From Bacteroidota bacterium (GTDB lineage Bacteria > Bacteroidota > Bacteroidia > Chitinophagales > LD1), in the NCBI GenBank assembly GCA_947475165.1, contig CANJLD010000005.1, positions 1 through 64,000 of the forward strand: DNA of 64,000 nucleotides, given 5' to 3'. Made by a program: the position numbers and the translations under genes. The notes under the pieces were generated by a model that was not told the DNA's origin, made no database searches, and saw only the letters and a program-made list of their open reading frames with translations. Below, piece after piece: positions 1 through 64,000 of the stretch (the stretch's first letter is position 1; the number at the start of each line of letters is the position of its first letter).

Positions 1-1
1 A

Positions 2-3000
2 ACCTGGAGTTTGTCCGGCATCACATCCGGTGGGGTATATACTCCAAGTGCTACCGGAATATTCAATGTAAAATATTGCTTCACTGACGGCAACGGTTGC
101 GCTAAATGTGATACCGCCTTAATTACAGTCATAAATCCGACCAATGCCAATGCAGGTGCTGACGATACCGCTTGCGTAAATAATCCGGCAACAATACAAC
201 TTACAGGATTACCCGCAGGTGGAACATGGAGTGGAAATATAACTCCGAGTGGTTTGTTCACTACATCAACAGCAGGAACTTTTAATCTCGTTTACACTTA
301 CGGTGCAGGAACTTGTATTCGCAGAGATACAATGACTATGTTGGTGAACCCTCTCCCAAATCTTACAGTTACTCCTACCATCCCTGCAATCTGCGATGAT
401 GATAGCGTTACCCTAATAGCGTCCGGTGCTAACACCTACGCATGGTCACCAAACACATTTCTTACAACATACACAGGTTCAACAACAATCGCGTTCCCGC
501 CTGCCACAACAACATATACAGTTACTGGAATAATAACTGCAACGGGTTGTTCAAATTCAACAAACACGACAGTGAACGTCAGCCCAAGACCCGTTATTAC
601 AAACAATCCACTTCTAGACACAATTTGTTCTGGAGATTATACTAGCACAGTAATTTTTACATCAACTGTTTTAGGCACTACTTATTCTTGGCCGGCACCA
701 ACTTCAATTGACGGTGTTTCGGTACTTCCACTAATAGGTGGAAGTGGAAACATTACACCACAACAATTTTTCGTTGGCACATTAACCGGTCATGTTACAT
801 ACCATGTAACGCCAACTGCAAATGGTTGTGGAGGAACGCCCGTTGATTATGTATTCACGGTCAATCCAGTTCCTGTTCCCATTTTACCAGCACCCCAAAC
901 AATTTGCAGCTGCGATACAACAGCACCCGCCATTCTTTCATCAAATATTTTATCGGCTTCCATTTCATGGACTTCTTCATTTCCTGCTTCAATAACATTT
1001 CCAATTACGAGTGGTAACGGAAATATTCCTACTCAAATAATATGCAACTCAAGCGACAGCGCACAACAAGTAATTTTCCATGTTACCGCTGCGCTTAATG
1101 GATGTGATTCTACTCGTGACTACATCATTACAGTAAACCCCAGCCCGACTGTAATTTTCACACCAGGTCCGCAAACAATTTGTACAGGACAAACAACGGT
1201 TACCGACACAATAACATCCTCAACTCCAAACGCTAACATTTCATGGTCAGCAGTAGTGCCATCGGGAATTCATCCTGCCGCAACTATTGGAACAAATGTT
1301 ATTCCATCGGTAACACTCTACAACGATTCAACTTTTCCTCAAACAATAACTTATACTGCAATTGCAACAACAACAGGTCTTGCTTGTCCGGGTGTGGCAA
1401 GCACTACTACTATCACTGTAAATCCCACTCCTGATGTGATTGTAACTCCCACCAGTGATACAATTTGTTCGCAAACACAAATCAACATTCAGATTTCATC
1501 AAGTGTAGCGGGGGCAACATTTGCCTGGACACCAACTGCTCCACTTTCAATTACAGGAGAAAATAATGGTGCAGGAACTGCCATTACCGATATTTTAGTC
1601 AATCACGATTCCATACCTCATATTGTCATTTACAATATTACAGCAACAGGAATAACAGGTTGTCCGGGTCTAAGCACATCAGTTTCTATTTTAGTTTATC
1701 CAACTCCTGTAGTTGCATTTAATCCGCTCTCCGCTATTACAATTTGCGATAGCGCAACAACAGCGCAAGTGCAAATTACTTCCACTACTGCCGGAGTAAA
1801 TATTTCTTGGCACTCGGTTTATCCTCCTTCATTAACAGGCGCACTTGATAGCGGTCTTGCTATCATCCCGCCACAAACTCTTTACAACAATTCCAACACT
1901 GTTCAGCAAGTCATTTACAACGTTACAGTCGGCTACTTAGGTTGTCCTGGGACAGGCAACTCATACACAGTGAATGTGAATCCAACACCACACATCACCA
2001 ATACAGATACCTTACAATCGGCTTGTTCAGACGATGCCACCACTACAATCATTCTGGTTTCCGATGTGGCAAACTCTACTTTCACATGGAGTACAGTCGG
2101 CAATGCGAATTTGAGTGGATATGATACAATTGGAGTTGGTAATATTCCACCGCAAACAATTTCCAACGTTACCAATCAGGCACAGTCAATCACATACATT
2201 GCCATTCCAAATTTCGCAGGTTGCGATGGAGTTCCGCAGGAATTTGTTATCACTATCAATCCACGTCCTGTAATGGACTTGATTCCCGACAACCAATCCA
2301 TTTGCAGTAACACTTTTACTGCACCTATCATTTGTACTTCCAACGTTGTCGGAACTATTTTCACTCTGATGTCAGCAGTAGATTCCGTTAGTGGAGAGTT
2401 ATCAAGCATGGCAGGTGATACAATTCCATCCCACCCTTTGCACAACACCAGCACACAAGCCAATATCGGTTACGTGTGGTATATGGTTACAGCTACTTCG
2501 GGAAGTTGTCAGGGAGATATTGACACAGCTTTTATTCAAGTCAATCCAACTCCTGTAATTCATTTCTCAATGAATCAAGATTACGGATGCTCTCCACTTC
2601 ATGTAGATTTTACAACCAACCCTTTTATTTTCGGCACACCTGATAATCTTGTTTTTAGTTGGGGTGATGGAACATCAGACACTATTTATCCTAATCCTAT
2701 CCAACCTATTTGGACGACCTTACATCACGCATTTGTAAACGACACCTTTCACGCGGTAACTTTCTTAATCTCGCTTACCGCTACTAACAACTGTGGAAGC
2801 ACTACTGTTTATGATTCTGTTACCGTTCAACCAAATACAATTGATGCAGCACTTACTCCTTCCGCTACTCATGGATGTGAGCCGCTCACTGTTCTCTTTG
2901 CAAACAACTCCACCGGTTCATTGGTAAACACTTGGAGTTTTAATTACGATTCAGCAACCCAAATTTTCCAACAGCCCATTGTAATAGATAGCACCGGTGA

Positions 3001-4681
3001 TACTATTCCTCATACATTCCTTGCGGGAACGTATTTAGTCGCACTTTACATTACTGATGGTTGTTCACAAGACACTGCATTTGTTAGAATAAACGTTGAC
3101 CCCGCACCAATAGTAGATTTCATCTACACAGATAGTGTTTGTGTAAACGCACCCGTCATATTCACTGACCAATCTATTCCTACTGCCGGACAAACTCTTT
3201 CAGGATATAATTGGCAATTCGGAGACGGTCATACATCAGATTCAATAAATACAATTCACACTTACCACAGCACAGGAGTTTACAACGCTTGTCATACAGT
3301 AACATCAAGCAACGGTTGCTTGAACACCAAATGCCATCCCGTAACCATTCTTTCTACTCCGCAAGTTGATTTCACAGCCAATGATACCTGCCTAAATACA
3401 CAACCGATACAGTTCACCAATACTAGTTCAAGCGGTAATTTTTTCTACCAATGGAATTTTGGAGATACAAATACAGGAGTAGGACAAAATCCATCGCACA
3501 GTTATCAGCAGAGTGGAACTTACAACGTAACTCTTACCGCTTCTACAAACTATTGTAGCAACTCAATTACGCATCCCGTAATTATTCATCCAATTCCTGA
3601 TGCTTCATTTACACTACCATCAACCTATGCTTGTGGTGAACCGGCTATAGTAGATATTACCAATACCTCTACAACCTCTGTTGGTGTCCTTGGTTACGCT
3701 TGGAATTTCGGGAATGGAACAACATCTACAAACGTCAATACGATTGCAACTTTTACGTCAGCAGGAACCTATACCATTACATTAGTTGCTGCAAATCAAT
3801 TTCTGTGCTACGATACCGCTCAAGAACAAATCACCACCTATCCTTTCCCTGAAATTCTTTCCGTTGATGTTACACCCGCTGAAGGATGCCAACCCCTGGT
3901 AGTAACGCTAACTGCAAACACAACCAACGGGAATATATTTATTTGGAACTTCGGTGATAGTACCGCAACACTTACGCTCAGTACAAACATCGTTACTCAT
4001 ATTTATCAGGACACCGGTTACTATACGGTCACACTTCAAGTAATCTCATTCCTTGATTGTGGCGACACATCCGTTCTCACAAATGCGGCTCAAGTGCATG
4101 TTACTCCTTGGGCAAATTTTGACTACACGGTCAATACTACAATTGAACCAATTGACGGCACTGTAATCTTCGTAAATCACAGCGAAAATGCGGACACCTA
4201 CGATTGGGATTTCGGTGACGGTTCTACTCATTTATATTCCGTGGATGCGATTCACCAATATGCAGATATAGGAAATTTCTCTGTAACGCTTGCAGTTGAA
4301 ACCAATTACGGTTGTAAAGATGATACCACGATAAGTATCTTCATATTCAAGCGCTCCCTATGGGTGCCAAATGCTTTTGCTCCTGACTTTGGTGGCGGAA
4401 ACAATGAGGTAAAAATATGGCAGCCTATAGGTATTGGTCTTCGCACCTACCGTGCTCAGGTTTTTAATACATGGGGAGAACTCCTTTGGGAATCAACAAA
4501 GTTGGTAGACACCAAGCCTGCTGAATCTTGGGATGGAACTTATCATGGCAATATGTGCCAACAAGATGTTTACGTTTGGAAAGTAGATGCTGTTTTTATG
4601 GATGGAGTTCTTTGGGATGGTATGACCTATGAACAAGGCGGAAAGAAAAAAACTATTGGAAGTGTAACCCTAATCCGGTAA
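2..4681 (+). CDS. Giant PKD-repeat cell-surface protein with T9SS type B C-terminal domain (5' end outside window)
   Basis: The reading frame is open from base 2, so the start codon and signal peptide lie upstream of the window; about 1,559 residues are visible. The first ~850 residues are repeating Ig-like/PKD-like beta modules, each with a recurring (T)ICS or TIC-type cysteine start and an INP or VNP-type end. From about residue 860 on there are at least six clear PKD domains, each with a WNFGD/WDFGDG-type core (for example near 3,220, 3,460, 3,700, 3,950 and 4,210). The last ~85 residues (LWVPNAFAPDFGG, then FNTWGELLWES and a W-G-rich end) match the gliding-motility/CHU_C type B sorting domain, which directs export through the type IX secretion system and surface attachment. 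The next gene, 1 bp away, encodes a PorP/SprF-type protein, the usual partner of type B cargo. Likely a very large adhesin; ligand unknown. Confidence 0.9.
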   Translation, partial: TWSLSGITSGGVYTPSATGIFNVKYCFTDGNGCAKCDTALITVINPTNANAGADDTACVNNPATIQLTGLPAGGTWSGNITPSGLFTTSTAGTFNLVYTYGAGTCIRRDTMTMLVNPLPNLTVTPTIPAICDDDSVTLIASGANTYAWSPNTFLTTYTGSTTIAFPPATTTYTVTGIITATGCSNSTNTTVNVSPRPVITNNPLLDTICSGDYTSTVIFTSTVLGTTYSWPAPTSIDGVSVLPLIGGSGNITPQQFFVGTLTGHVTYHVTPTANGCGGTPVDYVFTVNPVPVPILPAPQTICSCDTTAPAILSSNILSASISWTSSFPASITFPITSGNGNIPTQIICNSSDSAQQVIFHVTAALNGCDSTRDYIITVNPSPTVIFTPGPQTICTGQTTVTDTITSSTPNANISWSAVVPSGIHPAATIGTNVIPSVTLYNDSTFPQTITYTAIATTTGLACPGVASTTTITVNPTPDVIVTPTSDTICSQTQINIQISSSVAGATFAWTPTAPLSITGENNGAGTAITDILVNHDSIPHIVIYNITATGITGCPGLSTSVSILVYPTPVVAFNPLSAITICDSATTAQVQITSTTAGVNISWHSVYPPSLTGALDSGLAIIPPQTLYNNSNTVQQVIYNVTVGYLGCPGTGNSYTVNVNPTPHITNTDTLQSACSDDATTTIILVSDVANSTFTWSTVGNANLSGYDTIGVGNIPPQTISNVTNQAQSITYIAIPNFAGCDGVPQEFVITINPRPVMDLIPDNQSICSNTFTAPIICTSNVVGTIFTLMSAVDSVSGELSSMAGDTIPSHPLHNTSTQANIGYVWYMVTATSGSCQGDIDTAFIQVNPTPVIHFSMNQDYGCSPLHVDFTTNPFIFGTPDNLVFSWGDGTSDTIYPNPIQPIWTTLHHAFVNDTFHAVTFLISLTATNNCGSTTVYDSVTVQPNTIDAALTPSATHGCEPLTVLFANNSTGSLVNTWSFNYDSATQIFQQPIVIDSTGDTIPHTFLAGTYLVALYITDGCSQDTAFVRINVDPAPIVDFIYTDSVCVNAPVIFTDQSIPTAGQTLSGYNWQFGDGHTSDSINTIHTYHSTGVYNACHTVTSSNGCLNTKCHPVTILSTPQVDFTANDTCLNTQPIQFTNTSSSGNFFYQWNFGDTNTGVGQNPSHSYQQSGTYNVTLTASTNYCSNSITHPVIIHPIPDASFTLPSTYACGEPAIVDITNTSTTSVGVLGYAWNFGNGTTSTNVNTIATFTSAGTYTITLVAANQFLCYDTAQEQITTYPFPEILSVDVTPAEGCQPLVVTLTANTTNGNIFIWNFGDSTATLTLSTNIVTHIYQDTGYYTVTLQVISFLDCGDTSVLTNAAQVHVTPWANFDYTVNTTIEPIDGTVIFVNHSENADTYDWDFGDGSTHLYSVDAIHQYADIGNFSVTLAVETNYGCKDDTTISIFIFKRSLWVPNAFAPDFGGGNNEVKIWQPIGIGLRTYRAQVFNTWGELLWESTKLVDTKPAESWDGTYHGNMCQQDVYVWKVDAVFMDGVLWDGMTYEQGGKKKTIGSVTLIR

Positions 4682-4682
4682 A

Positions 4683-5834
4683 ATGAAATTTTTATTATTT
4701 TTTTCCTTATTAATATTATCGGTCAGTTTGGCGTTACCGAAATCGTCATTTGGACAAGATCCTACCTACTCACAATTCAACCTTAATCAACTTTATTACA
4801 ACCCTGCATACACAGGGTATCACTACGGATATCAGGTTACGGCAACCTATAGAACATTATGGCCCAATGTTCGAGGAAAACAATTTCCGGGTCCACTTTC
4901 AACTTACCATGCTTGGTTTGACGGCTTTATTAATATTAAAAATGCTTTCTACGCGGGCGTTGGAGTATTCGCCATGCAAGATATTGAAGGCGAAGGGCAC
5001 CTAACTACTTCTTCAATTGGAATCAGTTATGCTCAACATTTACCAAAGATTGGTTACAAATCCGATTTGAGTCCTCGCATCAGATTATCTTTAGGCTTTA
5101 AAGCATACTTCAATTCAATTTTTATCGATTGGGACAGGTTGGTTTTTACCGATCAGCTGAATGTGGATTATGGTATTACCGGTTCATCAGCATTTTCTCA
5201 TCATGGTACTTTTAGAAAGAATTATTTTGATTTTGATGCAGGGCTACTCCTCCTGAATAATTTCATGGGTAAGGATAAATGGTATAATGAATTGGGGTTT
5301 GCAATGGCGCACATTCTTGCGCCTTCTATTTCCCTTACCGGTTCTACTGAGGATAGAACAAGATTACCTAGAAAATATGTATTGAGCTATCGAAGCACAG
5401 TTGGATTAGCTAAAGGAAAATTATTTACAGGGCCGACAATTCTATTTGAAAATCAAAAGGATTTTTTTGAACTTAATGTAGGACTTGATTTTTTTGTAAA
5501 GCCGAAACTCAATACTCCTGTAGTGCCATTGAATATTTCAATAATGAATAGGCTTTCGATTATTCAGGGCAAAATAAATACAAGTGCTATCATGATAGGG
5601 TTAACACATAAAGGATTGTTAGGTAAGAAGAACGCACCGATATATTCTATCGGCATTGCGGCTGATTTCCCGTATATGGGATTGGGTATGCAAACCGCTG
5701 GAGCTTATGAACTAACTATCGGAATTATTATCCCCCCTAAAGGAAGCAATGGATACAGTAGTTGCCCTTATAGTACCTTTGACCATGTACGAACTGTAAA
5801 TAATGTTTATCGGGGGAAGGGGACGAACAGGTAG
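4683..5834 (+). CDS. PorP/SprF family type IX secretion-associated outer membrane protein
   Basis: 383 residues. A signal peptide (about residues 1-24, ending SSFGQ) is followed by the family hallmark PTYSQFNLNQLYYNPAYTGY-like stretch near the mature N-terminus. The rest is a series of alternating amphipathic strands with glycines and aromatics, as expected for an outer-membrane beta-barrel, and ends in the family-typical YELTIGI segment. Family members (SprF in Flavobacterium) are needed for secretion or surface anchoring of a specific type B cargo encoded next door. Here the stop codon of the PKD adhesin and this start are 1 bp apart, so they are almost surely cotranscribed and functionally paired. 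Confidence 0.92.
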   Translation: MKFLLFFSLLILSVSLALPKSSFGQDPTYSQFNLNQLYYNPAYTGYHYGYQVTATYRTLWPNVRGKQFPGPLSTYHAWFDGFINIKNAFYAGVGVFAMQDIEGEGHLTTSSIGISYAQHLPKIGYKSDLSPRIRLSLGFKAYFNSIFIDWDRLVFTDQLNVDYGITGSSAFSHHGTFRKNYFDFDAGLLLLNNFMGKDKWYNELGFAMAHILAPSISLTGSTEDRTRLPRKYVLSYRSTVGLAKGKLFTGPTILFENQKDFFELNVGLDFFVKPKLNTPVVPLNISIMNRLSIIQGKINTSAIMIGLTHKGLLGKKNAPIYSIGIAADFPYMGLGMQTAGAYELTIGIIIPPKGSNGYSSCPYSTFDHVRTVNNVYRGKGTNR

Positions 5835-5852
5835 AAATTTTAAAATGACGAA

Positions 5853-6335
5853 ATGAATGAATACTGGGTAAAATCAACTGACGGAATTCTTTTCCGCCTC
5901 AATAAAAGGGATAAAGAAATCGGCACATTAACATATTCTGACGGTTTCTATTCTGCATCTATTACCATGGCTGACGGCAAGGTATTCCAATTCGAATCAA
6001 CAGGATTTTCTCTTTGGAGAAATTTGAGTTTAAAAAAGGAGGACGAAGTTATATTAAAGTTCAGGTTTCATTGGACAAAAATATTGGTTATAAAATCCTT
6101 TTTCGGAACACAAAGAGATTATCTTTTTACGTATGAAGGAATATTGAACCCTCGACATGTTTTAATAGATAGAGCCGAGAAAGAAATACTAATAATTAGG
6201 CACAATACTGTTTCGGAGCCATTCAGCTTCAACTTCAATATAACCAAAACGGATAGCTTCATTGACTTTGAAGGAAGTGAAGTTTTACTATTAGCAGCTA
6301 TTCACTTTGTTAGATACTGTGAAAGTGTATATTAA
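5853..6335 (+). CDS. Hypothetical protein, 160 aa
   Basis: Not recognised as a named family. No signal peptide or membrane segment is visible. The sequence is rich in alternating beta-type segments with conserved-looking aromatic and charged residues (GTLTYSDGFY, FQFESTGFSLW, FRFHWTKILVIKSFFG), somewhat like a compact beta-sheet fold of the tubby/LURP-one kind, but this is only an impression. It starts 18 bp after the PorP/SprF stop on the same strand and may be carried on that transcript. No Cys-His metal site is apparent. Confidence 0.6.
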   Translation: MNEYWVKSTDGILFRLNKRDKEIGTLTYSDGFYSASITMADGKVFQFESTGFSLWRNLSLKKEDEVILKFRFHWTKILVIKSFFGTQRDYLFTYEGILNPRHVLIDRAEKEILIIRHNTVSEPFSFNFNITKTDSFIDFEGSEVLLLAAIHFVRYCESVY

Positions 6336-6405
6336 AAACAAAGCTTTATTAATTTTAACTTTAAAATATTTTTAAGTCTTTCGAATAAACACTAAAAATT
6401 AATTT

Positions 6406-6837
6406 ATGAAAAATCTATTACTTCCTATAATCACTTGTTTGATTTTAGCTTCCTGTGAATCAACCCCGAAAATTAAACTTGGCGATACCGCAATTGACAA
6501 AAAAATATTTTCGGGTATTTGGAAACTTGATAGTGAACGAGATCAATTTGAGTTAAATTCAGATAGCGGTACCTATAATTTGTATTACAATGGTCAAGAG
6601 GTGAGCATGAAAGGGCATTGGGACATAAACGAATTGAATATCAATAACGAAAAGACGCCAGTGCTAGTTTTGAAAAATGATAATCAAAAGACAGGGAATG
6701 ATTTTAGTGATGATAACTACTATAAATTTTATCTGTTTTCTATTGATAAAATTGAAAATGAACAAATATATTTATCGGACTTAACCGCAAGTCACGGAAG
6801 TAGAAGACATAGGCAATACAGACTTACCCATAATTAA
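6406..6837 (+). CDS. Putative lipoprotein, 143 aa
   Basis: The N-terminus MKNLLLPIITCLILASCES is a type II signal peptide; the cysteine at residue 17 (LASC lipobox) would be lipidated. The mature part has beta-rich segments (IFSGIWKLDSERDQFEL, GTYNLYYNGQEVSMKGHWDI) that resemble the small lipocalin-like/DUF-type lipoproteins common in Bacteroidota, where an 'IxGxWxL' motif opens a beta-barrel. The function is unknown. It stands alone, with an AT-rich leader of about 70 bp. Confidence 0.7.
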   Translation: MKNLLLPIITCLILASCESTPKIKLGDTAIDKKIFSGIWKLDSERDQFELNSDSGTYNLYYNGQEVSMKGHWDINELNINNEKTPVLVLKNDNQKTGNDFSDDNYYKFYLFSIDKIENEQIYLSDLTASHGSRRHRQYRLTHN

Positions 6838-6946
6838 GGAAATGCCCCCTTTTATTTGCAAGAGCTAATAATCGAACCTTCATTAAAAAGAAGAAATTAA
6901 TTCATTGAATATTCAACGTTTTGTGTGATTGGACACTCTAACCAGA

Positions 6947-7429
6947 ATGGAAAAATTTCAACAATCACTTCATCGCTTTATTCTATTGCTCTTTTTATTA
7001 CTTGGTGCAAGTAACCTCTTTGCTCAGCACTACAAAAAAGATGGCACACCGGATAGACGATATAAAGAAAACCGTAGTTCAAGTTACACTGAACTTCCAG
7101 TGCTTTTAGCTATCGCATTTGAACAGCTGCCTGAAATATACACTTCGGAAAAAATAGTATTCTTAAAACTTCCTCAAGCAAAAATTAATATTTTGCAGAC
7201 AGAAATAATAATAGACAATCAAGCCAACGAATGGACAAAACCATTTCAAAACATAATTTGCAGAAAACATATTCCAATTGAAAAAATTGAACTTATGATG
7301 ATAATAAATTTGGGGCAAGAACAACATCGGGAATGTATAATAAACCATTTAACGCAAATTGCATCAGCTGGTCAAGAAAACTATCTTAATCACAGTATCA
7401 CAGAAAGGGCAAATGCACTTAACTATTAA
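6947..7429 (+). CDS. Hypothetical secreted protein, 160 aa
   Basis: I use the ATG at 6947 rather than an in-frame TTG at 6929, because it puts a normal signal peptide at the N-terminus (RFILLLFLLLGASNLFAQ). Right after the cleavage site is HYKKDGTPDRRYKENR, a mature-end motif seen in many secreted Bacteroidota proteins of diverse function. The remaining ~110 residues show no recognised enzyme motif. The downstream 265 bp (7430-7694) contain no convincing gene. Confidence 0.6.
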   Translation: MEKFQQSLHRFILLLFLLLGASNLFAQHYKKDGTPDRRYKENRSSSYTELPVLLAIAFEQLPEIYTSEKIVFLKLPQAKINILQTEIIIDNQANEWTKPFQNIICRKHIPIEKIELMMIINLGQEQHRECIINHLTQIASAGQENYLNHSITERANALNY

Positions 7430-7694
7430 TTAAGAATCATATTATAACTATTGCCAATGAATTTGGTAGCACCTTTACTTTTTTACAACGTCAGACCAAA
7501 CACTAAAAAAAGAGCTACCAAGACAATGCACCAAGGGTAGTAAAATGGACAGACACGGGATGTGCCTCGTCCTAAAATAGGTTGATCAAAAATTAAACAA
7601 ACCTTGGTCAGCTATGGACAAACAAACAACACCTTGTCTTGCCTTGCCTTATATTTAACCTACCCTTTACATTTTTCTTTTTCCTTCGCGGCTT

Positions 7695-8789
7695 ATGAAA
7701 CTCAAACTAATTAGCCTGCTCTTTATTTTATCTATTCTCAATCTTCGCTATTCCTACGGCTGGGGCGCAGAGGGTCATGCTATAGTAGCGCGTTTAGCTA
7801 TGCAGTTTGTAAAAGAGGATGTAAGGCAAAATGTGTTGCAGGCATTAAACGGTATGCCGCTGGATACCGCTGCAAATTGGATGGACATTATGAAATCAAA
7901 CTCCGATTATGATTTTATGCGTACTTGGCATTATGTAGATTTCGATAAAGGCGAAACCTATAAACCGACTAATAAGGAAAACATCATCAACCGCCTAACC
8001 CTTACTTATAACGAACTAAAACACAAGAACACCTTGTGCGATGCACAAATCAAAGACGACCTTTGTATTTTATTTCACCTTGCAGGAGATTTACACATGC
8101 CGCTACACACCGGCTACGAAGATGACTTAGGCGGTAACAAAACCACGGTGAAGTATGACACGAACAAAATAACCAACCTCCATTCTTTTTGGGATGAAGG
8201 CATTATCCATTACGGAAAAATTACTGATAATTCTTGTCTTGCCTTTTACAACAAGAGCATGGCAGATTCCATCAAGTTAGTTGATTTCACCGCCTGGATG
8301 TATGACGGCAGAAAATTGCTAGACAGCGTTTATGCATTCCCCGGTTATGAATTAGATGAAAACTATTTGCAGAAAAATAAAACAGTAGTGCAACACCAGT
8401 TGCTTAAAGCGGGCTTGCACCTGGCACTTATTTTAAACCGTTTGTTTTATACCCCTGCACCGCAAATAGATTTTGCTGCATTGGCTAAAACATTCGGCAA
8501 CGGAATAGAAGCAAAAGATGCCGCAGAAAAAGAAGGCAAACGGGTTACCGTTTGCGCCCGTGTATTCAGCATTAAATCTACCGATGCCATTACACAACTT
8601 TCGCTGGGCGGTGCTTATCCCAACAATCCAATGACCGTAGTAATTTTTGCCAAGAACTACAGCAAGTTCGATATACCTTTTGAAGACCTTTACAAAAACC
8701 GGAACATCACCGTAAAAGGAACTATAGAATTATACAAAGACAAACCTCAAATTATTATTGATGAACCCGGGGATATACGGGTTTTGTAA
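7695..8789 (+). CDS. Secreted S1/P1-family zinc nuclease with C-terminal OB-like domain
   Basis: 364 residues. After a signal peptide (about 1-22) the mature chain begins with Trp in WGAEGHAIVA; in S1/P1 nucleases the N-terminal Trp and the His of this motif bind zinc. Further zinc-ligand motifs appear in order: ANWMDIMKS, RTWHYVDF, LFHLAGDLHMPLH and LHSFWDEGII. The family cleaves single-stranded DNA/RNA and removes 3' phosphates, using a three-zinc cluster. Residues ~265-364 are an extra domain not needed for the nuclease fold: VTVCARVFSI..., then NITVKGTIELYKDKPQIIID, a pattern typical of small OB folds that bind nucleic acid. This suggests a nuclease with its own substrate-binding module, probably periplasmic and used for nucleic acid scavenging. 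Confidence 0.9.
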   Translation: MKLKLISLLFILSILNLRYSYGWGAEGHAIVARLAMQFVKEDVRQNVLQALNGMPLDTAANWMDIMKSNSDYDFMRTWHYVDFDKGETYKPTNKENIINRLTLTYNELKHKNTLCDAQIKDDLCILFHLAGDLHMPLHTGYEDDLGGNKTTVKYDTNKITNLHSFWDEGIIHYGKITDNSCLAFYNKSMADSIKLVDFTAWMYDGRKLLDSVYAFPGYELDENYLQKNKTVVQHQLLKAGLHLALILNRLFYTPAPQIDFAALAKTFGNGIEAKDAAEKEGKRVTVCARVFSIKSTDAITQLSLGGAYPNNPMTVVIFAKNYSKFDIPFEDLYKNRNITVKGTIELYKDKPQIIIDEPGDIRVL

Positions 8790-8827
8790 ATTCAAAACGG
8801 GAAGAAGCGTTTTTCTATTTTAATCCC

Positions 8828-9574
8828 ATGTGCTACCACTTTCAAGACCACGATACAGAAGACTATATTAAATCTTTCATGTCGCGTAACCCGCAATATA
8901 AATCGTATGTGTGGCAAGGCGCTAAGTATTATGTAAACGGTTTTGCTCATGGCAAAAACTATGTAGCCAAACAAGGTGCAGAGGCAATCGAGACATTAGA
9001 GTGGGGCTTAATACCTTTTTGGGTTAAAACAAAAGAAGATGCCAAACTTCGGCAAAACCAAACACTCAACGCCAAATCCGAAACCGTGTTTGAGTTACCC
9101 AGCTTCCGCCACTCCATCAAAAAACAAAAATGCCTCATCTTCGCTAAAGGCTTCTTTGAGTGGCGGCAAATAGATGCCAAAAACAAAATCCCCTACATCA
9201 TAGGCGTGCGGAATTCCGAAGATATGTTTACTCCCTTCACCTTTGGCGGCATCTTCGATAAATGGATAGATAAAGAAACAGGCGAAGTGCGCGAAACCTT
9301 TTCCATCATCACCACACGGGCTAACGAAATGATGAGCCAGATACACAATACCAAAATGCGTATGCCGCTCATCATCCCCGAGGCGAATCAAACAGAATGG
9401 CTAACCACCACCGATGAAAAACGCATTAAAGAACTAATGGTGCCATACCCTACTGATAGAATGATGGCTTACCCCGTTTCCAAACTGGTCTCTCAACAAA
9501 AATTAGAAAAAGACATTCCCGAAATAACACAAGGTGAAGAATACAACGAGGTAGTATTCGATGAGTTTTTATAA
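8828..9574 (+). CDS. SRAP (SOS response-associated peptidase) family protein, YedK/HMCES-like
   Basis: 248 residues, close to the family length. The catalytic Cys is residue 2 (MCYHF), exposed after Met removal; this fixes the start at 8828. Other active-site segments are present: LNAKSETVFE (Asn), GFFEW (Glu) and the His in IHNTKMRMPLI. In this family Cys2 forms a thiazolidine DNA-protein crosslink with abasic sites in single-stranded DNA, protecting them from breakage. The gene lies 38 bp after the nuclease gene on the same strand, though no functional tie is known. Confidence 0.93.
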   Translation: MCYHFQDHDTEDYIKSFMSRNPQYKSYVWQGAKYYVNGFAHGKNYVAKQGAEAIETLEWGLIPFWVKTKEDAKLRQNQTLNAKSETVFELPSFRHSIKKQKCLIFAKGFFEWRQIDAKNKIPYIIGVRNSEDMFTPFTFGGIFDKWIDKETGEVRETFSIITTRANEMMSQIHNTKMRMPLIIPEANQTEWLTTTDEKRIKELMVPYPTDRMMAYPVSKLVSQQKLEKDIPEITQGEEYNEVVFDEFL

Positions 9575-9695
9575 TCGGGTTTCGGCAGCAAAAAAGGATA
9601 ACTAACGCTATAACTTTAATATGTTAAGTCAAATCTATAAGTCAAAAAGAAAGCTAAAAAAATACTTATATTAATAAAATTGTAAAAGCGTTGGA

Positions 9696-9714
9696 AAGCT
9701 AATTGAATTAGCTT
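9696..9714. terminator. Short hairpin followed by a T-rich stretch
   Basis: An 8-bp inverted repeat (AAGCTAAT / ATTAGCTT) with a 3-base loop is followed by TATTTTT. It could end transcription from the SRAP gene (120 bp upstream) or be part of the control region of the downstream antitoxin-like gene. Confidence 0.4.
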
Positions 9715-9720
9715 ATTTTT

Positions 9721-9778
9721 GAATTCATAAACGAATTCATAATTGAACTCAAAGCTGAATCAATTTTGAAATATAATC
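9721..9778 (+). promoter_or_regulatory. 12-bp iteron-like operator array upstream of the GNAT toxin-antitoxin-like pair
   Basis: Five head-to-tail GAA-starting units begin at 9721, 9733, 9745, 9757 and 9768. The first two share GAATTCATAA exactly, the next two are diverged (GAACTCAAAG, GAATCAATTT) and the last is GAAATATAAT. The spacing is 12, 12, 12 and 11 bp. The array ends 12 bp before the ATG at 9791. Regular direct repeats in this position fit binding of a multimeric repressor, as in autoregulated toxin-antitoxin operons; that role is inferred. Confidence 0.5.
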
Positions 9779-9790
9779 GTAATAAGAGTC

Positions 9791-9952
9791 ATGGCAATTG
9801 AAATAAAAAGAAGCCCAGTATTAAGCGGTAAGGCCGCTGAAGATTTTCTTAAGAATCAAGGTAATCACCAAACCAAAGAATCTAAAGAAAGTATAGCTAC
9901 TATATTGGCTAAAACTAAGCAAATACTAGCAAATTATAAGTCAAGCAAGTAA
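9791..9952 (+). CDS. Small antitoxin-like protein, 53 aa
   Basis: Short ORF starting MAIEIKRSPVLSGKAAEDFL and ending in a lysine-rich helix (IATILAKTKQILANYKSSK). Its stop TAA shares its last base with the ATG of the GNAT gene (9952), the tight translational coupling typical of toxin-antitoxin pairs. The pattern of a short beta strand, then Pro-x-Leu-x-Gly-x-x-Ala-x-x-Phe, is one I associate with small antitoxin-like proteins upstream of acetyltransferase-type toxins, but I cannot verify a family. No clear ribbon-helix-helix motif of the DUF1778 kind is visible, which sets it apart from TacA-type antitoxins. Confidence 0.65.
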   Translation: MAIEIKRSPVLSGKAAEDFLKNQGNHQTKESKESIATILAKTKQILANYKSSK

Positions 9953-10542
9953 TGATTGATTTGCATGAGCATTGTAGTTTACATGCTCTCTCTTCTGAAT
10001 CCCCAATCAAAGATTTTATTTGTGATAGTGATGACTTAAATGACTTTTTCTGTAATGATGCTATTAAATATCAGAACGAATTGCTTGGGGAAACATTCTA
10101 TTATAGACTAAAGGAAACCGGGGAAATAATTTGTGCTTATACGCTATCTAACGATAGTCTTAAGGTTAGTGATTTGCCTGGGAGTAGAAAACGGGCAGTA
10201 AAAAAGGAAATTCCTCACGAAAAAAGCATGAAGGCATATCCGGCAATGCTTATTGGAAGATTAGGTGTAAGTAAAAAACATGAAGGGAATGGCATAGGCA
10301 CTCAACTCCTTAATTATATTAAGGGATATACCTTTACTGAATTGGGAAGCAAATGCCGGTATTTATTAGTGGACTCTTATAACAATGAAAAAGCTTTAGC
10401 ATTATATAAGAAAAATGAGTTTAATACCGTCTTTTCATCTGAGGAGCAGGAAAGAGAATATTACGAGAAACCTGAAGGGGAACCACTTAAAACAAGATTT
10501 ATGTATTTTGACCTAATGCTATGGCAAAATCAATTAGCCTAG
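9952..10542 (+). CDS. GNAT-family N-acetyltransferase, TacT-like putative toxin
   Basis: 196 residues. The acetyl-CoA-binding signature is seen as RLGVSKKHEGNGIGTQLL (around residues 103-120), matching the R/Q-x-x-G-x-G/A loop, followed by a second conserved region with NNEKALALYKKNEF typical of the GNAT C-terminal half. N-terminal residues 14-40 (SPIKDFICDSDDLNDFF) resemble the opening of TacT/AtaT-type toxins, which acetylate aminoacyl-tRNA and stop translation. The gene overlaps the 53-aa upstream ORF by one base. An ordinary GNAT enzyme cannot be excluded, but the gene organisation and the N-terminus favour a toxin. Confidence 0.8.
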   Translation: MIDLHEHCSLHALSSESPIKDFICDSDDLNDFFCNDAIKYQNELLGETFYYRLKETGEIICAYTLSNDSLKVSDLPGSRKRAVKKEIPHEKSMKAYPAMLIGRLGVSKKHEGNGIGTQLLNYIKGYTFTELGSKCRYLLVDSYNNEKALALYKKNEFNTVFSSEEQEREYYEKPEGEPLKTRFMYFDLMLWQNQLA

Positions 10543-11017
10543 TAAATAGCATTTAATCATATACCTGTTCAACCACGCCATGAATGATGAAGTAGAAGTG
10601 AATAGAAATATTTTACAACGCAAATTCTGTGCGTAGACACCGGTCCCTTTTTCTCCCAATCATTCTCCATTATCACGTTCCCAAGTCATACGTTCAACTC
10701 ATGTAGGTAAAATAAATCATGTATAGCCGGCAAACTAATGCGGCCATTTTTACTGACTAAACGGTTTTAACGGGACTGTGAAGATTTTTTCTTGGACTGT
10801 CGGGCAGCGACTTTAGGTAAACCTTTGCTCATGAAAATTTAAATTGATTTATCCGATAAATTTAACTCTTTGTTGCTTTAATCTTTTTTTAGATAGCGAT
10901 AAAAATTAGTGTCCGTTTAAAAAAGGGGAGCGAAAACTTACTCGTTCACCGAGGCAAAAACCTCAAAATGTTTAAACTATGTTTAAACCAGAGCACATAT
11001 ATGGATTGTTTCATATA
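10543..11017. other. 475-bp stretch without a convincing gene
   Basis: No long ORF on either strand. It holds a possible tiny minus-strand ORF (10767-10832, 21 very basic residues, starting MSKGLPKVAARQSKKK) and a pair of GTTTAAAC palindromes near 10,974-10,990. I see no tRNA-like or clear promoter structure apart from the terminator at its right end. Confidence 0.5.
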
Positions 11018-11055
11018 AATAAAAAACCCTTGAAAGCTAGTGCTGACAAGGGTTT
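11018..11055 (-). terminator. Rho-independent terminator downstream of tRNA-fMet
   Basis: Inverted repeat AAACCCTTG (11024-11032) / CAAGGGTTT (11047-11055) with an inner AGC/GCT pairing. Read on the minus strand it is followed by a T-run. It lies 8 bp beyond the 3' end of the minus-strand tRNA. Confidence 0.8.
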
Positions 11056-11062
11056 CAGAGTG

Positions 11063-11135
<73 letters not shown>

Positions 11136-11146
11136 ATTTGGGAGCG

Positions 11147-11176
11147 CAAATATATTCGTTCTTTAGTACAAAGCAA
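11147..11176 (-). promoter_or_regulatory. Bacteroidota-type promoter for tRNA-fMet
   Basis: On the minus strand: TTG (11176-11174), a 19-bp spacer, and TATATTTG (11154-11147), a perfect match to the -7 consensus TAnnTTTG at the expected distance. The tRNA 5' end is 11 bp further. The 69 bp between the tRNA and era must hold the era leader as well, so the two promoters are back to back. Confidence 0.8.
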
Positions 11177-11204
11177 GTTGCTTTCGTATTTTCGCAACCC
11201 TATT

Positions 11205-12089
11205 ATGAAACATAAAGCGGGGTTTGTAAATATTATCGGATTGCCGAACGTAGGAAAATCAACCTTGATGAACCAGTTGGTAGGAGAGCGCATGAGTATA
11301 ATTTCGCCTAAAGCGCAAACTACGCGTCACCGTATTTTAGGTATGGTGAATACGGATGATTATCAGATTGTTTTTTCAGATACTCCGGGCTATATCAATC
11401 AACCGGCATACAAACTTCAAAGCACCATGAACGATTTTGTGGCAAATGCCTTAGAAGATGCCGATGTAATTGTTTTTTTAACAGATAAGTTTCAGAAAGA
11501 AGAAGAACAGAAGCACTTGATTGAGCTAATTCAGAAAAGCAAAGTTCCAACCTTTGTTCTGCTCAATAAAATTGATTTGTATCAAAAAGAAGAACAGGAA
11601 AGTTTAGTTGCTGAATGGGAAAAGAAATTAGATAAATGTGAAGTGATTCCTATTACTGCTTCATCGGGGATCAACGCCAAAAAGGTAATCAAGAAAATTG
11701 TTGAGTTGCTGCCTGAATCGCCTCCTTATTACGATAAAGATCAATTGACCGATAGAAACACAAGGTTCTTTGTTTCTGAAATTGTCCGCGAAAAAATTTT
11801 CTTGAACTACACTAAGGAAATTCCTTATTCGTGCGAGGTGATTGTTGAAACCTATAAAGAGGATGAAAAAATTGATCGCATACGTTGTTTAATATTTGTT
11901 GAACGCGAATCGCAGAAAGGAATTATTATTGGAAACAAAGGCGATGCATTAAAGCAAGTGGGTATTGAAGCAAGGAAAGATATAGAAGCATTTATCGGCA
12001 AGCATGTGCATCTTGAATTATTTGTAAAAGTAAAAGATAAGTGGCGCGATAATGCGAACACACTTAAGAACTTCGGGTATAATCAGTAG
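11205..12089 (+). CDS. era: GTPase Era
   Basis: 294 residues from the ATG at 11205. The open frame runs further upstream, but that part lies across the tRNA gene and is not coding. G motifs are clear: G1 GLPNVGKS, G3 DTPG, G4 NKID. The C-terminal KH domain includes the GNKGDALKQVG loop. Era binds the 3' end of 16S rRNA at the anti-Shine-Dalgarno region and acts in 30S assembly at the membrane. The der gene follows 21 bp later on the same strand, joining two ribosome-assembly GTPases in one likely operon. Confidence 0.98.
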   Translation: MKHKAGFVNIIGLPNVGKSTLMNQLVGERMSIISPKAQTTRHRILGMVNTDDYQIVFSDTPGYINQPAYKLQSTMNDFVANALEDADVIVFLTDKFQKEEEQKHLIELIQKSKVPTFVLLNKIDLYQKEEQESLVAEWEKKLDKCEVIPITASSGINAKKVIKKIVELLPESPPYYDKDQLTDRNTRFFVSEIVREKIFLNYTKEIPYSCEVIVETYKEDEKIDRIRCLIFVERESQKGIIIGNKGDALKQVGIEARKDIEAFIGKHVHLELFVKVKDKWRDNANTLKNFGYNQ

Positions 12090-12110
12090 GAAAATTTAAT
12101 TCAAACAATC

Positions 12111-13418
12111 ATGGGATTTACAATAGCAATAGTAGGCAGACCAAACGTAGGAAAATCAACCCTCTTCAACCGATTAGTAGGAGAAAAGAAAGCTATTGTT
12201 GACGATATGAGCGGTGTAACCCGCGATCGTATATATGGCGAAAGCGATTGGAGTGGAAAAAACTTTAACGTAATTGACACCGGTGGTTTTGTTCCGCGCT
12301 CAAAAGATGTTTTTGAAAAACACATTCGCGAGCAAGTGTTGATTGCTATGGAAGAAGCATCGTTGCTTCTATTTGTTGTGGATGCATCAACCGGAATTAC
12401 AACCTTAGATGATGAATTTGCGAGATTGCTTCGTAAGCAGCAGCGCAATGTTTTTTTGGTAGTAAACAAAGTAGATAACATTCAGCGCAAGCATGATGCT
12501 AACGAGTTTTACAGTTTGGGCATCGAAAATATTTTCTTCATCGCATCTATGACCGGCTCGGGAACCGGTGAACTTTTAGATGCAGTAGTAGAAAGAATTA
12601 CAGATGAAGTAGAAGACAAGCAAGATGAAAACATTCCTAAAGTTTGCATCATCGGCCAGCCGAATGTGGGAAAATCATCGTTGGTAAATGCTTTGTTAGG
12701 CGAAGAGAGAAATATTGTAACTGATATTGCCGGAACCACTCGTGATTCGGTGCATACCCGTTTTAATAAATACGGCAAGAATCTTATTCTGATTGATACA
12801 GCCGGAATACGGGGAAAAGCCAAAGTGCACGAGAATCTTGAATTCTATTCGGTGATTCGTGCGGTGAAAGCATTAGATGAATCAGATATTGCCATCATTG
12901 TGCTCGATGCATCAAAAGGAATTACCCATCAGGATTTGACCATTTATAAAATGGCTATTAAAAAGCATCGAGGAATAATTGTTGCAGTAAATAAATGGGA
13001 TTTGATTACCAAGGATACAAATACCGCCCGCGATTATGAAGCGGTGTTGCGTTCTAAACTTGCCCCGTTTAATGATGTGCCAATAGTTTTTATTTCAGCC
13101 TTAGAAAAACAACGCGTTTTCAGATTGATTGAATTGATTGAAGAAGTTTATGTAAACCTCCGCAAAAAAATCACTACTTCAAAACTGAATGAAGTAATGC
13201 TAAAAGCTATCGAGCATTATTCGCCACCGGCAATGGATGGTCGCTTGGTAACTATAAAATATGTAACGCAATTACCTACGCCTACACCTTCGTTTGCGTT
13301 TTTTGCTAACCACCCTAATCATATCAGAAACCCCTATAAAGGTTACCTTGAAAATAAGCTTCGCGAGGCATTTGACTTTACCGGAGTGCCTATCAATATA
13401 TTTTTCAGAGAGAAATAG
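12111..13418 (+). CDS. der: Ribosome biogenesis GTPase Der (EngA)
   Basis: 435 residues with the diagnostic two tandem GTPase domains. Domain 1 has GRPNVGKST, DTGG and NKVD; domain 2 (from about residue 178) has GQPNVGKSS, DTAG and NKWD. The C-terminal ~90 residues form the KH-like domain. Der acts in assembly of the 50S subunit. Length and motifs are standard. Cotranscription with era is likely. Confidence 0.98.
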   Translation: MGFTIAIVGRPNVGKSTLFNRLVGEKKAIVDDMSGVTRDRIYGESDWSGKNFNVIDTGGFVPRSKDVFEKHIREQVLIAMEEASLLLFVVDASTGITTLDDEFARLLRKQQRNVFLVVNKVDNIQRKHDANEFYSLGIENIFFIASMTGSGTGELLDAVVERITDEVEDKQDENIPKVCIIGQPNVGKSSLVNALLGEERNIVTDIAGTTRDSVHTRFNKYGKNLILIDTAGIRGKAKVHENLEFYSVIRAVKALDESDIAIIVLDASKGITHQDLTIYKMAIKKHRGIIVAVNKWDLITKDTNTARDYEAVLRSKLAPFNDVPIVFISALEKQRVFRLIELIEEVYVNLRKKITTSKLNEVMLKAIEHYSPPAMDGRLVTIKYVTQLPTPTPSFAFFANHPNHIRNPYKGYLENKLREAFDFTGVPINIFFREK

Positions 13419-13488
13419 GGCGGAATCCTACTTTACAAGACCTGAATTGTCGCTTATCCACAAGGGTTAAAAATATTTTTCATAAAAC

Positions 13489-13520
13489 TTGCAAATACTA
13501 AATATGGAAAATTATATTTG
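13489..13520 (+). promoter_or_regulatory. Bacteroidota-type promoter for the small lipoprotein gene
   Basis: TTG at 13489-13491, a 21-bp spacer and a perfect TATATTTG at 13513-13520, 40 bp before the ATG at 13560. Agreement with the -33/-7 consensus of this phylum is very good. Confidence 0.75.
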
Positions 13521-13559
13521 CGCGTCAATTAATTAACCTAACCAAAAAAACTAAAAAGA

Positions 13560-13742
13560 ATGAAAAAGGTATTTTTCGCTTTCGTTGCTGCTTCTGTAGT
13601 AGCTCTTTCAGCTTGCAATAACAAACCAGCTACTGAAGAAGCTACAACAACTGTAGATTCTACTGCTACTGCTCCAGTTGAAGCTGTAGTTGATACTACT
13701 GCTGCTCCAGCTGACACTACAGCTGCTCCTGCTACTAAGTAA
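13560..13742 (+). CDS. Small Thr/Ala-rich lipoprotein, 60 aa
   Basis: MKKVFFAFVAASVVALSACN is a type II signal peptide with the lipidation Cys at residue 19. The remaining 41 residues are a low-complexity Thr/Ala/Pro/Glu stretch (PATEEATTTVDSTATAPVE, then APADTTAAPA), without a folded domain. Similar short Ala/Thr/Pro lipoproteins are common and often strongly expressed in this phylum; the role is unknown, perhaps in surface packing. Its own promoter and a strong terminator bracket it, supporting a real monocistronic gene. Confidence 0.85.
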   Translation: MKKVFFAFVAASVVALSACNNKPATEEATTTVDSTATAPVEAVVDTTAAPADTTAAPATK

Positions 13743-13760
13743 GCACGAGGCAACTCAAAT

Positions 13761-13795
13761 AAAAAAGTCTCCCAAATTTTTGGGAGACTTTTTTA
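13761..13795. terminator. Bidirectional rho-independent terminator
   Basis: A near-perfect palindrome: AAAAAAGTCTCCCAAA, then the TTTGGGAGACTTTTTT arm. It serves the small lipoprotein gene on the plus strand and the C-terminal processing protease on the minus strand, which converge here. Confidence 0.92.
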
Positions 13796-13816
13796 TTTAT
13801 AGCTATTCAGTAAAAC

Positions 13817-15445
13817 CTACTTCAACGCCTCTACGGCTTTTGCAATCACTTTATCATCCACATTCGAAATGTTATAGTAGCCATCCATTCTCCAAATTTG
13901 TTTAGCGAAGAAGGCTTTCAGATTTAACTTCAATTTTTCTTCTGCCTTCTTTTCTTTAGCTACATCGCTCTTTAAGCCTTGTGCCTGTGCGTATTGATAG
14001 AACTCATTTTCCAATTCTGATGTAATGATGAAGTTCTTCTTGAATTCATCTATCGATTTATACTTCTCCAATACATCTGCATGTTTAGAGGAATACTTGT
14101 ATACGAATTCGGGAACAAAGGAACGCACGGTGTAATAATACTCGTTGGCAGATGAAGTATCAGCCGGCACAAAAATATCGGGACGAATACCTCCGCCTCC
14201 ATACACCCGCTTGCCTTTTGATGTTTGATAAACCGTAGTGTCTTTACTTTGAATACTATCCTCATGCACAAATTCTCCGCGCGCATATCGCTCGTAAATT
14301 TCATTCATGTATTTTTCATAGCCCTTTTCATAAGAACGCTGGATGCATCTTCCTGATGGTGTGTAATAACGCGCTACTGTCAAACGAATAGCGGAATGGT
14401 CCTGCAATTCATATTGCTCCTGCACCAATCCTTTACCGTATGATGTTCTTCCAATAATTGTTCCTCTGTCCCAATCCTGAACTGCACCGGAAAGAATTTC
14501 GCTGGCAGAAGCAGAGTTTTCATCAATCAAAACACACAACGCGCCCTTCTCGAATAAACCATCTTTACTGGCTTTGTAATCCTGCCGATCGTATGCTTTG
14601 CCATTAGTATAAACTAGCAGCTTTTCACCGGAAATTAATTCATCGGCAATGGTAGTTGCTGCCTGTAAATATCCACCTGGGTTTCCGCGCAAATCGATAA
14701 TGAGCTTTTGCATTCCTTCGCTTTGCAGGTCGCGCAATTTTTGAGCAAACTCCTGATGGGTGGTTGAACTGAACTGACCAATGCGTATATATCCTATTTC
14801 CGTATTCACCATATAAGCGGCATCAATACTGTATAGCGGAATTTTATCGCGTGAAATTTCGAAGTCAATCAGATTTTTAGTGCCGGTGCGTAGAATGGCA
14901 ACTTTCACTTTACTTCCCTTTGGCCCGCGAAGGCGGTGTTTTACTTCGGTATCTTTAATTTTAACTCCGGCAACAACGCTGTCGGTAATCTTAATGATTC
15001 TGTCTCCGGCTTTAATTCCTACTAATTCAGAAGGACCACCGGAGATGGCAGTTACCACCGTAATAGTATCCTGAACAATAAAGAATTCAATTCCCACACC
15101 TTCAAAATTTCCTTCCAGCCCTTCATTTACTTCGCTTACATCGGTTGCAGGAATATAAACGGAATGCGGGTCGAGATTCGATAGTATTTTATCAATGCTT
15201 TTATCCAGCAATTGTTCGCGGTTGATGGTGTCTACATATTTCTGGTCAACATAATTGAGGATGTCTTCAATTTTATCGTAACCTCTGTTAAGCACACTCT
15301 GCTTTCCGCTGGTAATAGAATTAATGACAAACCCCAGCATAATACCAAGAGAGAGGATCAGCGCATATATAAAAGGAGCGTAAGGATTAGTAGCAGTTTG
15401 TTTTCGGTAGGAAAGTGGTGGAAGTTTTTCTTCGTTATTATCCAT
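13817..15445 (-). CDS. S41-family C-terminal processing peptidase (CtpA/Prc type)
   Basis: 542 residues. A single N-terminal membrane anchor (FIYALILSLGIMLGFVI, about residues 26-42) is followed by the S41 N-domain, a PDZ domain (GVGIEFFIVQDTITVVTAISGGPS, GIKAGDRI) around 115-200, and the protease domain. The catalytic Ser lies in ENSASASEIL and the Lys in YGKGLVQEQY, forming the Ser-Lys dyad. The family trims or degrades proteins at their C-terminus in the periplasm. A poorly conserved ~130-residue C-terminal tail follows. Terminates at the shared hairpin at 13,761. Confidence 0.95.
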   Translation of the reverse strand: MDNNEEKLPPLSYRKQTATNPYAPFIYALILSLGIMLGFVINSITSGKQSVLNRGYDKIEDILNYVDQKYVDTINREQLLDKSIDKILSNLDPHSVYIPATDVSEVNEGLEGNFEGVGIEFFIVQDTITVVTAISGGPSELVGIKAGDRIIKITDSVVAGVKIKDTEVKHRLRGPKGSKVKVAILRTGTKNLIDFEISRDKIPLYSIDAAYMVNTEIGYIRIGQFSSTTHQEFAQKLRDLQSEGMQKLIIDLRGNPGGYLQAATTIADELISGEKLLVYTNGKAYDRQDYKASKDGLFEKGALCVLIDENSASASEILSGAVQDWDRGTIIGRTSYGKGLVQEQYELQDHSAIRLTVARYYTPSGRCIQRSYEKGYEKYMNEIYERYARGEFVHEDSIQSKDTTVYQTSKGKRVYGGGGIRPDIFVPADTSSANEYYYTVRSFVPEFVYKYSSKHADVLEKYKSIDEFKKNFIITSELENEFYQYAQAQGLKSDVAKEKKAEEKLKLNLKAFFAKQIWRMDGYYNISNVDDKVIAKAVEALK

Positions 15446-15463
15446 TCATTTTTATTAAGGCGG

Positions 15464-15471
15464 CAAAAATA
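15464..15471 (-). promoter_or_regulatory. Possible -7 element for the processing peptidase gene
   Basis: TATTTTTG on the minus strand, a match to TAnnTTTG, 18 bp before the ATG. No clear TTG is found at the -33 distance, so confidence is limited. Confidence 0.35.
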
Positions 15472-15527
15472 AAATTTAGAGAATGATATAGGTGTTATAG
15501 AAAGTTATTGTTGGGCTACAAAAAAAA

Positions 15528-15552
15528 TCCCTCTTGGATAAACCGAGAGGGA
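15528..15552 (-). terminator. Rho-independent terminator
   Basis: 10-bp stem (TCCCTCTTGG / CCGAGAGGGA, one G-T pair) with a 5-base loop and an 8-base T-run on the minus strand. It lies 26 bp after the stop of the 15,578 gene. Confidence 0.85.
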
Positions 15553-15577
15553 ATTTTATGAGTTTTAAAGCAGTTGC

Positions 15578-16084
15578 TTAAAAGTCGTCCACGCTGGTGT
15601 TCTTCTTGTAATCTTCGCTTGCCTGCCAGCTACTTTCAATAGTTAATTCAAAGCGGGCTTTGCTTATTTCTTTTAAAGTAAAGGTTACATCCTTTACTAA
15701 CCACTGCATAATGTGGCTGTCGTCAACCCAACTTTCGTTGCGGAAATCGCCAAACTTGTAGGTAAGGATAAATCTCATTTGTTCAGATTGCTCTAAACTT
15801 CCTTGCAAAAACACCTTGTAGAAACGGTTTTCATCGTTAAAAATGTAAAGAACTCTATCTAATTTTACAGCACCTAGCATTTGGTCGTCACCTTGCAGGT
15901 AATAAGCATTTTTAATAAGCGAGTTGCGGTCTTTTACAAACTCAAGTTTCTTTCCATCTCTCCAGATAGAATCGATCGGAGTTCCCCAGAAGATATTTCT
16001 GAAATCAAGAACGCCCTGACTTTCTGCACTGAAACCTGAATATGCAAAGCCAAGCATTACTATGGCTAACAACATTTTTTTCAT
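15578..16084 (-). CDS. Hypothetical secreted protein, 168 aa
   Basis: Signal peptide MKKMLLAIVMLGFAYSGFSA, then a ~148-residue beta-rich domain beginning LDFRNIFWGTPIDSIWRDG and including AVKLDRVLYIFNDENRFYKVF. The pattern (an 'FRNxxWGxxxxxV' start followed by strands with an L-x-K-V/F-L-x-G motif) resembles small periplasmic proteins that track the start of a compact alpha/beta fold, but I recognise no named family. It is monocistronic and ends in a strong terminator. Confidence 0.65.
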   Translation of the reverse strand: MKKMLLAIVMLGFAYSGFSAESQGVLDFRNIFWGTPIDSIWRDGKKLEFVKDRNSLIKNAYYLQGDDQMLGAVKLDRVLYIFNDENRFYKVFLQGSLEQSEQMRFILTYKFGDFRNESWVDDSHIMQWLVKDVTFTLKEISKARFELTIESSWQASEDYKKNTSVDDF

Positions 16085-16200
16085 TTGAATTGATTTTTAG
16101 GTGTATGTATTGGTTGCGTAATAAGAACGCGAATATGCAATTTTTTCGCATTTACAAACACGAATTATTTTATTGTATAATGTGGATAAGGAACCGGTTT

Positions 16201-17457
16201 CTATTCTGAAATTGTCTGTAAAGCTTCCTTCTGCTTACCGGTAAAATACGACCAGGTAAAGTAGATAACACAAGCCGCAAACGCCACCGATGAAACAATT
16301 ATGGTAAAGTTAAACCAGCTTAAGTGCCAGAAATAATAGAACGAGTTCAGGCATATCATAACCAACATAAGCCGCACGTATTCGGCATACACCACCCAGC
16401 GTTTGTTTTCGAAAATGGCTCCGCAAATAAGCATGGTAATAAGTATGAGCAGAAAGAAAACTGTTTTATAGAACACACTGATTTCTTTAAAGTGCATCAT
16501 ATATAAACTGGCACCGCCCAGCATAATAAAGTATTGCAGCACCACATAAATTTTAAAATACACGTTGGTATCGGCATTGTATTTAGTGATGTTGCTTTGC
16601 GATGGCTCGGGTATAGGTTGTGTTCCTCCCATATAATCGGGCAGCCAGCCGGGCATGGCAAAAATCATTCTGAATTTATCGAGCCATTTCATGCTGCGCG
16701 CTTTCTGAAACATCTCAACAAAATAGTGCGTGTTAGCCCACACCGGATTCCAGCTTTTTAATTGTGTAGTGATGCCGTAATAAATTTCAGTTTCTTTTTC
16801 TTCTTCCATAAAGGTGCCGAACATTCTATCCCAAATCATAAACATACCCGCGTGATTCTTATCTATATACTTCGGATTGATAGCATGATGCACCCGGTGA
16901 TGCGATGGGGTGTTAAACCAATACTCTATCCACGGATGCAGTTTGCCGATGGCTTTGGTGTGAATAGGAAACTGATACAGCGTTTGAATAATAGCAGCGG
17001 CTCCGAAAATTTTTGGGTCAATGCCCAAGAAAGGAATAGGAAGAAAAAGAACAAAAGCGAGAATATTATGAAACCATGACTGGCGAAGTGCAACACTCAA
17101 ATTGTATTCTTCGCTTTGGTGGTGCACTAAATGGGCTGCCCAGAAAATATTCATTTCGTGACCCCACCGGTGCGCCCAGTAGAAAATAAAATCGAAAACA
17201 ACCAGCGCAATTACAAAGCTCCACCAGGTTGGCGGAATATGAAACGGAGCGTAGTTATAGAATATTATGGCATAAACACCCAGCAAAAAAGCTTTTGAAA
17301 GCAAACTCCATAACTGCTGACCAAGACCGACAATTAAGTTGTTGACAGAATCGTTTAACCGGTACCATTCTTTTTTGCGGCTGTAACCATAAAACCATTC
17401 TATACCCATAGCGAGAAAGAAAAACGGAATAATCAGAAGCATGTAAGCAGGACTCAT
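16201..17457 (-). CDS. Sterol desaturase / fatty acid hydroxylase superfamily membrane protein
   Basis: 418 residues with several hydrophobic segments (starting MLLIIPFFFLAMGIEWFYG). The di-iron histidine clusters of the superfamily are present in order: HRWGHE, HLVHHQSEEYN, and SHHRVHHAINPKYIDKNHAG, followed by the WDRMFGTF box. Family members insert oxygen into lipid chains or sterols at the membrane. The extra ~130 C-terminal residues contain three or four more membrane helices (ILITMLICGAIF and others), an arrangement common in bacterial homologues related to alkylglycerol monooxygenase. The lipid substrate cannot be told from the sequence. Confidence 0.9.
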   Translation of the reverse strand: MSPAYMLLIIPFFFLAMGIEWFYGYSRKKEWYRLNDSVNNLIVGLGQQLWSLLSKAFLLGVYAIIFYNYAPFHIPPTWWSFVIALVVFDFIFYWAHRWGHEMNIFWAAHLVHHQSEEYNLSVALRQSWFHNILAFVLFLPIPFLGIDPKIFGAAAIIQTLYQFPIHTKAIGKLHPWIEYWFNTPSHHRVHHAINPKYIDKNHAGMFMIWDRMFGTFMEEEKETEIYYGITTQLKSWNPVWANTHYFVEMFQKARSMKWLDKFRMIFAMPGWLPDYMGGTQPIPEPSQSNITKYNADTNVYFKIYVVLQYFIMLGGASLYMMHFKEISVFYKTVFFLLILITMLICGAIFENKRWVVYAEYVRLMLVMICLNSFYYFWHLSWFNFTIIVSSVAFAACVIYFTWSYFTGKQKEALQTISE

Positions 17458-17610
17458 GAGGGCAGATTAAGAATTACCAAATTGTTTCACGCAACCAAAA
17501 TAAACGATGGTTGGTTACTTAGCAATAATTTGGCAAAGAAAATGTTGAAGCGTTGTATAGAATTGCCGAACCGTAAGCAAATGTTTGCTGTTAGCTTTTT
17601 TTCTGCATTG

Positions 17611-17677
17611 CCGTTGTTTGGTGTATACACCAACAGCATTTGCGTGACTCTTGTTTGTTGGTGATGCCACCAACAAA
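17611..17677. repeat. Dispersed hairpin repeat (two adjacent hairpins)
   Basis: First hairpin: TTGGTGTA/TACACCAA (17,618-17,633), embedded in GCCGTTG...CATTTGCGTG. Second hairpin: TTTGTTGGTG, loop ATGC, CACCAACAAA (17,654-17,677) followed by GGCA. The first recurs with the same flanks near 56,680; the second recurs near 62,909 with a changed but still paired stem end. Confidence 0.75.
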
Positions 17678-17701
17678 GGCAAAGCAGGCGCATAAAATGC
17701 G

Positions 17702-17739
17702 AAAGCCCTGATTCACGGTGAACCGGGCTTTCTGTTTTT
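17702..17739. terminator. Terminator-like hairpin
   Basis: AAAGCCC (17,702) pairs with GGGCTTT (17,731) around an inner imperfect stem, followed by CTGTTTTT on the plus strand. The nearest gene ending in this direction is the minus-strand gene whose stop is at 17,825, so the hairpin may serve it, although the T-run is better on the other strand. Confidence 0.55.
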
Positions 17740-17824
17740 GCTATAGCCAGCTTTGTGACTTATGCAGGAATGACGCAATGCCATTTAGTTTCAATATGTA
17801 TTTTATGATTGAATAAGCCCCGCA

Positions 17825-18439
17825 TTATCTTACTATGATATGCACGGGTTCGGTTTTAGGACCGGGGTTTTCTCTGCCCAAAGGAATTATGCTCACCCAC
17901 ACGTTGGTGCCCGGGCTGAATTCGCCAAACTCCTTATGTGTTTTGCTTGAAATTCCCTTATACTGCTCCACCATAGCGTTAACATCAATGCCTGCTACTA
18001 TCGAATACAACACTGCATTCTCCGCTGCATCAAAGTCAACTCTTATTCTGCCATGGTTAGAGCCATCGCTGAGGCGCACATTACCTGCCGCTCCTGCTGT
18101 ATCAGAATGCGGTGTGTTAGCACCTCTTACATCGAAACCGCTGCTGATTATCTTTTCAGTATCGCCATCCGATGCTTCCTGTACGTAAGCACCCAGTTGA
18201 TTTACTAAAAAGAGCACCTCCTTTCTGCGCAGGTTCTTAGCAATAATTTTATCCTTATCGCGGCTGCGTGATTGGTTGAAAGCGGTTTCAAGTGCGTTTG
18301 CCGCAGCAGTTACCTCTGCCAGCTCTGGGCTGGGTGTGGTGTAAATACCGTTGCCTGTCATTTTAGTAACTATCAGGCGGGCGCGCTCTACTTGTTCCGG
18401 AACCGATAAACCACTAAAGCCTATTTTTACTTTAGCCAT
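17825..18439 (-). CDS. Hypothetical protein with C-terminal fibronectin III-like domain, 204 aa
   Basis: No signal peptide. Residues ~1-100 are helical (VPEQVERARLIVTKMTGNG, PELAEVTAAANALETAF), ending QLGAYVQEASDGDTEKIISS, which resembles a small orphan family in Bacteroidota and other phyla that pairs a helical half with a fibronectin III-like half. Residues ~120-204 look like the beta sandwich (GRIRVDFDAAENAVLYSI, SPGTNVWVSIIPLGRENPGP). The function is unknown. Confidence 0.65.
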   Translation of the reverse strand: MAKVKIGFSGLSVPEQVERARLIVTKMTGNGIYTTPSPELAEVTAAANALETAFNQSRSRDKDKIIAKNLRRKEVLFLVNQLGAYVQEASDGDTEKIISSGFDVRGANTPHSDTAGAAGNVRLSDGSNHGRIRVDFDAAENAVLYSIVAGIDVNAMVEQYKGISSKTHKEFGEFSPGTNVWVSIIPLGRENPGPKTEPVHIIVR

Positions 18440-19081
18440 AATGTTTAATTGGTTTTTTCTTCGTTATACCATTCATTGTCTTCAGTTTGTTTTTGCTTAA
18501 GAGGGCCTTCACCCCTTTTGTTTTATAATTTGGTTTTAGTTAATAAATAGCGTTAGTGCTTAGTGCTTCGGGGGCGCACGGGCACCTGTACTCAGCCATA
18601 TATATATGGGGTGTACATCCTGCCTGTGCCGGGCTGCGTTTTGTTGATAGCCAAAGGCGGATAGTCCGCTTGCTGCTAATAAAGTAAAGTGAAAAGAACC
18701 GGAGGCACAGTCTATAAGTGCCTGCAATAAAGTATTGCATTCCCTCAAGGCTTTGAGGAGTTTGGCCGAAGGGAAATTGACCCGACTGCCGGTTACATTT
18801 ATATCAGGATAAGGATACATCAACGGGTAAAGCTGTACGCACTACCCGCTCTCTTACTGCAATTGTTTCTCCTGCGCTGTTATCCGCTCTCGGGCGAATT
18901 TCCTAAAGGGAGATGGTAGTTTATTTATACTATCAAAAACGCAAACGCATTCTTGATATTGCATTTTTTAAAAGGAGAATTGTCACAGAAGTGTCATATT
19001 TTATAAGAAAATAATTTTTAGTAAGGTCTATCTAATACAAAGAGTACATTATGCCTTAGATTTGGCATACAACTTTATTCT
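18440..19081. other. 642-bp stretch, mostly without recognisable genes
   Basis: The only ORF of note is 18,560-18,823 (minus, 87 aa, starting MMYPYPDINVTGSRVN), with no recognised domain and no promoter I can support; it might be a degraded or fast-evolving gene. The right end carries TAGATTTG (19,057-19,064), a possible -7 element for the gene at 19,082, but no matching -33 TTG. Confidence 0.45.
18560..18823 (-). CDS. Doubtful small ORF, 87 aa
   Basis: Open frame starting MMYPYPDINVTGSRVNFPSA with a plausible helix (AKLLKALRECNTLLQALIDC). The second half (HRQDVHPIYIW, ending ARAPPKH) looks like non-coding sequence read by chance. It is in the same direction as the fibronectin III-like gene downstream. 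Low confidence; kept because the N-terminal half is not obviously random. Confidence 0.25.
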   Translation of the reverse strand: MMYPYPDINVTGSRVNFPSAKLLKALRECNTLLQALIDCASGSFHFTLLAASGLSAFGYQQNAARHRQDVHPIYIWLSTGARAPPKH

Positions 19082-19576
19082 ATGAAACAGAAAAATGGAA
19101 TTGACTTTTTATCGCCTGCACAACAGGAGAGCTTAGAAAAAGTAACTATGGAATTTTTTCCGCTGCTGATATGGTTTAACTCGCACATGAAACAGTTCGA
19201 CACGGAAGAAGAACGTTACGATAAAGTAAGAGCTTATATAAAAGCACGTCTTGAACTGGAAACGCAGACCGGGCTTACCGGTATAGCTGATGAACTGCTT
19301 TCAGATTTTAACCAGGCTCATTATTTGTTTGACGAAATACTGGTAGACTTTTCTAATTATTACGATGTGCTGGCTGAAGTAGATAAAGAAGCTGTTATAC
19401 TGATAGATTTAATTGCCAATAAAAAGCACCTGAAACATGCCGATAGTAATATTGAAAAACTCGCCAAACTATACGCCCCTGTTTGCATTAAATTAAGGCA
19501 ATTGAAACAACGCTGCGACCTTATAAGTCCCGTTTTAGAGAAAGTTGAAAAGCAAATTCAAATCCAAACGAACTGA
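19082..19576 (+). CDS. Hypothetical all-helical protein, 164 aa
   Basis: No signal peptide, no membrane segment. The sequence is almost entirely predicted helix with heptad-like spacing (AQQESLEKVTMEFFPLLIWF, EERYDKVRAYIKARLELE, LIANKKHLKHADSNIEKLAK), ending in a Gln-rich tail. It is not recognised as a known family. A coiled-coil adaptor or small regulator is possible; this is inference from composition only. Confidence 0.6.
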   Translation: MKQKNGIDFLSPAQQESLEKVTMEFFPLLIWFNSHMKQFDTEEERYDKVRAYIKARLELETQTGLTGIADELLSDFNQAHYLFDEILVDFSNYYDVLAEVDKEAVILIDLIANKKHLKHADSNIEKLAKLYAPVCIKLRQLKQRCDLISPVLEKVEKQIQIQTN

Positions 19577-19680
19577 AGCATTCACTTACTTAAACGATAC
19601 AATACGGGAGTGCAGCCGTTTACCTGCTCCGCTTACACTTATCTCCTCATACATGGCACTTGTTTAGCTATACTTGCCGC

Positions 19681-20025
19681 ATGAACTGGAACCAACTTAC
19701 CGATATTGCACAACTGGAAACCATAGACCGAGACTCTGCCACACAGCCTATTCTTATTTTTAAGCACAGCACCCGTTGCAACATTAGCAGTATGGCTTTG
19801 GCGCGTGTAGAGCGCAGTTGGAACAAGCAAACAACTAACTTACCTGCGCCTTATTATTTAGACCTTATAAAGCACCGCGATATTTCTAACTCTATTGCCG
19901 AACGCTACGAGGTAGAGCATCAATCTCCGCAGGTATTGGTTATAACCAATGGGCGTTGTATATACTCACAAACACATTCAGCTATTTCGGTAGAGGAAAT
20001 GCTGGAGGAAACGCAACAGGGGTAA
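19681..20025 (+). CDS. ytxJ: Bacillithiol system redox-active protein YtxJ
   Basis: 114 residues from ATG 19681 (an upstream in-frame TTG is unlikely). The family signature FKHSTRCNISSMALARVE is present, with the single redox-active Cys in a thioredoxin-like fold (in place of a CxxC), and SPQVLVITNGRCIY near the C-terminus holds the conserved cis-Pro-like segment. YtxJ/BrxC proteins are linked to removal of bacillithiol from protein thiols. Bacillithiol synthesis genes are not in this window. Confidence 0.88.
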   Translation: MNWNQLTDIAQLETIDRDSATQPILIFKHSTRCNISSMALARVERSWNKQTTNLPAPYYLDLIKHRDISNSIAERYEVEHQSPQVLVITNGRCIYSQTHSAISVEEMLEETQQG

Positions 20026-20104
20026 ACTAAAGCGGCTTTAAAACACCGATGCCATCGTCTATTGTATTTCAAGAAATTTAAATTTTGGCTCATTGTTAAA
20101 TGTT

Positions 20105-20248
20105 ATGCAACTTATATGTAACCAAAGATTGGCTGATATTTTAGTGCACCAAAAATTAAATAAAGAACGGTATCTTTTAGCTGACTACCTTTATTATTTG
20201 AAAAGGGAAACTAGAATTTACGGGAATAAAAATGTAAAGCTATTGTAA
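20105..20248 (+). CDS. Doubtful small ORF, 47 aa
   Basis: Starts MQLICNQRLADILVHQ and continues LNKERYLLADYLYYLKRE, an amphipathic lysine/tyrosine-rich helix. The frame is open for another ~20 codons upstream without an ATG. No promoter or family is recognised; it may be the remnant of a longer gene. Confidence 0.25.
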   Translation: MQLICNQRLADILVHQKLNKERYLLADYLYYLKRETRIYGNKNVKLL

Positions 20249-20346
20249 TAATTACTTAAAGTACCTTCCATAAATCCGCCCCTCTCTGATTCCCTTACCC
20301 CATAAACCGCCTCCATTCACACATTTCTAGCAATCCGCAAACAGCA

Positions 20347-20372
20347 ATGCCGTGCTTACCAAGGCACGGCAT
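20347..20372 (-). terminator. Hairpin downstream of the 20,401 gene
   Basis: Perfect 9-bp stem ATGCCGTGC / GCACGGCAT with an 8-base loop, 29 bp after the stop of the small minus-strand gene. The T-run on the minus strand is weak (TTGCTGTTTG), so termination efficiency is uncertain. Confidence 0.55.
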
Positions 20373-20400
20373 CTATTATAAAAACCATGGCAGGTTCATA

Positions 20401-20661
20401 TTAATCTATATAGCGTGTTTTGTAAGTATAGTAAACCTCTTTTGCCTGTCGGTAGTCGCGGTATTCTTCGCAGCTGTAGGTTTCGTTTTCTATTTCCATA
20501 AATTCATTATCTCCGGTGGGCTCGCACACACCGGTGGCACAGCCGCTGAGCAGGTTAATGGTCATACCCGCAATAATTACATAATAAGCAGCTCCTTCAC
20601 TTTCTAAACGTAGTTCAAGGGCCTTGCCGTTGTTTTGGTCGGTTATCAGTTTGCGTCTCAT
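20401..20661 (-). CDS. Hypothetical protein, 86 aa
   Basis: MRRKLITDQNNGKALELRLE, then a short hydrophobic stretch (AAYYVIIAGMTINLLSGC) and an acidic/tyrosine-rich tail with CEPTGDNEFMEIENE and CEEYRDYRQ. Four cysteines are present, but no known domain is recognised. Support for a real gene comes from a perfect -7 element (TATTTTTG) 22 bp upstream and nested palindromes just beyond it. Confidence 0.5.
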   Translation of the reverse strand: MRRKLITDQNNGKALELRLESEGAAYYVIIAGMTINLLSGCATGVCEPTGDNEFMEIENETYSCEEYRDYRQAKEVYYTYKTRYID

Positions 20662-20682
20662 AATTGTTTATGTTTTAGAAAA

Positions 20683-20734
20683 CAAAAATAGGAAAGTATT
20701 CTGAATACTAAAATAATTGGCAATTGTTTTAGTA
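20683..20734 (-). promoter_or_regulatory. Promoter with nested palindromic operator
   Basis: TATTTTTG on the minus strand (20,690-20,683) matches the -7 consensus. The -33 area is occupied by a perfect 7-bp palindrome AGTATTCTGAATACT (20,695-20,709) and a 29-bp near-perfect palindrome (20,706-20,734, 13-bp arms with one G-T pair). The half-site AGTATT occurs three times. This looks like the binding site of a dimeric repressor over the promoter of the 86-aa gene. Confidence 0.6.
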
Positions 20735-20774
20735 TTTTATTTTAAAGGTGCGCTTTACCTATGCATATTCAGCC

Positions 20775-21075
20775 TCTGAACATCTGTATTTACGCTTTAA
20801 ATACAGATAAAAAAGGCGTAAACACAGATGTTTAGAACGCAAACACAGATGTTTGGACCGTGAACACAGATGTTCAGAGCGTAAACACAGATGTTCAGAG
20901 CGTGAACACAGATAAAAACTTCGTGAACACAGATGTTTAGAACGTAAACACAGATAGAAATTGCGTGAACACAGATGTTTGGACCGTAAATACAGATAAA
21001 AACTTCGTGAACACGCGTTGTTAGCACTTAACTATCTGTAAAAACGGGGTGCATACAGATAGTTAGACTCAGATA
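20775..21075. repeat. 21-bp periodic intergenic repeat array, 11 units
   Basis: The ACAGAT core (degenerate in the last unit) recurs exactly every 21 bp at 20803, 20824, 20845, 20866, 20887, 20908, 20929, 20950, 20971, 20992 and 21013. The first three full units are perfect hairpins around the loop CAGA, with paired changes: TAAACA/TGTTTA, CAAACA/TGTTTG, TGAACA/TGTTCA. One inverted unit lies at the left end (20,775-20,794) and a TAACTATCTGTA/TACAGATAGTTA inverted pair at the right end (21,029-21,065). No spacers, so not CRISPR. The 76-aa ORF that reads through it on the minus strand is an artefact of the period being a multiple of three. Confidence 0.9.
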
Positions 21076-21194
21076 ATTCCCCAAAACACCTGAATTACAC
21101 CCATCCTGCTGTTCGCCATGTTCCGCAGGGCATATCGAACTTTAGTTAAAACAGGATTTTAAATCCTTCTTTACCCGTGCCTGAAACAAAGGCG

Positions 21195-21224
21195 AAAAAA
21201 AAGCCTCCCGGTGTATCGGGAGGC
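21195..21224 (-). terminator. Rho-independent terminator of the acylphosphatase gene
   Basis: 8-bp stem GCCTCCCG / CGGGAGGC (21,203-21,224), 6-base loop, followed on the minus strand by an 8-base T-run. Confidence 0.88.
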
Positions 21225-21253
21225 CTTTGGGTTTCTATACTGGTATAATGGCG

Positions 21254-21523
21254 TTATCTTTTAATAATAAACTCCTGAAAAGATACTATCTCTCCCTCAT
21301 TCACCGAAACATATTTTACAGCGGCATTCTCCGGTCCGTGGTGGCACCATTGAATAAACCGGGTGAGTATTTCTTCTTCTCCTTCTGCTTCTATATAAAC
21401 ATCGCTGTTGTCTTCGTTGCGAACAAAACCTTTTACCCCAAGTAAATCTGCCATTTTCTTAGTGCTGGCGCGAAAAAATACGCCCTGCACTTTACCGGTA
21501 ACGGTGATATTGTAATGTTTCAT
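21254..21523 (-). CDS. Acylphosphatase
   Basis: 89 residues, the usual size. The catalytic Arg lies in GKVQGVFFRAS and the catalytic Asn in GFVRNEDNSDVYIEA, both within the ferredoxin-like beta-alpha-beta fold; the C-terminus is FQEFIIKR. The enzyme hydrolyses acyl phosphates such as 1,3-bisphosphoglycerate. It ends at a strong terminator, and a dispersed repeat separates it from the rhodanese-thioredoxin gene upstream. Confidence 0.93.
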   Translation of the reverse strand: MKHYNITVTGKVQGVFFRASTKKMADLLGVKGFVRNEDNSDVYIEAEGEEEILTRFIQWCHHGPENAAVKYVSVNEGEIVSFQEFIIKR

Positions 21524-21528
21524 AGAAG

Positions 21529-21591
21529 GATGTCACCCTGAGCGAAGTCGAAGGGTTTGGAACGTGCTTCGACTCCGCTCAGCATGACCAG
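21529..21591. repeat. Dispersed palindromic repeat (CTTCGACT..CTCAG family)
   Basis: Two inverted arms: CCTGAGCGAAGTCGAAGGG and CTTCGACTCCGCTCAG, about 15 bp apart. A single arm of the same family occurs at 59,731-59,754. Arms of this type are widespread as intergenic repeats in bacterial genomes of this phylum. Confidence 0.75.
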
Positions 21592-21596
21592 ATTTA

Positions 21597-22322
21597 TTAA
21601 TTCGAAAACTGCTTCACCTTTGCCGCAATAGTTTCTTCGTCTACCAAACCCAAACTCCGCCAAACTTCTTTGCCTTGTTTGTAAAGAATAAGCAATGGAA
21701 TAGAGCGCACGTTCATAGTATTGGCAACCGTTGAATTTTTATCTACATCAATTTCGAACAGTTCTACTTTATCCGCATTCTTCTTTACTACTTTCTGCAC
21801 AATCGGCTTTAATGTTTTGCAGGGGCCGCACCACACCGCATTAAAATCTACCAGCACTAATTTAGGTGCAGCTTTTAAGTGAGCGAGGTAATCGTCAAAG
21901 CTCATTCCTACTTTGCCGTTCTGTATTTTCTCACCGTTGCCGCTTACTACTGCTTTGTTTTCGCTCAACCATGCGTTAATACCAAACTCCAGATTGTAAA
22001 CTTCTTTAAAGCCATTCTTGGCAGCAAAGTCTGCTGCGCGTTTGCTTCTGCCACCGGCAAGGCAGTAAACATAAGTCGGCTTTGATTTATCAAGTTCTAT
22101 AATTTGCTTTTCAAAATTCACATTGTTAATGTCGATGTTTTTGGCACCGGCAATATGTTTCTCGCTAAATTCTTCAGGCGTGCGCACATCTACAAGCTGC
22201 ACATTGCTCTGATTAATCCCTTTGTCAAAGTCTGTTGGGTTAAGATTTTTTACCGAAGGATTCTGACTGTTGCAGGAAGAAAACAAAAAAAAACCGAAGA
22301 ATAATGTAGCAAAGGTTCTCAT
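21597..22322 (-). CDS. Rhodanese-thioredoxin fusion lipoprotein
   Basis: 241 residues from the ATG at 22322 (the TTG three codons upstream is not needed). The signal peptide MRTFATLFFGFFLFSSCN has the lipobox Cys at residue 17. Rhodanese domain: LVDVRTPEEFSEKHIAGA and the active-site loop YCLAGGRSKRA, with catalytic Cys. Thioredoxin domain (about 130-241): VDFNAVWCGPCKTLKPI, with the WCGPC redox pair, then NVRSIPLLILYKQG with cis-Pro. It is predicted to transfer sulfane sulfur and reduce the resulting persulfide in the envelope. It lies 12 bp downstream of the persulfide dioxygenase-like gene, so the two are likely one operon. Confidence 0.93.
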   Translation of the reverse strand: MRTFATLFFGFFLFSSCNSQNPSVKNLNPTDFDKGINQSNVQLVDVRTPEEFSEKHIAGAKNIDINNVNFEKQIIELDKSKPTYVYCLAGGRSKRAADFAAKNGFKEVYNLEFGINAWLSENKAVVSGNGEKIQNGKVGMSFDDYLAHLKAAPKLVLVDFNAVWCGPCKTLKPIVQKVVKKNADKVELFEIDVDKNSTVANTMNVRSIPLLILYKQGKEVWRSLGLVDEETIAAKVKQFSN

Positions 22323-22334
22323 GTAATTCAATAT

Positions 22335-23729
22335 TTATTTAGCGTGAATAAGATTTGTTTTCGGCACACAGGTCTTTGCAATTGCCCCATAGCCACCGGC
22401 TACTTCCACAATGTTTTCAAAACCTCTTGCCTTTAAAATAGAAGCCGCCACCATGCTGCGGTAACCACCGGCACAATGAATGTAATATGTTTTGCTGCGG
22501 TCTTCTCCGTTTGTCCATTCATTGATAAAATCAAGCGGTTTGTTTTCGGCATTCACTACGTGTTCGGTTTCGTATTCGCCCGGTCTGCGCACATCCATCA
22601 CATTCATTCCTTCTGCATACTTAGAAGCAAACTCATCAGCAGGTATAGAAGTAATGGAATCGGTTTCCTTACCTGCACTTTTCCATGCTTCTATTCCACC
22701 GGTTAAACAGCCAAGTGTGTTATCGTAACCAACACGTGCCAAACGCATGACACATTCTTCTTCCATTCCTTCATTGCACACGAGCAGAATAGGTTGATTT
22801 AAATCGGTAATTAAAGTTCCCACCCAAACTGCAAACTGCCCGTTCAAACCAATATTGATGGAGTTAGGGATAAACGCTTTGGCGAAAACCTGCGGGTCGC
22901 GTGTGTCGAGAATCAATGCGTGTGTTTCTTCTGCCGCTGCTTCAAACTCAACCGGTGAAAGTTTTCTCAACCCATGTGCATACACCTCATCTAATTTCCC
23001 TGCACCCTGTTTATTCATCATCGCGTTCTTCGAAAAGTATTGCGGTGGAGGAAGCAATCCTTCCGTTACCTTCTTTATAAATTCTTCCTTGGTAATATCC
23101 TGCAAGGCGTAGTTCACCTTTTTCTGATGTCCGAGTGTATCGAAAGTTTCTTTGCTCATACTTTTACCACAGGCAGAACCCGCACCGTGGGCTGGGTAAA
23201 CAATTACTTCATCTGGCAAAGTCATAATTTTATTACGGAGAGAATCGAACAACATTCCCGCTAAATCTTCTTTGGTAACGTTTGATTTAATAGCAAGGTC
23301 AGGTCTCCCTACATCGCCAATAAATAAAGTGTCACCGGTAAAAATGCAATACTCTTTTCCGGTTTCGTCAAGCAATAAATAAGTAGACGACTCCGGTGTA
23401 TGGCCGGGAGTGTGCAGCACTCGAAGTGTTACTGCACCAATTTTGAACTCTTCACCATCCTTTGCGCTGTAACAATCAAAAACACATTCAGCATTTGGTC
23501 CGTAAACAATTGTTGCCCCCGTTTTTTGCGAAAGCTCTAAATGCCCCGAAACAAAATCGGCATGAAAATGTGTTTCGAAAATGTATTTGATTCTTGCATT
23601 GTCTTTCTCTGCGCGTTTAATGTAAGGAAGCGTTTCGCGCAGCGGGTCAATAATGGCGCACTCGCCATTGCTCTCAATATAGTAAGCGGCTTCGGCTAAA
23701 CAGCCGGTGTAGATTTGTTCAACTTTCAT
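22335..23729 (-). CDS. Persulfide dioxygenase-like MBL-fold protein with two rhodanese domains
   Basis: 464 residues. N-terminal metallo-beta-lactamase fold with the metal site THFHADFVSGH, the second His in LHTPGHTPES, the Asp in FTGDTLFIGDVGRPDL and the last His in VYPAHGAGSACG; the H-x-H-x-D form is that of ETHE1-type persulfide dioxygenases, which oxidise glutathione or low-molecular-weight thiol persulfides to sulfite. Two rhodanese domains follow (about 260-355 and 365-460). Both have a Cys at the active-site position (LLVCNEGMEE, YIHCAGGYRS). The layout matches CstB-type proteins of sulfide detoxification. The downstream rhodanese-thioredoxin gene fits the same pathway. Confidence 0.92.
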   Translation of the reverse strand: MKVEQIYTGCLAEAAYYIESNGECAIIDPLRETLPYIKRAEKDNARIKYIFETHFHADFVSGHLELSQKTGATIVYGPNAECVFDCYSAKDGEEFKIGAVTLRVLHTPGHTPESSTYLLLDETGKEYCIFTGDTLFIGDVGRPDLAIKSNVTKEDLAGMLFDSLRNKIMTLPDEVIVYPAHGAGSACGKSMSKETFDTLGHQKKVNYALQDITKEEFIKKVTEGLLPPPQYFSKNAMMNKQGAGKLDEVYAHGLRKLSPVEFEAAAEETHALILDTRDPQVFAKAFIPNSINIGLNGQFAVWVGTLITDLNQPILLVCNEGMEEECVMRLARVGYDNTLGCLTGGIEAWKSAGKETDSITSIPADEFASKYAEGMNVMDVRRPGEYETEHVVNAENKPLDFINEWTNGEDRSKTYYIHCAGGYRSMVAASILKARGFENIVEVAGGYGAIAKTCVPKTNLIHAK

Positions 23730-23795
23730 TTGAATAAAAACAGTTTTACGTTGCGAAGTTGCTGAATAAAACTGATGCAGAGAAACTGAAGGAAA

Positions 23796-24353
23796 TCAGT
23801 TAGGAAATTTTGGATGATTCAGCACCTTCTTAGCCTGCGCTAAATGCCGTTGTTCATGCCCTGCAAGAATAGTAAGCAAGTCGGCTAGGTTGTAAGTAAT
23901 GATACCCAAGGCGGGAGAAGAAATAACTGTATTCTCTAAATCAGTTTTCTCTAACTGATGAACAAGAGAGGAAAAGTCTTTTTGATGTTTTTCAAAGTCA
24001 GCGACAATGGTTGCTGGAATTTCGCTTTGCGAGGGAACAAAAGCCGGAGGGCTTTTCATCGGCTTTGCCACCACCGGACCGGTTTCTTTAATAAGATAGT
24101 TGCCGAAAAAGCGTGAAACAAATTTCAGGTTCTGATAGAATGAGTTTTTGTGCTTGCCCGAAACAACTTCATTGAGCGAAGGATAATAAGTAGTGTTGGA
24201 AACAATCAAATGGTCGAGGCATTGTGCGATGCTCCATTTTTCAGAAGCCGGTTTCCAGTTGAGTTGTGCAGAAGAAAGATTTCCGAAGAGTGATTTTGCT
24301 TCAGCAGTTACTTTAGAAAATTCAGCAATTGTATCTTGAATAGAATTACTCAT
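23796..24353 (-). CDS. DinB-family putative metal-dependent hydrolase
   Basis: 185 residues, four-helix-bundle pattern. The DinB-type histidines are present: KWSIAQCLDHLIVSN (first His) and LLTILAGHEQRHLAQAKKV (second and third His), which bind a divalent metal in the family. Members include bacillithiol transferases and thiol-dependent enzymes as well as many of unknown function. Because YtxJ is encoded 4 kb away and persulfide enzymes lie next to it, a bacillithiol link is possible but unproven. Confidence 0.85.
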   Translation of the reverse strand: MSNSIQDTIAEFSKVTAEAKSLFGNLSSAQLNWKPASEKWSIAQCLDHLIVSNTTYYPSLNEVVSGKHKNSFYQNLKFVSRFFGNYLIKETGPVVAKPMKSPPAFVPSQSEIPATIVADFEKHQKDFSSLVHQLEKTDLENTVISSPALGIITYNLADLLTILAGHEQRHLAQAKKVLNHPKFPN

Positions 24354-24359
24354 TCTGTA

Positions 24360-24401
24360 TTACTATTTACTACTCGCTATTCACCACTCGCTACTTGTCT
24401 T
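24360..24401. repeat. Short degenerate repeat (ACTCGCTA/ACTACT type)
   Basis: A simple mix of TACTATTTACTACTCGCTA-like units. A related stretch in the opposite orientation (GTAAATGGCGAGTAGCAAGT) lies at 50,714-50,743. Confidence 0.45.
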
Positions 24402-24666
24402 TCCAGTTCTTCCACTTTAGTTTCTCTTCATCATGCTTTTCGTTCGAGGCAAAATATACTGCGCAACGGAACATGTAAAGCAAACTTCTATCCTGCACAG
24501 AGCCTTTTTCGCGGTTCGATTTGCTGAATAATTTCTCCGGGTCTTTATTCTTCAATTGACTCAATCTGGTAATTCCCATTTCAATCAAATCGTCTGCAAC
24601 CTTCCGGTCAATACCCGGAATTAATGTAAGTTCCTTTATAGCTTGTTTGTGTTCTTCTGCTGTCAT
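24391..24666 (-). CDS. Cdd1-like helix-hairpin-helix protein, 91 aa
   Basis: I choose the internal ATG at 24666 (MTAEEHKQ) because the family begins there; an ATG 11 codons upstream is also possible. The helix-hairpin-helix motif is LTLIPGIDRKVADDLIEMG, followed by the family-typical YMFRCAVYFASNE and the C-terminal LKWKNWKDK. Members of the 'pathogenicity locus' (Cdd1) family are small, probably nucleic-acid-binding proteins of unknown role. The gene sits 52 bp after the LytTR regulator gene and may be its last cotranscribed member. Confidence 0.8.
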   Translation of the reverse strand: MTAEEHKQAIKELTLIPGIDRKVADDLIEMGITRLSQLKNKDPEKLFSKSNREKGSVQDRSLLYMFRCAVYFASNEKHDEEKLKWKNWKDK

Positions 24667-24717
24667 GATTGCGCGAAAGTAACCTATTGCTGCTCTCATA
24701 GCAGAATATATTTAGTC

Positions 24718-25485
24718 TCATTGGTCGAGCCAAGTCACAAACTCATTTGCTTTCTCTCGGCTTACATCGGCACGCACATTTTTATCGCACTTTAAATGCA
24801 CTTCAATCTTACCAGTGTCATGCTTTTTATAGGTATCTACTTGCTCTACGTGAATTATCATTTGCCTGTTTGCACGAAAGAATTTTTCCGGATTCACTAC
24901 TTCTTCAATTTCATCTATCGTGTTATAGTCAGTCACTAATCTTTCATTCTCGTTCGTCACCAAATAGATGATGGTGTCTTTAATAAAGTAAGCGGTTTTA
25001 TTTTCAGGCATGGGAACAATACCACCTTTATAATGTGCCAGAAAACGCTCTTTAAATTTAGGTGTGCTTTTATTCTGCATGTTCTCCAACAGTGATTTAA
25101 ACTGTTCGCCCATGGCATCGTTCTTCACTCCGAAATATTTATTGAATTTTTCTACTGCCGATTGCAGCTGCTCTTTATCAATTGGTTTGAGCAGATAATC
25201 TACACTGTTTACTTTAAATGCACGGATGGCATATTCATTATAAGCGGTAGTGAAGATGACAGGGCTTTCAATTCTTACTTTATTGAAAATATCAAAGCTG
25301 ACTCCGTCAGCTAACTGAATATCCATAAAGAATAAATCGGGCTGTGCGTTTTCATTTACCCATTTTACTGAGGCAGCAACAGAATCAAGTGTCGCCAAAA
25401 CTTCCACCGATGCATCAATTTGTTTCAGTATTCGCGTAAGGTTTTTTGCAACCAGCGGCTCGTCTTCTATAATTACAACCTTCAT
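24718..25485 (-). CDS. LytTR-family response regulator
   Basis: 255 residues. Receiver domain: acidic pair in IIEDEPLV, phosphoacceptor Asp in DLFFMDIQL (about residue 56), Thr in VIFTTAYNEYA and Lys in YLLKPIDKEQL. The C-terminal LytTR DNA-binding domain (about 150-255) includes RFLAHYKGGIVPMPENK, EKFFRANRQMIIHVEQV and a final ANEFVTWLDQ. The gene overlaps the sensor kinase gene by 4 bp, so the pair is cotranslated. Likely target: the promoter of its own operon, which includes the ABC exporter. Confidence 0.95.
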   Translation of the reverse strand: MKVVIIEDEPLVAKNLTRILKQIDASVEVLATLDSVAASVKWVNENAQPDLFFMDIQLADGVSFDIFNKVRIESPVIFTTAYNEYAIRAFKVNSVDYLLKPIDKEQLQSAVEKFNKYFGVKNDAMGEQFKSLLENMQNKSTPKFKERFLAHYKGGIVPMPENKTAYFIKDTIIYLVTNENERLVTDYNTIDEIEEVVNPEKFFRANRQMIIHVEQVDTYKKHDTGKIEVHLKCDKNVRADVSREKANEFVTWLDQ

Positions 25486-26492
25486 GTCAATGGAATTTTA
25501 ACGGTGAAAGAATGACTCTTCTCAATTACTTCTACCTGTTTGTCTGAAATAAAACGATATAGGTTTTTCAGGTTCTCTAAGCCATGCTTGTTCGAAATTT
25601 CAATGGCATCCTTTTTCTGTAAGTTATTTTCAACTGAAAGATAATCGTCTTCCGTTTTTATCCTGATAACAAGAGGCGAATCTTTAGACGTAGTGTTATG
25701 CTTGGCAGCATTCTCAATTAAAATTTGCAGCGTAACCGGTACAATCATTTTCTCTTTTGACTCCTCATTGATATCAAACAACACCTTCAAGCCTCCGTCA
25801 AATCTGGTTTCAAGCAGTTTAATATAATGGTTCACAAAGTTTATTTCCGTTTGCAGACTAACCGTATTCTTCTCTTTGTTCTCTAACACATACCGGTAAA
25901 CCTTAGAAAGTTGTTGCAGGAAATCGGAAGCCAGTTGAGGGTTTTCAAAAATTAACGAGTTGAGCGATGAAAGCGCATTGAACAGAAAGTGCGGGTTCAA
26001 TTGGTTCTTTAGATTATCGTATTGCACCAGTGCTTTCTCTTTCTCCAATTCTGCGGCAACAATTTTTTCCTGTTTCCACTGCACAAAAAAGTGATAGCCG
26101 AAAATGGAAAGCGTAACACTAAGCACCATAAAAATATTGAGCGCATAAGTTGCTACCAAAATTTCAGGCGATGGATGAAAAGGAAATTGGTCGTAAAACA
26201 AAACATACGGAACCGTGCGGATAAGCACCAGCACCGTAAGCGTTACAAAAAACTGAATAGAGATTCGCTTCAGCGGACTCCTCTCAAAAGGATAAATTTT
26301 GTCGAGATAAATATCGATAACCCGAATAATGTATCCGAAAAACAAAATGAAAACCAAGCCGACAGCACTTGTGGCTATTTGCCATTCTATACTCTGGCTG
26401 ATAAAGAAAACAGTTTTCACTACCGTGAATACCACGTATATAAAAGCAACAATGCCCAGTGCAATTTTTGTTTCTTCTTTAATCTTCATCAT
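25482..26492 (-). CDS. LytS/YehU-type sensor histidine kinase
   Basis: 336 residues. Four membrane helices in residues ~10-145 (e.g. IALGIVAFIYVVFTVVKTVF, VFILFFGYIIRVIDIYL), then a helical linker and the His_kinase domain: LKNQLNPHFLFNALSSLNSL with the phosphoacceptor His, and the ATP-binding N-box IPVTLQILIENAAKHN-like stretch. It lacks a long extracytoplasmic domain, so the signal is probably sensed within the membrane. It overlaps the upstream ATPase gene by 4 bp (ATGA) and the downstream regulator gene by 4 bp. Confidence 0.93.
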   Translation of the reverse strand: MMKIKEETKIALGIVAFIYVVFTVVKTVFFISQSIEWQIATSAVGLVFILFFGYIIRVIDIYLDKIYPFERSPLKRISIQFFVTLTVLVLIRTVPYVLFYDQFPFHPSPEILVATYALNIFMVLSVTLSIFGYHFFVQWKQEKIVAAELEKEKALVQYDNLKNQLNPHFLFNALSSLNSLIFENPQLASDFLQQLSKVYRYVLENKEKNTVSLQTEINFVNHYIKLLETRFDGGLKVLFDINEESKEKMIVPVTLQILIENAAKHNTTSKDSPLVIRIKTEDDYLSVENNLQKKDAIEISNKHGLENLKNLYRFISDKQVEVIEKSHSFTVKIPLT

Positions 26493-27226
26493 TTTACTAT
26501 TTCGCCATCCTTCATTTCAATAATTCTATCGGTGTTCTGTGCAAACTCATTATCGTGTGTTACAGCAATAATGGTTTGCTTCTTATTCTTCGAAAGGTCT
26601 TTCAATATATCAAAAACAATTTGCGTATTGGCAGAATCCAGGTTACCGGTTGGTTCATCGCCCATAATTATTGTCGGGTCGTTTACTAAAGCGCGGGCGA
26701 TAGCAACGCGCTGTTGCTGACCACCGGAAAGTTTAGAAGAAAGCTTGGTGGCAAAGTTCTGCATGTCGAGCCACTTCAGTTTTTCGTAAGCCCTGTCCTC
26801 ACATTCGCTTTTCGAATATTTGCCGAGTTTCTCAGCCGGCAGCATTACATTCTTTAAAGCCGAAAACTCCGGCAACAGAAAGTGAAACTGAAATACAAAA
26901 CCGATATGCTCGTTACGGAACTTAGCCAGTTCGTTTTGTGTTTGACCGGTGAGCAACACATCGTTCACATAAATCTGACCGGTGTAATCGGTATCCATAG
27001 TGGAAAGCAAATACAGCAAAGTAGATTTACCGCAGCCGCTCTTACCTACAATAGAAACAAACTGTCCCCGCGGCACTTCAAATGAAACATCCTTCAGTAC
27101 ATGAAACTCCTCGGGCTCGTTAAAGTATTTGTTGAGGTTGTTTGCGCGGAGAACCACAGCCCCCTCTAAATCTCCCCCTACAGGGGAGACTTTAGTTTTG
27201 TCCTTAGTTGAAATTTCAGTTTTCAT
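26489..27226 (-). CDS. ABC transporter ATP-binding protein (MacB/LolD type)
   Basis: 245 residues. Walker A GKSGCGKSTL, signature LSGGQQQRVAIARAL, Walker B IIMGDEPTG, and a final His in AVTHDNEFA; the LolD/MacB subtype is indicated by the DEPTGNLDS run. The first ~25 residues are unusual: the DNA at 27,164-27,196 belongs to a palindromic repeat family (see repeat entries), and it is read in frame as KVSPVGGDLEGAVVL. The ABC domain proper starts at about residue 25 (LRANNLNKYF). With the permease and adaptor it forms a tripartite efflux or lipoprotein/peptide export complex. Confidence 0.95.
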   Translation of the reverse strand: MKTEISTKDKTKVSPVGGDLEGAVVLRANNLNKYFNEPEEFHVLKDVSFEVPRGQFVSIVGKSGCGKSTLLYLLSTMDTDYTGQIYVNDVLLTGQTQNELAKFRNEHIGFVFQFHFLLPEFSALKNVMLPAEKLGKYSKSECEDRAYEKLKWLDMQNFATKLSSKLSGGQQQRVAIARALVNDPTIIMGDEPTGNLDSANTQIVFDILKDLSKNKKQTIIAVTHDNEFAQNTDRIIEMKDGEIVK

Positions 27227-27238
27227 TTTGCATTTGTC

Positions 27239-27268
27239 TTTAAGTCCCCTTTCGGGGATTTAGGGGTG
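27239..27268. repeat. AAGTCCCCTT-type palindromic repeat
   Basis: Centre TAAGTCCCCTTTCGGGGATTTAGGGG: CCCC/GGGG arms separated by a few bases. It fills the space between the ATPase and permease genes. Copies: 27,164-27,196 (inverted, inside the ATPase gene), 28,541-28,570 and 58,058-58,109. Confidence 0.75.
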
Positions 27269-28528
27269 TTATCCTCTCAATATTGCCACCGGATCAATCT
27301 TTCCTGCTTTTATACTTGGCATTAAACCGGCTATAAATGTGGTGATGATTCCAAAGCCCATACCGAACGCATAATGTTTTAAATGAAACACCACCGGAAA
27401 GTGCGTGATGCTGATAAAATCATTCTTCGGGAACGGCAGATTGTAAACGCCACTACTCAAAATAAAGCCAAGCACCAAACCGGTAAGCGCACCGAATATT
27501 CCTATGGTAACACTCTCCGTCAAAAATATCTGACGGATATCACCGGATGAAAAGCCCTGTGCCTTTAGTATGGCAATGTCTTTCAATTTATTCTGAATGG
27601 TCATACTCATAATGTTGTAGATACCGAAACCCGCAACCACCAGCAGCGTAAACGAAACTACAAAGGTCATCACATTGCGAATCAGAATAGAAACCATCGC
27701 GCTGGCGTTGGTTGTTTTCCAGTCGTCAGCTTTGTAGCCGTAGCGTTTGCTTAATTCCGCAGCCATCTCTGTTGCTTGGTCATAGTCCTTCAACTTCATC
27801 GAAATATCAGTAACATATTGATTGTCCTTACCCACCAGCTGCTGCACCTTCGAAAGATTTACATAACACTTTACATTATCTAGCGAGCCTATGCCGAACT
27901 GGAATGTTCCCACTACTCTAAAGCGCATGGCTGTTCCTTTCGGTGTGGCGAGCGTTACTAAATCACCCACATTTACATTCAGCTTATTCGCCAAACCGTG
28001 ACCCATTAAAATTCCATTATCAATCGTCAGCAGGTTTTCAATCTTACCGGTCTTCATTTTATCATACATACCGGTTAGCTGCGCTTCTTCCAGAATGTTT
28101 ACTCCGCTCAGCGAGCCGTTAATCTGCACCGGTCCGCTTACGTAAAACACCTGTGTGGCTAGTGTGGGGCTAACCGCCAGCACTCTTTCATCTCTTTTTA
28201 AGTCGGCTATAATGCGACTGCTGTTTTTAATATCCGGTGTAATATCTTTCGGCTTTGGGTGATGAATTACATTCAGCACCTTACCGGTGTCCGAAATTTC
28301 ATCGAGAATGGAATGCGAGAAATCTGTTTTTATATCGTTGTAAATGCGCACATCGGGTGTTGACGAAAGCAAAGTATCTTCCAGAAACTCGTTGAACCCT
28401 TGCATGAAACTTATCATGAGTATATACATTCCAATACCGAAGGTCACACCCAGCATAGCAATAAGCGTTTGCCTCGGCTTGGCGAGCAGGTGGGTTTTAG
28501 CTATCTCAAAATTTACACGCGTTGCCAT
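27269..28528 (-). CDS. ABC transporter permease (MacB/FtsX/LolE type)
   Basis: 419 residues. The topology is of the FtsX/MacB type: one N-terminal membrane helix (LIAMLGVTFGIGMYILMISF), a large extracytoplasmic MacB-PCD-type domain (about 45-280), then three helices (FVVSFTLLVVAGFGIYNIM, VTIGIFGALTGLVLGFIL, AFGMGFGIITTFIAGLMPS). The typical MacB linker NIMSMTIQNKLKDIAILKAQG follows the second helix. The final residues are KIDPVAILRG. Genes for the ATPase and the adaptor flank it, with palindromic repeats in both gaps. Confidence 0.93.
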   Translation of the reverse strand: MATRVNFEIAKTHLLAKPRQTLIAMLGVTFGIGMYILMISFMQGFNEFLEDTLLSSTPDVRIYNDIKTDFSHSILDEISDTGKVLNVIHHPKPKDITPDIKNSSRIIADLKRDERVLAVSPTLATQVFYVSGPVQINGSLSGVNILEEAQLTGMYDKMKTGKIENLLTIDNGILMGHGLANKLNVNVGDLVTLATPKGTAMRFRVVGTFQFGIGSLDNVKCYVNLSKVQQLVGKDNQYVTDISMKLKDYDQATEMAAELSKRYGYKADDWKTTNASAMVSILIRNVMTFVVSFTLLVVAGFGIYNIMSMTIQNKLKDIAILKAQGFSSGDIRQIFLTESVTIGIFGALTGLVLGFILSSGVYNLPFPKNDFISITHFPVVFHLKHYAFGMGFGIITTFIAGLMPSIKAGKIDPVAILRG

Positions 28529-28540
28529 TTGTGTTTTGTA

Positions 28541-28570
28541 TTTAAGTCCCCTTCAGGGGATTTCGGAGTT
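28541..28570. repeat. AAGTCCCCTT-type palindromic repeat
   Basis: TTAAGTCCCCTTCAGGGGATTTCGGAG, between the permease start and the adaptor stop. A third copy of the family in this operon. Confidence 0.75.
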
Positions 28571-29687
28571 ATTTTACTTTCGGAATTACCACTTCGTCCT
28601 CTGCCTTAATTCCTTCCACCACTTCCACATACTCCAGGTTCTCTAAACCTTTTTTAATTTTTACTTTCTTGTTTATGCCATACGATTTCACTTCCACTTC
28701 ATCGTTTGCCTGCACTACGTTCTTCGGAATAATCAACGCGTTCTCTTTATGGGCAATAATGATGTTCGCCTCTACCGATATATGCACAAAATTCATTTCG
28801 TAGTTCTCTACAAACTCCGCCTCCACTTTAAAACTCTGGTCCTGCTGATTCATATTCGGGTAAATACGGCTCACTTTCGCCTTGTAAGTTTTGCTTCCGC
28901 TCACATCCATCTTCACTATCACCTCCTGACCAATCTTTACCTTATCAATATCCTGCTGGTCTACACTCAACTCCAGAATCTTCGCACCCTTCTCTCCTAC
29001 TATCGCCACCAGCTCTGTTCTGCGCACCGCCTCGCCTAAATCTTTATAAGTTTCGTAAACCATTCCCTCCATCACACTGCAGATAGAATAATTTCCATAA
29101 TCAAGATTAGACGCTGCTACAACGCTTTGTGCATTTTTCAATTCTACTTGCAACTGGTCTTTGGTGCGTCTTAAACCCTCGTTGACCGATTTTAAATCGT
29201 TACCCGAAACTTCATAAGCCAGCGCGGCCTGGTCAAACTGCGCTTTGGTAATTGCCTGTGCATCAAACATGTTTTTGTAGCGCACATAATTCAGCGAGTC
29301 GTTTTTAAACTTCGCTTCGGCACTACGTATCTTGTTTTTCAAATCCAGCAGCACCGGGGAGTTATCGCCCGCATTCATCCTCGCCAAATCGTAAGCCGAT
29401 GAACTTGCCCCTAGCTTAGCCCCGCTGGCATCGTTCTGAATTTTATAAATCTCTTCCCCGCGCTTTATGTCATCGCCACCGTCTTTACTTTTAGAAACGA
29501 TGTAGCCATCGCTGAGCGAAAAAACTTTGTACTCATTCTTCGGCACTAAAAAGCCGGAAGCATACACTGCTTCGGTAATTGCTTTGCGCTCGGGCTTAAT
29601 GGTTTTGGCTTTGTTGCAGGCAGCCACCATCAACAGGCTAATGATTATAGCGGTAACAGGAATGGCGAGGAAAAATTTCTTGTTCAT
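28569..29687 (-). CDS. Periplasmic adaptor (membrane fusion) lipoprotein, MacA/HlyD type
   Basis: 372 residues from the ATG at 29687, giving a clean signal peptide (MNKKFFLAIPVTAIIIS...) with lipobox Cys in VAACN. A barrel-sandwich start (EAVYASGFLVPKNEYKVFSL), a long alpha-helical hairpin (about 110-200, ARMNAGDNSPVLLDLKN, LRRTKDQLQVELKNAQSV), then the beta-barrel and membrane-proximal domains (GEAVRRTELVAIVGEKGAKI, ELSVDQQDIDKVKIGQEVIV). This is the third component of the ABC exporter operon, encoded first. Confidence 0.92.
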   Translation of the reverse strand: MNKKFFLAIPVTAIIISLLMVAACNKAKTIKPERKAITEAVYASGFLVPKNEYKVFSLSDGYIVSKSKDGGDDIKRGEEIYKIQNDASGAKLGASSSAYDLARMNAGDNSPVLLDLKNKIRSAEAKFKNDSLNYVRYKNMFDAQAITKAQFDQAALAYEVSGNDLKSVNEGLRRTKDQLQVELKNAQSVVAASNLDYGNYSICSVMEGMVYETYKDLGEAVRRTELVAIVGEKGAKILELSVDQQDIDKVKIGQEVIVKMDVSGSKTYKAKVSRIYPNMNQQDQSFKVEAEFVENYEMNFVHISVEANIIIAHKENALIIPKNVVQANDEVEVKSYGINKKVKIKKGLENLEYVEVVEGIKAEDEVVIPKVK

Positions 29688-29872
29688 ATTTTTTGTTTGC
29701 GGGGCAAATGAAACAAGAGGAATGATGGTGTGCAATTATTTAATAGCCATGCGTTGGGTTAACGGTCTGAACCGTTTAAAAACACAGTTAAACCCAATAT
29801 GACATTGCATATTTTTTTAAATAAACATCTATTTAGGCCGCCAAAATTAAAACGGGGAATAAAAGATACCTA

Positions 29873-31039
<1,167 letters not shown>

Positions 31040-31096
31040 TCTCAATTTATTTGAATTGAATAATTGTTTTTAATTCGCTGTGCAAAATAAACAGAC

Positions 31097-31372
31097 ATGC
31101 AAGACGACAAAAATTTATTTACCGAGAAAGTTCCTGCCGGCAAGCGCACTTATTTTATGGATGTAATGGAAAACCATAAAGGGCATAAGTATATTAAGTT
31201 TACCGAAAGCCGCGCTAACGATGGTGAATTTATTCGCCACACCGTTCGTATTTTTCAGGAAGATTTTGATAAAATATTTACTGCCTTCGATAGCATGAAA
31301 TCGTTCATTCAATCAAACACTCCACCGGTTGAACCGCCTAAAGAAGAAAAAGAAGAAGACCTTAGTTTTTAG
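31097..31372 (+). CDS. PUR-domain (DUF3276) nucleic-acid-binding protein
   Basis: 91 residues. A single PUR repeat: KRTYFMDVMENHKGHKYIKFTES, then RHTVRIFQEDFDKIFTAFDSM, with the beta-beta-beta-beta-alpha pattern of Pur-alpha-type domains; an acidic tail (EPPKEEKEEDLSF) follows. Bacterial members form dimers that bind RNA or single-stranded DNA. The stop codon overlaps the end of the convergent small secreted protein gene by 11 bp. It is transcribed divergently from purT (57 bp apart). Confidence 0.9.
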   Translation: MQDDKNLFTEKVPAGKRTYFMDVMENHKGHKYIKFTESRANDGEFIRHTVRIFQEDFDKIFTAFDSMKSFIQSNTPPVEPPKEEKEEDLSF

Positions 31373-31907
31373 CCGTAATCCAGCTTGGCACTGTTACGCG
31401 GATATTGCTCATTTGCCCTTTCAGCACAATATCTTTTTTACCATCACCTGGGGCACCCCAGCTTCTTAGCTTGCAATTAAAATCTGCCGAAACTCTGAAA
31501 TGCTTTTTATCGCTTTCCCATTCAAATTGGGTAACGGTAATTTTACTCTGCTCTTTTATACTGTAATAATTGGCACTCTCATATTGCATAGCCACAGCCG
31601 AGTAAGCAGGCTCACCGGTTTTATCAGCCTCATAGTTTATTTCAAACTGAATGGTTTCGTTGAACAATCTTCCTTCGCTCATATCGTAGGAAGGTCCGTT
31701 AAACGTAGTGCTGATAACCGTGCGGTTAGGAATGCGCCCGTCCAGCGAGCCATTTTTGTTCATGACCAAACCGCGAAAGAGCTGGTCTTCGCGCAACTGA
31801 AATACCTTGCCATTTATGGTAGCAGAAAAGGCAGACTTGTCAGCTTCCTGAAAGGAAGTTAAGGACAGGCAGGCGAGCAGAAGGAATATTGCTGTCAGAG
31901 TTTTCAT
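31362..31907 (-). CDS. Small secreted protein, paralogue of the 62.9 and 63.6 kb genes, 181 aa
   Basis: Signal peptide MKTLTAIFLLLACLSLTSFQ followed by a beta-rich domain. The C-terminal half (ITVTQFEWESDKKHFRVSAD, then FNCKLRSWGAPGDG, KGQMSNIRVTVPSW) aligns by eye with the proteins at 62,941 and 63,619 (VTKFEWSSDKKSFVISASFD, IQGKIENVTVSVPASA). All three share the order FEW/IEW-S-x-D-K-K, FDCQ/FNCK, I-x-G, N-x-x-V. They belong to an apparent unnamed family of small envelope proteins with a conserved Cys. Its last 11 bp overlap the PUR gene. Confidence 0.75.
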   Translation of the reverse strand: MKTLTAIFLLLACLSLTSFQEADKSAFSATINGKVFQLREDQLFRGLVMNKNGSLDGRIPNRTVISTTFNGPSYDMSEGRLFNETIQFEINYEADKTGEPAYSAVAMQYESANYYSIKEQSKITVTQFEWESDKKHFRVSADFNCKLRSWGAPGDGKKDIVLKGQMSNIRVTVPSWITAKN

Positions 31908-31998
31908 AAACGGGCGCGACTGTATTAAAACGAAACTGCCGGGCTTTTTGCCCGACAGTATAAGTTAAGTGGCTGTAAGAAATTTGTCAAGTGAAAAT

Positions 31999-34371
31999 CT
32001 ACTCTACTACTAAGCTTTTAACCGCGTTAGCCTTTTCGGTTTTTAACTGCACGGTGTAATTGCCTTTAGCTAACTGAGGAAGCTCAACAGCAAGTTCCGG
32101 TTTGCCCGGTTCAAGCATTTGATGTTTCCGGTAGCAAACCTTGCCGGTAGCATCGGTAATAATCAACTCGGCCTGTTGCGTTGCTGTAACGTGAATAGTT
32201 AAATTGAAATTGCCCTTAGATGGATTAGGGAAAATGCTGAAAGCCATTTCGTTCTTCAACTCATTAATACCGGTGCAGGTAATTACATTCCAGCCTATAG
32301 TATCGCGGCTGGCGCAGCCGAAGCTGTTAGTATAATCGTAATAAACAGTTGCCGCGCCAAGGCCTGCTGCTGCCGGGGAGAAGTTATTACCGGTTACACC
32401 GTTACCGGAGTAAGCACCACCGGTAGGGGTAACAAAACCAATCATCGAAAAATCAGCGGCATCTACACAGTAGTCGTTTGTTGTAATAGTAGAGGTTAAT
32501 GCAGTAGCTGCACCTACTTCTAAGGCTACATATACTATACTCTGGCAGCCGTTGTTATCTGTATAAGCATACGGAACATCTGCCACACCCACACCTGCCA
32601 CAGCCGGATTAAAGATAGAATCGTTAGCTACTGCCCCTGAATAATAAAGTCCGCCCAGAGGTTGAACTATACCGCTTAACGAAACAGCAGAATCAGCTAC
32701 ACAGTATTTATTGTTTGTGCTGATAACATTCAAAGCACTGGTATCGTTAACCGTAAACGCAAACGAAGTATGCGAAGCACAACCATACTGATTAGTATAA
32801 GCGTAGTCAACATTGTAATTACCCGCAGCCTGGTTTAAAGAAGTAAACTGATTGTTGCTGACACCGGTGCCCGAATAAACACCACCGGCAGGAGAAACAT
32901 AACCGGCCAAAGGTTGTGCGCCAAGCGTATTGTTACAGAACGGAGTAATGCAATTACATAATGCAAGTACAGTAGTATCATGTGTAACTACATACAGCGA
33001 ATCACTAATAGCCTCGCAGCCTGCATGAAGTGCTTTAGAAACTTTCACCTTATACCAGCCATCTTGCGGTGCGGTGTATTGATAAGAAACAGCTCCGTTT
33101 ATAATCCCATTCACATCGTACCATTGATACGAAAGTGTATCGCCCTCTAAAGCAGAAATAGTGACCGGGCTACAGCCTTCTATCGTGTCTCTCAAAGAAA
33201 TAAAAGCTACCGGATTGCAGTTGGTAGTTTCGGTAAGGCGGTAAACTCTTCCACCGGTACCGCTGCCGCGATAAAGCACATACAATTCACCATTATTATC
33301 TTGCCCGAAACCGGTGTATTGGTTGTTGGTTAAGTTATTCAGCGTATCCGCATCAAAAGTATTTACACCGGCTTGCTTTACGCTAAAGAACTGACCGCTG
33401 CAATAGTCGGTGCATAAATATCTTCCCCATAAAGCACTGTGTTGTGTGCCACGGTAAATGTAACCACCGGTAATAGAACAACTGCTTTGAAAAGAATGAT
33501 TATATTCAAAAACAGGCTCTACAAATCCACTTGAAGCGCAGCCTGAAGTGTTAAAATCATGCGCTCCTTCACGGCATCTCCATCCATAATTTTCACCCCC
33601 CATGCTATTGGCCTGTTGAAAATCAACTTCTTCCCAAGTGCCTTGACCTACATCACCAATCCAAACATCACCGGTAATGCGGTCAATATTACAACGCCAA
33701 GGGTTGCGCAAACCATAAGCCCATACTTCAGGTTTTGCATTTGCAATGCCAACAAAAGGATTGGTAGCAGGAATAGTATAAGTAGTATCAGGGTTACTTA
33801 CGTCTAACCTAAGCAGTTTACCCAAAAACACGTTCTTGTTTTGACCGTTTCCTGCGGGGTCGTTGGCACTTCCGCCATCTCCTTGTGTATCGTATAAGTA
33901 ACCGTCTTTACCAAAAAACAACCCACCGCCATTGTGGTTAGTATAAGGTTGCGTAAAGGTTAGCAGAATTTCTTCGGTTGCCTGATTGGTATAATTAGAA
34001 TCGGTAGCACTTACCTGAAAACGCGAGATTCTTGTTGAACCGGCACCGCTACCGTTAATATAATTCACATAAAAATATCCGTCTTGCTTGTAATTAGGAC
34101 TAAACGCCAAACCAAGCAAACCCTGCTCGTTACCGCTGGATTGTACGCGGGTATGTATATCTAAAAATGGAGTAGCATTAATTACACCGCTCTTGCTCAT
34201 AAGACGGATGTAACCGGCTTGCTCTACTACAAAGATTCTATCGTCACCGCAATTTTGTAAATCTACTGGGCTGGTAAAACCAGTTGCTACCTGCACCAGA
34301 TTTATATTAGGAAGTTGTGCTTCTGCAAGAAGAGAAATACAAAGGGATAAAAAGAAGAAACTCTTTTTCAT
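31999..34371 (-). CDS. Secreted PQQ-dependent sugar dehydrogenase-like protein with T9SS C-terminal domain
   Basis: 790 residues. Signal peptide, then a six-bladed soluble aldose dehydrogenase-type domain (about 20-375): the catalytic His in TNHNGGGLFFGKDGYLY, the PQQ-binding YGLRNPWR and a following GDVGQ stretch. Residues ~380-710 are Ig-like/PKD-like repeats (GGVYSGTGVSNNQF, GGAYSGNGVTGNNFSPAAAG). The last ~75 residues (FSIFPNPSKGNFNLTIH, GNYTVQLKTE) are a type A T9SS sorting domain. In the family, sugars are oxidised with electrons passed to PQQ. The upstream neighbour encodes a secreted cupredoxin protein. The sugar substrate is unknown. Confidence 0.9.
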   Translation of the reverse strand: MKKSFFFLSLCISLLAEAQLPNINLVQVATGFTSPVDLQNCGDDRIFVVEQAGYIRLMSKSGVINATPFLDIHTRVQSSGNEQGLLGLAFSPNYKQDGYFYVNYINGSGAGSTRISRFQVSATDSNYTNQATEEILLTFTQPYTNHNGGGLFFGKDGYLYDTQGDGGSANDPAGNGQNKNVFLGKLLRLDVSNPDTTYTIPATNPFVGIANAKPEVWAYGLRNPWRCNIDRITGDVWIGDVGQGTWEEVDFQQANSMGGENYGWRCREGAHDFNTSGCASSGFVEPVFEYNHSFQSSCSITGGYIYRGTQHSALWGRYLCTDYCSGQFFSVKQAGVNTFDADTLNNLTNNQYTGFGQDNNGELYVLYRGSGTGGRVYRLTETTNCNPVAFISLRDTIEGCSPVTISALEGDTLSYQWYDVNGIINGAVSYQYTAPQDGWYKVKVSKALHAGCEAISDSLYVVTHDTTVLALCNCITPFCNNTLGAQPLAGYVSPAGGVYSGTGVSNNQFTSLNQAAGNYNVDYAYTNQYGCASHTSFAFTVNDTSALNVISTNNKYCVADSAVSLSGIVQPLGGLYYSGAVANDSIFNPAVAGVGVADVPYAYTDNNGCQSIVYVALEVGAATALTSTITTNDYCVDAADFSMIGFVTPTGGAYSGNGVTGNNFSPAAAGLGAATVYYDYTNSFGCASRDTIGWNVITCTGINELKNEMAFSIFPNPSKGNFNLTIHVTATQQAELIITDATGKVCYRKHQMLEPGKPELAVELPQLAKGNYTVQLKTEKANAVKSLVVE

Positions 34372-34392
34372 GATATTGGTTTAAGTGATTGT

Positions 34393-36537
34393 TTAATCCT
34401 GTTTAATAAATCGTTTACTAAAAATATTTTGCTCGCTGTGCACATTTAGAAAATACATTCCGGCAGCAAGAAAAGAAACATCTACGGTATTTTTTCCTGC
34501 CGGCAAGTTTCCTAATTGCAGAATATTACTACCTATGAAATCCGTTACTTCAACATTCGTCAATTCGGTTTCTGTTTGTATAACAAGCTTGTTCATCACC
34601 GGATTTGGGTATAGCTTTAACTTAGCAAAATCCATCTCCTCAATTCCGCTTGGGCTGTCGTTATCAATAATGGTAAGCTTGTAAGCCGAAATGGCAATCA
34701 CTGCCCCATTAGTGGCATTAGTCATATCAAAATTGATTTGCTCGTTGGGCTCTACGATAGCATCATCAATAATGCGCACCCACACACTTTGAGTATCCAT
34801 AGTAAAAGGAGGAAATACAATCACTGTATCGTTAAAAGTAAAATCAACTCCCTTAGTAGCATTACCGGTACTCAACGAAACAAGAACAGAAGTAGTATCA
34901 GCCACACTACCCGACAACGTAATTTTTACTTCCACCAAACTGGTATCTTCTACATAAGTAAATCCTGCACCGTTAAACGACACCGTGAGCACATCGTTAT
35001 CGGTAATATTCAGATTAAAAACAGAGTCGGTAATAAACAGCCCGTTACCGTTCAGGTTGGTCAAATAAAGAACAGCAGTTTCGGTTGGTTCTAATAACTG
35101 GTCTTCATGCACAGTAACAAGAAGTGTATAGTAAGAAGTTCCCGGATTAGCTGTAAAGGTTGGAGTAAGGCAATAATAATCTGCCTGAAATGTAGCAGAA
35201 GATGCTGCGTTGTTATGCCCAACAGTAAAGCTAACCGGTGAGGCTGTAGGGTTTACTACCTCTACAATTACGTCAACCGGTGAGCTTAAACTTTCAGACA
35301 CAGTTACGCCCGAAGAAATAAAACGAATGCTTGCTTTAGGCGGAGAACTACCGCAAGGAGCCATATTGTGAAAACCAAGTGAATCATACAAAGCCGGATA
35401 ACCGAACCATGTTTGCAAAGTAGTATTCCAATCTGTAGAACCATGAAAATTGTAATACTTTCTCACTATAGTATTATACCAAGTTGAACCGTTATCAACA
35501 ACAAAGCCAATTCCCGGATTAACACGCAGTTCACCAATTATATCAATCGTATCTGTAAAATGGAGCAAGGCAAGTGCATCGTTTCCATTAAACGAAAGAA
35601 AAGATGTTACGGTATCGGCTTGCGAAATAATTTCGGGTTGCGAACCTACATTCGCAATTATGTAAACATCATTAGGAGCTAACATACCATTCAAGCCTAA
35701 AATCGTTATGTTAACTCCTCCATCCTTTGAGAGCAGCACCCGGTAGTCACTCAAATCCATCGGTTGCGAAGTAGGATTAAATATTTCCAGCGCGGTGCCC
35801 GGGTCAGCGGCCATAATGTACTCGCTGAAAAATAAATCGGAACAATCTCCTTGGTCGTTATCGGTAATAGTTACTGCAAACTGCGCGTTACTGCCAATGG
35901 TTGCGTTATTAGTTGGGAAAGCCAATTGGAGTGTAAAGTTTTCAGGTCCTTCAATAAGTTGGTCATTCACCAACGTTACTGTCACTATTTGAGCAACAGA
36001 TGAATTTGGAGGAAAAACAACTGTAACCGGTGAAAAAGAATAATCAACTCCGGCAGCAGTTGCTGTTCCACCGGCAACTACGTTTATATCTACTGCAGTT
36101 TGATTCTCATTCGGATTTAAAATAGAAACAGCAATTCCGAAACTTCCAACACCTTCGTTGTAAGTAGAAGAGATAATAACAAACTCCACAGATGGAGGTG
36201 TTTGTGCTGCCTGCACAAAAATTTTTCCCTTCATTCCCGAACCGGCATGGTTAACACAAACATAATAGTGAACCCCAACCGAAAGGCCGGTTACTATTCC
36301 ACCGGTGAAAGGAGTGGTGAAACCGGTTACCGGTGTACTGTTATTAGCATTCCAAGTGGTCTGGTCAACTTCCTGCGCATTATGCGAGCCGCCTAAAACA
36401 AAGTTCACCGTATCGCCTTGTGTAATGGTAATTGAATCGGAACTGAATGTAAATCCTGCATCAACTACGGTCCATGTAGTGGCAAAAACCTGACTGGTAA
36501 AAAGCAAAACAAAAAGTGCAGATAAAAACTTCCTCAT
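34393..36537 (-). CDS. Secreted cupredoxin / Calx-beta / lamin-tail protein with T9SS C-terminal domain
   Basis: 714 residues from the ATG at 36537 (an upstream in-frame ATG at 36600 would add 21 residues before the signal peptide MRKFLSALFVLLFTSQVFA). Residues ~20-110 are plastocyanin-like with the full type 1 copper set: His in GSHNAQEV, then Cys, His and Met in YYVCVNHAGSGMKGK. Next come a Calx-beta domain (about 120-230), a lamin-tail-like domain (DLFFSEYIMAADPGTALEIF..., to about 390), and two more Calx-beta domains. The end (LKLYPNPVMNKLVIQ, GMYFLNVHSEQN, RFIKQD) is the T9SS sorting signal. It is 21 bp upstream of the PQQ dehydrogenase gene, probably the same transcript. Confidence 0.9.
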   Translation of the reverse strand: MRKFLSALFVLLFTSQVFATTWTVVDAGFTFSSDSITITQGDTVNFVLGGSHNAQEVDQTTWNANNSTPVTGFTTPFTGGIVTGLSVGVHYYVCVNHAGSGMKGKIFVQAAQTPPSVEFVIISSTYNEGVGSFGIAVSILNPNENQTAVDINVVAGGTATAAGVDYSFSPVTVVFPPNSSVAQIVTVTLVNDQLIEGPENFTLQLAFPTNNATIGSNAQFAVTITDNDQGDCSDLFFSEYIMAADPGTALEIFNPTSQPMDLSDYRVLLSKDGGVNITILGLNGMLAPNDVYIIANVGSQPEIISQADTVTSFLSFNGNDALALLHFTDTIDIIGELRVNPGIGFVVDNGSTWYNTIVRKYYNFHGSTDWNTTLQTWFGYPALYDSLGFHNMAPCGSSPPKASIRFISSGVTVSESLSSPVDVIVEVVNPTASPVSFTVGHNNAASSATFQADYYCLTPTFTANPGTSYYTLLVTVHEDQLLEPTETAVLYLTNLNGNGLFITDSVFNLNITDNDVLTVSFNGAGFTYVEDTSLVEVKITLSGSVADTTSVLVSLSTGNATKGVDFTFNDTVIVFPPFTMDTQSVWVRIIDDAIVEPNEQINFDMTNATNGAVIAISAYKLTIIDNDSPSGIEEMDFAKLKLYPNPVMNKLVIQTETELTNVEVTDFIGSNILQLGNLPAGKNTVDVSFLAAGMYFLNVHSEQNIFSKRFIKQD

Positions 36538-36690
36538 GTAACTGTTTTTAAAGGATGTCAAATTTCGCAAAATATGGATAAACTGAACAACTGTTTTCAC
36601 CGTAGATGTTTAACAAAGGTTTATAACATTTAAGTAATGTCATTTCGCTGTGAAATGAATTTCTCTATTATAGCTTTTGAAAGTTAAAGA

Positions 36691-37287
36691 ATGGTTGACA
36701 AAGAAAATATCTGGAGTTACGAATTTGAAAAAAACAAAGGCATCTCTGCCGGTCAGTTGCTTTTATCAGAGCCATTTATGTTCGATGAAAACTTTCGCAG
36801 AACAGTTGTTTTAGTTTGCGAACATACTACCGATAACGGCACCGTTGGTTTAATTTTAAACAAGCCTATCAATTTGCGTTTGAACGATGTAGTAGAAGGC
36901 TTTCCGCCATTTAAAGGAAAAATATTTTTAGGCGGACCGGTAGGGACTGATACTATGCAGTTTCTACATTCGTTGGGAAATAAAATTGAAAACAGTTTAA
37001 AACTGACTGATAATCTTTACTGGGGCGGCAACTTTGAGCAGTTAAAAGAGATGATGAGCAATGGAGAGATAGCCGCTGATGAAATTCGCTTTTTTCTCGG
37101 CTACAGCGGGTGGAGTCCCGGTCAGTTAGAAGAAGAAATGAAAGATAATTCGTGGATTGTCACCGGTGCTACATCACACCATATTTTCGAAACACCATTT
37201 GATGCACTCTGGAAAATTACAATGAAAGATATGGGGGGCATTTACAATACCATGGCAGGCTATCCTGAAAACCCTGCGTTAAACTGA
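36691..37287 (+). CDS. YqgE/AlgH family protein
   Basis: 198 residues. Typical opening GQLLLSEPFMFDENFRRTVVLVCEHTTDNGTVGLILNKP, then GGPVGTDTMQFLH and FLGYSGWSPGQLEEEM, and a C-terminal YPENPALN. The family is widespread and of debated function, with links to transcription or cell wall genes in some species. Its stop TGA overlaps the ATG of the next gene by one base, so translation of the two is coupled. Confidence 0.92.
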   Translation: MVDKENIWSYEFEKNKGISAGQLLLSEPFMFDENFRRTVVLVCEHTTDNGTVGLILNKPINLRLNDVVEGFPPFKGKIFLGGPVGTDTMQFLHSLGNKIENSLKLTDNLYWGGNFEQLKEMMSNGEIAADEIRFFLGYSGWSPGQLEEEMKDNSWIVTGATSHHIFETPFDALWKITMKDMGGIYNTMAGYPENPALN

Positions 37288-38513
37288 TGAAAATAGAAGA
37301 ACAAAAACCAAAGAACAAAAATCAAAGAATAAAATCGCTTTGCATCTGGTTCTTGTTGCCTATTGCCTACTGCCTACTGCCTACCGCCTACTTATCAGCC
37401 CGCGACCTTTCCGATTCTTCCCGCATAACCTTACTCACTGTTGCTCCCGGTGATGAACTTTATTCTGCCTTTGGACACACCGGTATACGCATAACAGATT
37501 ACAGAAATAATTTTGATGTAGTGTTCAACTACGGCACTTTCGATTTTGAGCAACCGGGTTTCTATACCAATTTTGTAAGGGGCAAAATGCGCTACATGAT
37601 TTCGACAGACCGGTTCGATGATTTCATGGCAGAATATGTTTATGAAAAACGAAGTGTTACAGAACAGGAACTAAACTTAACTGCCGAAGACAAACAAAAA
37701 GTATTTGCATTTCTATACACTAACGCACTGCCCGAAAACAGAGAATACTACTACGATTTCTTTTGGGACAATTGCGCTACCCGTCCTCGCGATGTGTTTG
37801 AAAAAGTTTTGGGTAACCGGTTACAATATCACACCGAACATGCAGGCTTTCAGCAAAAAAAAACTATGCGCGATATGCTGCGGGTTTATACCGGCAACCG
37901 TGCCTGGGTTAATTATGGTTTCGATTTAATTCTCGGTTTGCCTTGCGAAGTTATAGCTGCTCCACGCGACCAAACTTTTCTTCCCGATTATCTTTCAAAA
38001 TATATTGACTGCGCTACGGTGGATGGCAAACCATTTGTTTTAAAAAAGACATTTCTCCTGCAATTCCCTTTGCCAAAAATTGAACATGGATTTAGTCCCA
38101 TTCATCTCAGTTTAATACTTGTGCTTATTGCCTTTGTCATTTGGCTTATTGAGCGAAAAAGAAAAATGCATTTCTACATTTTCGATTTCGTATTGTTTCT
38201 CATTGTCGGTTTGTTTGGCACTCTCTGGCTTTGTCTATGGCTTTTCACTGCACATTATTCGGTGCCGCAAAATTTGAATATGCTCTGGATGATTCCTTCC
38301 CACGCATTTGTGGCTTTCTTCTTGTTAAAAAAGCAGAAACCGGGTTGGCTTAAATATTATTTCACCGGTACCTATATTTTAATGCTCCTGCTTTTTATCT
38401 TTTGGCAATGGCTGCCTCAACATTATAATGTGGCGGTAATGCCTTTAGTATTTTTACTTTCCTTCCGCGCTGCGTTGATTGCTGTTCACTTGCACTTTAA
38501 AAACAAAGCATGA
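37287..38513 (+). CDS. DUF4105 membrane protein
   Basis: 408 residues. A signal-anchor segment near residues 17-40 is encoded by simple repeats (CCTACTGCCTACTGCC at about 37,365-37,395), giving LLPIAYCLLPTAYLSA. The DUF4105 domain follows: LLTVAPGDELYSAFGHTGIRI, FNYGTFDFEQPGFY and DFFWDNCATRPRD, where the conserved His and Cys resemble a papain/NlpC-like site. Residues ~265-408 contain five membrane helices. It overlaps the upstream AlgH gene by one base and the downstream esterase gene by 4 bp, so all three form a tight operon. Exact function unknown. Confidence 0.88.
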   Translation: MKIEEQKPKNKNQRIKSLCIWFLLPIAYCLLPTAYLSARDLSDSSRITLLTVAPGDELYSAFGHTGIRITDYRNNFDVVFNYGTFDFEQPGFYTNFVRGKMRYMISTDRFDDFMAEYVYEKRSVTEQELNLTAEDKQKVFAFLYTNALPENREYYYDFFWDNCATRPRDVFEKVLGNRLQYHTEHAGFQQKKTMRDMLRVYTGNRAWVNYGFDLILGLPCEVIAAPRDQTFLPDYLSKYIDCATVDGKPFVLKKTFLLQFPLPKIEHGFSPIHLSLILVLIAFVIWLIERKRKMHFYIFDFVLFLIVGLFGTLWLCLWLFTAHYSVPQNLNMLWMIPSHAFVAFFLLKKQKPGWLKYYFTGTYILMLLLFIFWQWLPQHYNVAVMPLVFLLSFRAALIAVHLHFKNKA

Positions 38514-39145
38514 AGGAGAATCATCTCATCATTAATAAAACAGCACGCTTCTATACACTTGGCGAACTGAACGAAAAAACAAAACAGATTTGGATTGCAT
38601 TGCACGGCTGGGGAATGAATGCAAAAGATTTCCTCTCATCACTTGAAACATTAGCGAACGATGAAACTTTCTTTATTGCACCCGAAGCACTCAACCGGTT
38701 CTACTTAAAAGGAAGCGGTGGAATTATCGGAGCTACCTGGATGACCAAAGAAGACCGGTTGAATGAAATTAAAGATTACATCAACTACCTCGATGATTTG
38801 TATGAACTTTTCGATTTAGAAAAATACAATCATGCACAAATTACCGCACTCGGTTTTTCACAAGGTGCTTCTACCGTAACCAGTTGGGTAAACGCAGGCA
38901 ATAAAAAAATTGATACGCTTATAGTTTATGCCGGTGAAGTAGCCCCTGAACTTTTTCCTCTACACGAAACTTCAGGATTAAAACGAACAAAAAACATTTT
39001 TATCTGCGGAACACAGGATGAATATTTTACCCCACCGCTGGTTGCTCAAATGAAAGAGAACTATCGCGAAATGAATTTTACGGAGATTGAATTTAAAGGC
39101 AAGCATGTAATTGATGTAGAAGTACTGAAGCCTTTCTTTCAATAA
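38510..39145 (+). CDS. Alpha/beta-hydrolase, phospholipase/carboxylesterase family
   Basis: 211 residues, no signal peptide. Oxyanion region: WIALHGWGMNAKDF. Nucleophile elbow: ALGFSQGASTVTSW (GFSQG, Ser). The Asp (about CGTQDEYFTP) and His (KGKHVIDVEVL) complete the triad. The size and motifs fit cytoplasmic carboxylesterases that cleave short-chain or acyl esters. Translated from an ATGA overlap with the DUF4105 gene. Confidence 0.88.
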   Translation: MKENHLIINKTARFYTLGELNEKTKQIWIALHGWGMNAKDFLSSLETLANDETFFIAPEALNRFYLKGSGGIIGATWMTKEDRLNEIKDYINYLDDLYELFDLEKYNHAQITALGFSQGASTVTSWVNAGNKKIDTLIVYAGEVAPELFPLHETSGLKRTKNIFICGTQDEYFTPPLVAQMKENYREMNFTEIEFKGKHVIDVEVLKPFFQ

Positions 39146-39150
39146 CTCAT

Positions 39151-39633
39151 TTATTGCATTACCGGTGTACCATCTTTTGCCGCCAACCGAAACTTCACTT
39201 TACTGTTTACATTTTCACCTAAATAAATAGCAGGCTTAAAAGCATAGTTGCGCAGCTTATATATCAGCACTATCAACTGCCTAAAGTTTTCAAAATCTTC
39301 CTGATTAAAAGTGCGTGGCTCTATGGCAAAATTGTAATTGCCCGCTTTACCTTCACAATTTATCTCTACAGTAATATCGCAATGAAAATGGCTTTTGCTA
39401 TCGAAGACAAAAGCATCTGCCGCTTGTAGCATGAACTCCTGCTTGTAGTTAGAATACTTCTCAGGTGTTTTAGTAAAGAAACGTAAATCTTCCTTGCCAT
39501 CTTTCTTGCACAAATCAATTTCAGGAGTGGTAGCTATCAGACTGTCCAGCGCATCAAAATCAACATCACTGCTTTGTGCAAGGCAAGACAGAACAAAAAC
39601 AAACTGTATCCAAAAAAACAATGCACGCTTCAT
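39151..39633 (-). CDS. Hypothetical secreted protein with TonB-C-like end, 160 aa
   Basis: Signal peptide MKRALFFWIQFVFVLSCLAQ (no clear lipobox). The C-terminal ~65 residues (DITVEINCEGKAGNYNFAIE ... FKPAIYLGENVNSKVKFRL) follow the pattern of TonB C-terminal-like domains (EGKAG, then PAxxxGENVxSxVxFRL), in which a conserved Cys often precedes the glycine. The function is unknown; a periplasmic partner of an outer-membrane system is possible. Confidence 0.65.
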   Translation of the reverse strand: MKRALFFWIQFVFVLSCLAQSSDVDFDALDSLIATTPEIDLCKKDGKEDLRFFTKTPEKYSNYKQEFMLQAADAFVFDSKSHFHCDITVEINCEGKAGNYNFAIEPRTFNQEDFENFRQLIVLIYKLRNYAFKPAIYLGENVNSKVKFRLAAKDGTPVMQ

Positions 39634-39664
39634 AACTGCAATCTAATTCAGAACAGTTACAAAT

Positions 39665-39695
39665 AAAAAGACCGCTCTTTTGGAGCGGTCTTTTT
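39665..39695 (-). terminator. Rho-independent terminator of the SprB-repeat gene
   Basis: Stem AAAAAGACCGCTC / GAGCGGTCTTTTT (39,665-39,695), 5-base loop, T-run in both directions. It lies 22 bp past the stop at 39,718. Confidence 0.9.
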
Positions 39696-39717
39696 GAAAA
39701 TTTATTCTTATTGACGA

Positions 39718-41334
39718 TTACTTAGCTATGGTCAATTGTTTAACCACATTAAATTTAGAACCCGTAACACGAACCACATAAACTCCGTTTGGAATTGCAG
39801 TTGTATTCATTCTGTAGTTAAGTTGATTTACCTTACCGGTAGTTTCTGATAAAATTACTTTACCGGTTAAGTCAACCAATTCAATTTTCATATCGGCATT
39901 CTCAGTTAATGCAATTTGAACATTCACAACAGATGATGCCGGGTTAGGGAACACCGTGAATTTATTCACCATATCAAGATTATTAACACCGGTAGCAATG
40001 ATAGTAAACGAAGCAGTTGCCGTGCAGGCATTCTGGTCTGTTACTGTAACGGTATAAGTTCCTGCGCCAAGCCCGCTGATATCTTCCGTAGTAGCGCTGT
40101 TGCTCCATGCGTAAGAATACGAACCGGTTCCACCGGTTGTAGTTGCATTCACTGCACCGTTGTTTCCGCTGGTAGCATTGGTAAGTGTTCCTGTTACCGT
40201 TACAGCAGCAGACGGTTGAGTTACCGTTGCCGAAGCTGTAAATGAGCAGTTATTGGCATCGTTCACAGTTACCGTATAAGTTCCGGCAACAACGTTGCTG
40301 AGGTTTTGTGTAGTAGCTGCATTGCTCCATGTATAAGTAATATTTCCTGTTCCACCTGTTACAGTCAAATTCACACCACCGGTTGCTGCACTAAAGCAGT
40401 TAACTGATGTTGCAGAGGCAGTAGCCGAAGGGCCACCTGGAGCAGTAACTGATGTAGTTGCAGTTGCGGTGCATCCTTTTGTATCAGTTACAGTTACATT
40501 GTAGTTCCCTGAACCAAGGTTTGAAATAGTAGCAGTAGTTCCCTGATTGCTCCAGTTGTAGGTATAGTTTGGAGTTCCGCCTGCAGGTGTAACAGTAGCC
40601 GAGCCACTGCTTTGTCCGCACACAGTTTGGGTAGAAGATGTAGTAGTAGATAAAGCAGTAGGTTGAGTAACAGTAACCGATGCTGAAGCAGTAGCATTTC
40701 CATCAGTTACGGTAACGGTGTAATTGCCCGCGACTAATCCTGAGATAGTAGAAGTTGTTCCTCCGTTGCTCCATAAATAAGTATAGTTAGTTCCACCGCT
40801 TGGCACCGCAGTAGCTGTACCGTTGCTTCCGCCAAAACAGCTTACATCGGTTTTAGTTGCAGTTGCCGTAATTGCAAGAAGTCCGCAAGAACCCGCTACA
40901 AAAATTGGTGTTTGGTTAGCATTTACTGCAGGGCAAGTTCCGCCTTGGCCAACTACGCGTAAAAAATTCTTCGGAAATCCCGGAATACCATATTGCGCAG
41001 AAAGTGCAGAAATTTCACCTTGCACAGTTAATGCGTTGGTAACAATAGTTACGTAAACCAACATTTGGTATTGACCACAAGGTGCATTAGTAGTACCAGT
41101 CACAATAAAACAACCAGTGCTGCCTCCTGCATAGGTAGCGGGATTTTGGCTGAATATGGCTGTTAAGCCTGATGGTAAATTCACAATACTATCGAACGTT
41201 ACCGAAGTAACAGTTACTGCACCTCCGGCAGCAGTTAGAGGAACTACAAATGTATAGGTCTGTCCAAACGATACACCTTGCTGAATACATGGAACTGATG
41301 ATGAAGCTGGACTCATCTGAAGTAACATTAGCAT
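39718..41334 (-). CDS. C-terminal half of a frameshifted T9SS surface protein (SprB-like repeats)
   Basis: Up to 538 residues in this frame. It opens with a ~130-residue domain seen also in the 61,011 protein (VPCIQQGVSFGQTYTFVV, NLPSGLTAIF, GCFIVTG, CGQYQMLV), then about four to five SprB-type repeats of ~75 residues, each with VTVTDxxGC/ATASxTVTQPSA and YTYxWSN motifs (for example near 40,780, 40,550, 40,330 and 40,100). The end VFPNPASSVVNVQI is a type A T9SS sorting domain. The part before about 41,316 in this frame (MLMLLQ) is not coding; the natural N-terminus is the preceding 41,189-42,520 frame. See finding on the frameshift. Confidence 0.8.
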   Translation of the reverse strand: MLMLLQMSPASSSVPCIQQGVSFGQTYTFVVPLTAAGGAVTVTSVTFDSIVNLPSGLTAIFSQNPATYAGGSTGCFIVTGTTNAPCGQYQMLVYVTIVTNALTVQGEISALSAQYGIPGFPKNFLRVVGQGGTCPAVNANQTPIFVAGSCGLLAITATATKTDVSCFGGSNGTATAVPSGGTNYTYLWSNGGTTSTISGLVAGNYTVTVTDGNATASASVTVTQPTALSTTTSSTQTVCGQSSGSATVTPAGGTPNYTYNWSNQGTTATISNLGSGNYNVTVTDTKGCTATATTSVTAPGGPSATASATSVNCFSAATGGVNLTVTGGTGNITYTWSNAATTQNLSNVVAGTYTVTVNDANNCSFTASATVTQPSAAVTVTGTLTNATSGNNGAVNATTTGGTGSYSYAWSNSATTEDISGLGAGTYTVTVTDQNACTATASFTIIATGVNNLDMVNKFTVFPNPASSVVNVQIALTENADMKIELVDLTGKVILSETTGKVNQLNYRMNTTAIPNGVYVVRVTGSKFNVVKQLTIAK

Positions 41335-42520
41335 CAGGCGTACAAGCCGCTCCTGCAGCTGTTGTAAAGGTTAAATCTGCCCCGTTAGATGTTCCTCCAC
41401 CGTTTACTCCCTTAACTCTGTAATGATATGTTGTGTTTGGGATAAGACCGGTAAGAAATGCTGAAACGGGAGTAGTTGAACTTCCGGTTACCGTGTTAGG
41501 GTTTGCCGGAATTGCACTTCCATAACCTGTTGTTGTTCCATATTCAAAAGTAGCTGTAGTTGAGTTGCCGTTCGCATTTACAGTGCCGTTTACCGTTGCT
41601 GTATAAGAAGCTACACCCGTAGCAGCAGTAGTAACAACCGTTGCAGGCGTTACGCCACCAGCAGTGGTTACGGTTAGGTATGGATAAAATACAAAATTTT
41701 GAATGAAGAAGTATTTACAAACGGTTCCCGCAAAAGCTAAGTTGGTAGCATAATTTGCAAAGCCTGAATTTGCTCCGTAGTTCCAGTAATAAGAACTGTT
41801 GCGCGGGGCAAGTTTATTAGTATCCGCTAATTCCTGACTTGAACATTTATCGCGGTACGATGCAAGTACGTATGCCTGGTCAGCTATAGGTCCTTTAAAG
41901 TCTACTCTTATTCCAGCAACGTGTCCTGCAGGTAGCGTTATGTTTGGATAATAAGTAAGCAGGAAGAAGTTGGTGCTATTGGTAAAGAAATCAGTATTAG
42001 CAATAATAGTATCTGACCAAAGTGGTGTGGTATTTAATTTTGAGTTAACACCGACACCGGTTACAGTAGCCGTGTTTTTATCAAACACCTGAACAATCAA
42101 AGTATCGTTCAATCCGCTCACGTTATCGTGTGCAATAACTAAATCGAAACTGTCTACACGCACAGTAGCACCTGCCTTAGCTATGCCAGCAAAGTTGTTG
42201 TTGACATCAGCCAGTGTATCGTAGGTCTGCACAGCATAGCGCAACGAAAAAAGGCTATCGTTTGGGTTATAGTTATTAATGTTCCATGAAAAGTAATACA
42301 TACTATCCGGTGGCGTATGTTGTGCCGTCCACTTGATATCAAATGAATCGTAGTCAATAGCAATATTGCTAACGCTGCGGTTCGGGTCAAGCGAAAAATG
42401 CTTGGTTGGCAAACTTGCCCTTGACACCTGCCGTAAGTGGCCGGTTAGGTCGCTTTGTGAAAGTTGTGCGGTGACGCTGATAGCTATCAGGGCAAATAAC
42501 ATGGTAAAAAGTTTTTTCAT
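41189..42520 (-). CDS. N-terminal half of a frameshifted T9SS surface protein
   Basis: Start at ATG 42520 with signal peptide MKKLFTMLFALIAISVTAQL. It contains a beta-sandwich domain of ~270 residues (an 'SxAIDYDSFDIKWTAQHTPPD' start and VLASYRDKCSSQELADTN) and a fibronectin III-like domain at about 300-395 (TTATFEYGTTTGYGSAIPAN, TYHYRVKGVNGGGTSNGAD). At about residue 405 (TPDANVTSD, near base 41,316) the sequence ceases to resemble coding sequence and becomes SSFIISSMYSARC. The next frame continues the protein. So this gene and 39,718-41,334 look like one gene, broken by one extra base. Confidence 0.8.
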   Translation of the reverse strand: MKKLFTMLFALIAISVTAQLSQSDLTGHLRQVSRASLPTKHFSLDPNRSVSNIAIDYDSFDIKWTAQHTPPDSMYYFSWNINNYNPNDSLFSLRYAVQTYDTLADVNNNFAGIAKAGATVRVDSFDLVIAHDNVSGLNDTLIVQVFDKNTATVTGVGVNSKLNTTPLWSDTIIANTDFFTNSTNFFLLTYYPNITLPAGHVAGIRVDFKGPIADQAYVLASYRDKCSSQELADTNKLAPRNSSYYWNYGANSGFANYATNLAFAGTVCKYFFIQNFVFYPYLTVTTAGGVTPATVVTTAATGVASYTATVNGTVNANGNSTTATFEYGTTTGYGSAIPANPNTVTGSSTTPVSAFLTGLIPNTTYHYRVKGVNGGGTSNGADLTFTTAAGAACTPDANVTSDESSFIISSMYSARCIVWTDLYICSSSNCCRRCSNCYFGNVR

Positions 42521-42581
42521 TGTGTATTTGGTTTTAAGAGGCGTCAAATGTAATTATTCAGTTCTTTTTATGAAATATAAA

Positions 42582-42610
42582 AAGCCCTCCTGATTTTATC
42601 GGGAGGGCTT
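42582..42610 (-). terminator. Rho-independent terminator of the MltD-like gene
   Basis: 12-bp stem (one G-T pair), AAGCCCTCCTGA / TCGGGAGGGCTT, 5-base loop, then TTTTTATAT on the minus strand. It is 22 bp past the stop at 42,633. Confidence 0.88.
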
Positions 42611-42632
42611 CGCTATTTCATGCTTAAAACTT

Positions 42633-44222
42633 CTATAAGAATATCTTGATAATATCTCCTACCTTAATTGGGCGGTTGAACAGGCTTTTGTTATCTGCCT
42701 TTAGTTTATCGATAGTAAGCCCTTGGTAGCGTTGGGTAATGTTCCAAAGGGTGTCTCCAGGTTGCACTACGTGGAAAATGCAGTTAGCCTTAATTTCGGC
42801 AGCAGTTTTGGCCGCAACATTATTGCTGTCGGTAAACGTATCTGCAGCAACTGTCACATTCGCCACGCTAATAGCTTTACTCTTTGTGGTATCAACTGCT
42901 GCAACAGCCGTTGGTTTTTCAATTATTTTACTGCTGAACGCCTGTGCGTAGGTAGAAGATACAGCAGGATTAGCCGAAGGTGCCGAAACCACTATCTTCA
43001 ACTTTTGTCCGTAATAAAGAGATGTGCTTTTCAGCTTATTCCATTTCTTAATACTGCTTACACTCACTCCGTATTTCGAAGCCACTTTGCTTATGCTTTC
43101 GTTCTTCTTTACTTTATAATAAATGGTTTTTGAGACAGAAGCCGCTACCGGTTCAAAGTTTTGCACTAACTGCGAAGGGTCATTCATTATTTCTTCTTTA
43201 CGTGCTTCAAACAAAGCGAAGAAGTTAATAGGCAGGTTCAATGCAAAGCCATTTAGTGTATATGGAATAACTCCTATCTTGATACTCGGGTTTAAAAACT
43301 GCAATTCATCTTCGCCAATACCCAGCACGGTCGAAATATGCTTTAAACTCACCTTCGAAGTTATCAGCACTGTATCAACTGCATACAGTTCGCGCTTAGG
43401 CTCGGCAGAAACCAATTTATAATCTTTGTATTGGTTCATTACATACACAGCCGCTATATAAGTGGGCACATAACTTCTGGTTTCGGCCGGAAGGTAATTC
43501 ATAATAGCCCAGAAGTTCTTTACTCCGCCTGCACGGGCAATAGCCTTATTTACATTCCCGGGGCCTGAGTTGTAAGCAGCCAGCACCAAATGCCAGTCGC
43601 CATAAATATCGTAGAGCTTCTTCAAATATTTAGCCGCTGCTTCGGTAGCTTTAACGGGGTCGCGTCTGTCATCTATATATGAGTTAATGTTCAGCCCCAT
43701 CATTTGGCCAGTGCCATACATAAACTGCCATAAACCGGTAGCCCCCGCGCGCGATACAGCTATAGGGTTAAAGGCAGATTCAACAATTGGCAGATATTTA
43801 AACTCCAGGGGAATGCCGTTGCGGTCAAGTATTTCTTCAAAAATGGGGAAGTAAATTTGCGAGTTGGCCAGCGAGCGCGCCATCAAGCCTCTTCTGCGGT
43901 AAGCAAACAAATCTATAAACATTTTTACCTGCTGGTTGTAAGTAAGCGGCACCAGGCTGGGTATTAGTTTCATCTTCTCTTTTATCTCAGCATCAGAATA
44001 TTTGGGAATAAAATCGTAAGGCATGTTAATGCTGGCGAGCAATTCATCGTCACCTACAAAAAATTTATCGCGGGTAAACAGGTTAAACGACATGCTATCT
44101 AACTGACAAATAATAGGGTCAATGCAAACCGAATCGGAAAGCATATAATGGGCAGAAACAGGTTTTGTGAATGCCGTTGCAAACAGAAAAACTGCGATAG
44201 TCTTGAAGAGTTTTGCTTTCAT
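42633..44222 (-). CDS. MltD-like lytic transglycosylase with two LysM domains
   Basis: 529 residues from the ATG at 44222 (signal peptide MKAKLFKTIAVFLFATAFTK ... SAHY); an ATG at 44252 would add 10 residues. SLT domain about 115-290: the catalytic Glu is in LPIVESAFNPIAVSRAGATG, followed by LWQFMYGTG and LAAYNSGPGNVNKAI. Two LysM domains lie at about 365-410 (YYKVKKNESISKVASKYGV) and 480-529 (HVVQPGDTLWNITQRYQG), which bind peptidoglycan. A Pro/Ala/Thr linker separates them. Role: cleavage of peptidoglycan glycan strands in cell-wall turnover or secretion. Confidence 0.95.
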   Translation of the reverse strand: MKAKLFKTIAVFLFATAFTKPVSAHYMLSDSVCIDPIICQLDSMSFNLFTRDKFFVGDDELLASINMPYDFIPKYSDAEIKEKMKLIPSLVPLTYNQQVKMFIDLFAYRRRGLMARSLANSQIYFPIFEEILDRNGIPLEFKYLPIVESAFNPIAVSRAGATGLWQFMYGTGQMMGLNINSYIDDRRDPVKATEAAAKYLKKLYDIYGDWHLVLAAYNSGPGNVNKAIARAGGVKNFWAIMNYLPAETRSYVPTYIAAVYVMNQYKDYKLVSAEPKRELYAVDTVLITSKVSLKHISTVLGIGEDELQFLNPSIKIGVIPYTLNGFALNLPINFFALFEARKEEIMNDPSQLVQNFEPVAASVSKTIYYKVKKNESISKVASKYGVSVSSIKKWNKLKSTSLYYGQKLKIVVSAPSANPAVSSTYAQAFSSKIIEKPTAVAAVDTTKSKAISVANVTVAADTFTDSNNVAAKTAAEIKANCIFHVVQPGDTLWNITQRYQGLTIDKLKADNKSLFNRPIKVGDIIKIFL

Positions 44223-44590
44223 GGCTAAGGGTTTAGTGTAAAGGTAACGCATTCGGTAGTCTTAATATTTTATGAGCTTGTTTGTTTGTAAATTTTAACC
44301 GTGCCAAAGTAAATATTTAGCGCAGTTGCAAGGCCTTGTTTTCAACGTTGGTTTTCATTGGCTGTAAAGTTATGTGGGCATCAGAAAAAAATTGAGTGTA
44401 AAAACATTCTACCAAATATACTGCACAGAAGTCTTATTCTTCACTATTCAAATTACACTTTACCGTTGTACACACTGCCGGTGAAGAAAATCTGCCTGGA
44501 TTGGGCTGCATTTTGTAAGGGTTTACTTAAAAGCGGAGTAATTTTTGCTGTTTTCTGCTTTTTAAAACTTTAAATGGCATTACATTTTTA
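44223..44590. other. Non-coding region between the MltD-like gene and the 42-bp array
   Basis: About 370 bp of low-complexity, AT-rich leader. No ORF is convincing (the 44,358-44,573 one has no features). No clear promoter for the MltD-like gene was identified. Confidence 0.4.
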
Positions 44591-44895
44591 ATTTTTACAT
44601 GCCCTTTATATATAAAGGGCACTATATTTTTAGTTTTCTGCCTCCCTTTATGTTTAAAGGGCACAGTATTTTTAGTTTTTTACCTCCCTTTATATATAAA
44701 GGGCACTATATTTTTAGTTTTCTGCCTCCCTTTATGTTTAAAGGGCACAGTATTTTTAGTTTTTTACCTCCCTTTATATTTAAAGGGCACTATATTTTTA
44801 GTTTTCTGCCTCACTTTATGTTTAAAGGGCAGGGTATTTTTAGTTTTCCTCCTCCTTCTATATATAGAAGAAGCTATATTTTTAGTTTTTACATA
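44591..44895. repeat. 42-bp intergenic palindromic repeat array, 7 units
   Basis: CCCTTT-type cores start at 44602, 44644, 44686, 44728, 44770, 44812 and 44854 (42 bp each). Every unit carries an inverted repeat: CCCTTTATATATAAAGGG in units 1 and 3 and variants with TATGTTTAAAG or TATATTTAAAG elsewhere. The last unit has CTTCTATATATAGAAG, where both arms have changed together. Between cores is CTATATTTTTAGTTTT-like spacer. Units alternate (1, 3, 5 vs 2, 4, 6), giving an 84-bp super-period. An ORF reading through (105 aa, 14-residue repeat) exists because 42 is a multiple of 3, but there is no support for it as a gene. Confidence 0.93.
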
Positions 44896-45057
44896 CCATG
44901 TATTTACCTAAAATAATTTAGTGTATGCTGCTGCAAAAGTCAGCAACCCTGCGGTGGCGGAATAATTAGCCGGATACCTTAACATAGGTTATGGTAGTAT
45001 GATTGGTGTTTTGCCATTTAGGTCTGGCAAAAGCGTTATTTTAACTGAGTAAAAACA

Positions 45058-45088
45058 AAAAAGCCCCTCCTAAACAGAGGGGCTTTTT
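45058..45088 (-). terminator. Rho-independent terminator of the SusCD operon
   Basis: 12-bp perfect stem AAAAAGCCCCTC / GAGGGGCTTTTT, 7-base loop, T-run, 19 bp past the SusD stop. Confidence 0.92.
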
Positions 45089-45106
45089 GTAAAGATTTTT
45101 ACCGCA

Positions 45107-46612
45107 CTAATTCATATCCCACCAAAGGCGGGTATCCTGCTCATCGGCACCCTGCAAACCTACTGCTTCAGTATAGTGCGCACCGTTTAAGGTTTGCTCA
45201 TCGTTAGGGTATTTTAAACGTAACGGAATACCGGTGCCGTCCATTACCCCATCGGCAGGTAATTGAAGAATACCAAAATCCAATCTTCTCCATTCTGCCC
45301 ATGCCTCTAAGCCCTGATTGTAAAGAGCCAACCATTTTTGTTTGCCTATTATTTGCTTCCAACTAGAACCACCGGTAATAAGAGTAGCATAGTCAACACT
45401 TGGTTGAGCTAAATAAGTAGTAACATCACCTCCGCTTACCCCCCATGAACCCATAGAAGCAATAACGCCATCGTTGTAATAGTTAGCTGCCGTTCCGGTA
45501 ATAAAGCCGCGTTCTACAGCCTCTGCCAGAATAAACTGCACTTCGGCATAGCTCATAAAAACAGCCGGTGCAGTAGCACCAACCACTGCTTCGCCTCTTT
45601 GCGATACATCATCATTGGCAGTAGCCGCACCGTTGGCTTCCGACAAACCGTAAACTTCACCCACATAACTGTTTGAAGTTACCGCCTTGTCAAAGTAAAT
45701 ACCTATGCGCGGGTCGCTCATTGTGTTCATCAAATCAATCATCGTATTCGAAGCGCAAAAATCTAAACGGTTGTTTACATTAATGTCATAAAAATGCAGA
45801 TTGGTATTTGGCACATTGCTCAGGTAATTCAATTGAGCATTTTCGGAATTAGATGTAAAAACACCAGCGGTTACAGCTTCATTTATTTTTTGTGCAGCAA
45901 GCACCGGTTCGCGGTCGGCTAAGCGAATAGCCAAACGGCATTTAAGCGAGTTGCCGAATTTAGCCCACAGCGACATATCGCCCTGGTAAATAATATCCCC
46001 GGTTGGTCCTGCACCGCCATTAATCAGGCTAAGCGCATTATCCAGCTCGGCTAATAAGCCTAAATAAATATCGCGCTGACTATCATATTTAGGTTGTGGG
46101 TTTGCCGCACCTTTTAATGCTTCGCTGTATGGTGCCATTCCCCAGGTATCGGTAATGCGCTGCATTTGCCAAACACGTATAATAGTAGCCACCGCAATCT
46201 GGTTACCGGCATCGCCTTCGGTTGAAACACCGGCAGGGTCAGCTTTGCATTTGTCAATAATATATTGCAACTCAAACAAACCGCCTACCTGTACCAAAGC
46301 ATCATTGTTATTAGCACCGGAATAAAAGCTTGACCAATAGTCACCGGTTACCGTTGGGCGGAATAAATAGCGGCTTTCGGAAGAGTATTGGTTAGACGCC
46401 CAATACTGAGCTAACTGGTTGCCAACCTGTCCGCCCCACCAGTGGTCGAAGTTGTTATCTGCCAACCCTTTCAGTGCACCGGTAAGCAAATAGCTATTCG
46501 GTACGTTCTTAGGATTGTTAGGGTCATCATTAATTTTTTCGAAGTTTTTAGTGCACCCCGCGAACAGTAGTATAGCCAGTGCAACAGTTGATATTTTTAA
46601 TGAGTTACGCAT
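45107..46612 (-). CDS. SusD/RagB-family surface lipoprotein
   Basis: 501 residues. Lipoprotein signal with lipobox FAGCTKNFEKINDDPNNPKN; the KINDDPNNP run just after the Cys is a hallmark of the SusD-like 2 subgroup. TPR-like helices follow, with ALSLINGG, GNSLKCRLAIRLA, FMSYAEVQFILAEA and a C-terminal NQGLEAWAEWRRLDFG motif. SusD-type proteins cover a SusC channel and capture the nutrient, often a glycan or peptide. Its start lies 21 bp after the SusC stop. No glycoside hydrolase or regulator is next door, so the substrate is open. Confidence 0.93.
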   Translation of the reverse strand: MRNSLKISTVALAILLFAGCTKNFEKINDDPNNPKNVPNSYLLTGALKGLADNNFDHWWGGQVGNQLAQYWASNQYSSESRYLFRPTVTGDYWSSFYSGANNNDALVQVGGLFELQYIIDKCKADPAGVSTEGDAGNQIAVATIIRVWQMQRITDTWGMAPYSEALKGAANPQPKYDSQRDIYLGLLAELDNALSLINGGAGPTGDIIYQGDMSLWAKFGNSLKCRLAIRLADREPVLAAQKINEAVTAGVFTSNSENAQLNYLSNVPNTNLHFYDINVNNRLDFCASNTMIDLMNTMSDPRIGIYFDKAVTSNSYVGEVYGLSEANGAATANDDVSQRGEAVVGATAPAVFMSYAEVQFILAEAVERGFITGTAANYYNDGVIASMGSWGVSGGDVTTYLAQPSVDYATLITGGSSWKQIIGKQKWLALYNQGLEAWAEWRRLDFGILQLPADGVMDGTGIPLRLKYPNDEQTLNGAHYTEAVGLQGADEQDTRLWWDMN

Positions 46613-46633
46613 TGTATCTGTTTTTAATGGTGA

Positions 46634-49600
46634 TTAAAATTTGAAACTTAAGTTAAAGCCCATACTGCGAAGCGTAGGCAACTGCGAACCTTCAAAGCCC
46701 TGAACGTTACTTGAACTAACAGCCGATTCGGGATCAATATGCGGCACGTTCTTTTTAAGTATTGCCAAATTACGACAAACAAAACCAAGGCTTATTCCTC
46801 TAATAGGTCCTTTGGCAAAAACCTTTGCCGGCAAATCGTAAGTTAAACTCAACTCGCGGAATTTTACAAACGAAGCATCATATACATCAGCCGCATTTAC
46901 TACATAACCATGGTTTACAAAGAAATTATCAACCGCTGCAATAGGTGTAACGTTTGGCGTGCCATCTGTTGTATAATTTCCGTTGGCATCTACACCGGTA
47001 GCGTTTACGCCTTCTACAATAATTCCGTTTTCGCGAATATCGCCTTCGGCAGTTTCAGCTAAAGTGCCGGAGTACTTTCCAAACATATTGGTGAACGAAA
47101 ATAAATGTCCGCCTTTTTGAAAATCGAACAAAGCATATAAACGAACACCTTTCCAACTTAACCAGGTAGAAACACCACCGGTAAAATCTGCCAGTACCGA
47201 GCCGAGAGGTTTTACTGTGCTGGTGGTTAAATACACACCGCTGGCAGGGTCAACCAGTTTATTTCCCTTATCGTCATACACATAATCGTAGCCGGTAATT
47301 TCTCCGTAAGGGCGGCCAACAGTAGCATCTAAGGTAACGGCAAAAGGGGCGTCCTGAATTCTTACGCTTTCTACTTTTTGTCCGTCTTCTGTATTGTAAA
47401 GTTCTTTTACAGTGTTGGTGTTTTTAGCAATGTTAAAACCAATACCCCACTCAAAAGAGTTTTTCAAACGCACCGGAACAAACGAAGAAGCAAATTCAAC
47501 TCCTTTATTCTCCAAAGTTCCGGCATTTACATATCTGAAAGTGGCACCCGAAGCACCAGATTGTGCCACTCTAAAAATATTATCCTTAGTAATTGCCTGA
47601 TAGTAGGTAAGGTCGAAGTTAACGCGGTCAACAAACAAACGCAACTCAGTTCCTATTTCCCAACTGTAAACGCTTTCAGATTTTAAGTTGGCATTATTAA
47701 GCGTGTTAGGCAATACATACAAAGCCGTTGAACCAAAACTTTGCGAAGGCGCAGCTCTTGTTTCTAAGCTATGTGCAGGGGCATCAATACCCGACTTAGC
47801 CCAACCACCTCTTATCTTTCCATAGCTAAACCAGTTCTTCGCATTTCCTTTCAACAGTTCTGTCCAGATAAAACTTGCAGAAACTCCCGGATAGAAATAA
47901 GAACTGCTTTTAAGCGGCAAAGTAGACGACCAATCGTTACGCAAGGTTAAATCAACAAACACCATTCCGGCATAACCAAACGAAGCATTACCAAAAACAG
48001 AGTTTACGAGAAACCGGTTAATCTCATTATTGATGTTCACCCGGTCAACAGAGTTTTCTAAAGAGTAAAAGCCAGGTACGTTTAGCCCGCCTTGCGTTTC
48101 AGATAGATTGTTTACTCTTTTTACATCTCTCCGATTAAGACCGAACAGGGCAGATACATCAAACTTGTCTTTAAATGTTTTATGTGCAGTTACAATGCCT
48201 TCGTAATTATTTTCGTTATGTGTAATTACGTTTTCGCTGTACTTAGCCTGAAGCACCGAGTTAACTGCATTACGCTCTTCGCGGTGGTCCTGATAATAAT
48301 CAGTAGTAACGGTTACCTTGGCGTTTAACCAACTCGTAATTCTTGCCCCGGCATACACATTACCGTAAACGCGGTTTCGTCCATCTGTTTCGTAGTTTTC
48401 ATACAAAGTCCAGTAAGGGTTATCCCAGAAATACGGATGCTGGTCGTTTTCGCCCAACATATTCCAGGTGTGTTGCGTGCCGTCTGGGTTCTTATAATTT
48501 TTCAACGCCTTCATGTCTAATTGACGCTGCCACCACTGCGTAAAATTACTGGTTAGGTTGGAATAACCGGTTTGCGCACGTCCTTTTACATTCGATGTTA
48601 TATAAGTTGCATTTATACCGGCAAAAATGTGTTTCGAAAAATCGTATGTTCCGCTGAAACTAAGCGTTGAGCGATTCATTTTCGAGTTTTCAAAAACTCC
48701 TTTCGTAAAAAGGTCAGAGAAAGATAAGCGGAAACTTCCATTGTCATTAGCACCATCTAATGATACACTGGTGTTGGAAGTTATACCGGTTTTATAAAAG
48801 TCTTTAATATTATTAGGATGCGCTACCCATGGAGTTGCCTTTCCGTATTTGGCAGAATCATAATCATAGTAAGCTTCCCATTGCATTACGTCTTGTCCGT
48901 CTAATTTAGGTCCCCAGCTCCCGTCATATTCAAAAAATTGACGAACATAACCCGGAAACCTTCCGCTGCTATCAAATACAGGACCGGCACCTCCGCCATA
49001 TTTATTCTGGTATTTAGGCAAACCGGAAACCTGCTCGAAAGTAAAGTTCTGTTTTACGGTAACGCCAATAGGCGATTTGCCTTTGCCTGTTTTCTTTGAA
49101 CCTTTCTTAGTGGTAATCATAATTACCCCGTTAGCACCGCGCGTACCATATAAGGCAGATGCCGCAGAACCCTTCAATACATTTATGCTTTCTATATCGT
49201 CTGAGTTAATATCCTGTGCCGCATTTCCATAATCGTAGCCGAGCGCACCTCTTTGCTGTTCAGCAGTCGAAAAATTAGAGTTATCAAGTGGCACTCCATC
49301 TACCACAAACAGTGGCTGGTTATTTTTATCAATTGATTTGGCACCGCGAATGAGAATTCGGGATGAGCCGCCAAAATTTCCTGAACCGGTAATTTGCACA
49401 CCGGCAACTTTTCCTTGCAGCGAGTTAACAATATTGGTTTCGCGCGCAGTATTTACGGCACTACCATCTAACTTTTGTGTAGAATACCCGAGCGATTTTT
49501 GCTCACGTTTAACACCCAAAGCAGTTACCACCACTTCGTCCATGTTTTTGCCTGCCGTCATTTCAACGGTTATGTTACCGCTTTCCGGCACAGCAACATC

Positions 49601-49840
49601 TATGGTGGTCATACCCACATAGCTTACGGTTAAAGTTTTAGTGTCTTTAGGAACGGAAAGTTTAAATTTTCCGTCAACATCGGTTATAGTTCCGATAGTA
49701 GTGCCTTTTACCAGCACATTTGCGCCAACAACGGGCGTTTTATCAGCAGCATCAGTTACAATTCCTTCCACTGTTTTGTCCTGTGCAAAAGCGGCACTTA
49801 AGAACAAAACCAGGAATACAGAGAGTAGACCTTTCTTCAT
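46634..49840 (-). CDS. SusC/RagA-family TonB-dependent outer-membrane transporter
   Basis: 1068 residues. Signal peptide MKKGLLSVFLVLFLSAAFAQ, then a carboxypeptidase-D-like regulatory domain (EGIVTDAADKTPVVGANVLV, about 25-105), a TonB-box-like MDEVVVTALG, the plug with NSLQGKVAGVQITGSGNFGG, the SusC motif SINVLKGSAASALYGTRGANGVI, and a 22-strand barrel ending FNLSFKF. Works with the downstream SusD protein to import a substrate across the outer membrane, driven by TonB. A sigma/anti-sigma pair is not nearby. Confidence 0.95.
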   Translation of the reverse strand: MKKGLLSVFLVLFLSAAFAQDKTVEGIVTDAADKTPVVGANVLVKGTTIGTITDVDGKFKLSVPKDTKTLTVSYVGMTTIDVAVPESGNITVEMTAGKNMDEVVVTALGVKREQKSLGYSTQKLDGSAVNTARETNIVNSLQGKVAGVQITGSGNFGGSSRILIRGAKSIDKNNQPLFVVDGVPLDNSNFSTAEQQRGALGYDYGNAAQDINSDDIESINVLKGSAASALYGTRGANGVIMITTKKGSKKTGKGKSPIGVTVKQNFTFEQVSGLPKYQNKYGGGAGPVFDSSGRFPGYVRQFFEYDGSWGPKLDGQDVMQWEAYYDYDSAKYGKATPWVAHPNNIKDFYKTGITSNTSVSLDGANDNGSFRLSFSDLFTKGVFENSKMNRSTLSFSGTYDFSKHIFAGINATYITSNVKGRAQTGYSNLTSNFTQWWQRQLDMKALKNYKNPDGTQHTWNMLGENDQHPYFWDNPYWTLYENYETDGRNRVYGNVYAGARITSWLNAKVTVTTDYYQDHREERNAVNSVLQAKYSENVITHNENNYEGIVTAHKTFKDKFDVSALFGLNRRDVKRVNNLSETQGGLNVPGFYSLENSVDRVNINNEINRFLVNSVFGNASFGYAGMVFVDLTLRNDWSSTLPLKSSSYFYPGVSASFIWTELLKGNAKNWFSYGKIRGGWAKSGIDAPAHSLETRAAPSQSFGSTALYVLPNTLNNANLKSESVYSWEIGTELRLFVDRVNFDLTYYQAITKDNIFRVAQSGASGATFRYVNAGTLENKGVEFASSFVPVRLKNSFEWGIGFNIAKNTNTVKELYNTEDGQKVESVRIQDAPFAVTLDATVGRPYGEITGYDYVYDDKGNKLVDPASGVYLTTSTVKPLGSVLADFTGGVSTWLSWKGVRLYALFDFQKGGHLFSFTNMFGKYSGTLAETAEGDIRENGIIVEGVNATGVDANGNYTTDGTPNVTPIAAVDNFFVNHGYVVNAADVYDASFVKFRELSLTYDLPAKVFAKGPIRGISLGFVCRNLAILKKNVPHIDPESAVSSSNVQGFEGSQLPTLRSMGFNLSFKF

Positions 49841-49984
49841 AATGTAGAGTTTGGTTAAAAAAATAGGTTATCGCGAGAGCCAAGGTAGAGATTTTTCTTG
49901 CGGTTGTTAAAGAACTGTTAATGTACAAATGTGCAAAACGTGAATTACTGTAGGTTAAAAACCAAATTTGTAACAACACAACTG

Positions 49985-50018
49985 AACAAGGCGATGAGTA
50001 TACACCCATCGCCTTGTT
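49985..50018. terminator. Strong hairpin in the gap between SusC and the TPR gene
   Basis: 12-bp stem, AACAAGGCGATG / CATCGCCTTGTT, 10-base loop, followed by TATTACG on the plus strand. The two flanking genes run away from it, so it does not end either. It might mark the end of a small RNA or a control element of one of the leaders. Confidence 0.55.
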
Positions 50019-50209
50019 TATTACGGAAAATTGCTTTCTACTTATTTGTAATTAGCAATTTCAGTGTCATTTCACTTTCACAATTTCATATGCATACTCT
50101 TCTATTTTTCTGTATATATTTCAAGTATAAATCAATTAGTCTGCGGCAATAGTTTTATCCATGATTCTGCTTTTTTATTACGTTTGTCGCCTTATAAAAT
50201 AGCAAGTAT

Positions 50210-50713
50210 ATGAACGAGAGTTTAAGAGTAAGAATGGAAGATTTGTTTATGGAAGCCGACCGGTTGATAAGCGAGCAAAAAATTGGTGAGGCGTTTACCA
50301 AACTTACTTCCATTACGCAAGAAATGCCAGAGTTTGGAAAGGCGTATAACCACATTGGCTGGATTTACGAAACCAAATACAAAGACTATCCGAATGCCGA
50401 AAAATATTACAAGCAATCTATTGACTACTCGCCCGATTATTTAGCAGCTTATTACAATTATGCCATTGTGCTTTCTACCCTAAAAAAGTGGGACGAGTTA
50501 ACTGCTTTGCTGAATAAAGCATTGACCATTCCGGGCATCAACGCTTCTACTATACAAAACGAATTTGCGATTATGCATGAAGCACAAGGCAACTATAACG
50601 AAGCCATAGCCTCTTACAAAAAATATGCAGCCGCCACTTTTGACGATAAACAATTAGACACCGCCAAAGCATCAATTGACCGTTGCAAGAAGAAGATGGA
50701 ACTATTCAGTTAG
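50210..50713 (+). CDS. TPR-repeat protein, 167 aa
   Basis: Cytoplasmic (no signal). Three TPR-type helical pairs: GEAFTKLTSITQEMPEFGKA, AEKYYKQSIDYSPDYLAAYY, and NYNEAIASYKKYAAATFDD, with the usual A, G, Y, A and P positions. Such proteins act as protein-interaction scaffolds. A dispersed ACTA/CGAGTAG-type repeat (50,714-50,743) separates it from the acylase gene. Confidence 0.88.
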   Translation: MNESLRVRMEDLFMEADRLISEQKIGEAFTKLTSITQEMPEFGKAYNHIGWIYETKYKDYPNAEKYYKQSIDYSPDYLAAYYNYAIVLSTLKKWDELTALLNKALTIPGINASTIQNEFAIMHEAQGNYNEAIASYKKYAAATFDDKQLDTAKASIDRCKKKMELFS

Positions 50714-50840
50714 TAGTAAATGGCGAGTAGCAAGTAGTAAAAAGCAAAAATGCGCAGAAATATTTTTGCGCCTTTTGCTTTTTTATCTGTTCACTCTTTT
50801 ACATTCGTCTACTTCTTCAAAAAAATCAAACCCTTCCCGC

Positions 50841-52958
50841 ATGAAAAAAATTTTGTTCGCCTGTGTTTTGTTTTTCATCTCCTCTCCTATTTTCTCGCAA
50901 GTAAATCCCAATTACCATGTAGAAATTGTGCGCGATAGTTTTGGTGTGCCGCATATTTTTGGCAAGACTGATGCTGATTGCTCATACGGCTTGGTTTCAT
51001 GTGCGTTGGAGGATGATTACAAAACTGTTATGTGGGGTTTGCTTTTATCCAGAGGTAAACTTGGCTTGATGCTCGGTATTGAAGGAGCAAAAATTGATTA
51101 TGCTGTGCAGTTGTTAGGCGTTCCTGATTTTATAAAAAATCATTACAACGATTTATCTCCGGAAACAAGAAAACTTCTTGAAGCCGGTGCTGCTGCCGGT
51201 AACGATTGGGCTAAAAAAAATCCCGATAAAATAGTTTTCAAAGGGCTCTTACCTATTCGCCCTACCGATTTTATTTCGGGCTACATGCTCTCGATGGGCT
51301 TAATGACCGGTTTAGATGGAGCTATAAAAAGTGTGGTAGGCGAAAGTATGCCCACCATTGAGTTTAATAAAGATGCCCGCGGCTCAAACGCTTTGGCCAT
51401 GAACTCCAACATTACAGCAGATGGCAATGTGTATTTGGATTGCAATGCACATCAGCCGCTAGAAGGACCTATGAGTTGGTATGAAGCTCACTTACATAGC
51501 GAGGAAGGTTTGAACATTCTCGGTGCTACCTTCCACGGGGCGGTTTCTATTTTTCACGGCACTAACGAAAACTTAGGCTGGGCACATACCACTAATTATT
51601 TCGATGCTATTGATATTTATCAACTGCAGCCGGACCCGAACAAAAAGAATCACTACCTGGTAGATGGCGTTTCTTACAAATTGGAACAAAGCCGCGCCAA
51701 GCTTACCGTTAACCTTGCTAAGGATCGCGATAAACACAAATTTGTTTTAACCATTGGTAAAAAGAAATGGTGGAGCATGTATGGAGCCACCTATGTAAAC
51801 AAAAAAGGAATGTTTGCTATACGCATGGCTTGTAACATGACGGTAAAGAGTGTGGAAGAATGGTATATGATGAACAAGGCAAAAAACTATACCGAGTTCC
51901 GCCACGCGCTCGATATGCAGGGAATCATTAACCAATATGTAACGTATGCCGACCGGTTCGATACTATTTACTGCGTAAGCAACGGGGCCATGCCTGTGCG
52001 TGCCGATGGGTATGATTGGAACACAACAGTGCCGGGCAATACGAAGAAAACTTTATGGACCAATTTTTTGCCGCACGATTCGCTGCCGCATGTTATCAAT
52101 CCGAAATGCGGCTATGTGTTTAACGCCAACAATACTTCGTATACCATGACGGCAAAAGATGAAAATCCAAAGCCGCTTGCCTGCCAAAAGAACATCAACT
52201 TTGCTTTATGGCAAACCAACCGCAGCCTTCGTTTTTACGAAATGATAGAGAAGAAAAAAGACAGAAAATTAACCTGGGATGACTTTCTTGAAATTAAATA
52301 TGATGCGCATTACCCGCAAACTGTTACTGCCCCATTCAAAGCTTTTGACCTGGAAGATGTTTTTCACCTGGATGAAAAAAAGTATCCGGATGTGGCCGAT
52401 GCCATTGGTATAATGAAGCGTTGGGCTGTTGAACGTTCCGGTGATATTGCCGATACCAACGCCACCCTGGTTTACAAATGGATTTACGGAACCTACTTTG
52501 GTATTTCGGGCGAAACTGAGGAGAAGTTTAAAAAGGACCATGATTTTAAACACGACTACTTTGCCGATGGGGTACGCAGAGCTAAAAAAGAAATGATGGA
52601 CGATTTTGGCAAACTGAATGTACCGCTTGGCGATTTCCAACGCCACCAGCGCGGGGATGTTGATTTACCTACCAGCGGTGCTCCTGACATGTGGAACGCT
52701 AAATATGGCGATGCCTACGGCAAAGGTCAGCGCAGAATTTCGTCAGGCGAAAGTTATATTCTGCTTTCTAAATTTAAGAAAGATGGCAGCCTGCCCGAGC
52801 TGCGCAGTATTATTTGCTACGGCAGCAGCAACACCCCCGGTGCCAAACACTTTACCGACCAAATGCAACTCTACGTTAACAACCAAACCAAGGAAGAAAG
52901 TTTGAGTAAAAAGTGGGCGTATGAACATGCCGAAAGAATTTACCATCCGGGAGAATAA
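50841..52958 (+). CDS. Penicillin acylase family N-terminal nucleophile hydrolase
   Basis: 705 residues from ATG 50841 (the frame extends upstream, but the signal peptide MKKILFACVLFFISSPIFSQ begins here). The spacer and the autocatalytic site are visible: DARGSNALAMNS, where Ser after Gly becomes the new N-terminus and nucleophile of the beta chain (about residue 178), with NAHQPLEGPMSWYEAH and NENLGWAHTTNYFDAI as the further family motifs. Members cleave amide bonds in acyl-homoserine lactones, penicillins or N-acyl peptides. Export to the periplasm or surface is likely. The substrate cannot be told here. Confidence 0.92.
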   Translation: MKKILFACVLFFISSPIFSQVNPNYHVEIVRDSFGVPHIFGKTDADCSYGLVSCALEDDYKTVMWGLLLSRGKLGLMLGIEGAKIDYAVQLLGVPDFIKNHYNDLSPETRKLLEAGAAAGNDWAKKNPDKIVFKGLLPIRPTDFISGYMLSMGLMTGLDGAIKSVVGESMPTIEFNKDARGSNALAMNSNITADGNVYLDCNAHQPLEGPMSWYEAHLHSEEGLNILGATFHGAVSIFHGTNENLGWAHTTNYFDAIDIYQLQPDPNKKNHYLVDGVSYKLEQSRAKLTVNLAKDRDKHKFVLTIGKKKWWSMYGATYVNKKGMFAIRMACNMTVKSVEEWYMMNKAKNYTEFRHALDMQGIINQYVTYADRFDTIYCVSNGAMPVRADGYDWNTTVPGNTKKTLWTNFLPHDSLPHVINPKCGYVFNANNTSYTMTAKDENPKPLACQKNINFALWQTNRSLRFYEMIEKKKDRKLTWDDFLEIKYDAHYPQTVTAPFKAFDLEDVFHLDEKKYPDVADAIGIMKRWAVERSGDIADTNATLVYKWIYGTYFGISGETEEKFKKDHDFKHDYFADGVRRAKKEMMDDFGKLNVPLGDFQRHQRGDVDLPTSGAPDMWNAKYGDAYGKGQRRISSGESYILLSKFKKDGSLPELRSIICYGSSNTPGAKHFTDQMQLYVNNQTKEESLSKKWAYEHAERIYHPGE

Positions 52959-52983
52959 AAGTCTGAAGTAAGTATTTTGGGGT

Positions 52984-53095
52984 TCCCCGCTCAAACCTTG
53001 CCTACCGGCAGGCAGGGCAGCGGGGCGGGCTATCCGTTACAAGTCCTCGCCCCAAAGCGGGCTCCGGGCTTTCCACTACTATCCCTATCCCGTAC
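52984..53095. repeat. GC-rich intergenic repeat
   Basis: Markedly richer in GC than its flanks. It contains a small hairpin (CTTGCCTACCGGCAGGCAGG) and two related direct segments, GGGCTATCCGTTACAAGTCC and GGGCTTTCCACTACTATCCC. It resembles the GGGCTATCC...GGGCTTTCC intergenic repeats common in Bacteroidota, by my recollection. No gene in it. Confidence 0.6.
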
Positions 53096-53233
53096 GCTTA
53101 GGCGTAAAAATATTTCCCATTACAACCTCTGTTAAGGAATTTAAAAAATTACAATTCCATGACAATTGGCGTACAATAATTTGGGGATGGTTTGCGTTTA
53201 CGAAATATATTTTTAAACCAAACCAATTTAATT

Positions 53234-53701
53234 ATGAATTCGAGTAACGTTTCAGCAACCCTTTCCGATGCAGACAGGGACACTATCATTCAAAAGCTGA
53301 ATGAAGTAAAAGCTCTGCTCCCTTTTTTAATTGCTCTTTCGGCAGCCGAACGGCAAAAGCTGCGCAAGGTAGCCACCAAACGCGCAGGGTATGTAGCCAG
53401 TGTAGTAGAGGCTATTAATGCATACCCTACTGCTTTGCCTGCCGACTTTGATGCCGCAGAATTTGGCAACGATGTAGGTCTTAGCTTAGTGCTGCGCCAG
53501 ATTTACGACATTGCCGTTGGTATTACCCAGGGTCTGGACGATACCATGCTGGCAGTGGGCAACGATTTAATGCAGCAAAGCGATACCGCTTACGGACACT
53601 TAAAACAAAGTGCCAAAAAGAACGCTGCATTAAAGGTAATTGTAGAGCAGATTGGAACTGCCTTTGCCGGACAGGGCAAAAAGAAAACACCTACCCCGTA
53701 A
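53234..53701 (+). CDS. Hypothetical helical protein, 155 aa
   Basis: Start at ATG 53234 (MNSSNVSATLSD); the in-frame upstream start would add 14 residues. All helical: NEVKALLPFLIALSAAERQK, LRKVATKRAGYVASVVEAIN, TALPADFDAAEFGNDVGLSL, a long GLDDTMLAVGNDLMQQSD helix and a Lys-rich tail. It resembles an unnamed ~160-aa orphan family of Bacteroidota with a LPFL-x-x-LT-x-x-ER motif, by recollection. The function is unknown. Followed by a strong terminator. Confidence 0.7.
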   Translation: MNSSNVSATLSDADRDTIIQKLNEVKALLPFLIALSAAERQKLRKVATKRAGYVASVVEAINAYPTALPADFDAAEFGNDVGLSLVLRQIYDIAVGITQGLDDTMLAVGNDLMQQSDTAYGHLKQSAKKNAALKVIVEQIGTAFAGQGKKKTPTP

Positions 53702-53721
53702 CAGGTTTTTCTTTAACAGTT

Positions 53722-53754
53722 AAAGCCCCGCGCAGTATTGCGCGGGGCTTTTTT
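53722..53754 (+). terminator. Rho-independent terminator of the 155-aa protein gene
   Basis: 12-bp perfect stem AAAGCCCCGCGC / GCGCGGGGCTTT, 6-base loop, followed by a T-run. Confidence 0.93.
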
Positions 53755-53768
53755 AGTTTAGTTAAGAG

Positions 53769-54022
53769 GTAAATTTTTGAACCTCCGAACTAAACCGGTT
53801 TACCCTAAATGTTAACTAATTTAGCTCTTAACTAAACTAATTAACCACCAATCTAAACTGGTTTAGCTCCGAACTAAACTTTTGAACCTCTGAACTAAAC
53901 CGGTTTACCTGCCGGGTAAACTAATTACCCCTCCAAGGTGCGTTAGTTAACAAATGAAGTAAACTGATTTAGCTCCGAACTAAACCAGTTTACCTATGAG
54001 CTAAACTTTTGAACCAAATTGG
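53769..54022. repeat. 21-bp periodic intergenic repeat array, about 12 units
   Basis: CTAAAC/GTAAA-type cores at 53769, 53790, 53832, 53853, 53874, 53895, 53916, 53959, 53980 and 54001; intervals are 21, 42, 21, 21, 21, 21, 43, 21 and 21 bp. The units are rich in short palindromes, for example TAAACCGGTTTA (two copies), TAAACCAGTTTA, CTAAACTGGTTTAG and GGTAAACTAATTACC. The sequence differs from the arrays at 20.8 and 44.6 kb. No spacers. Confidence 0.88.
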
Positions 54023-54040
54023 GCTGTTTTTGAAGCAGAA

Positions 54041-55693
54041 TTACTGTTTTATGAACTTTTTAACCCACCGGTTCCGGTTGTCTTGTAGTTGTAGGAAATA
54101 TAGCCCTGCGGGTAGGGTGCTTACGTCTATTTCTATGTTGGGTTGGTTGGTGGTTTTGTTTTGTATTAGGGTGCGCCCATCGGTTGCTAATACTTGGTAG
54201 GTTAGGTTACCGGTGGCGTTTGTTTGGATGGTTAGGGTGTTTGTGGTGGGGTTGGGGGAGAGGGTAAATGAGTTTTCTTTTTCTGTTTCTATGCTGCTGG
54301 TAAGGGTATCGATACAAAATTTGATTACCCACCAATCCCCGTCACCCCAACTAGGCTGCGATTTGTAACCTCCGGTATCGGAGAGGTTTCTATTAGCTGC
54401 TACGTAGCATCCATCCTTTGTTTGAATGGCTCCTTTATTTGGATAAGGTCCGCCAAATGAAGGTTGGGCAGTAAACATTGTTTTATCCCATTGCTTGCTA
54501 CCGGTAGAATTAGTTTTTACAACCCATGACTGCCAAGTACCAAAATTGTTTTCTGACTTGTCAGCACTGGTATTAGACCACGATAATCCGTAGAATAAAT
54601 AACCATCGTCTGCTGTTATGCTTACTGATAGCAATAATTCATGATTATCACCGCCATAACGTTTATCCCATTGTTTATTCCCATCACCATCTGTTTTTAA
54701 TATCCAATAATCTGCCGTGGTAGAATTCCCCCAATAATTTTGGGTTTTGTCTCCACTGATTGGTGAGCCAGATGTTCCGCCTATTATACAGCCTCCGTCA
54801 TTGGTTTGCTTTATATCTTTGGCATATTCGCCTTTAGTTCCTCCATAGCGTTTATCCCAAAGCTTATTACCGAGTGTGTCAATTTTTATAATCCAAAAGT
54901 CAAAGGTGGTATTGGTGCTATCCCAATTAGGTTGAGTTTTGTCGCCACTTATCCCAGACATAGAGCCACCTGCCAAAATATAACTATTGTCATTAGTATT
55001 AATTACTGTTTTCAGGTAATCATCTTTAGAGCCTCCATAAGTTTTATCCCATAATTTGTTGCCCGAAGAATCGATTTTTATGACCCAAAAATCCATACCA
55101 CCCCTGCTTGTATCGGTTTTATCTCCACTTATTCCGGCATAAGAAATACCCGCCAAAATATATTGCCTGTGGCCTGTTTCGATAATTGAAAAAAGTTCTT
55201 CCCTGCCATTTGTGGTTCCGTAAGTTTTATCCCACTGCTTATTACCTGTTGAATCTGTTTTAACTACCCAAAAGTTCTCTCCCGAACTATTTTGAGATTT
55301 ATCGCCATTTGCATACGATGTTGAACTGCCGCCAAGCAAATAGCCGCCATCGCTTGTTTGCATAACGCAATTAAGAAGATCTTCTGCATCTCCTCCTAAA
55401 CGCTTATCCCATTGCTTGTTACCCGCTATATCTAACTTCACAATCCAATAGTCTCCACTGGGGTCGAAAGTACTATCACGGCTGGGTTCGGTAACATCAC
55501 CTTGGGCAAGAGAGGATGTCCACCCCGCTAAAAGAAATCCTTCATCATTAGTTAAGATTATATCGTTAAGCATATCTTCGTCATAGCCCCCGAACCTTTT
55601 ATCCCATTGCTTTATTAAATTCTGACCATGCAGAAATGGCAGAGCTATAAAATAGATTACAGTAAAAATTATTGCTATTTTTCTTGCTCTCAT
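54041..55693 (-). CDS. Secreted seven-repeat (propeller-like) protein with T9SS C-terminal domain
   Basis: 550 residues with a signal peptide (MRARKIAIIFTVIYFIALPF, then LHGQ). Seven repeats of ~55-60 residues carry a K-Q/L-W-D-K-R/T-x-G-G core, e.g. LIKQWDKRFGGYDED, NKQWDKRLGGDAED, NKLWDKTYGGSKDD, NKQWDKRYGGDNHE, and a GYILAG/GFLLAG/GCIIGG strand. Seven repeats suggest a seven-bladed propeller. The end FTLSPNPTTNTLTIQ, ... GLYFLQLQDNRNRWVKKFI is a type A T9SS sorting domain. It overlaps the next gene by 4 bp, so they are cotranslated. Confidence 0.88.
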   Translation of the reverse strand: MRARKIAIIFTVIYFIALPFLHGQNLIKQWDKRFGGYDEDMLNDIILTNDEGFLLAGWTSSLAQGDVTEPSRDSTFDPSGDYWIVKLDIAGNKQWDKRLGGDAEDLLNCVMQTSDGGYLLGGSSTSYANGDKSQNSSGENFWVVKTDSTGNKQWDKTYGTTNGREELFSIIETGHRQYILAGISYAGISGDKTDTSRGGMDFWVIKIDSSGNKLWDKTYGGSKDDYLKTVINTNDNSYILAGGSMSGISGDKTQPNWDSTNTTFDFWIIKIDTLGNKLWDKRYGGTKGEYAKDIKQTNDGGCIIGGTSGSPISGDKTQNYWGNSTTADYWILKTDGDGNKQWDKRYGGDNHELLLSVSITADDGYLFYGLSWSNTSADKSENNFGTWQSWVVKTNSTGSKQWDKTMFTAQPSFGGPYPNKGAIQTKDGCYVAANRNLSDTGGYKSQPSWGDGDWWVIKFCIDTLTSSIETEKENSFTLSPNPTTNTLTIQTNATGNLTYQVLATDGRTLIQNKTTNQPNIEIDVSTLPAGLYFLQLQDNRNRWVKKFIKQ

Positions 55694-56385
55694 TTTTGTA
55701 TAACCAATTTAAGCAATTTGTGATTAGATGAACTTTCTATCTGTACCGAATATACACCATTGGTCAGTTTACCTGTGTTAATATCCTGAGAAACTTCCTT
55801 TGCTTGTCCTTGATAAAGAATACCTGCTAACTGTCCTAAGCTATTAAACATTCGGATAGTAAAATCTTCTTCGGTTTCTGACTTTACTGAAAGATGAAAG
55901 GTATTAGATGCCGGGTTAGGATAAACCGATGCTGAAAAGGCAGTGGTTTTGATTTCGTTTATTGGTGCAGCAGCAGAAACACTAAAATTTATAAAAGTAG
56001 AATCGTAGTAAGGATTAGTTAAACATGCCTCGAAAGAATCAACTTCATGCGGGAGTAGAAACTTTAAAATATACCGAATTCTGTAGTTGTCAATTGAAAG
56101 TTTGCCGATTGATGTAGTATCTACACGATACTCGTTAGCAAACAAACCACTACTTACATAGCACGTATATATATTTATTAATGTGTCGCTAATTATTACC
56201 TTTTTATCAAAAAAAGGGTCATGAAACGTAGGATGCCTTACATAAGCAAAGAATACGATCGAATCGTTATCATTAGGGTTTACGGGCTGTATTATTAAGC
56301 TATCTACAAAAAACGATGTTGATTGAGCGGATATAGATAACTGATAAAAACAAGCAGCTAATAATATTATTGTCTTTGTTCTCAT
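55690..56385 (-). CDS. Secreted T9SS-tailed protein, 231 aa
   Basis: Signal peptide MRTKTIILLAACFYQLSISAQ. The mature part is ~130 residues with beta strands and three conserved-looking Cys (IYTCYVSSG, FEACLTNPY), then ASVYPNPASNTFHLSVKSE..., NGVYSVQIESSSNHKLLKLV, a type A sorting domain. It ends with an ATGA overlap with the 54,041 gene. The Cys-rich part has no recognised family. Confidence 0.82.
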   Translation of the reverse strand: MRTKTIILLAACFYQLSISAQSTSFFVDSLIIQPVNPNDNDSIVFFAYVRHPTFHDPFFDKKVIISDTLINIYTCYVSSGLFANEYRVDTTSIGKLSIDNYRIRYILKFLLPHEVDSFEACLTNPYYDSTFINFSVSAAAPINEIKTTAFSASVYPNPASNTFHLSVKSETEEDFTIRMFNSLGQLAGILYQGQAKEVSQDINTGKLTNGVYSVQIESSSNHKLLKLVIQK

Positions 56386-56389
56386 TGTC

Positions 56390-56809
56390 TTATTTTAGGA
56401 TGGATAATTTAATTCCCTTCGTTATTTCTTTTGATTCTATGCGCACAAAATAAATACCCGATTGCAGTTGACCGGTGTTATAATTTTCCGAGATGTGCGA
56501 TGTGTTACCTGAATACATTGTTTGAATAAACTGCCCTATGCTATTGTATAATTTTACTGTGTAGTAGTCTTTCTCTTCTGCATTAAGAGTCAAGAGAAAA
56601 GTATTAGATGCGGGGTTAGGGTATATTGAAAAGGAAAAATCATCTTTTAGTTTCGCTTTTGTTGGTGTTCCTGCATAGCCGTTGTTTGGTGTTTTCACCA
56701 ACAACATTTGCGTGGCTAATATACATTTTAATATAGGGTATCTGGCTGTTGGGTTAGCGCTGCTTTGAGGCAGGAACCCCGTAATGCCTTTTGTTTTTCT
56801 ATATTCCAT
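56390..56809 (-). pseudogene. Fragment of a T9SS-sorted protein: sorting domain joined to repeat-derived sequence
   Basis: 139-residue frame from ATG 56809. The C-terminal ~80 residues (FSIYPNPASNTFLLTLN, SGIYFVRIESKEITKG) are a complete type A T9SS sorting domain, closely like that of the neighbouring 55,690 gene. The N-terminal ~60 residues lack a signal peptide; they read through a dispersed repeat (LLVKTPNNGYAG corresponds to the hairpin repeat at 56,680-56,720). A sorting domain without a signal peptide or passenger cannot work alone, so this is most likely a relic of a gene whose 5' part was lost or replaced. Confidence 0.6.
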
Positions 56810-56820
56810 TTCAGGATTGA
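56680..56820. repeat. Dispersed hairpin repeat, second copy of the 17.6 kb element
   Basis: GCCGTTGTTTGGTG, loop TTTT, CACCAACAACATTTGCGTG (hairpin 56,686-56,701); the flanks match those at 17,609-17,646. Downstream, at about 56,767-56,820, is a further stretch like that at 17,763-17,815. So a longer composite element, about 140-200 bp, may be repeated. Confidence 0.65.
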
Positions 56821-56840
56821 TTTATTTTATACCGCCTGTT

Positions 56841-56870
56841 TTGCATTTCCCGAAAAACCGTTCATATTTG
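56841..56870 (+). promoter_or_regulatory. Likely promoter of the rpsP operon
   Basis: TTG at 56841-56843, a 19-bp spacer, and CATATTTG at 56863-56870 (one mismatch to TAnnTTTG), 61 bp before the rpsP start. Confidence 0.6.
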
Positions 56871-56931
56871 CGCCCCCGAAAAACGGGAAAACAATATTCA
56901 TTAATCCTAACACTTAAATTCATTTAAGAAC

Positions 56932-57501
56932 ATGGCAGTAAAACTAAGATTACAAAGACACGGACGCGGCAAGCGCCCTTTTTACCACATAGTAGCTGCG
57001 GATAGCCGCAAACCGCGTGATGGTGCTTACATCGAAAGAATCGGTGATTACAATCCACTTACCAAACCGGCAACCATTCACTTAGATGTTGACCGCGCTG
57101 TTGACTGGATAGTAAAAGGTGCCGAAATTACCGACACTGTAAAAGCAATTTTCAAATACAAAGGCATTCTTTACAAAAAACATTTGCTGCGCGGTGTAGC
57201 AAAAGGTTCTTTTACCGCTGAAGTTGCTGAACAAAAGTATACCCAGTGGTTAGACGAGCACAAGAACAAAGTGCTTGACCACGAGAAAAAACACCACAAA
57301 GACAAGGGCGAAATAAAAGCGAAGTTGTTAGCGCAAGAATCACAAAAAGCTGCTGACCGCGAAACTAAACGCTTAGCTGCTCTTGCTGCTGCTGAAGAAG
57401 CAAAGAAACCAGTAGTTGAAGAAGTTGTAGCTGAAGAAACTGCACCGGTTGCTACCGATGAAGCTCCTGCAGCAGAAACTACCGAAACACCGGCAGAATA
57501 A
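56932..57501 (+). CDS. rpsP: 30S ribosomal protein bS16
   Basis: 189 residues. The conserved core is the first ~85 residues: MAVKLRLQRHGRGKRPFYHI, VAADSRKPRDGAYIERIGDY and NPLTKPATIHLDVDRAVDWI. After it, a lysine-rich helical stretch (KVLDHEKKHHKDKGEIKAKL) and an Ala/Glu/Val tail (KKPVVEEVVAEETAPVA) roughly double the length relative to the E. coli protein. Such tails are typical for S16 of this phylum. First gene of the rpsP-rimM-trmD-rplS block. Confidence 0.97.
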   Translation: MAVKLRLQRHGRGKRPFYHIVAADSRKPRDGAYIERIGDYNPLTKPATIHLDVDRAVDWIVKGAEITDTVKAIFKYKGILYKKHLLRGVAKGSFTAEVAEQKYTQWLDEHKNKVLDHEKKHHKDKGEIKAKLLAQESQKAADRETKRLAALAAAEEAKKPVVEEVVAEETAPVATDEAPAAETTETPAE

Positions 57502-57524
57502 TAATTAAAGTTACGCTCACCAAT

Positions 57525-58046
57525 ATGGCAGGCGAACAAAACATAACAGTAGGAAAACTTGGAAAGCCCCACGGAATAAGCGGGGCTTTTCGCATTTATA
57601 TGCAGCGCGAGCTAAAGAGCCCGCAAAAATTTCCGAAACATTTTTTAGTGCAGGAACGCGGAACGCTTTTACCTTGGTTTGTAACTAAAGTAGAATGGAT
57701 TGGCTTTAACGAAGGCTTCGTTTGGTTCGAAGAAATTACGAATCCGGAAAAAGCAAAACAATACAGCGGCAGAGAATTGTTTCTGACAGAGAAAGACATC
57801 AATACTTTCTTCAAAAAAGATTCAGGAAGTTACAGCGAACTAATAGGCTACAAAGCCTTTGAAGAAACCGAAGGAGAAATAGGAATAATTGAAGAGATTA
57901 TTGAAAACCCGGGGCAGATTCTTTTATCGATAAAAAGCGAAACAAAAGAAATTCTTATTCCATTGGTGGATGAATTTATTGTAGAGGTAAACAAGAAGAA
58001 GAAAGAACTTCTGCTAAACTTGCCTGAAGGCTTATTAGATTTATAA
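57525..58046 (+). CDS. rimM: 16S rRNA processing protein RimM
   Basis: 173 residues. N-terminal RimM domain with ITVGKLGKPHGISGAFRIYM and the FVWFEEITNPEKAKQYSGREL region; C-terminal PRC-barrel with SELIGYKAFEETEGEIG and EILIPLVDEFIVEVN. RimM binds S19 in 30S head maturation. Starts 23 bp after rpsP, as expected for the operon. Confidence 0.96.
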   Translation: MAGEQNITVGKLGKPHGISGAFRIYMQRELKSPQKFPKHFLVQERGTLLPWFVTKVEWIGFNEGFVWFEEITNPEKAKQYSGRELFLTEKDINTFFKKDSGSYSELIGYKAFEETEGEIGIIEEIIENPGQILLSIKSETKEILIPLVDEFIVEVNKKKKELLLNLPEGLLDL

Positions 58047-58057
58047 AAACAAAATTC

Positions 58058-58109
58058 AAAGTCCCCTTTTGTTTCATCCCGTATTTAGCGGGAAGGGGAT
58101 TTAGGACTT
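58058..58109. repeat. AAGTCCCCTT palindromic repeat with nested hairpin
   Basis: Fills the 63 bp between rimM and trmD: outer arms AAGTCC/GGACTT, middle CCCCTT/AAGGGG, inner TCCCG/CGGGA. It belongs to the same family as 27,241 and 28,541 but with a longer centre. As RNA it could fold into a strong hairpin inside the operon transcript. Confidence 0.7.
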
Positions 58110-58787
58110 ATGAGAATAGACATCATCACCGTTCTTCCTGAATTACTTGAAAGCCCGTTCAATCATTCAATTTTGAAACGTGCCAAGGAGAAAGGTTTGC
58201 TCGAAGTAAACTTGATTAACCTCCGCGAATTCTCTACCAGCAAACAAAAGCAAGTAGACGATTATCAATATGGTGGTGGCGCAGGCATGGTAATGATGTG
58301 CGAGCCGATTTCGAATTGCATTGAGCATTTGAAAAAGGATAGAACATACGATGAAATAATCTACATGACACCCGATGGCGAGTTGATGAATCAGAAGATG
58401 ATGAACACTCTTTCGTTACGCCAAAATATTATCATCCTCTGCGGACATTACAAAGGGATTGATGAGCGCATTCGCCAATTATACATTACAAAAGAAATTT
58501 CGATTGGCGATTATGTATTAAGCGGTGGTGAATTAGCCGCTGCTATTTTTGTTGATGCTGTGGGAAGATTACTGCCGGGTGTGCTTAATGATGAAACATC
58601 CGCCCTTTTCGATTCTTTTCAAGACGATATGCTTTCTCCTCCTGTTTACACCCGTCCCGAGACGTTCAAAGAATTAAAAGTGCCTGAAGTTCTTCTTTCA
58701 GGTCACGAAAAGAAAATTAATGAATGGCGGCATGAACAGGCAATAGAAAGAACTAAATTGAGAAGACCGGATTTATTAGAGGAATAA
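58110..58787 (+). CDS. trmD: tRNA (guanine-N1-)-methyltransferase TrmD
   Basis: 225 residues, standard length. Trefoil-knot SPOUT methyltransferase motifs: [38 protein letters not shown] and [16 protein letters not shown] with the S-adenosylmethionine-binding knot, ending RPDLLEE. Modifies G37 of tRNAs with a G36 neighbour, preventing +1 frameshifts. Conserved position between rimM and rplS. Confidence 0.98.
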
Positions 58788-58822
58788 GTATTCGCGGCAC
58801 TTCCATTTCTCATAAACATTTC

Positions 58823-58830
58823 TATTTTTG
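58823..58830 (+). promoter_or_regulatory. Possible -7 element in front of rplS
   Basis: Perfect TATTTTTG (TAnnTTTG), 36 bp before the rplS ATG; a TTG at the -33 position is not evident. rplS may have its own promoter in addition to the operon's. Confidence 0.45.
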
Positions 58831-58865
58831 CCTGCCTTTTTGAAAAAACGATAAAAAGAATAACC

Positions 58866-59246
58866 ATGAACTTAAAATTAAAAGCAGTGCAGGATGCACT
58901 TTATACTGAAAGCAAACAACATCCATCGTTTGGTCCCGGTGATAACATTACTGTATCATATAAAATTACCGAGGGTAACAAAGAGCGTATCCAGGAATTT
59001 CGTGGAGATGTAATTCAGGTTCGAGGCGAAGGTGCTACTAAAATGTTTACTGTTCGTAAAATGAGCAATGGTGTAGGTGTAGAAAGAGTTTTCCCTCTTT
59101 CATCTCCATTTGTTGATGGAATTTTGGTGAACAAAATTGGTCGCGTTCGCAGAGCTAAATTGTTCTATCAGCGTAAGAGAAGCGGTAAAGCTTCGCGTAT
59201 TCAGGAAAAAAGACAGGCAGACGAAGTTGTTGCTGCTGCAGAATAA
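58866..59246 (+). CDS. rplS: 50S ribosomal protein bL19
   Basis: 126 residues. Characteristic FGPGDNITVSYKITEGNKER start, the GDVIQVRGEGATKMFTVRKM and GVGVERVFPLSSPFVDGI segments, and RRAKLFYQRKRSGKASRI before a short acidic tail. Located after trmD as in most bacteria. Ends just before a strong shared terminator. Confidence 0.98.
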   Translation: MNLKLKAVQDALYTESKQHPSFGPGDNITVSYKITEGNKERIQEFRGDVIQVRGEGATKMFTVRKMSNGVGVERVFPLSSPFVDGILVNKIGRVRRAKLFYQRKRSGKASRIQEKRQADEVVAAAE

Positions 59247-59262
59247 TCTCCAAAGTTTATAT

Positions 59263-59290
59263 AAAGAAGCCTCCAATCGGAGGCTTCTTT
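59263..59290. terminator. Bidirectional terminator between rplS and arfB
   Basis: Perfect 12-bp stem AAAGAAGCCTCC / GGAGGCTTCTTT with a 4-base loop; A-rich on one side and T-rich on the other, so it works for both converging genes. Confidence 0.93.
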
Positions 59291-59293
59291 CAT

Positions 59294-59710
59294 TTAGAAC
59301 AAGTCTTTCTTATTAAACTTTCTATCAGCCTTTTTCTTCGAATGCAGTTTCTTGTTTTTAAGAATATCTGCTTTAACTGCTTTGGGAACTTTTGTAGCAA
59401 TTCTTTTCTTCTCCCTTTTCATTGCCTTCTCCAGCATTTCGTAGAATTTCTTTATCACATGTTCTTTGTTGGAAGACTGCGACCGGTGCTGACTACTGCT
59501 GATTTTAAACTCTCCTTCGTCATTTATCCGGTTGCTCCATTTCTTTACAAATTTTTCTTTCTCTTCTTCGCTTAGTAAAGCAGATGCCTCCACATCAAGA
59601 ATCAATTCCACTTTTGTTTCGGTAGTATTTACATGCTGTCCTCCTGCCCCGCTGCTTCGCGATGTGCGGAACTTAAATTCACTCTCAAATTTTCTATGCT
59701 TCAAACTCAT
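59294..59710 (-). CDS. arfB: Ribosome-rescue peptidyl-tRNA hydrolase ArfB (YaeJ)
   Basis: 138 residues. RF-type catalytic loop RSSGAGGQHVNTTETKVEL (GGQ at about residues 23-25) and a lysine-rich unstructured C-terminal tail (KKKADRKFNKKDLF), which in ArfB enters the empty mRNA channel of stalled ribosomes. No stop-codon-recognition domain is present, which distinguishes it from RF1/RF2. It converges on rplS. Confidence 0.93.
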   Translation of the reverse strand: MSLKHRKFESEFKFRTSRSSGAGGQHVNTTETKVELILDVEASALLSEEEKEKFVKKWSNRINDEGEFKISSSQHRSQSSNKEHVIKKFYEMLEKAMKREKKRIATKVPKAVKADILKNKKLHSKKKADRKFNKKDLF

Positions 59711-59730
59711 GTAGCAAAAATGCTAAATAT

Positions 59731-59754
59731 CCTTCGACTTCGCTCAGGATGACA
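59731..59754. repeat. Dispersed repeat, single arm
   Basis: CCTTCGACTTCGCTCAGGATGACA, the same family as at 21,529-21,591, in the space between arfB and the MFS gene. Confidence 0.7.
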
Positions 59755-59787
59755 TCTCCTTTAATTATTAAACTGTAAACTTGCTCT

Positions 59788-60954
59788 GTGAAATATCTCA
59801 CCCGCACCATCTGGATTCTTTCGCTTGTCAGTTTATTCAACGATATATCTAGCGAAATACTTTATCCGGTGATGCCTTTGTTTCTCTCCAGCATCGGTTT
59901 CTCTTCTGTATTAATTGGTTTGTTAGAAGGATGTGCCGAAGCAACCGCAGGGTTGAGCAAAGGATATTTCGGAAGATGGAGCGATGTTACCGGTAGACGA
60001 TTACCTTTTGTAAACGCAGGGTATTTACTCAGCGCGGTTTCAAAACCCATGCTAGCAGCCTTTACAAATCCGCTTTGGATTTTTTCTGCACGCGCTACCG
60101 ACCGGTTAGGCAAAGGAGTAAGAACAGCGGCACGAGATGCGATACTCAGCGATGAATGCACACCGGAGAACAAAGGAAAAGTGTTCGGCTTTCATAAGGG
60201 AATGGACACACTTGGCGCAACTATCGGTCCGGTAATTGCTTTAGTGTTTTTGTATTACTACCCGGCCCATTACACCTGGATATTTCTGATTGCTTTTGTT
60301 CCGGCTTTATTAGGAACACTACTTACATTCTTTGTGAAAGAAAAAAAAATAGAGCCTTCAACTAAGCCCTCGTTCCGCTTATCGCAAACATTTGATTACT
60401 TAAAAACATCTTCTGTTGACTATAGAAAATTAGTTGCAGCCTTGTTACTCTTCGCGCTCTTCAATAGTTCCGATTTATTTTTGCTGATGCGTATTAAGCA
60501 AAGTGGCTTTAGCGACCAATACGTTATTGGCTGCTACATTCTTTACAATCTTGTTTTTGCGTTGGCTGCTTTTCCACTCGGTCATCTGGCAGATAAATTC
60601 GGAATGAAGAAAACGCTGCTCTTCGGATTCTCAATTTTCATAATTGTTTATGCTGGCTTCGGATTCAATTCAAGTTTTGCCGGATTCGTTTTGCTTTTTA
60701 TGCTGTATGGAATTTATGCCGCCAGCACCGATGGAATTTCGAAAGCACTTATCAGCAACATGGTTCCTAAAACAGAAACCGCTTCTGCCATCGGTACTTA
60801 TTCAGGCTTAAGTTCAATTATGGTTTTGCTTGCGAGCACACTTGCGGGTATTATTTGGAATTACGTTTCGCCTGAAGCCGTCTTTATTACAAGTGCCATA
60901 GGAGTTTCTGTGGTAGTTATGTTTCTCTTTTCGCTTCAGTTGAAAGAGAAATAA
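59788..60954 (+). CDS. MFS transporter
   Basis: 388 residues starting at GTG 59788. Twelve predicted membrane helices; the conserved loop motif after helix 2 is degenerate (KGYFGRWSDVTGRRLPF, about residues 57-73), with a second copy LGHLADKFGMKKTL in the C-terminal half. The sequence AFTNPLWIFSARATDRLGKGVRTAARDAI is characteristic of one MFS subgroup in this phylum. Substrate unknown. It is not in an obvious operon. Confidence 0.9.
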   Translation: MKYLTRTIWILSLVSLFNDISSEILYPVMPLFLSSIGFSSVLIGLLEGCAEATAGLSKGYFGRWSDVTGRRLPFVNAGYLLSAVSKPMLAAFTNPLWIFSARATDRLGKGVRTAARDAILSDECTPENKGKVFGFHKGMDTLGATIGPVIALVFLYYYPAHYTWIFLIAFVPALLGTLLTFFVKEKKIEPSTKPSFRLSQTFDYLKTSSVDYRKLVAALLLFALFNSSDLFLLMRIKQSGFSDQYVIGCYILYNLVFALAAFPLGHLADKFGMKKTLLFGFSIFIIVYAGFGFNSSFAGFVLLFMLYGIYAASTDGISKALISNMVPKTETASAIGTYSGLSSIMVLLASTLAGIIWNYVSPEAVFITSAIGVSVVVMFLFSLQLKEK

Positions 60955-61010
60955 AATATTTTGGCAAAACAAAAACAACACCTATCTTTTCGTCCTCTAA
61001 AACTTACAAG

Positions 61011-62789
61011 ATGATTAAAAAACTTCTACTCTTTACTGCGCTGAATGTTTTATTGCTTAACGGTTACGCACAATATTGCGGCAACTCCGGTTCGTTTCAA
61101 TGCACGGCTTCTAATTTATCATTGCCCTGGTTAACTCCTCCACCTGATTCACTCGCACCTTTTGTAAATGGTCAGCCATCTACAACTGTTATTCAGTTTA
61201 AGAATTTCAATACAGTTTTCTTTGGCGGTAGTTACTACACGGTTAACTCATTGCGTATTGACACCGTTGATAATCTGCCTGCTGGTTTGTGTTGGGCCAG
61301 TGATAAGGCGAATAATACTTACGCTAATCAGGAAAGCGGTTGCTTGAAAATAAATGGTGTGCCGTGTTCGGCAACCGGTCAGTATAAAATGAGAATTAAA
61401 GTTTCGGTTGACCTTGGTTTTGGAATTGCGCAAGTAGATGCTGACCAAGCCGGGTTGAAATATTATATCCGTTTGAAAAACAATGGTGATGCCGACACAC
61501 AAATAGATAGCAACCAAACTGCTGCTAATCCATTTATTCCTTACGGTGGTGTTTGCGCAGCGTTGCCGTTGAATGCTTACTTGGGAACTGACCAAACTGT
61601 TTGCAGCGGAAGTATTGCCACTTTAAATCCAACAATCTCTGGCGGGCAGGCACCTTTTACTTATGCATGGGGTGCAACCGCTAACAGTTTAAGTTGCGTT
61701 AACTGCGCCAACCCAACCGTTACGCTTACTCAAAATTCAACTTTTACGGTTACGGTTACCGATGCTAACAATGCTACTTCCACCGATGTTATCAGCTATA
61801 ACGTTACCGGTGCCGGAAATAATTATCAGATAAATGCAGCGGGTGCTACTACTTTCTGCCAAAATAATTCTGTTCTGTTAGGCGGCACTTCTGCTTCAGG
61901 TTTCAGTTATCAATGGTTGCTTAATAACGTAAATGTTACAGGAGCAAATGCTACTTCCATTACTGCGGCTTCATCGGGTAATTATGTGTTGGTGTTTTCG
62001 GGTAATGGTTGTTATGCTACCAGTAATATTATTACAGTGAATGTTCTTGCCAGTCCGGATGCTTCTATTATTGCTCAACCGGCAAGTGCTTGCGAAGGAG
62101 ATACGATTCACCTGATGGCACAAACTGATACGAGCGTTCATCTATTTATCTGGCTACTAAACGGAGTTTCTACGAATGACTCTGCATTAACTACGAATGC
62201 TTTAACCAACGGAATATATACATTGATTGTAAGGAACTCCTCGAGTTGCTACGATACAAGCAGCAAGAATGTTTTCTTTAAACCACTGCCCCAAGTTACG
62301 CTGAGCGGAAACCCTGATGCCATCTGCAACAATTCCGGTTCTTTTACATTAACCGGTGGCAGCCCAGCGGGTGGAACTTATTCAGGTGCTGGCATTACCG
62401 GCAATTCCTTTAACCCTACAAGTGCCGGTGCGGGAACGCATGTAGTTACTTATACCTATACCGATACTACTTATTTCTGCTCTAATACTGCAACCGAAAA
62501 TATTTTGGTAAACTCTTGTACAGTTGTGGAAGATTTGAATGAAGCAAGCCTGATTACGCTCTATCCAAACCCGGTGAACGATTTGCTTACGATTGAATCA
62601 CCTTTGTTTGATAACAGCAATTTGAGTGTAACTGTTTTTGATGTAACCGGTAAGCAACAAACTATTAACTACAAACTGCAAGCCGGTAGAGTTACTCTTC
62701 GCACAGATGTCCTTTCTGCCGGTAGCTATTGGATAAGGGTAAATGCAAATGGAAAAGAACTTAGCAGAAAATTTGTGAAAGTTGATTGA
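61011..62789 (+). CDS. Secreted T9SS-sorted Ig-like protein, 592 aa
   Basis: Signal peptide MIKKLLLFTALNVLLLNGYA. Residues ~20-180 share a domain with the 39,718-41,334 gene (VNSLRIDTVDNLPAGLCWAS, GCLKINGVPCSATGQYKMRI). Then come Ig-like/PKD-like modules, e.g. GGQAPFTYAWGATANSLSC, SGFSYQWLLNNVNVTGAN and GGTYSGAGITGNSFNPTSAG. The end (LITLYPNPVNDLLTIES, SYWIRVNANGKELSRKFVK) is a type A T9SS sorting domain. Probably a surface adhesion or matrix protein. Confidence 0.9.
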   Translation: MIKKLLLFTALNVLLLNGYAQYCGNSGSFQCTASNLSLPWLTPPPDSLAPFVNGQPSTTVIQFKNFNTVFFGGSYYTVNSLRIDTVDNLPAGLCWASDKANNTYANQESGCLKINGVPCSATGQYKMRIKVSVDLGFGIAQVDADQAGLKYYIRLKNNGDADTQIDSNQTAANPFIPYGGVCAALPLNAYLGTDQTVCSGSIATLNPTISGGQAPFTYAWGATANSLSCVNCANPTVTLTQNSTFTVTVTDANNATSTDVISYNVTGAGNNYQINAAGATTFCQNNSVLLGGTSASGFSYQWLLNNVNVTGANATSITAASSGNYVLVFSGNGCYATSNIITVNVLASPDASIIAQPASACEGDTIHLMAQTDTSVHLFIWLLNGVSTNDSALTTNALTNGIYTLIVRNSSSCYDTSSKNVFFKPLPQVTLSGNPDAICNNSGSFTLTGGSPAGGTYSGAGITGNSFNPTSAGAGTHVVTYTYTDTTYFCSNTATENILVNSCTVVEDLNEASLITLYPNPVNDLLTIESPLFDNSNLSVTVFDVTGKQQTINYKLQAGRVTLRTDVLSAGSYWIRVNANGKELSRKFVKVD

Positions 62790-62811
62790 GTAGTCGTTTT
62801 ATGTTGGAGAT

Positions 62812-62846
62812 TGCTTCGGTCGCAGAGCCTCCCTCGCAATGACGAC
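62812..62846. repeat. Dispersed repeat with CGCAGAGCCTCCCTCGCAATGACGAC
   Basis: ATTGCTTCGGTCGCAGAGCC / TCCCTCGCAATGACGACAG, just after the 61,011 gene; sequence typical of dispersed ends of repeats in this phylum (recollection, not checked). Confidence 0.4.
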
Positions 62847-62860
62847 AGTTTGTATAAAAA

Positions 62861-62899
62861 AGAAAAAGCCTCCCGGTCATAACTCGTGAGGCTTTTTCT
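62861..62899. terminator. Bidirectional rho-independent terminator
   Basis: 12-bp stem AGAAAAAGCCTC / GAGGCTTTTTCT with a 15-base loop, between the 61,011 gene (plus) and the 62,941 gene (minus). Confidence 0.88.
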
Positions 62900-62908
62900 T
62901 TTCAACTG

Positions 62909-62930
62909 TTGTTGGTCAGGCGACCAACAA
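62909..62930. repeat. Third copy of the TTGTTGGT hairpin repeat
   Basis: TTGTTGGTC, loop AGGC, GACCAACAA, then AGGCA. It matches the second hairpin at 17,654-17,677 except that the stem-end pair is now C-G instead of G-C: both sides changed. Confidence 0.7.
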
Positions 62931-62940
62931 AGGCATATAA

Positions 62941-63459
62941 TTATTCGCTGATAGCTGCAAAGGCTGATGCGGGAACGCTTACTGTAACGTTCTCAATTTT
63001 CCCTTGAATAGCAATGGCATCATCGTTTGATTGAAATGCGCCTGCTGATTGTGCCTGGCAATCGAAAGATGCGCTGATTACAAAGCTCTTCTTATCGCTG
63101 CTCCATTCAAATTTGGTAACATTCATAGTAGTAGCTTCCGGAACGTTCTGAAATTTCTTTCCGTCTAATTCATACGAAATTCCTTTTACCAGAATATCGC
63201 CTACTTCGTTCAGTTTATATTCTACATTAATTTTTTGCGGTTGTGCAGAACCGTCTGCGCTCTTTAAATCGGTACCGGTGAAAGTTAGCACGGCTGTTTT
63301 GGTGCCGGTTAACTGTGCGGTGTAAGCGTTGCCTGCTGAAACAAAACTATGACCTGCAACCTGTGCGGTGATAGGTGCTTGTGGTGTTTCGGTTGTTTTA
63401 AAAGATTGAAATGAAAATGCTGCTGCAAGTAATACTACAAAGGTTGATGACTTTTTCAT
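62941..63459 (-). CDS. Small secreted protein, 172 aa, paralogue of the 31.4 and 63.6 kb genes
   Basis: Signal peptide MKKSSTFVVLLAAAFSFQSF. The mature domain (about 25-172) has YTAQLTGTKTAVLTFTGTDL, QPQKINVEYKLNEVGDILVK, VTKFEWSSDKKSFVISASFD, CQAQ and GKIENVTVSVPASA. The layout aligns with 63,619 over its visible length. Unnamed family; the conserved single Cys and the GKxxN-V end are shared with 31,362. Function unknown. Confidence 0.85.
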   Translation of the reverse strand: MKKSSTFVVLLAAAFSFQSFKTTETPQAPITAQVAGHSFVSAGNAYTAQLTGTKTAVLTFTGTDLKSADGSAQPQKINVEYKLNEVGDILVKGISYELDGKKFQNVPEATTMNVTKFEWSSDKKSFVISASFDCQAQSAGAFQSNDDAIAIQGKIENVTVSVPASAFAAISE

Positions 63460-63570
63460 GATTGCTTTTTTGTTTGGTTTAGTTATTTAATGCTCTACTA
63501 TACGGGGGTGTTTTTATTAAGATTCGTTTTGCCCCTCCCCTTTACGGGTGAGGCTCTACTTAAAAGAAAA

Positions 63571-63597
63571 GGCTTCGCGCTCTTACAGTGCGAAGCC
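63571..63597 (-). terminator. Terminator-like hairpin after the 63,619 gene
   Basis: 8-bp stem GGCTTCGC / GCGAAGCC, 11-base loop, 22 bp past the stop, with TTTTCTTTTAAG on the minus strand. Confidence 0.75.
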
Positions 63598-63618
63598 CTT
63601 CTTATATTTTATCTGAAA

Positions 63619-64000
63619 TTACTCAGTGATGGTAGCTACGTCTTCGGTTGACACATCTACTTTTACGTTTTCGATGCTGCCTTGTATGCCGATGATACCT
63701 TCAAACATTTCTGATGTTTGTGGTTTTTGAACCTGACAATCGAAGTTAGCGGTAAGCACTAAACTTTTTTTGTCTTTGCTCCATTCAATCTTAGATATAT
63801 TAGGAAGAGCGGTGCCCGGTATGTTGTAAAATTTTTGCTCGTTGAATTCCAACACTACGCTTTTAACTACTGCCTGTCCATCGGTAATGGTGTATTCCAC
63901 ATTCAGTTTTTGTGCGTGTGGTTTACCTTGCTGGTCGTAAATATCATTACCATAAAACGTAACGATGGCTGTTTTCCCGTCAGCACTTAGTTGTGCGGTG
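63619..64000 (-). CDS. Small secreted-type protein, paralogue of the 62.9 kb gene (5' end outside window)
   Basis: The frame is open to the right edge, so the start lies beyond 64,000; at least 126 residues are visible. The visible N-terminal part (TAQLSADGKTAIVTFYGNDI) and QKLNVEYTITDGQAVVKSVV correspond in order to the 62,941 protein (TAQLTGTKTAVLTFTGTDLK). Then come ISKIEWSKDKKSLVLTANFD, CQVQKPQTSEMFEG and IQGSIENVKVDVSTEDVA. A tandem duplication is the simplest explanation. Confidence 0.88.
   Translation of the reverse strand, partial: TAQLSADGKTAIVTFYGNDIYDQQGKPHAQKLNVEYTITDGQAVVKSVVLEFNEQKFYNIPGTALPNISKIEWSKDKKSLVLTANFDCQVQKPQTSEMFEGIIGIQGSIENVKVDVSTEDVATITE

Follow-up and report, generated by a model that had tools for sequence, protein, structure and literature searches.

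The intergenic stretch between a SusD-like lipoprotein gene and an SLT transglycosylase gene in the 64-kb piece of Bacteroidota DNA analyzed here (the window) carries a tandem array of palindromic 42-bp units, and we questioned what kind of element this array is. The first-pass annotation had described seven units with exact 42-bp spacing, which was borne out: the units are contiguous (Table 1), with a tandem score of 470. Identity between positions 21 bp apart is only 0.26, so this array has no 21-bp sub-repeat, while identity is higher at a lag of 84 bp (0.90) than at 42 bp (0.81) because the array starts with units in the order A-B-A-B. Units 1 and 3 are identical, as are units 2 and 4, and unit 5 is A-like (41/42). 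The A/B alternation proposed at first thus holds for these units, but unit 6 is only closest to B (36/42, versus 34/42 for A) and unit 7 is divergent, at 29/42 relative to A and 26/42 relative to B.

An inverted repeat of the CCCTTT...AAAGGG type had been ascribed to every unit, with a change in the last one that leaves the palindrome intact. The repeat is exact in units 1-5, but one pair is broken in unit 6 (CACTTT...AAAGGG), and the arms of unit 7 read CTTCTA...TAGAAG. Here a C-G pair has become T-A and a T-A pair has become C-G, each on both sides, and the dyad is indeed kept; besides these two double-sided changes, however, unit 7 has lost one outer pair and acquired two others. The palindrome exceeds what column permutation gives (p=0.006 and 0.007 in two runs), and the longest invariant block of the array is the linker TATTTTTAGTTTT rather than the palindrome. 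When right arms were permuted between units of this array alone, arm coupling gave z=2.46 and p=0.14; the arm change in unit 7 is a single event and is therefore not evidence by itself.

Table 1. Coordinates of the array, its parts and neighboring features in the window.
Feature	Position	Strand	Remarks
42-bp repeat array	44602-44895	.	seven contiguous units; lag-42 identity 0.81, lag-84 identity 0.90
Degenerate part-unit, left edge of array	about 44569-44601	.	repeat call begins at 44569; homology to the C7 array spans the part-unit
18-bp palindrome CCCTTTATATATAAAGGG, unit 1	44602-44619	.	identical in unit 3; near-same in units 2, 4, 5 and 6
Linker TATTTTTAGTTTT, unit 1	44625-44637	.	invariant in 7/7 units
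Unit 7, CTTCTATATATAGAAG	44854-44895	.	two pairs altered on both arms
SusD-like lipoprotein gene	45107-46612	-	PF12771, E 7.6e-117
Terminator-like hairpin with T run, 13-pair stem	45058-45088	-	3' of the SusD-like gene, between gene and array
SLT transglycosylase with LysM domains (MltD-like)	42633-44252	-	PF01464, PF01476
Transglycosylase gene start and upstream region	44200-44397	-	conserved in two close relatives; array lies beyond
Mechanical ORF of 14-aa repeats through array	44599-44916	+	judged non-coding
Second window array of the class, 21/42/63/84 bp	20816-21066	.	
Third window array of the class, 21/42 bp	53781-54010	.	phase slips 1 bp near right end

A genome-wide class of intergenic arrays

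The array had been noted to have twice the period of the two other arrays in the window, which is numerically right, since those consist of 21-bp units with higher-order periods. This relation proved to be genome-wide in period counts: the 42-bp array is one of a class of intergenic arrays that have periods of a multiple of 21 bp and an excess of palindromes, lie outside long ORFs and occur in all gene orientations. We sampled 864 kb (22%, window included) of the window's genome (G000, 3.88 Mb) and 220 kb of another member of the genus (G010), the named relatives used for comparison being metagenome-assembled Bacteroidota. Among non-coding tandem repeats, meaning those not mostly inside a mechanical ORF of at least 200 aa, 32 of 38 in G000 repeat at exactly 21, 42, 63, 84 or 105 bp, all multiples of 21, with the other six at 8, 20, 27, 34, 41 and 43 bp. 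In G010, 11 of 12 had a period of this kind, and the remaining one was 123 bp (3x41). By comparison, only 2 of the 27 repeats inside G000 ORFs of at least 200 aa were multiples of 21, and 11 were 7-bp repeats. A lag spectrum of the first 464 kb of G000, independent of the repeat finder, gave the same period result. The inexact periods of 20, 41, 43, 123 (3x41) and 85 bp (the last in G025) are 1-3 bp off a multiple of 21 and near whole helical turns; 20, 41, 43 and 85 are not whole codons, while 123 is. The non-coding label is not absolute in every case, as the G000 array at C7:28179 sits in a 168-aa frame and could be a small gene.

Heptanucleotide tracts were also seen, in the window at 37297-37334 and 37357-37392 and elsewhere in G000 on contigs C1, C2, C3 and C7. 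Of the period-7 or period-14 tracts inside G000 ORFs, 8/13 start no more than 25 bp from the beginning of the mechanical ORF, like phase-variable starts. An origin of the arrays from heptanucleotide repeats was rejected, as the arrays show no 7-bp conservation (p=0.53 and 0.63).

The 49 merged arrays analyzed as a class had been selected for periods that differ by no more than 1 from a multiple of 21; for the period statistic we therefore rely solely on the repeat count and the lag spectrum, both obtained before this selection. Of the 49, the 39 longer ones entered the palindrome test, 36 the periodic-conservation test and 38 the gap count; an earlier palindrome set of 25 arrays and the arm-mismatch set were listed by hand. 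Array number is uneven within the genus, with 31 arrays in the 864 kb of G000 and 11 in the 220 kb of G010, versus only 5 in about 838 kb sampled from 13 other members. Four genomes of other genera gave two weak arrays in 400 kb. If the sample is typical, G000 holds about 140 arrays in total.

Sequence matches among the 49 arrays were limited to three array-level pairs at unlinked places, the rest being mostly unrelated. This agreement in period between unrelated sequences suggests that what is kept is a DNA shape, or a protein bound along one face, and not a sequence. The 38 arrays in the gap count comprised 8392 columns with 1363 mismatches to consensus and 74 raw gap events, and in all but five arrays the net gap length is zero or a multiple of 21, an outcome that both array calling and the aligner favor. 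In the G000 array at C3:39465-39855, different stretches have periods of 84, 105 and 189 bp, in steps of 21 bp.

Dyads, helical periodicity and the level at which the arrays act

Palindromes exceeded unit-column permutation in 18 of the 39 arrays tested (p<0.05; Fisher 1.4e-17) and were not significant in the other 21; in the earlier hand-listed set, 13/25 were palindromic. The first-pass annotation had asked whether changes in the two arms co-occur. Paired arm changes were found in other arrays too, such as C3:11527 and C5:85293, and permuting right arms between units gave a Stouffer Z of 2.4 over the 28 arrays with arm variation, 17 of them positive (Z 1.9, with 9 positive, for the 13 that are palindromic at p<0.05). 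One array was clearly negative (z -2.18), and the window's array taken alone falls short of significance, as given above. There is thus a modest coupling of the arms across the class, but with a Z of just 2.4 and one clearly negative array this covariation is suggestive only.

Conservation was also examined for periodicity along the unit. For the 25 arrays built of 21-bp units, 0 of 2000 permutations reached the observed power at 10.5 bp (p=0.0005, ten harmonics examined), and the 5.25-bp harmonic gave p=0.01. Conservation at 3 bp was absent from these arrays (p=0.87) and from the 11 without 21-bp sub-units (p=0.67). The 10.5-bp signal was likewise absent from those 11 arrays, which include the 42-bp array of the window (p=0.72).

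We weighed these results against readings in which the product of the array matters. The arrays could encode protein, here a 105-aa product of 14-residue repeats, and the mechanical frame through the window's array is open throughout. Only 8 of 42 arrays lack any open frame, compared with 14.9 expected from column shuffling, and 3.24 of 6 frames are open on average versus 2.95 in GC-matched intergenic 42-mers (p=0.014). However, 2.8 of 6 frames are open to begin with when random intergenic 42-mers are placed in tandem, eight arrays do without an open frame altogether, there is no 3-bp conservation, and arrays with 41- and 43-bp units break the frame. We rejected the coding explanation, which is scarcely credible given that an open frame is expected by chance and the 3-bp signal is absent.

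Alternatively, the units could be transcribed as tandem hairpins that serve as a terminator, an RNA stability element or a small RNA. The window's array folds well as RNA on the two strands (z -7.1 and -7.9) and contains three terminator-like sites on the + strand, and the arm mismatches of some arrays are one-sided (G-T/A-C 0/4, 3/0 and 2/9), as wobble pairing would give. Yet this array lies past a terminator, and tRNA is the only Rfam family that reaches the gathering threshold in the 64-kb window, with no structured-RNA family at the array. Terminator-like hairpins precede arrays on 11/39 sides that face a gene end, compared with 60/400 random gene ends and 18/400 positions inside genes. 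Genes flanking 42 arrays were convergent in 10 cases, divergent in 10, co-directional in 21 and of unknown orientation in 1; gaps of at least 250 bp in general (n=171) were convergent in 33, divergent in 36 and co-directional in 102. Since arrays occur in every orientation, including the 10/42 between divergent genes, being transcribed through is not a property that they share. Of the four arrays whose arms have at least nine G-T or A-C mismatches, three are balanced (6/6, 12/11 and 5/4) and one is skewed (2/9), while some small arrays are one-sided (0/4 and 3/0) and the 44602-44895 array has none, so the mismatches do no more than lean against RNA. The gene orientations and the hairpin counts at array sides led us to reject the idea that all arrays serve as terminators, and a role of the hairpins as RNA is on the whole improbable.

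Hairpins might also form in the DNA itself, with palindromes that extrude as cruciforms and absorb torsion between transcription units, phase-locked on one face. The strong hairpin potential of the array as single-stranded DNA (z -7.5) and its placement between a terminator and the next gene would fit such a supercoil sink. Arms are short (about 6-9 bp), however, 21 of 39 arrays have no significant palindrome, and extrusion needs no 21-bp spacing; this, too, we regard as unlikely.

Taken together, conservation at 10.5 bp rather than 3 bp, along with the orientation, mismatch and open-frame data, argues against RNA or protein, and we infer that the arrays act as double-stranded DNA. Tentatively, and at somewhat less than an even chance, we favor operator-like arrays on which putative dimeric DNA-binding proteins line up on one helix face. 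Each dyad would hold one dimer, and with units spaced by two or four turns the dimers would all lie on the same face and be able to touch. Touching dimers might then form a patch or filament that acts between transcription units as a spacer, insulator or architectural site; for the 42-bp array this would be between the terminator of the SusD-like gene and the transglycosylase upstream region. The period rule, the palindromes, the 10.5-bp conservation and the occurrence in all orientations favor this DNA-level reading, as does an array of G010 at the same gene (see below). Against the operator version of it count the 11 arrays with no 10.5-bp signal, the 21/39 arrays that are not significantly palindromic and the variety of sequences, since one sequence-specific dimer is not expected to suit so many.

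Relatives, duplication and known repeat systems

The sequence of the window's array occurs once more in the same genome, as a related array at G000:C7:162256-162491 (inverted, 81% identical). A search of 29 relatives (E<=0.01) returned only one 30-bp match, in G011. The region upstream of the transglycosylase gene is itself 78% identical over 183-198 bp in two relatives' contigs (L010/L122, which are one contig, and L129). At the orthologous gene of G010 we found a 21-bp array upstream (L127 9481-9651; also L015 984-1154), which in L127 is visible by eye from about 9355 (9355-9660) and has palindromes such as ACTTACCGTTAAGT. This array is some 350 bp from the transglycosylase start and the window's array begins at 317 bp, on the same side of the gene, but their sequences are unrelated and the neighbor on the far side differs, with no SusC or SusD match in L127. 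Among 29 other transglycosylase loci searched with TRF, a 21-bp-type array was present only in G010 (L010, L013 and L024 end early), and G010 was also the only one with an array among the 12 genus members whose available upstream sequence extends to 660 bp or more, which counts against the operator reading. At the array density of G010, the chance of an array within 1.5 kb upstream is about 8% by our estimate, for one case that was noticed post hoc. Flanking proteins of three other arrays were mostly not common to the genus: those of the first occur in its own genome and 2/17 others, those of the second in its own genome only, and those of the third had no more than weak matches at family level beyond G000.

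Since the genus members differ so much in array number and positions are mostly not common, a neutral explanation is nearly as likely as the operator reading and may account for the class at about one chance in three: minisatellites that arise by lineage-specific duplication in two-turn steps, with no selected function. Such duplication could be due to a dimeric nuclease or a recombinase, for example, or to slippage on wrapped DNA, and hairpin template switching in replication could produce both the palindromes and the paired arm changes. In line with this, arrays abound in G000 and G010 and are few in the 13 other members, which is also hard to square with an essential role; the sequence of the window's array was not found in the 29 relatives except for the 30-bp match; and it contains an exact 84-bp duplication (units 1-2 and 3-4). 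SbcD together with SbcC cuts DNA hairpins, and SbcD was above cut-off in only 1/18 genus genomes (8/14 control genomes), so hairpins may survive in this genus; a sub-threshold match was present in 7 more genus genomes, including G000. The picture is no different in array-poor genomes, so low SbcD does not explain the difference between rich and poor genomes, and its loss was rejected as the cause of array richness. Conservation at 10.5 bp among diverged units would be unexpected without selection, however, and no slippage mechanism that advances by 21 bp is known to us. The gaps that sum to zero or multiples of 21 in all but five of 38 arrays also count against the neutral reading, with the bias from array calling and the aligner given above.

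Copying has some part in the arrays, and this counts against the operator reading as well. One of the three related pairs has about 128 bp of flank in common, while the genes beyond differ (a DNA methylase and an amidohydrolase), so some copying occurs and the arrays are not fully independent. These pairs at unlinked places, and the flank in common beyond one of them, would fit a mobile palindromic element of the REP or MITE kind. Three matches among 49 arrays are few, however, and the arrays with their 300-bp flanks have no end sequence in common in general, apart from the ~128-bp tail of the one pair. Nor do matches to Y1 transposase track array density, with 1 in G000 and 5 in G010, both array-rich, and 10, 4 and 3 in G011, G009 and G016, which had no array in the sampled parts. 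RAYT-driven REP was accordingly rejected as the cause of array richness, and we consider a mobile element very unlikely.

Returning to dimers on helix-phased dyads, we compared the class with known systems. Plasmid centromere arrays (ParR/parC, omega) and iterons are direct repeats in helical register that are coated by small DNA-binding proteins, and they occupy one locus per replicon, beside the gene for the binding protein. The 44602-44895 array, with its palindromes and 42-bp period, resembles them and operators in having dyad sites in helical register. Unlike these systems, the arrays would occupy about 140 loci by extrapolation, and no binding-protein gene of that type was found among ten flanking proteins scanned, while a LuxR-type response regulator adjoins one array.

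ARG boxes have a centre spacing of roughly 21 bp. In ArgR-type tandem operators, palindromes are adjacent and domain pairs contact successive major grooves on one face (PMC7248756). The likeness would lie in adjacent palindromes on one helix face; by contrast, those operators usually consist of tandem boxes that follow a single consensus within a regulon, whereas the present arrays have up to 17 units and a consensus that varies by array, and no regulon was seen for them. REP and BIME elements are described in PMC3733652 as short palindromic repeats that are sometimes reiterated in tandem. REP families have a common sequence and a GTAG or CGTC tag, whereas our arrays are mostly unrelated and have no one palindrome in common across the genome beyond the three related pairs among 49. 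The Bacteroidota minisatellites of Porphyromonas gingivalis, namely the BrickBuilt (23-nt) and 464/PgRS (41-nt) tandem repeats, are alike in belonging to this phylum and, for one of them, in having 41-nt units; they form families with similar terminal inverted repeats, though (PMC4596501), and no such common ends were found here. The arrays also differ from CRISPR, which has unique spacers, as the sequence between palindromes is itself repeated and the linker is invariant. None of the known families fits the class. A search of open-licence PubMed Central text returned no description of 21-bp-quantised arrays, which does not in itself show their absence from print.

Sequence is the usual basis for classifying tandem repeats in bacterial spacers, while agreement here is in period and mostly not in sequence. 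We would therefore suggest, with considerable reserve, that the class is defined by geometry rather than sequence, as dyad-prone units every two turns that a putative reader or writer measures by turn and symmetry. An extrapolated total of about 140 arrays of common period points to a constraint, or to copying machinery, that operates by helical turns, and either answer would be new.

Two further features were seen at individual arrays. In the G000 array at C2:65561-65874, the left half carries the motif TTGAATGA and the right half its inverted complement, TCATTCAA. A dispersed element of ~57 bp with a CCTTCTCC...GGAGAAGG hairpin lies beside two arrays (G000 C5 about 106785-106842 and C1 about 194861-194918), with a weaker match in the window at 21106-21167.
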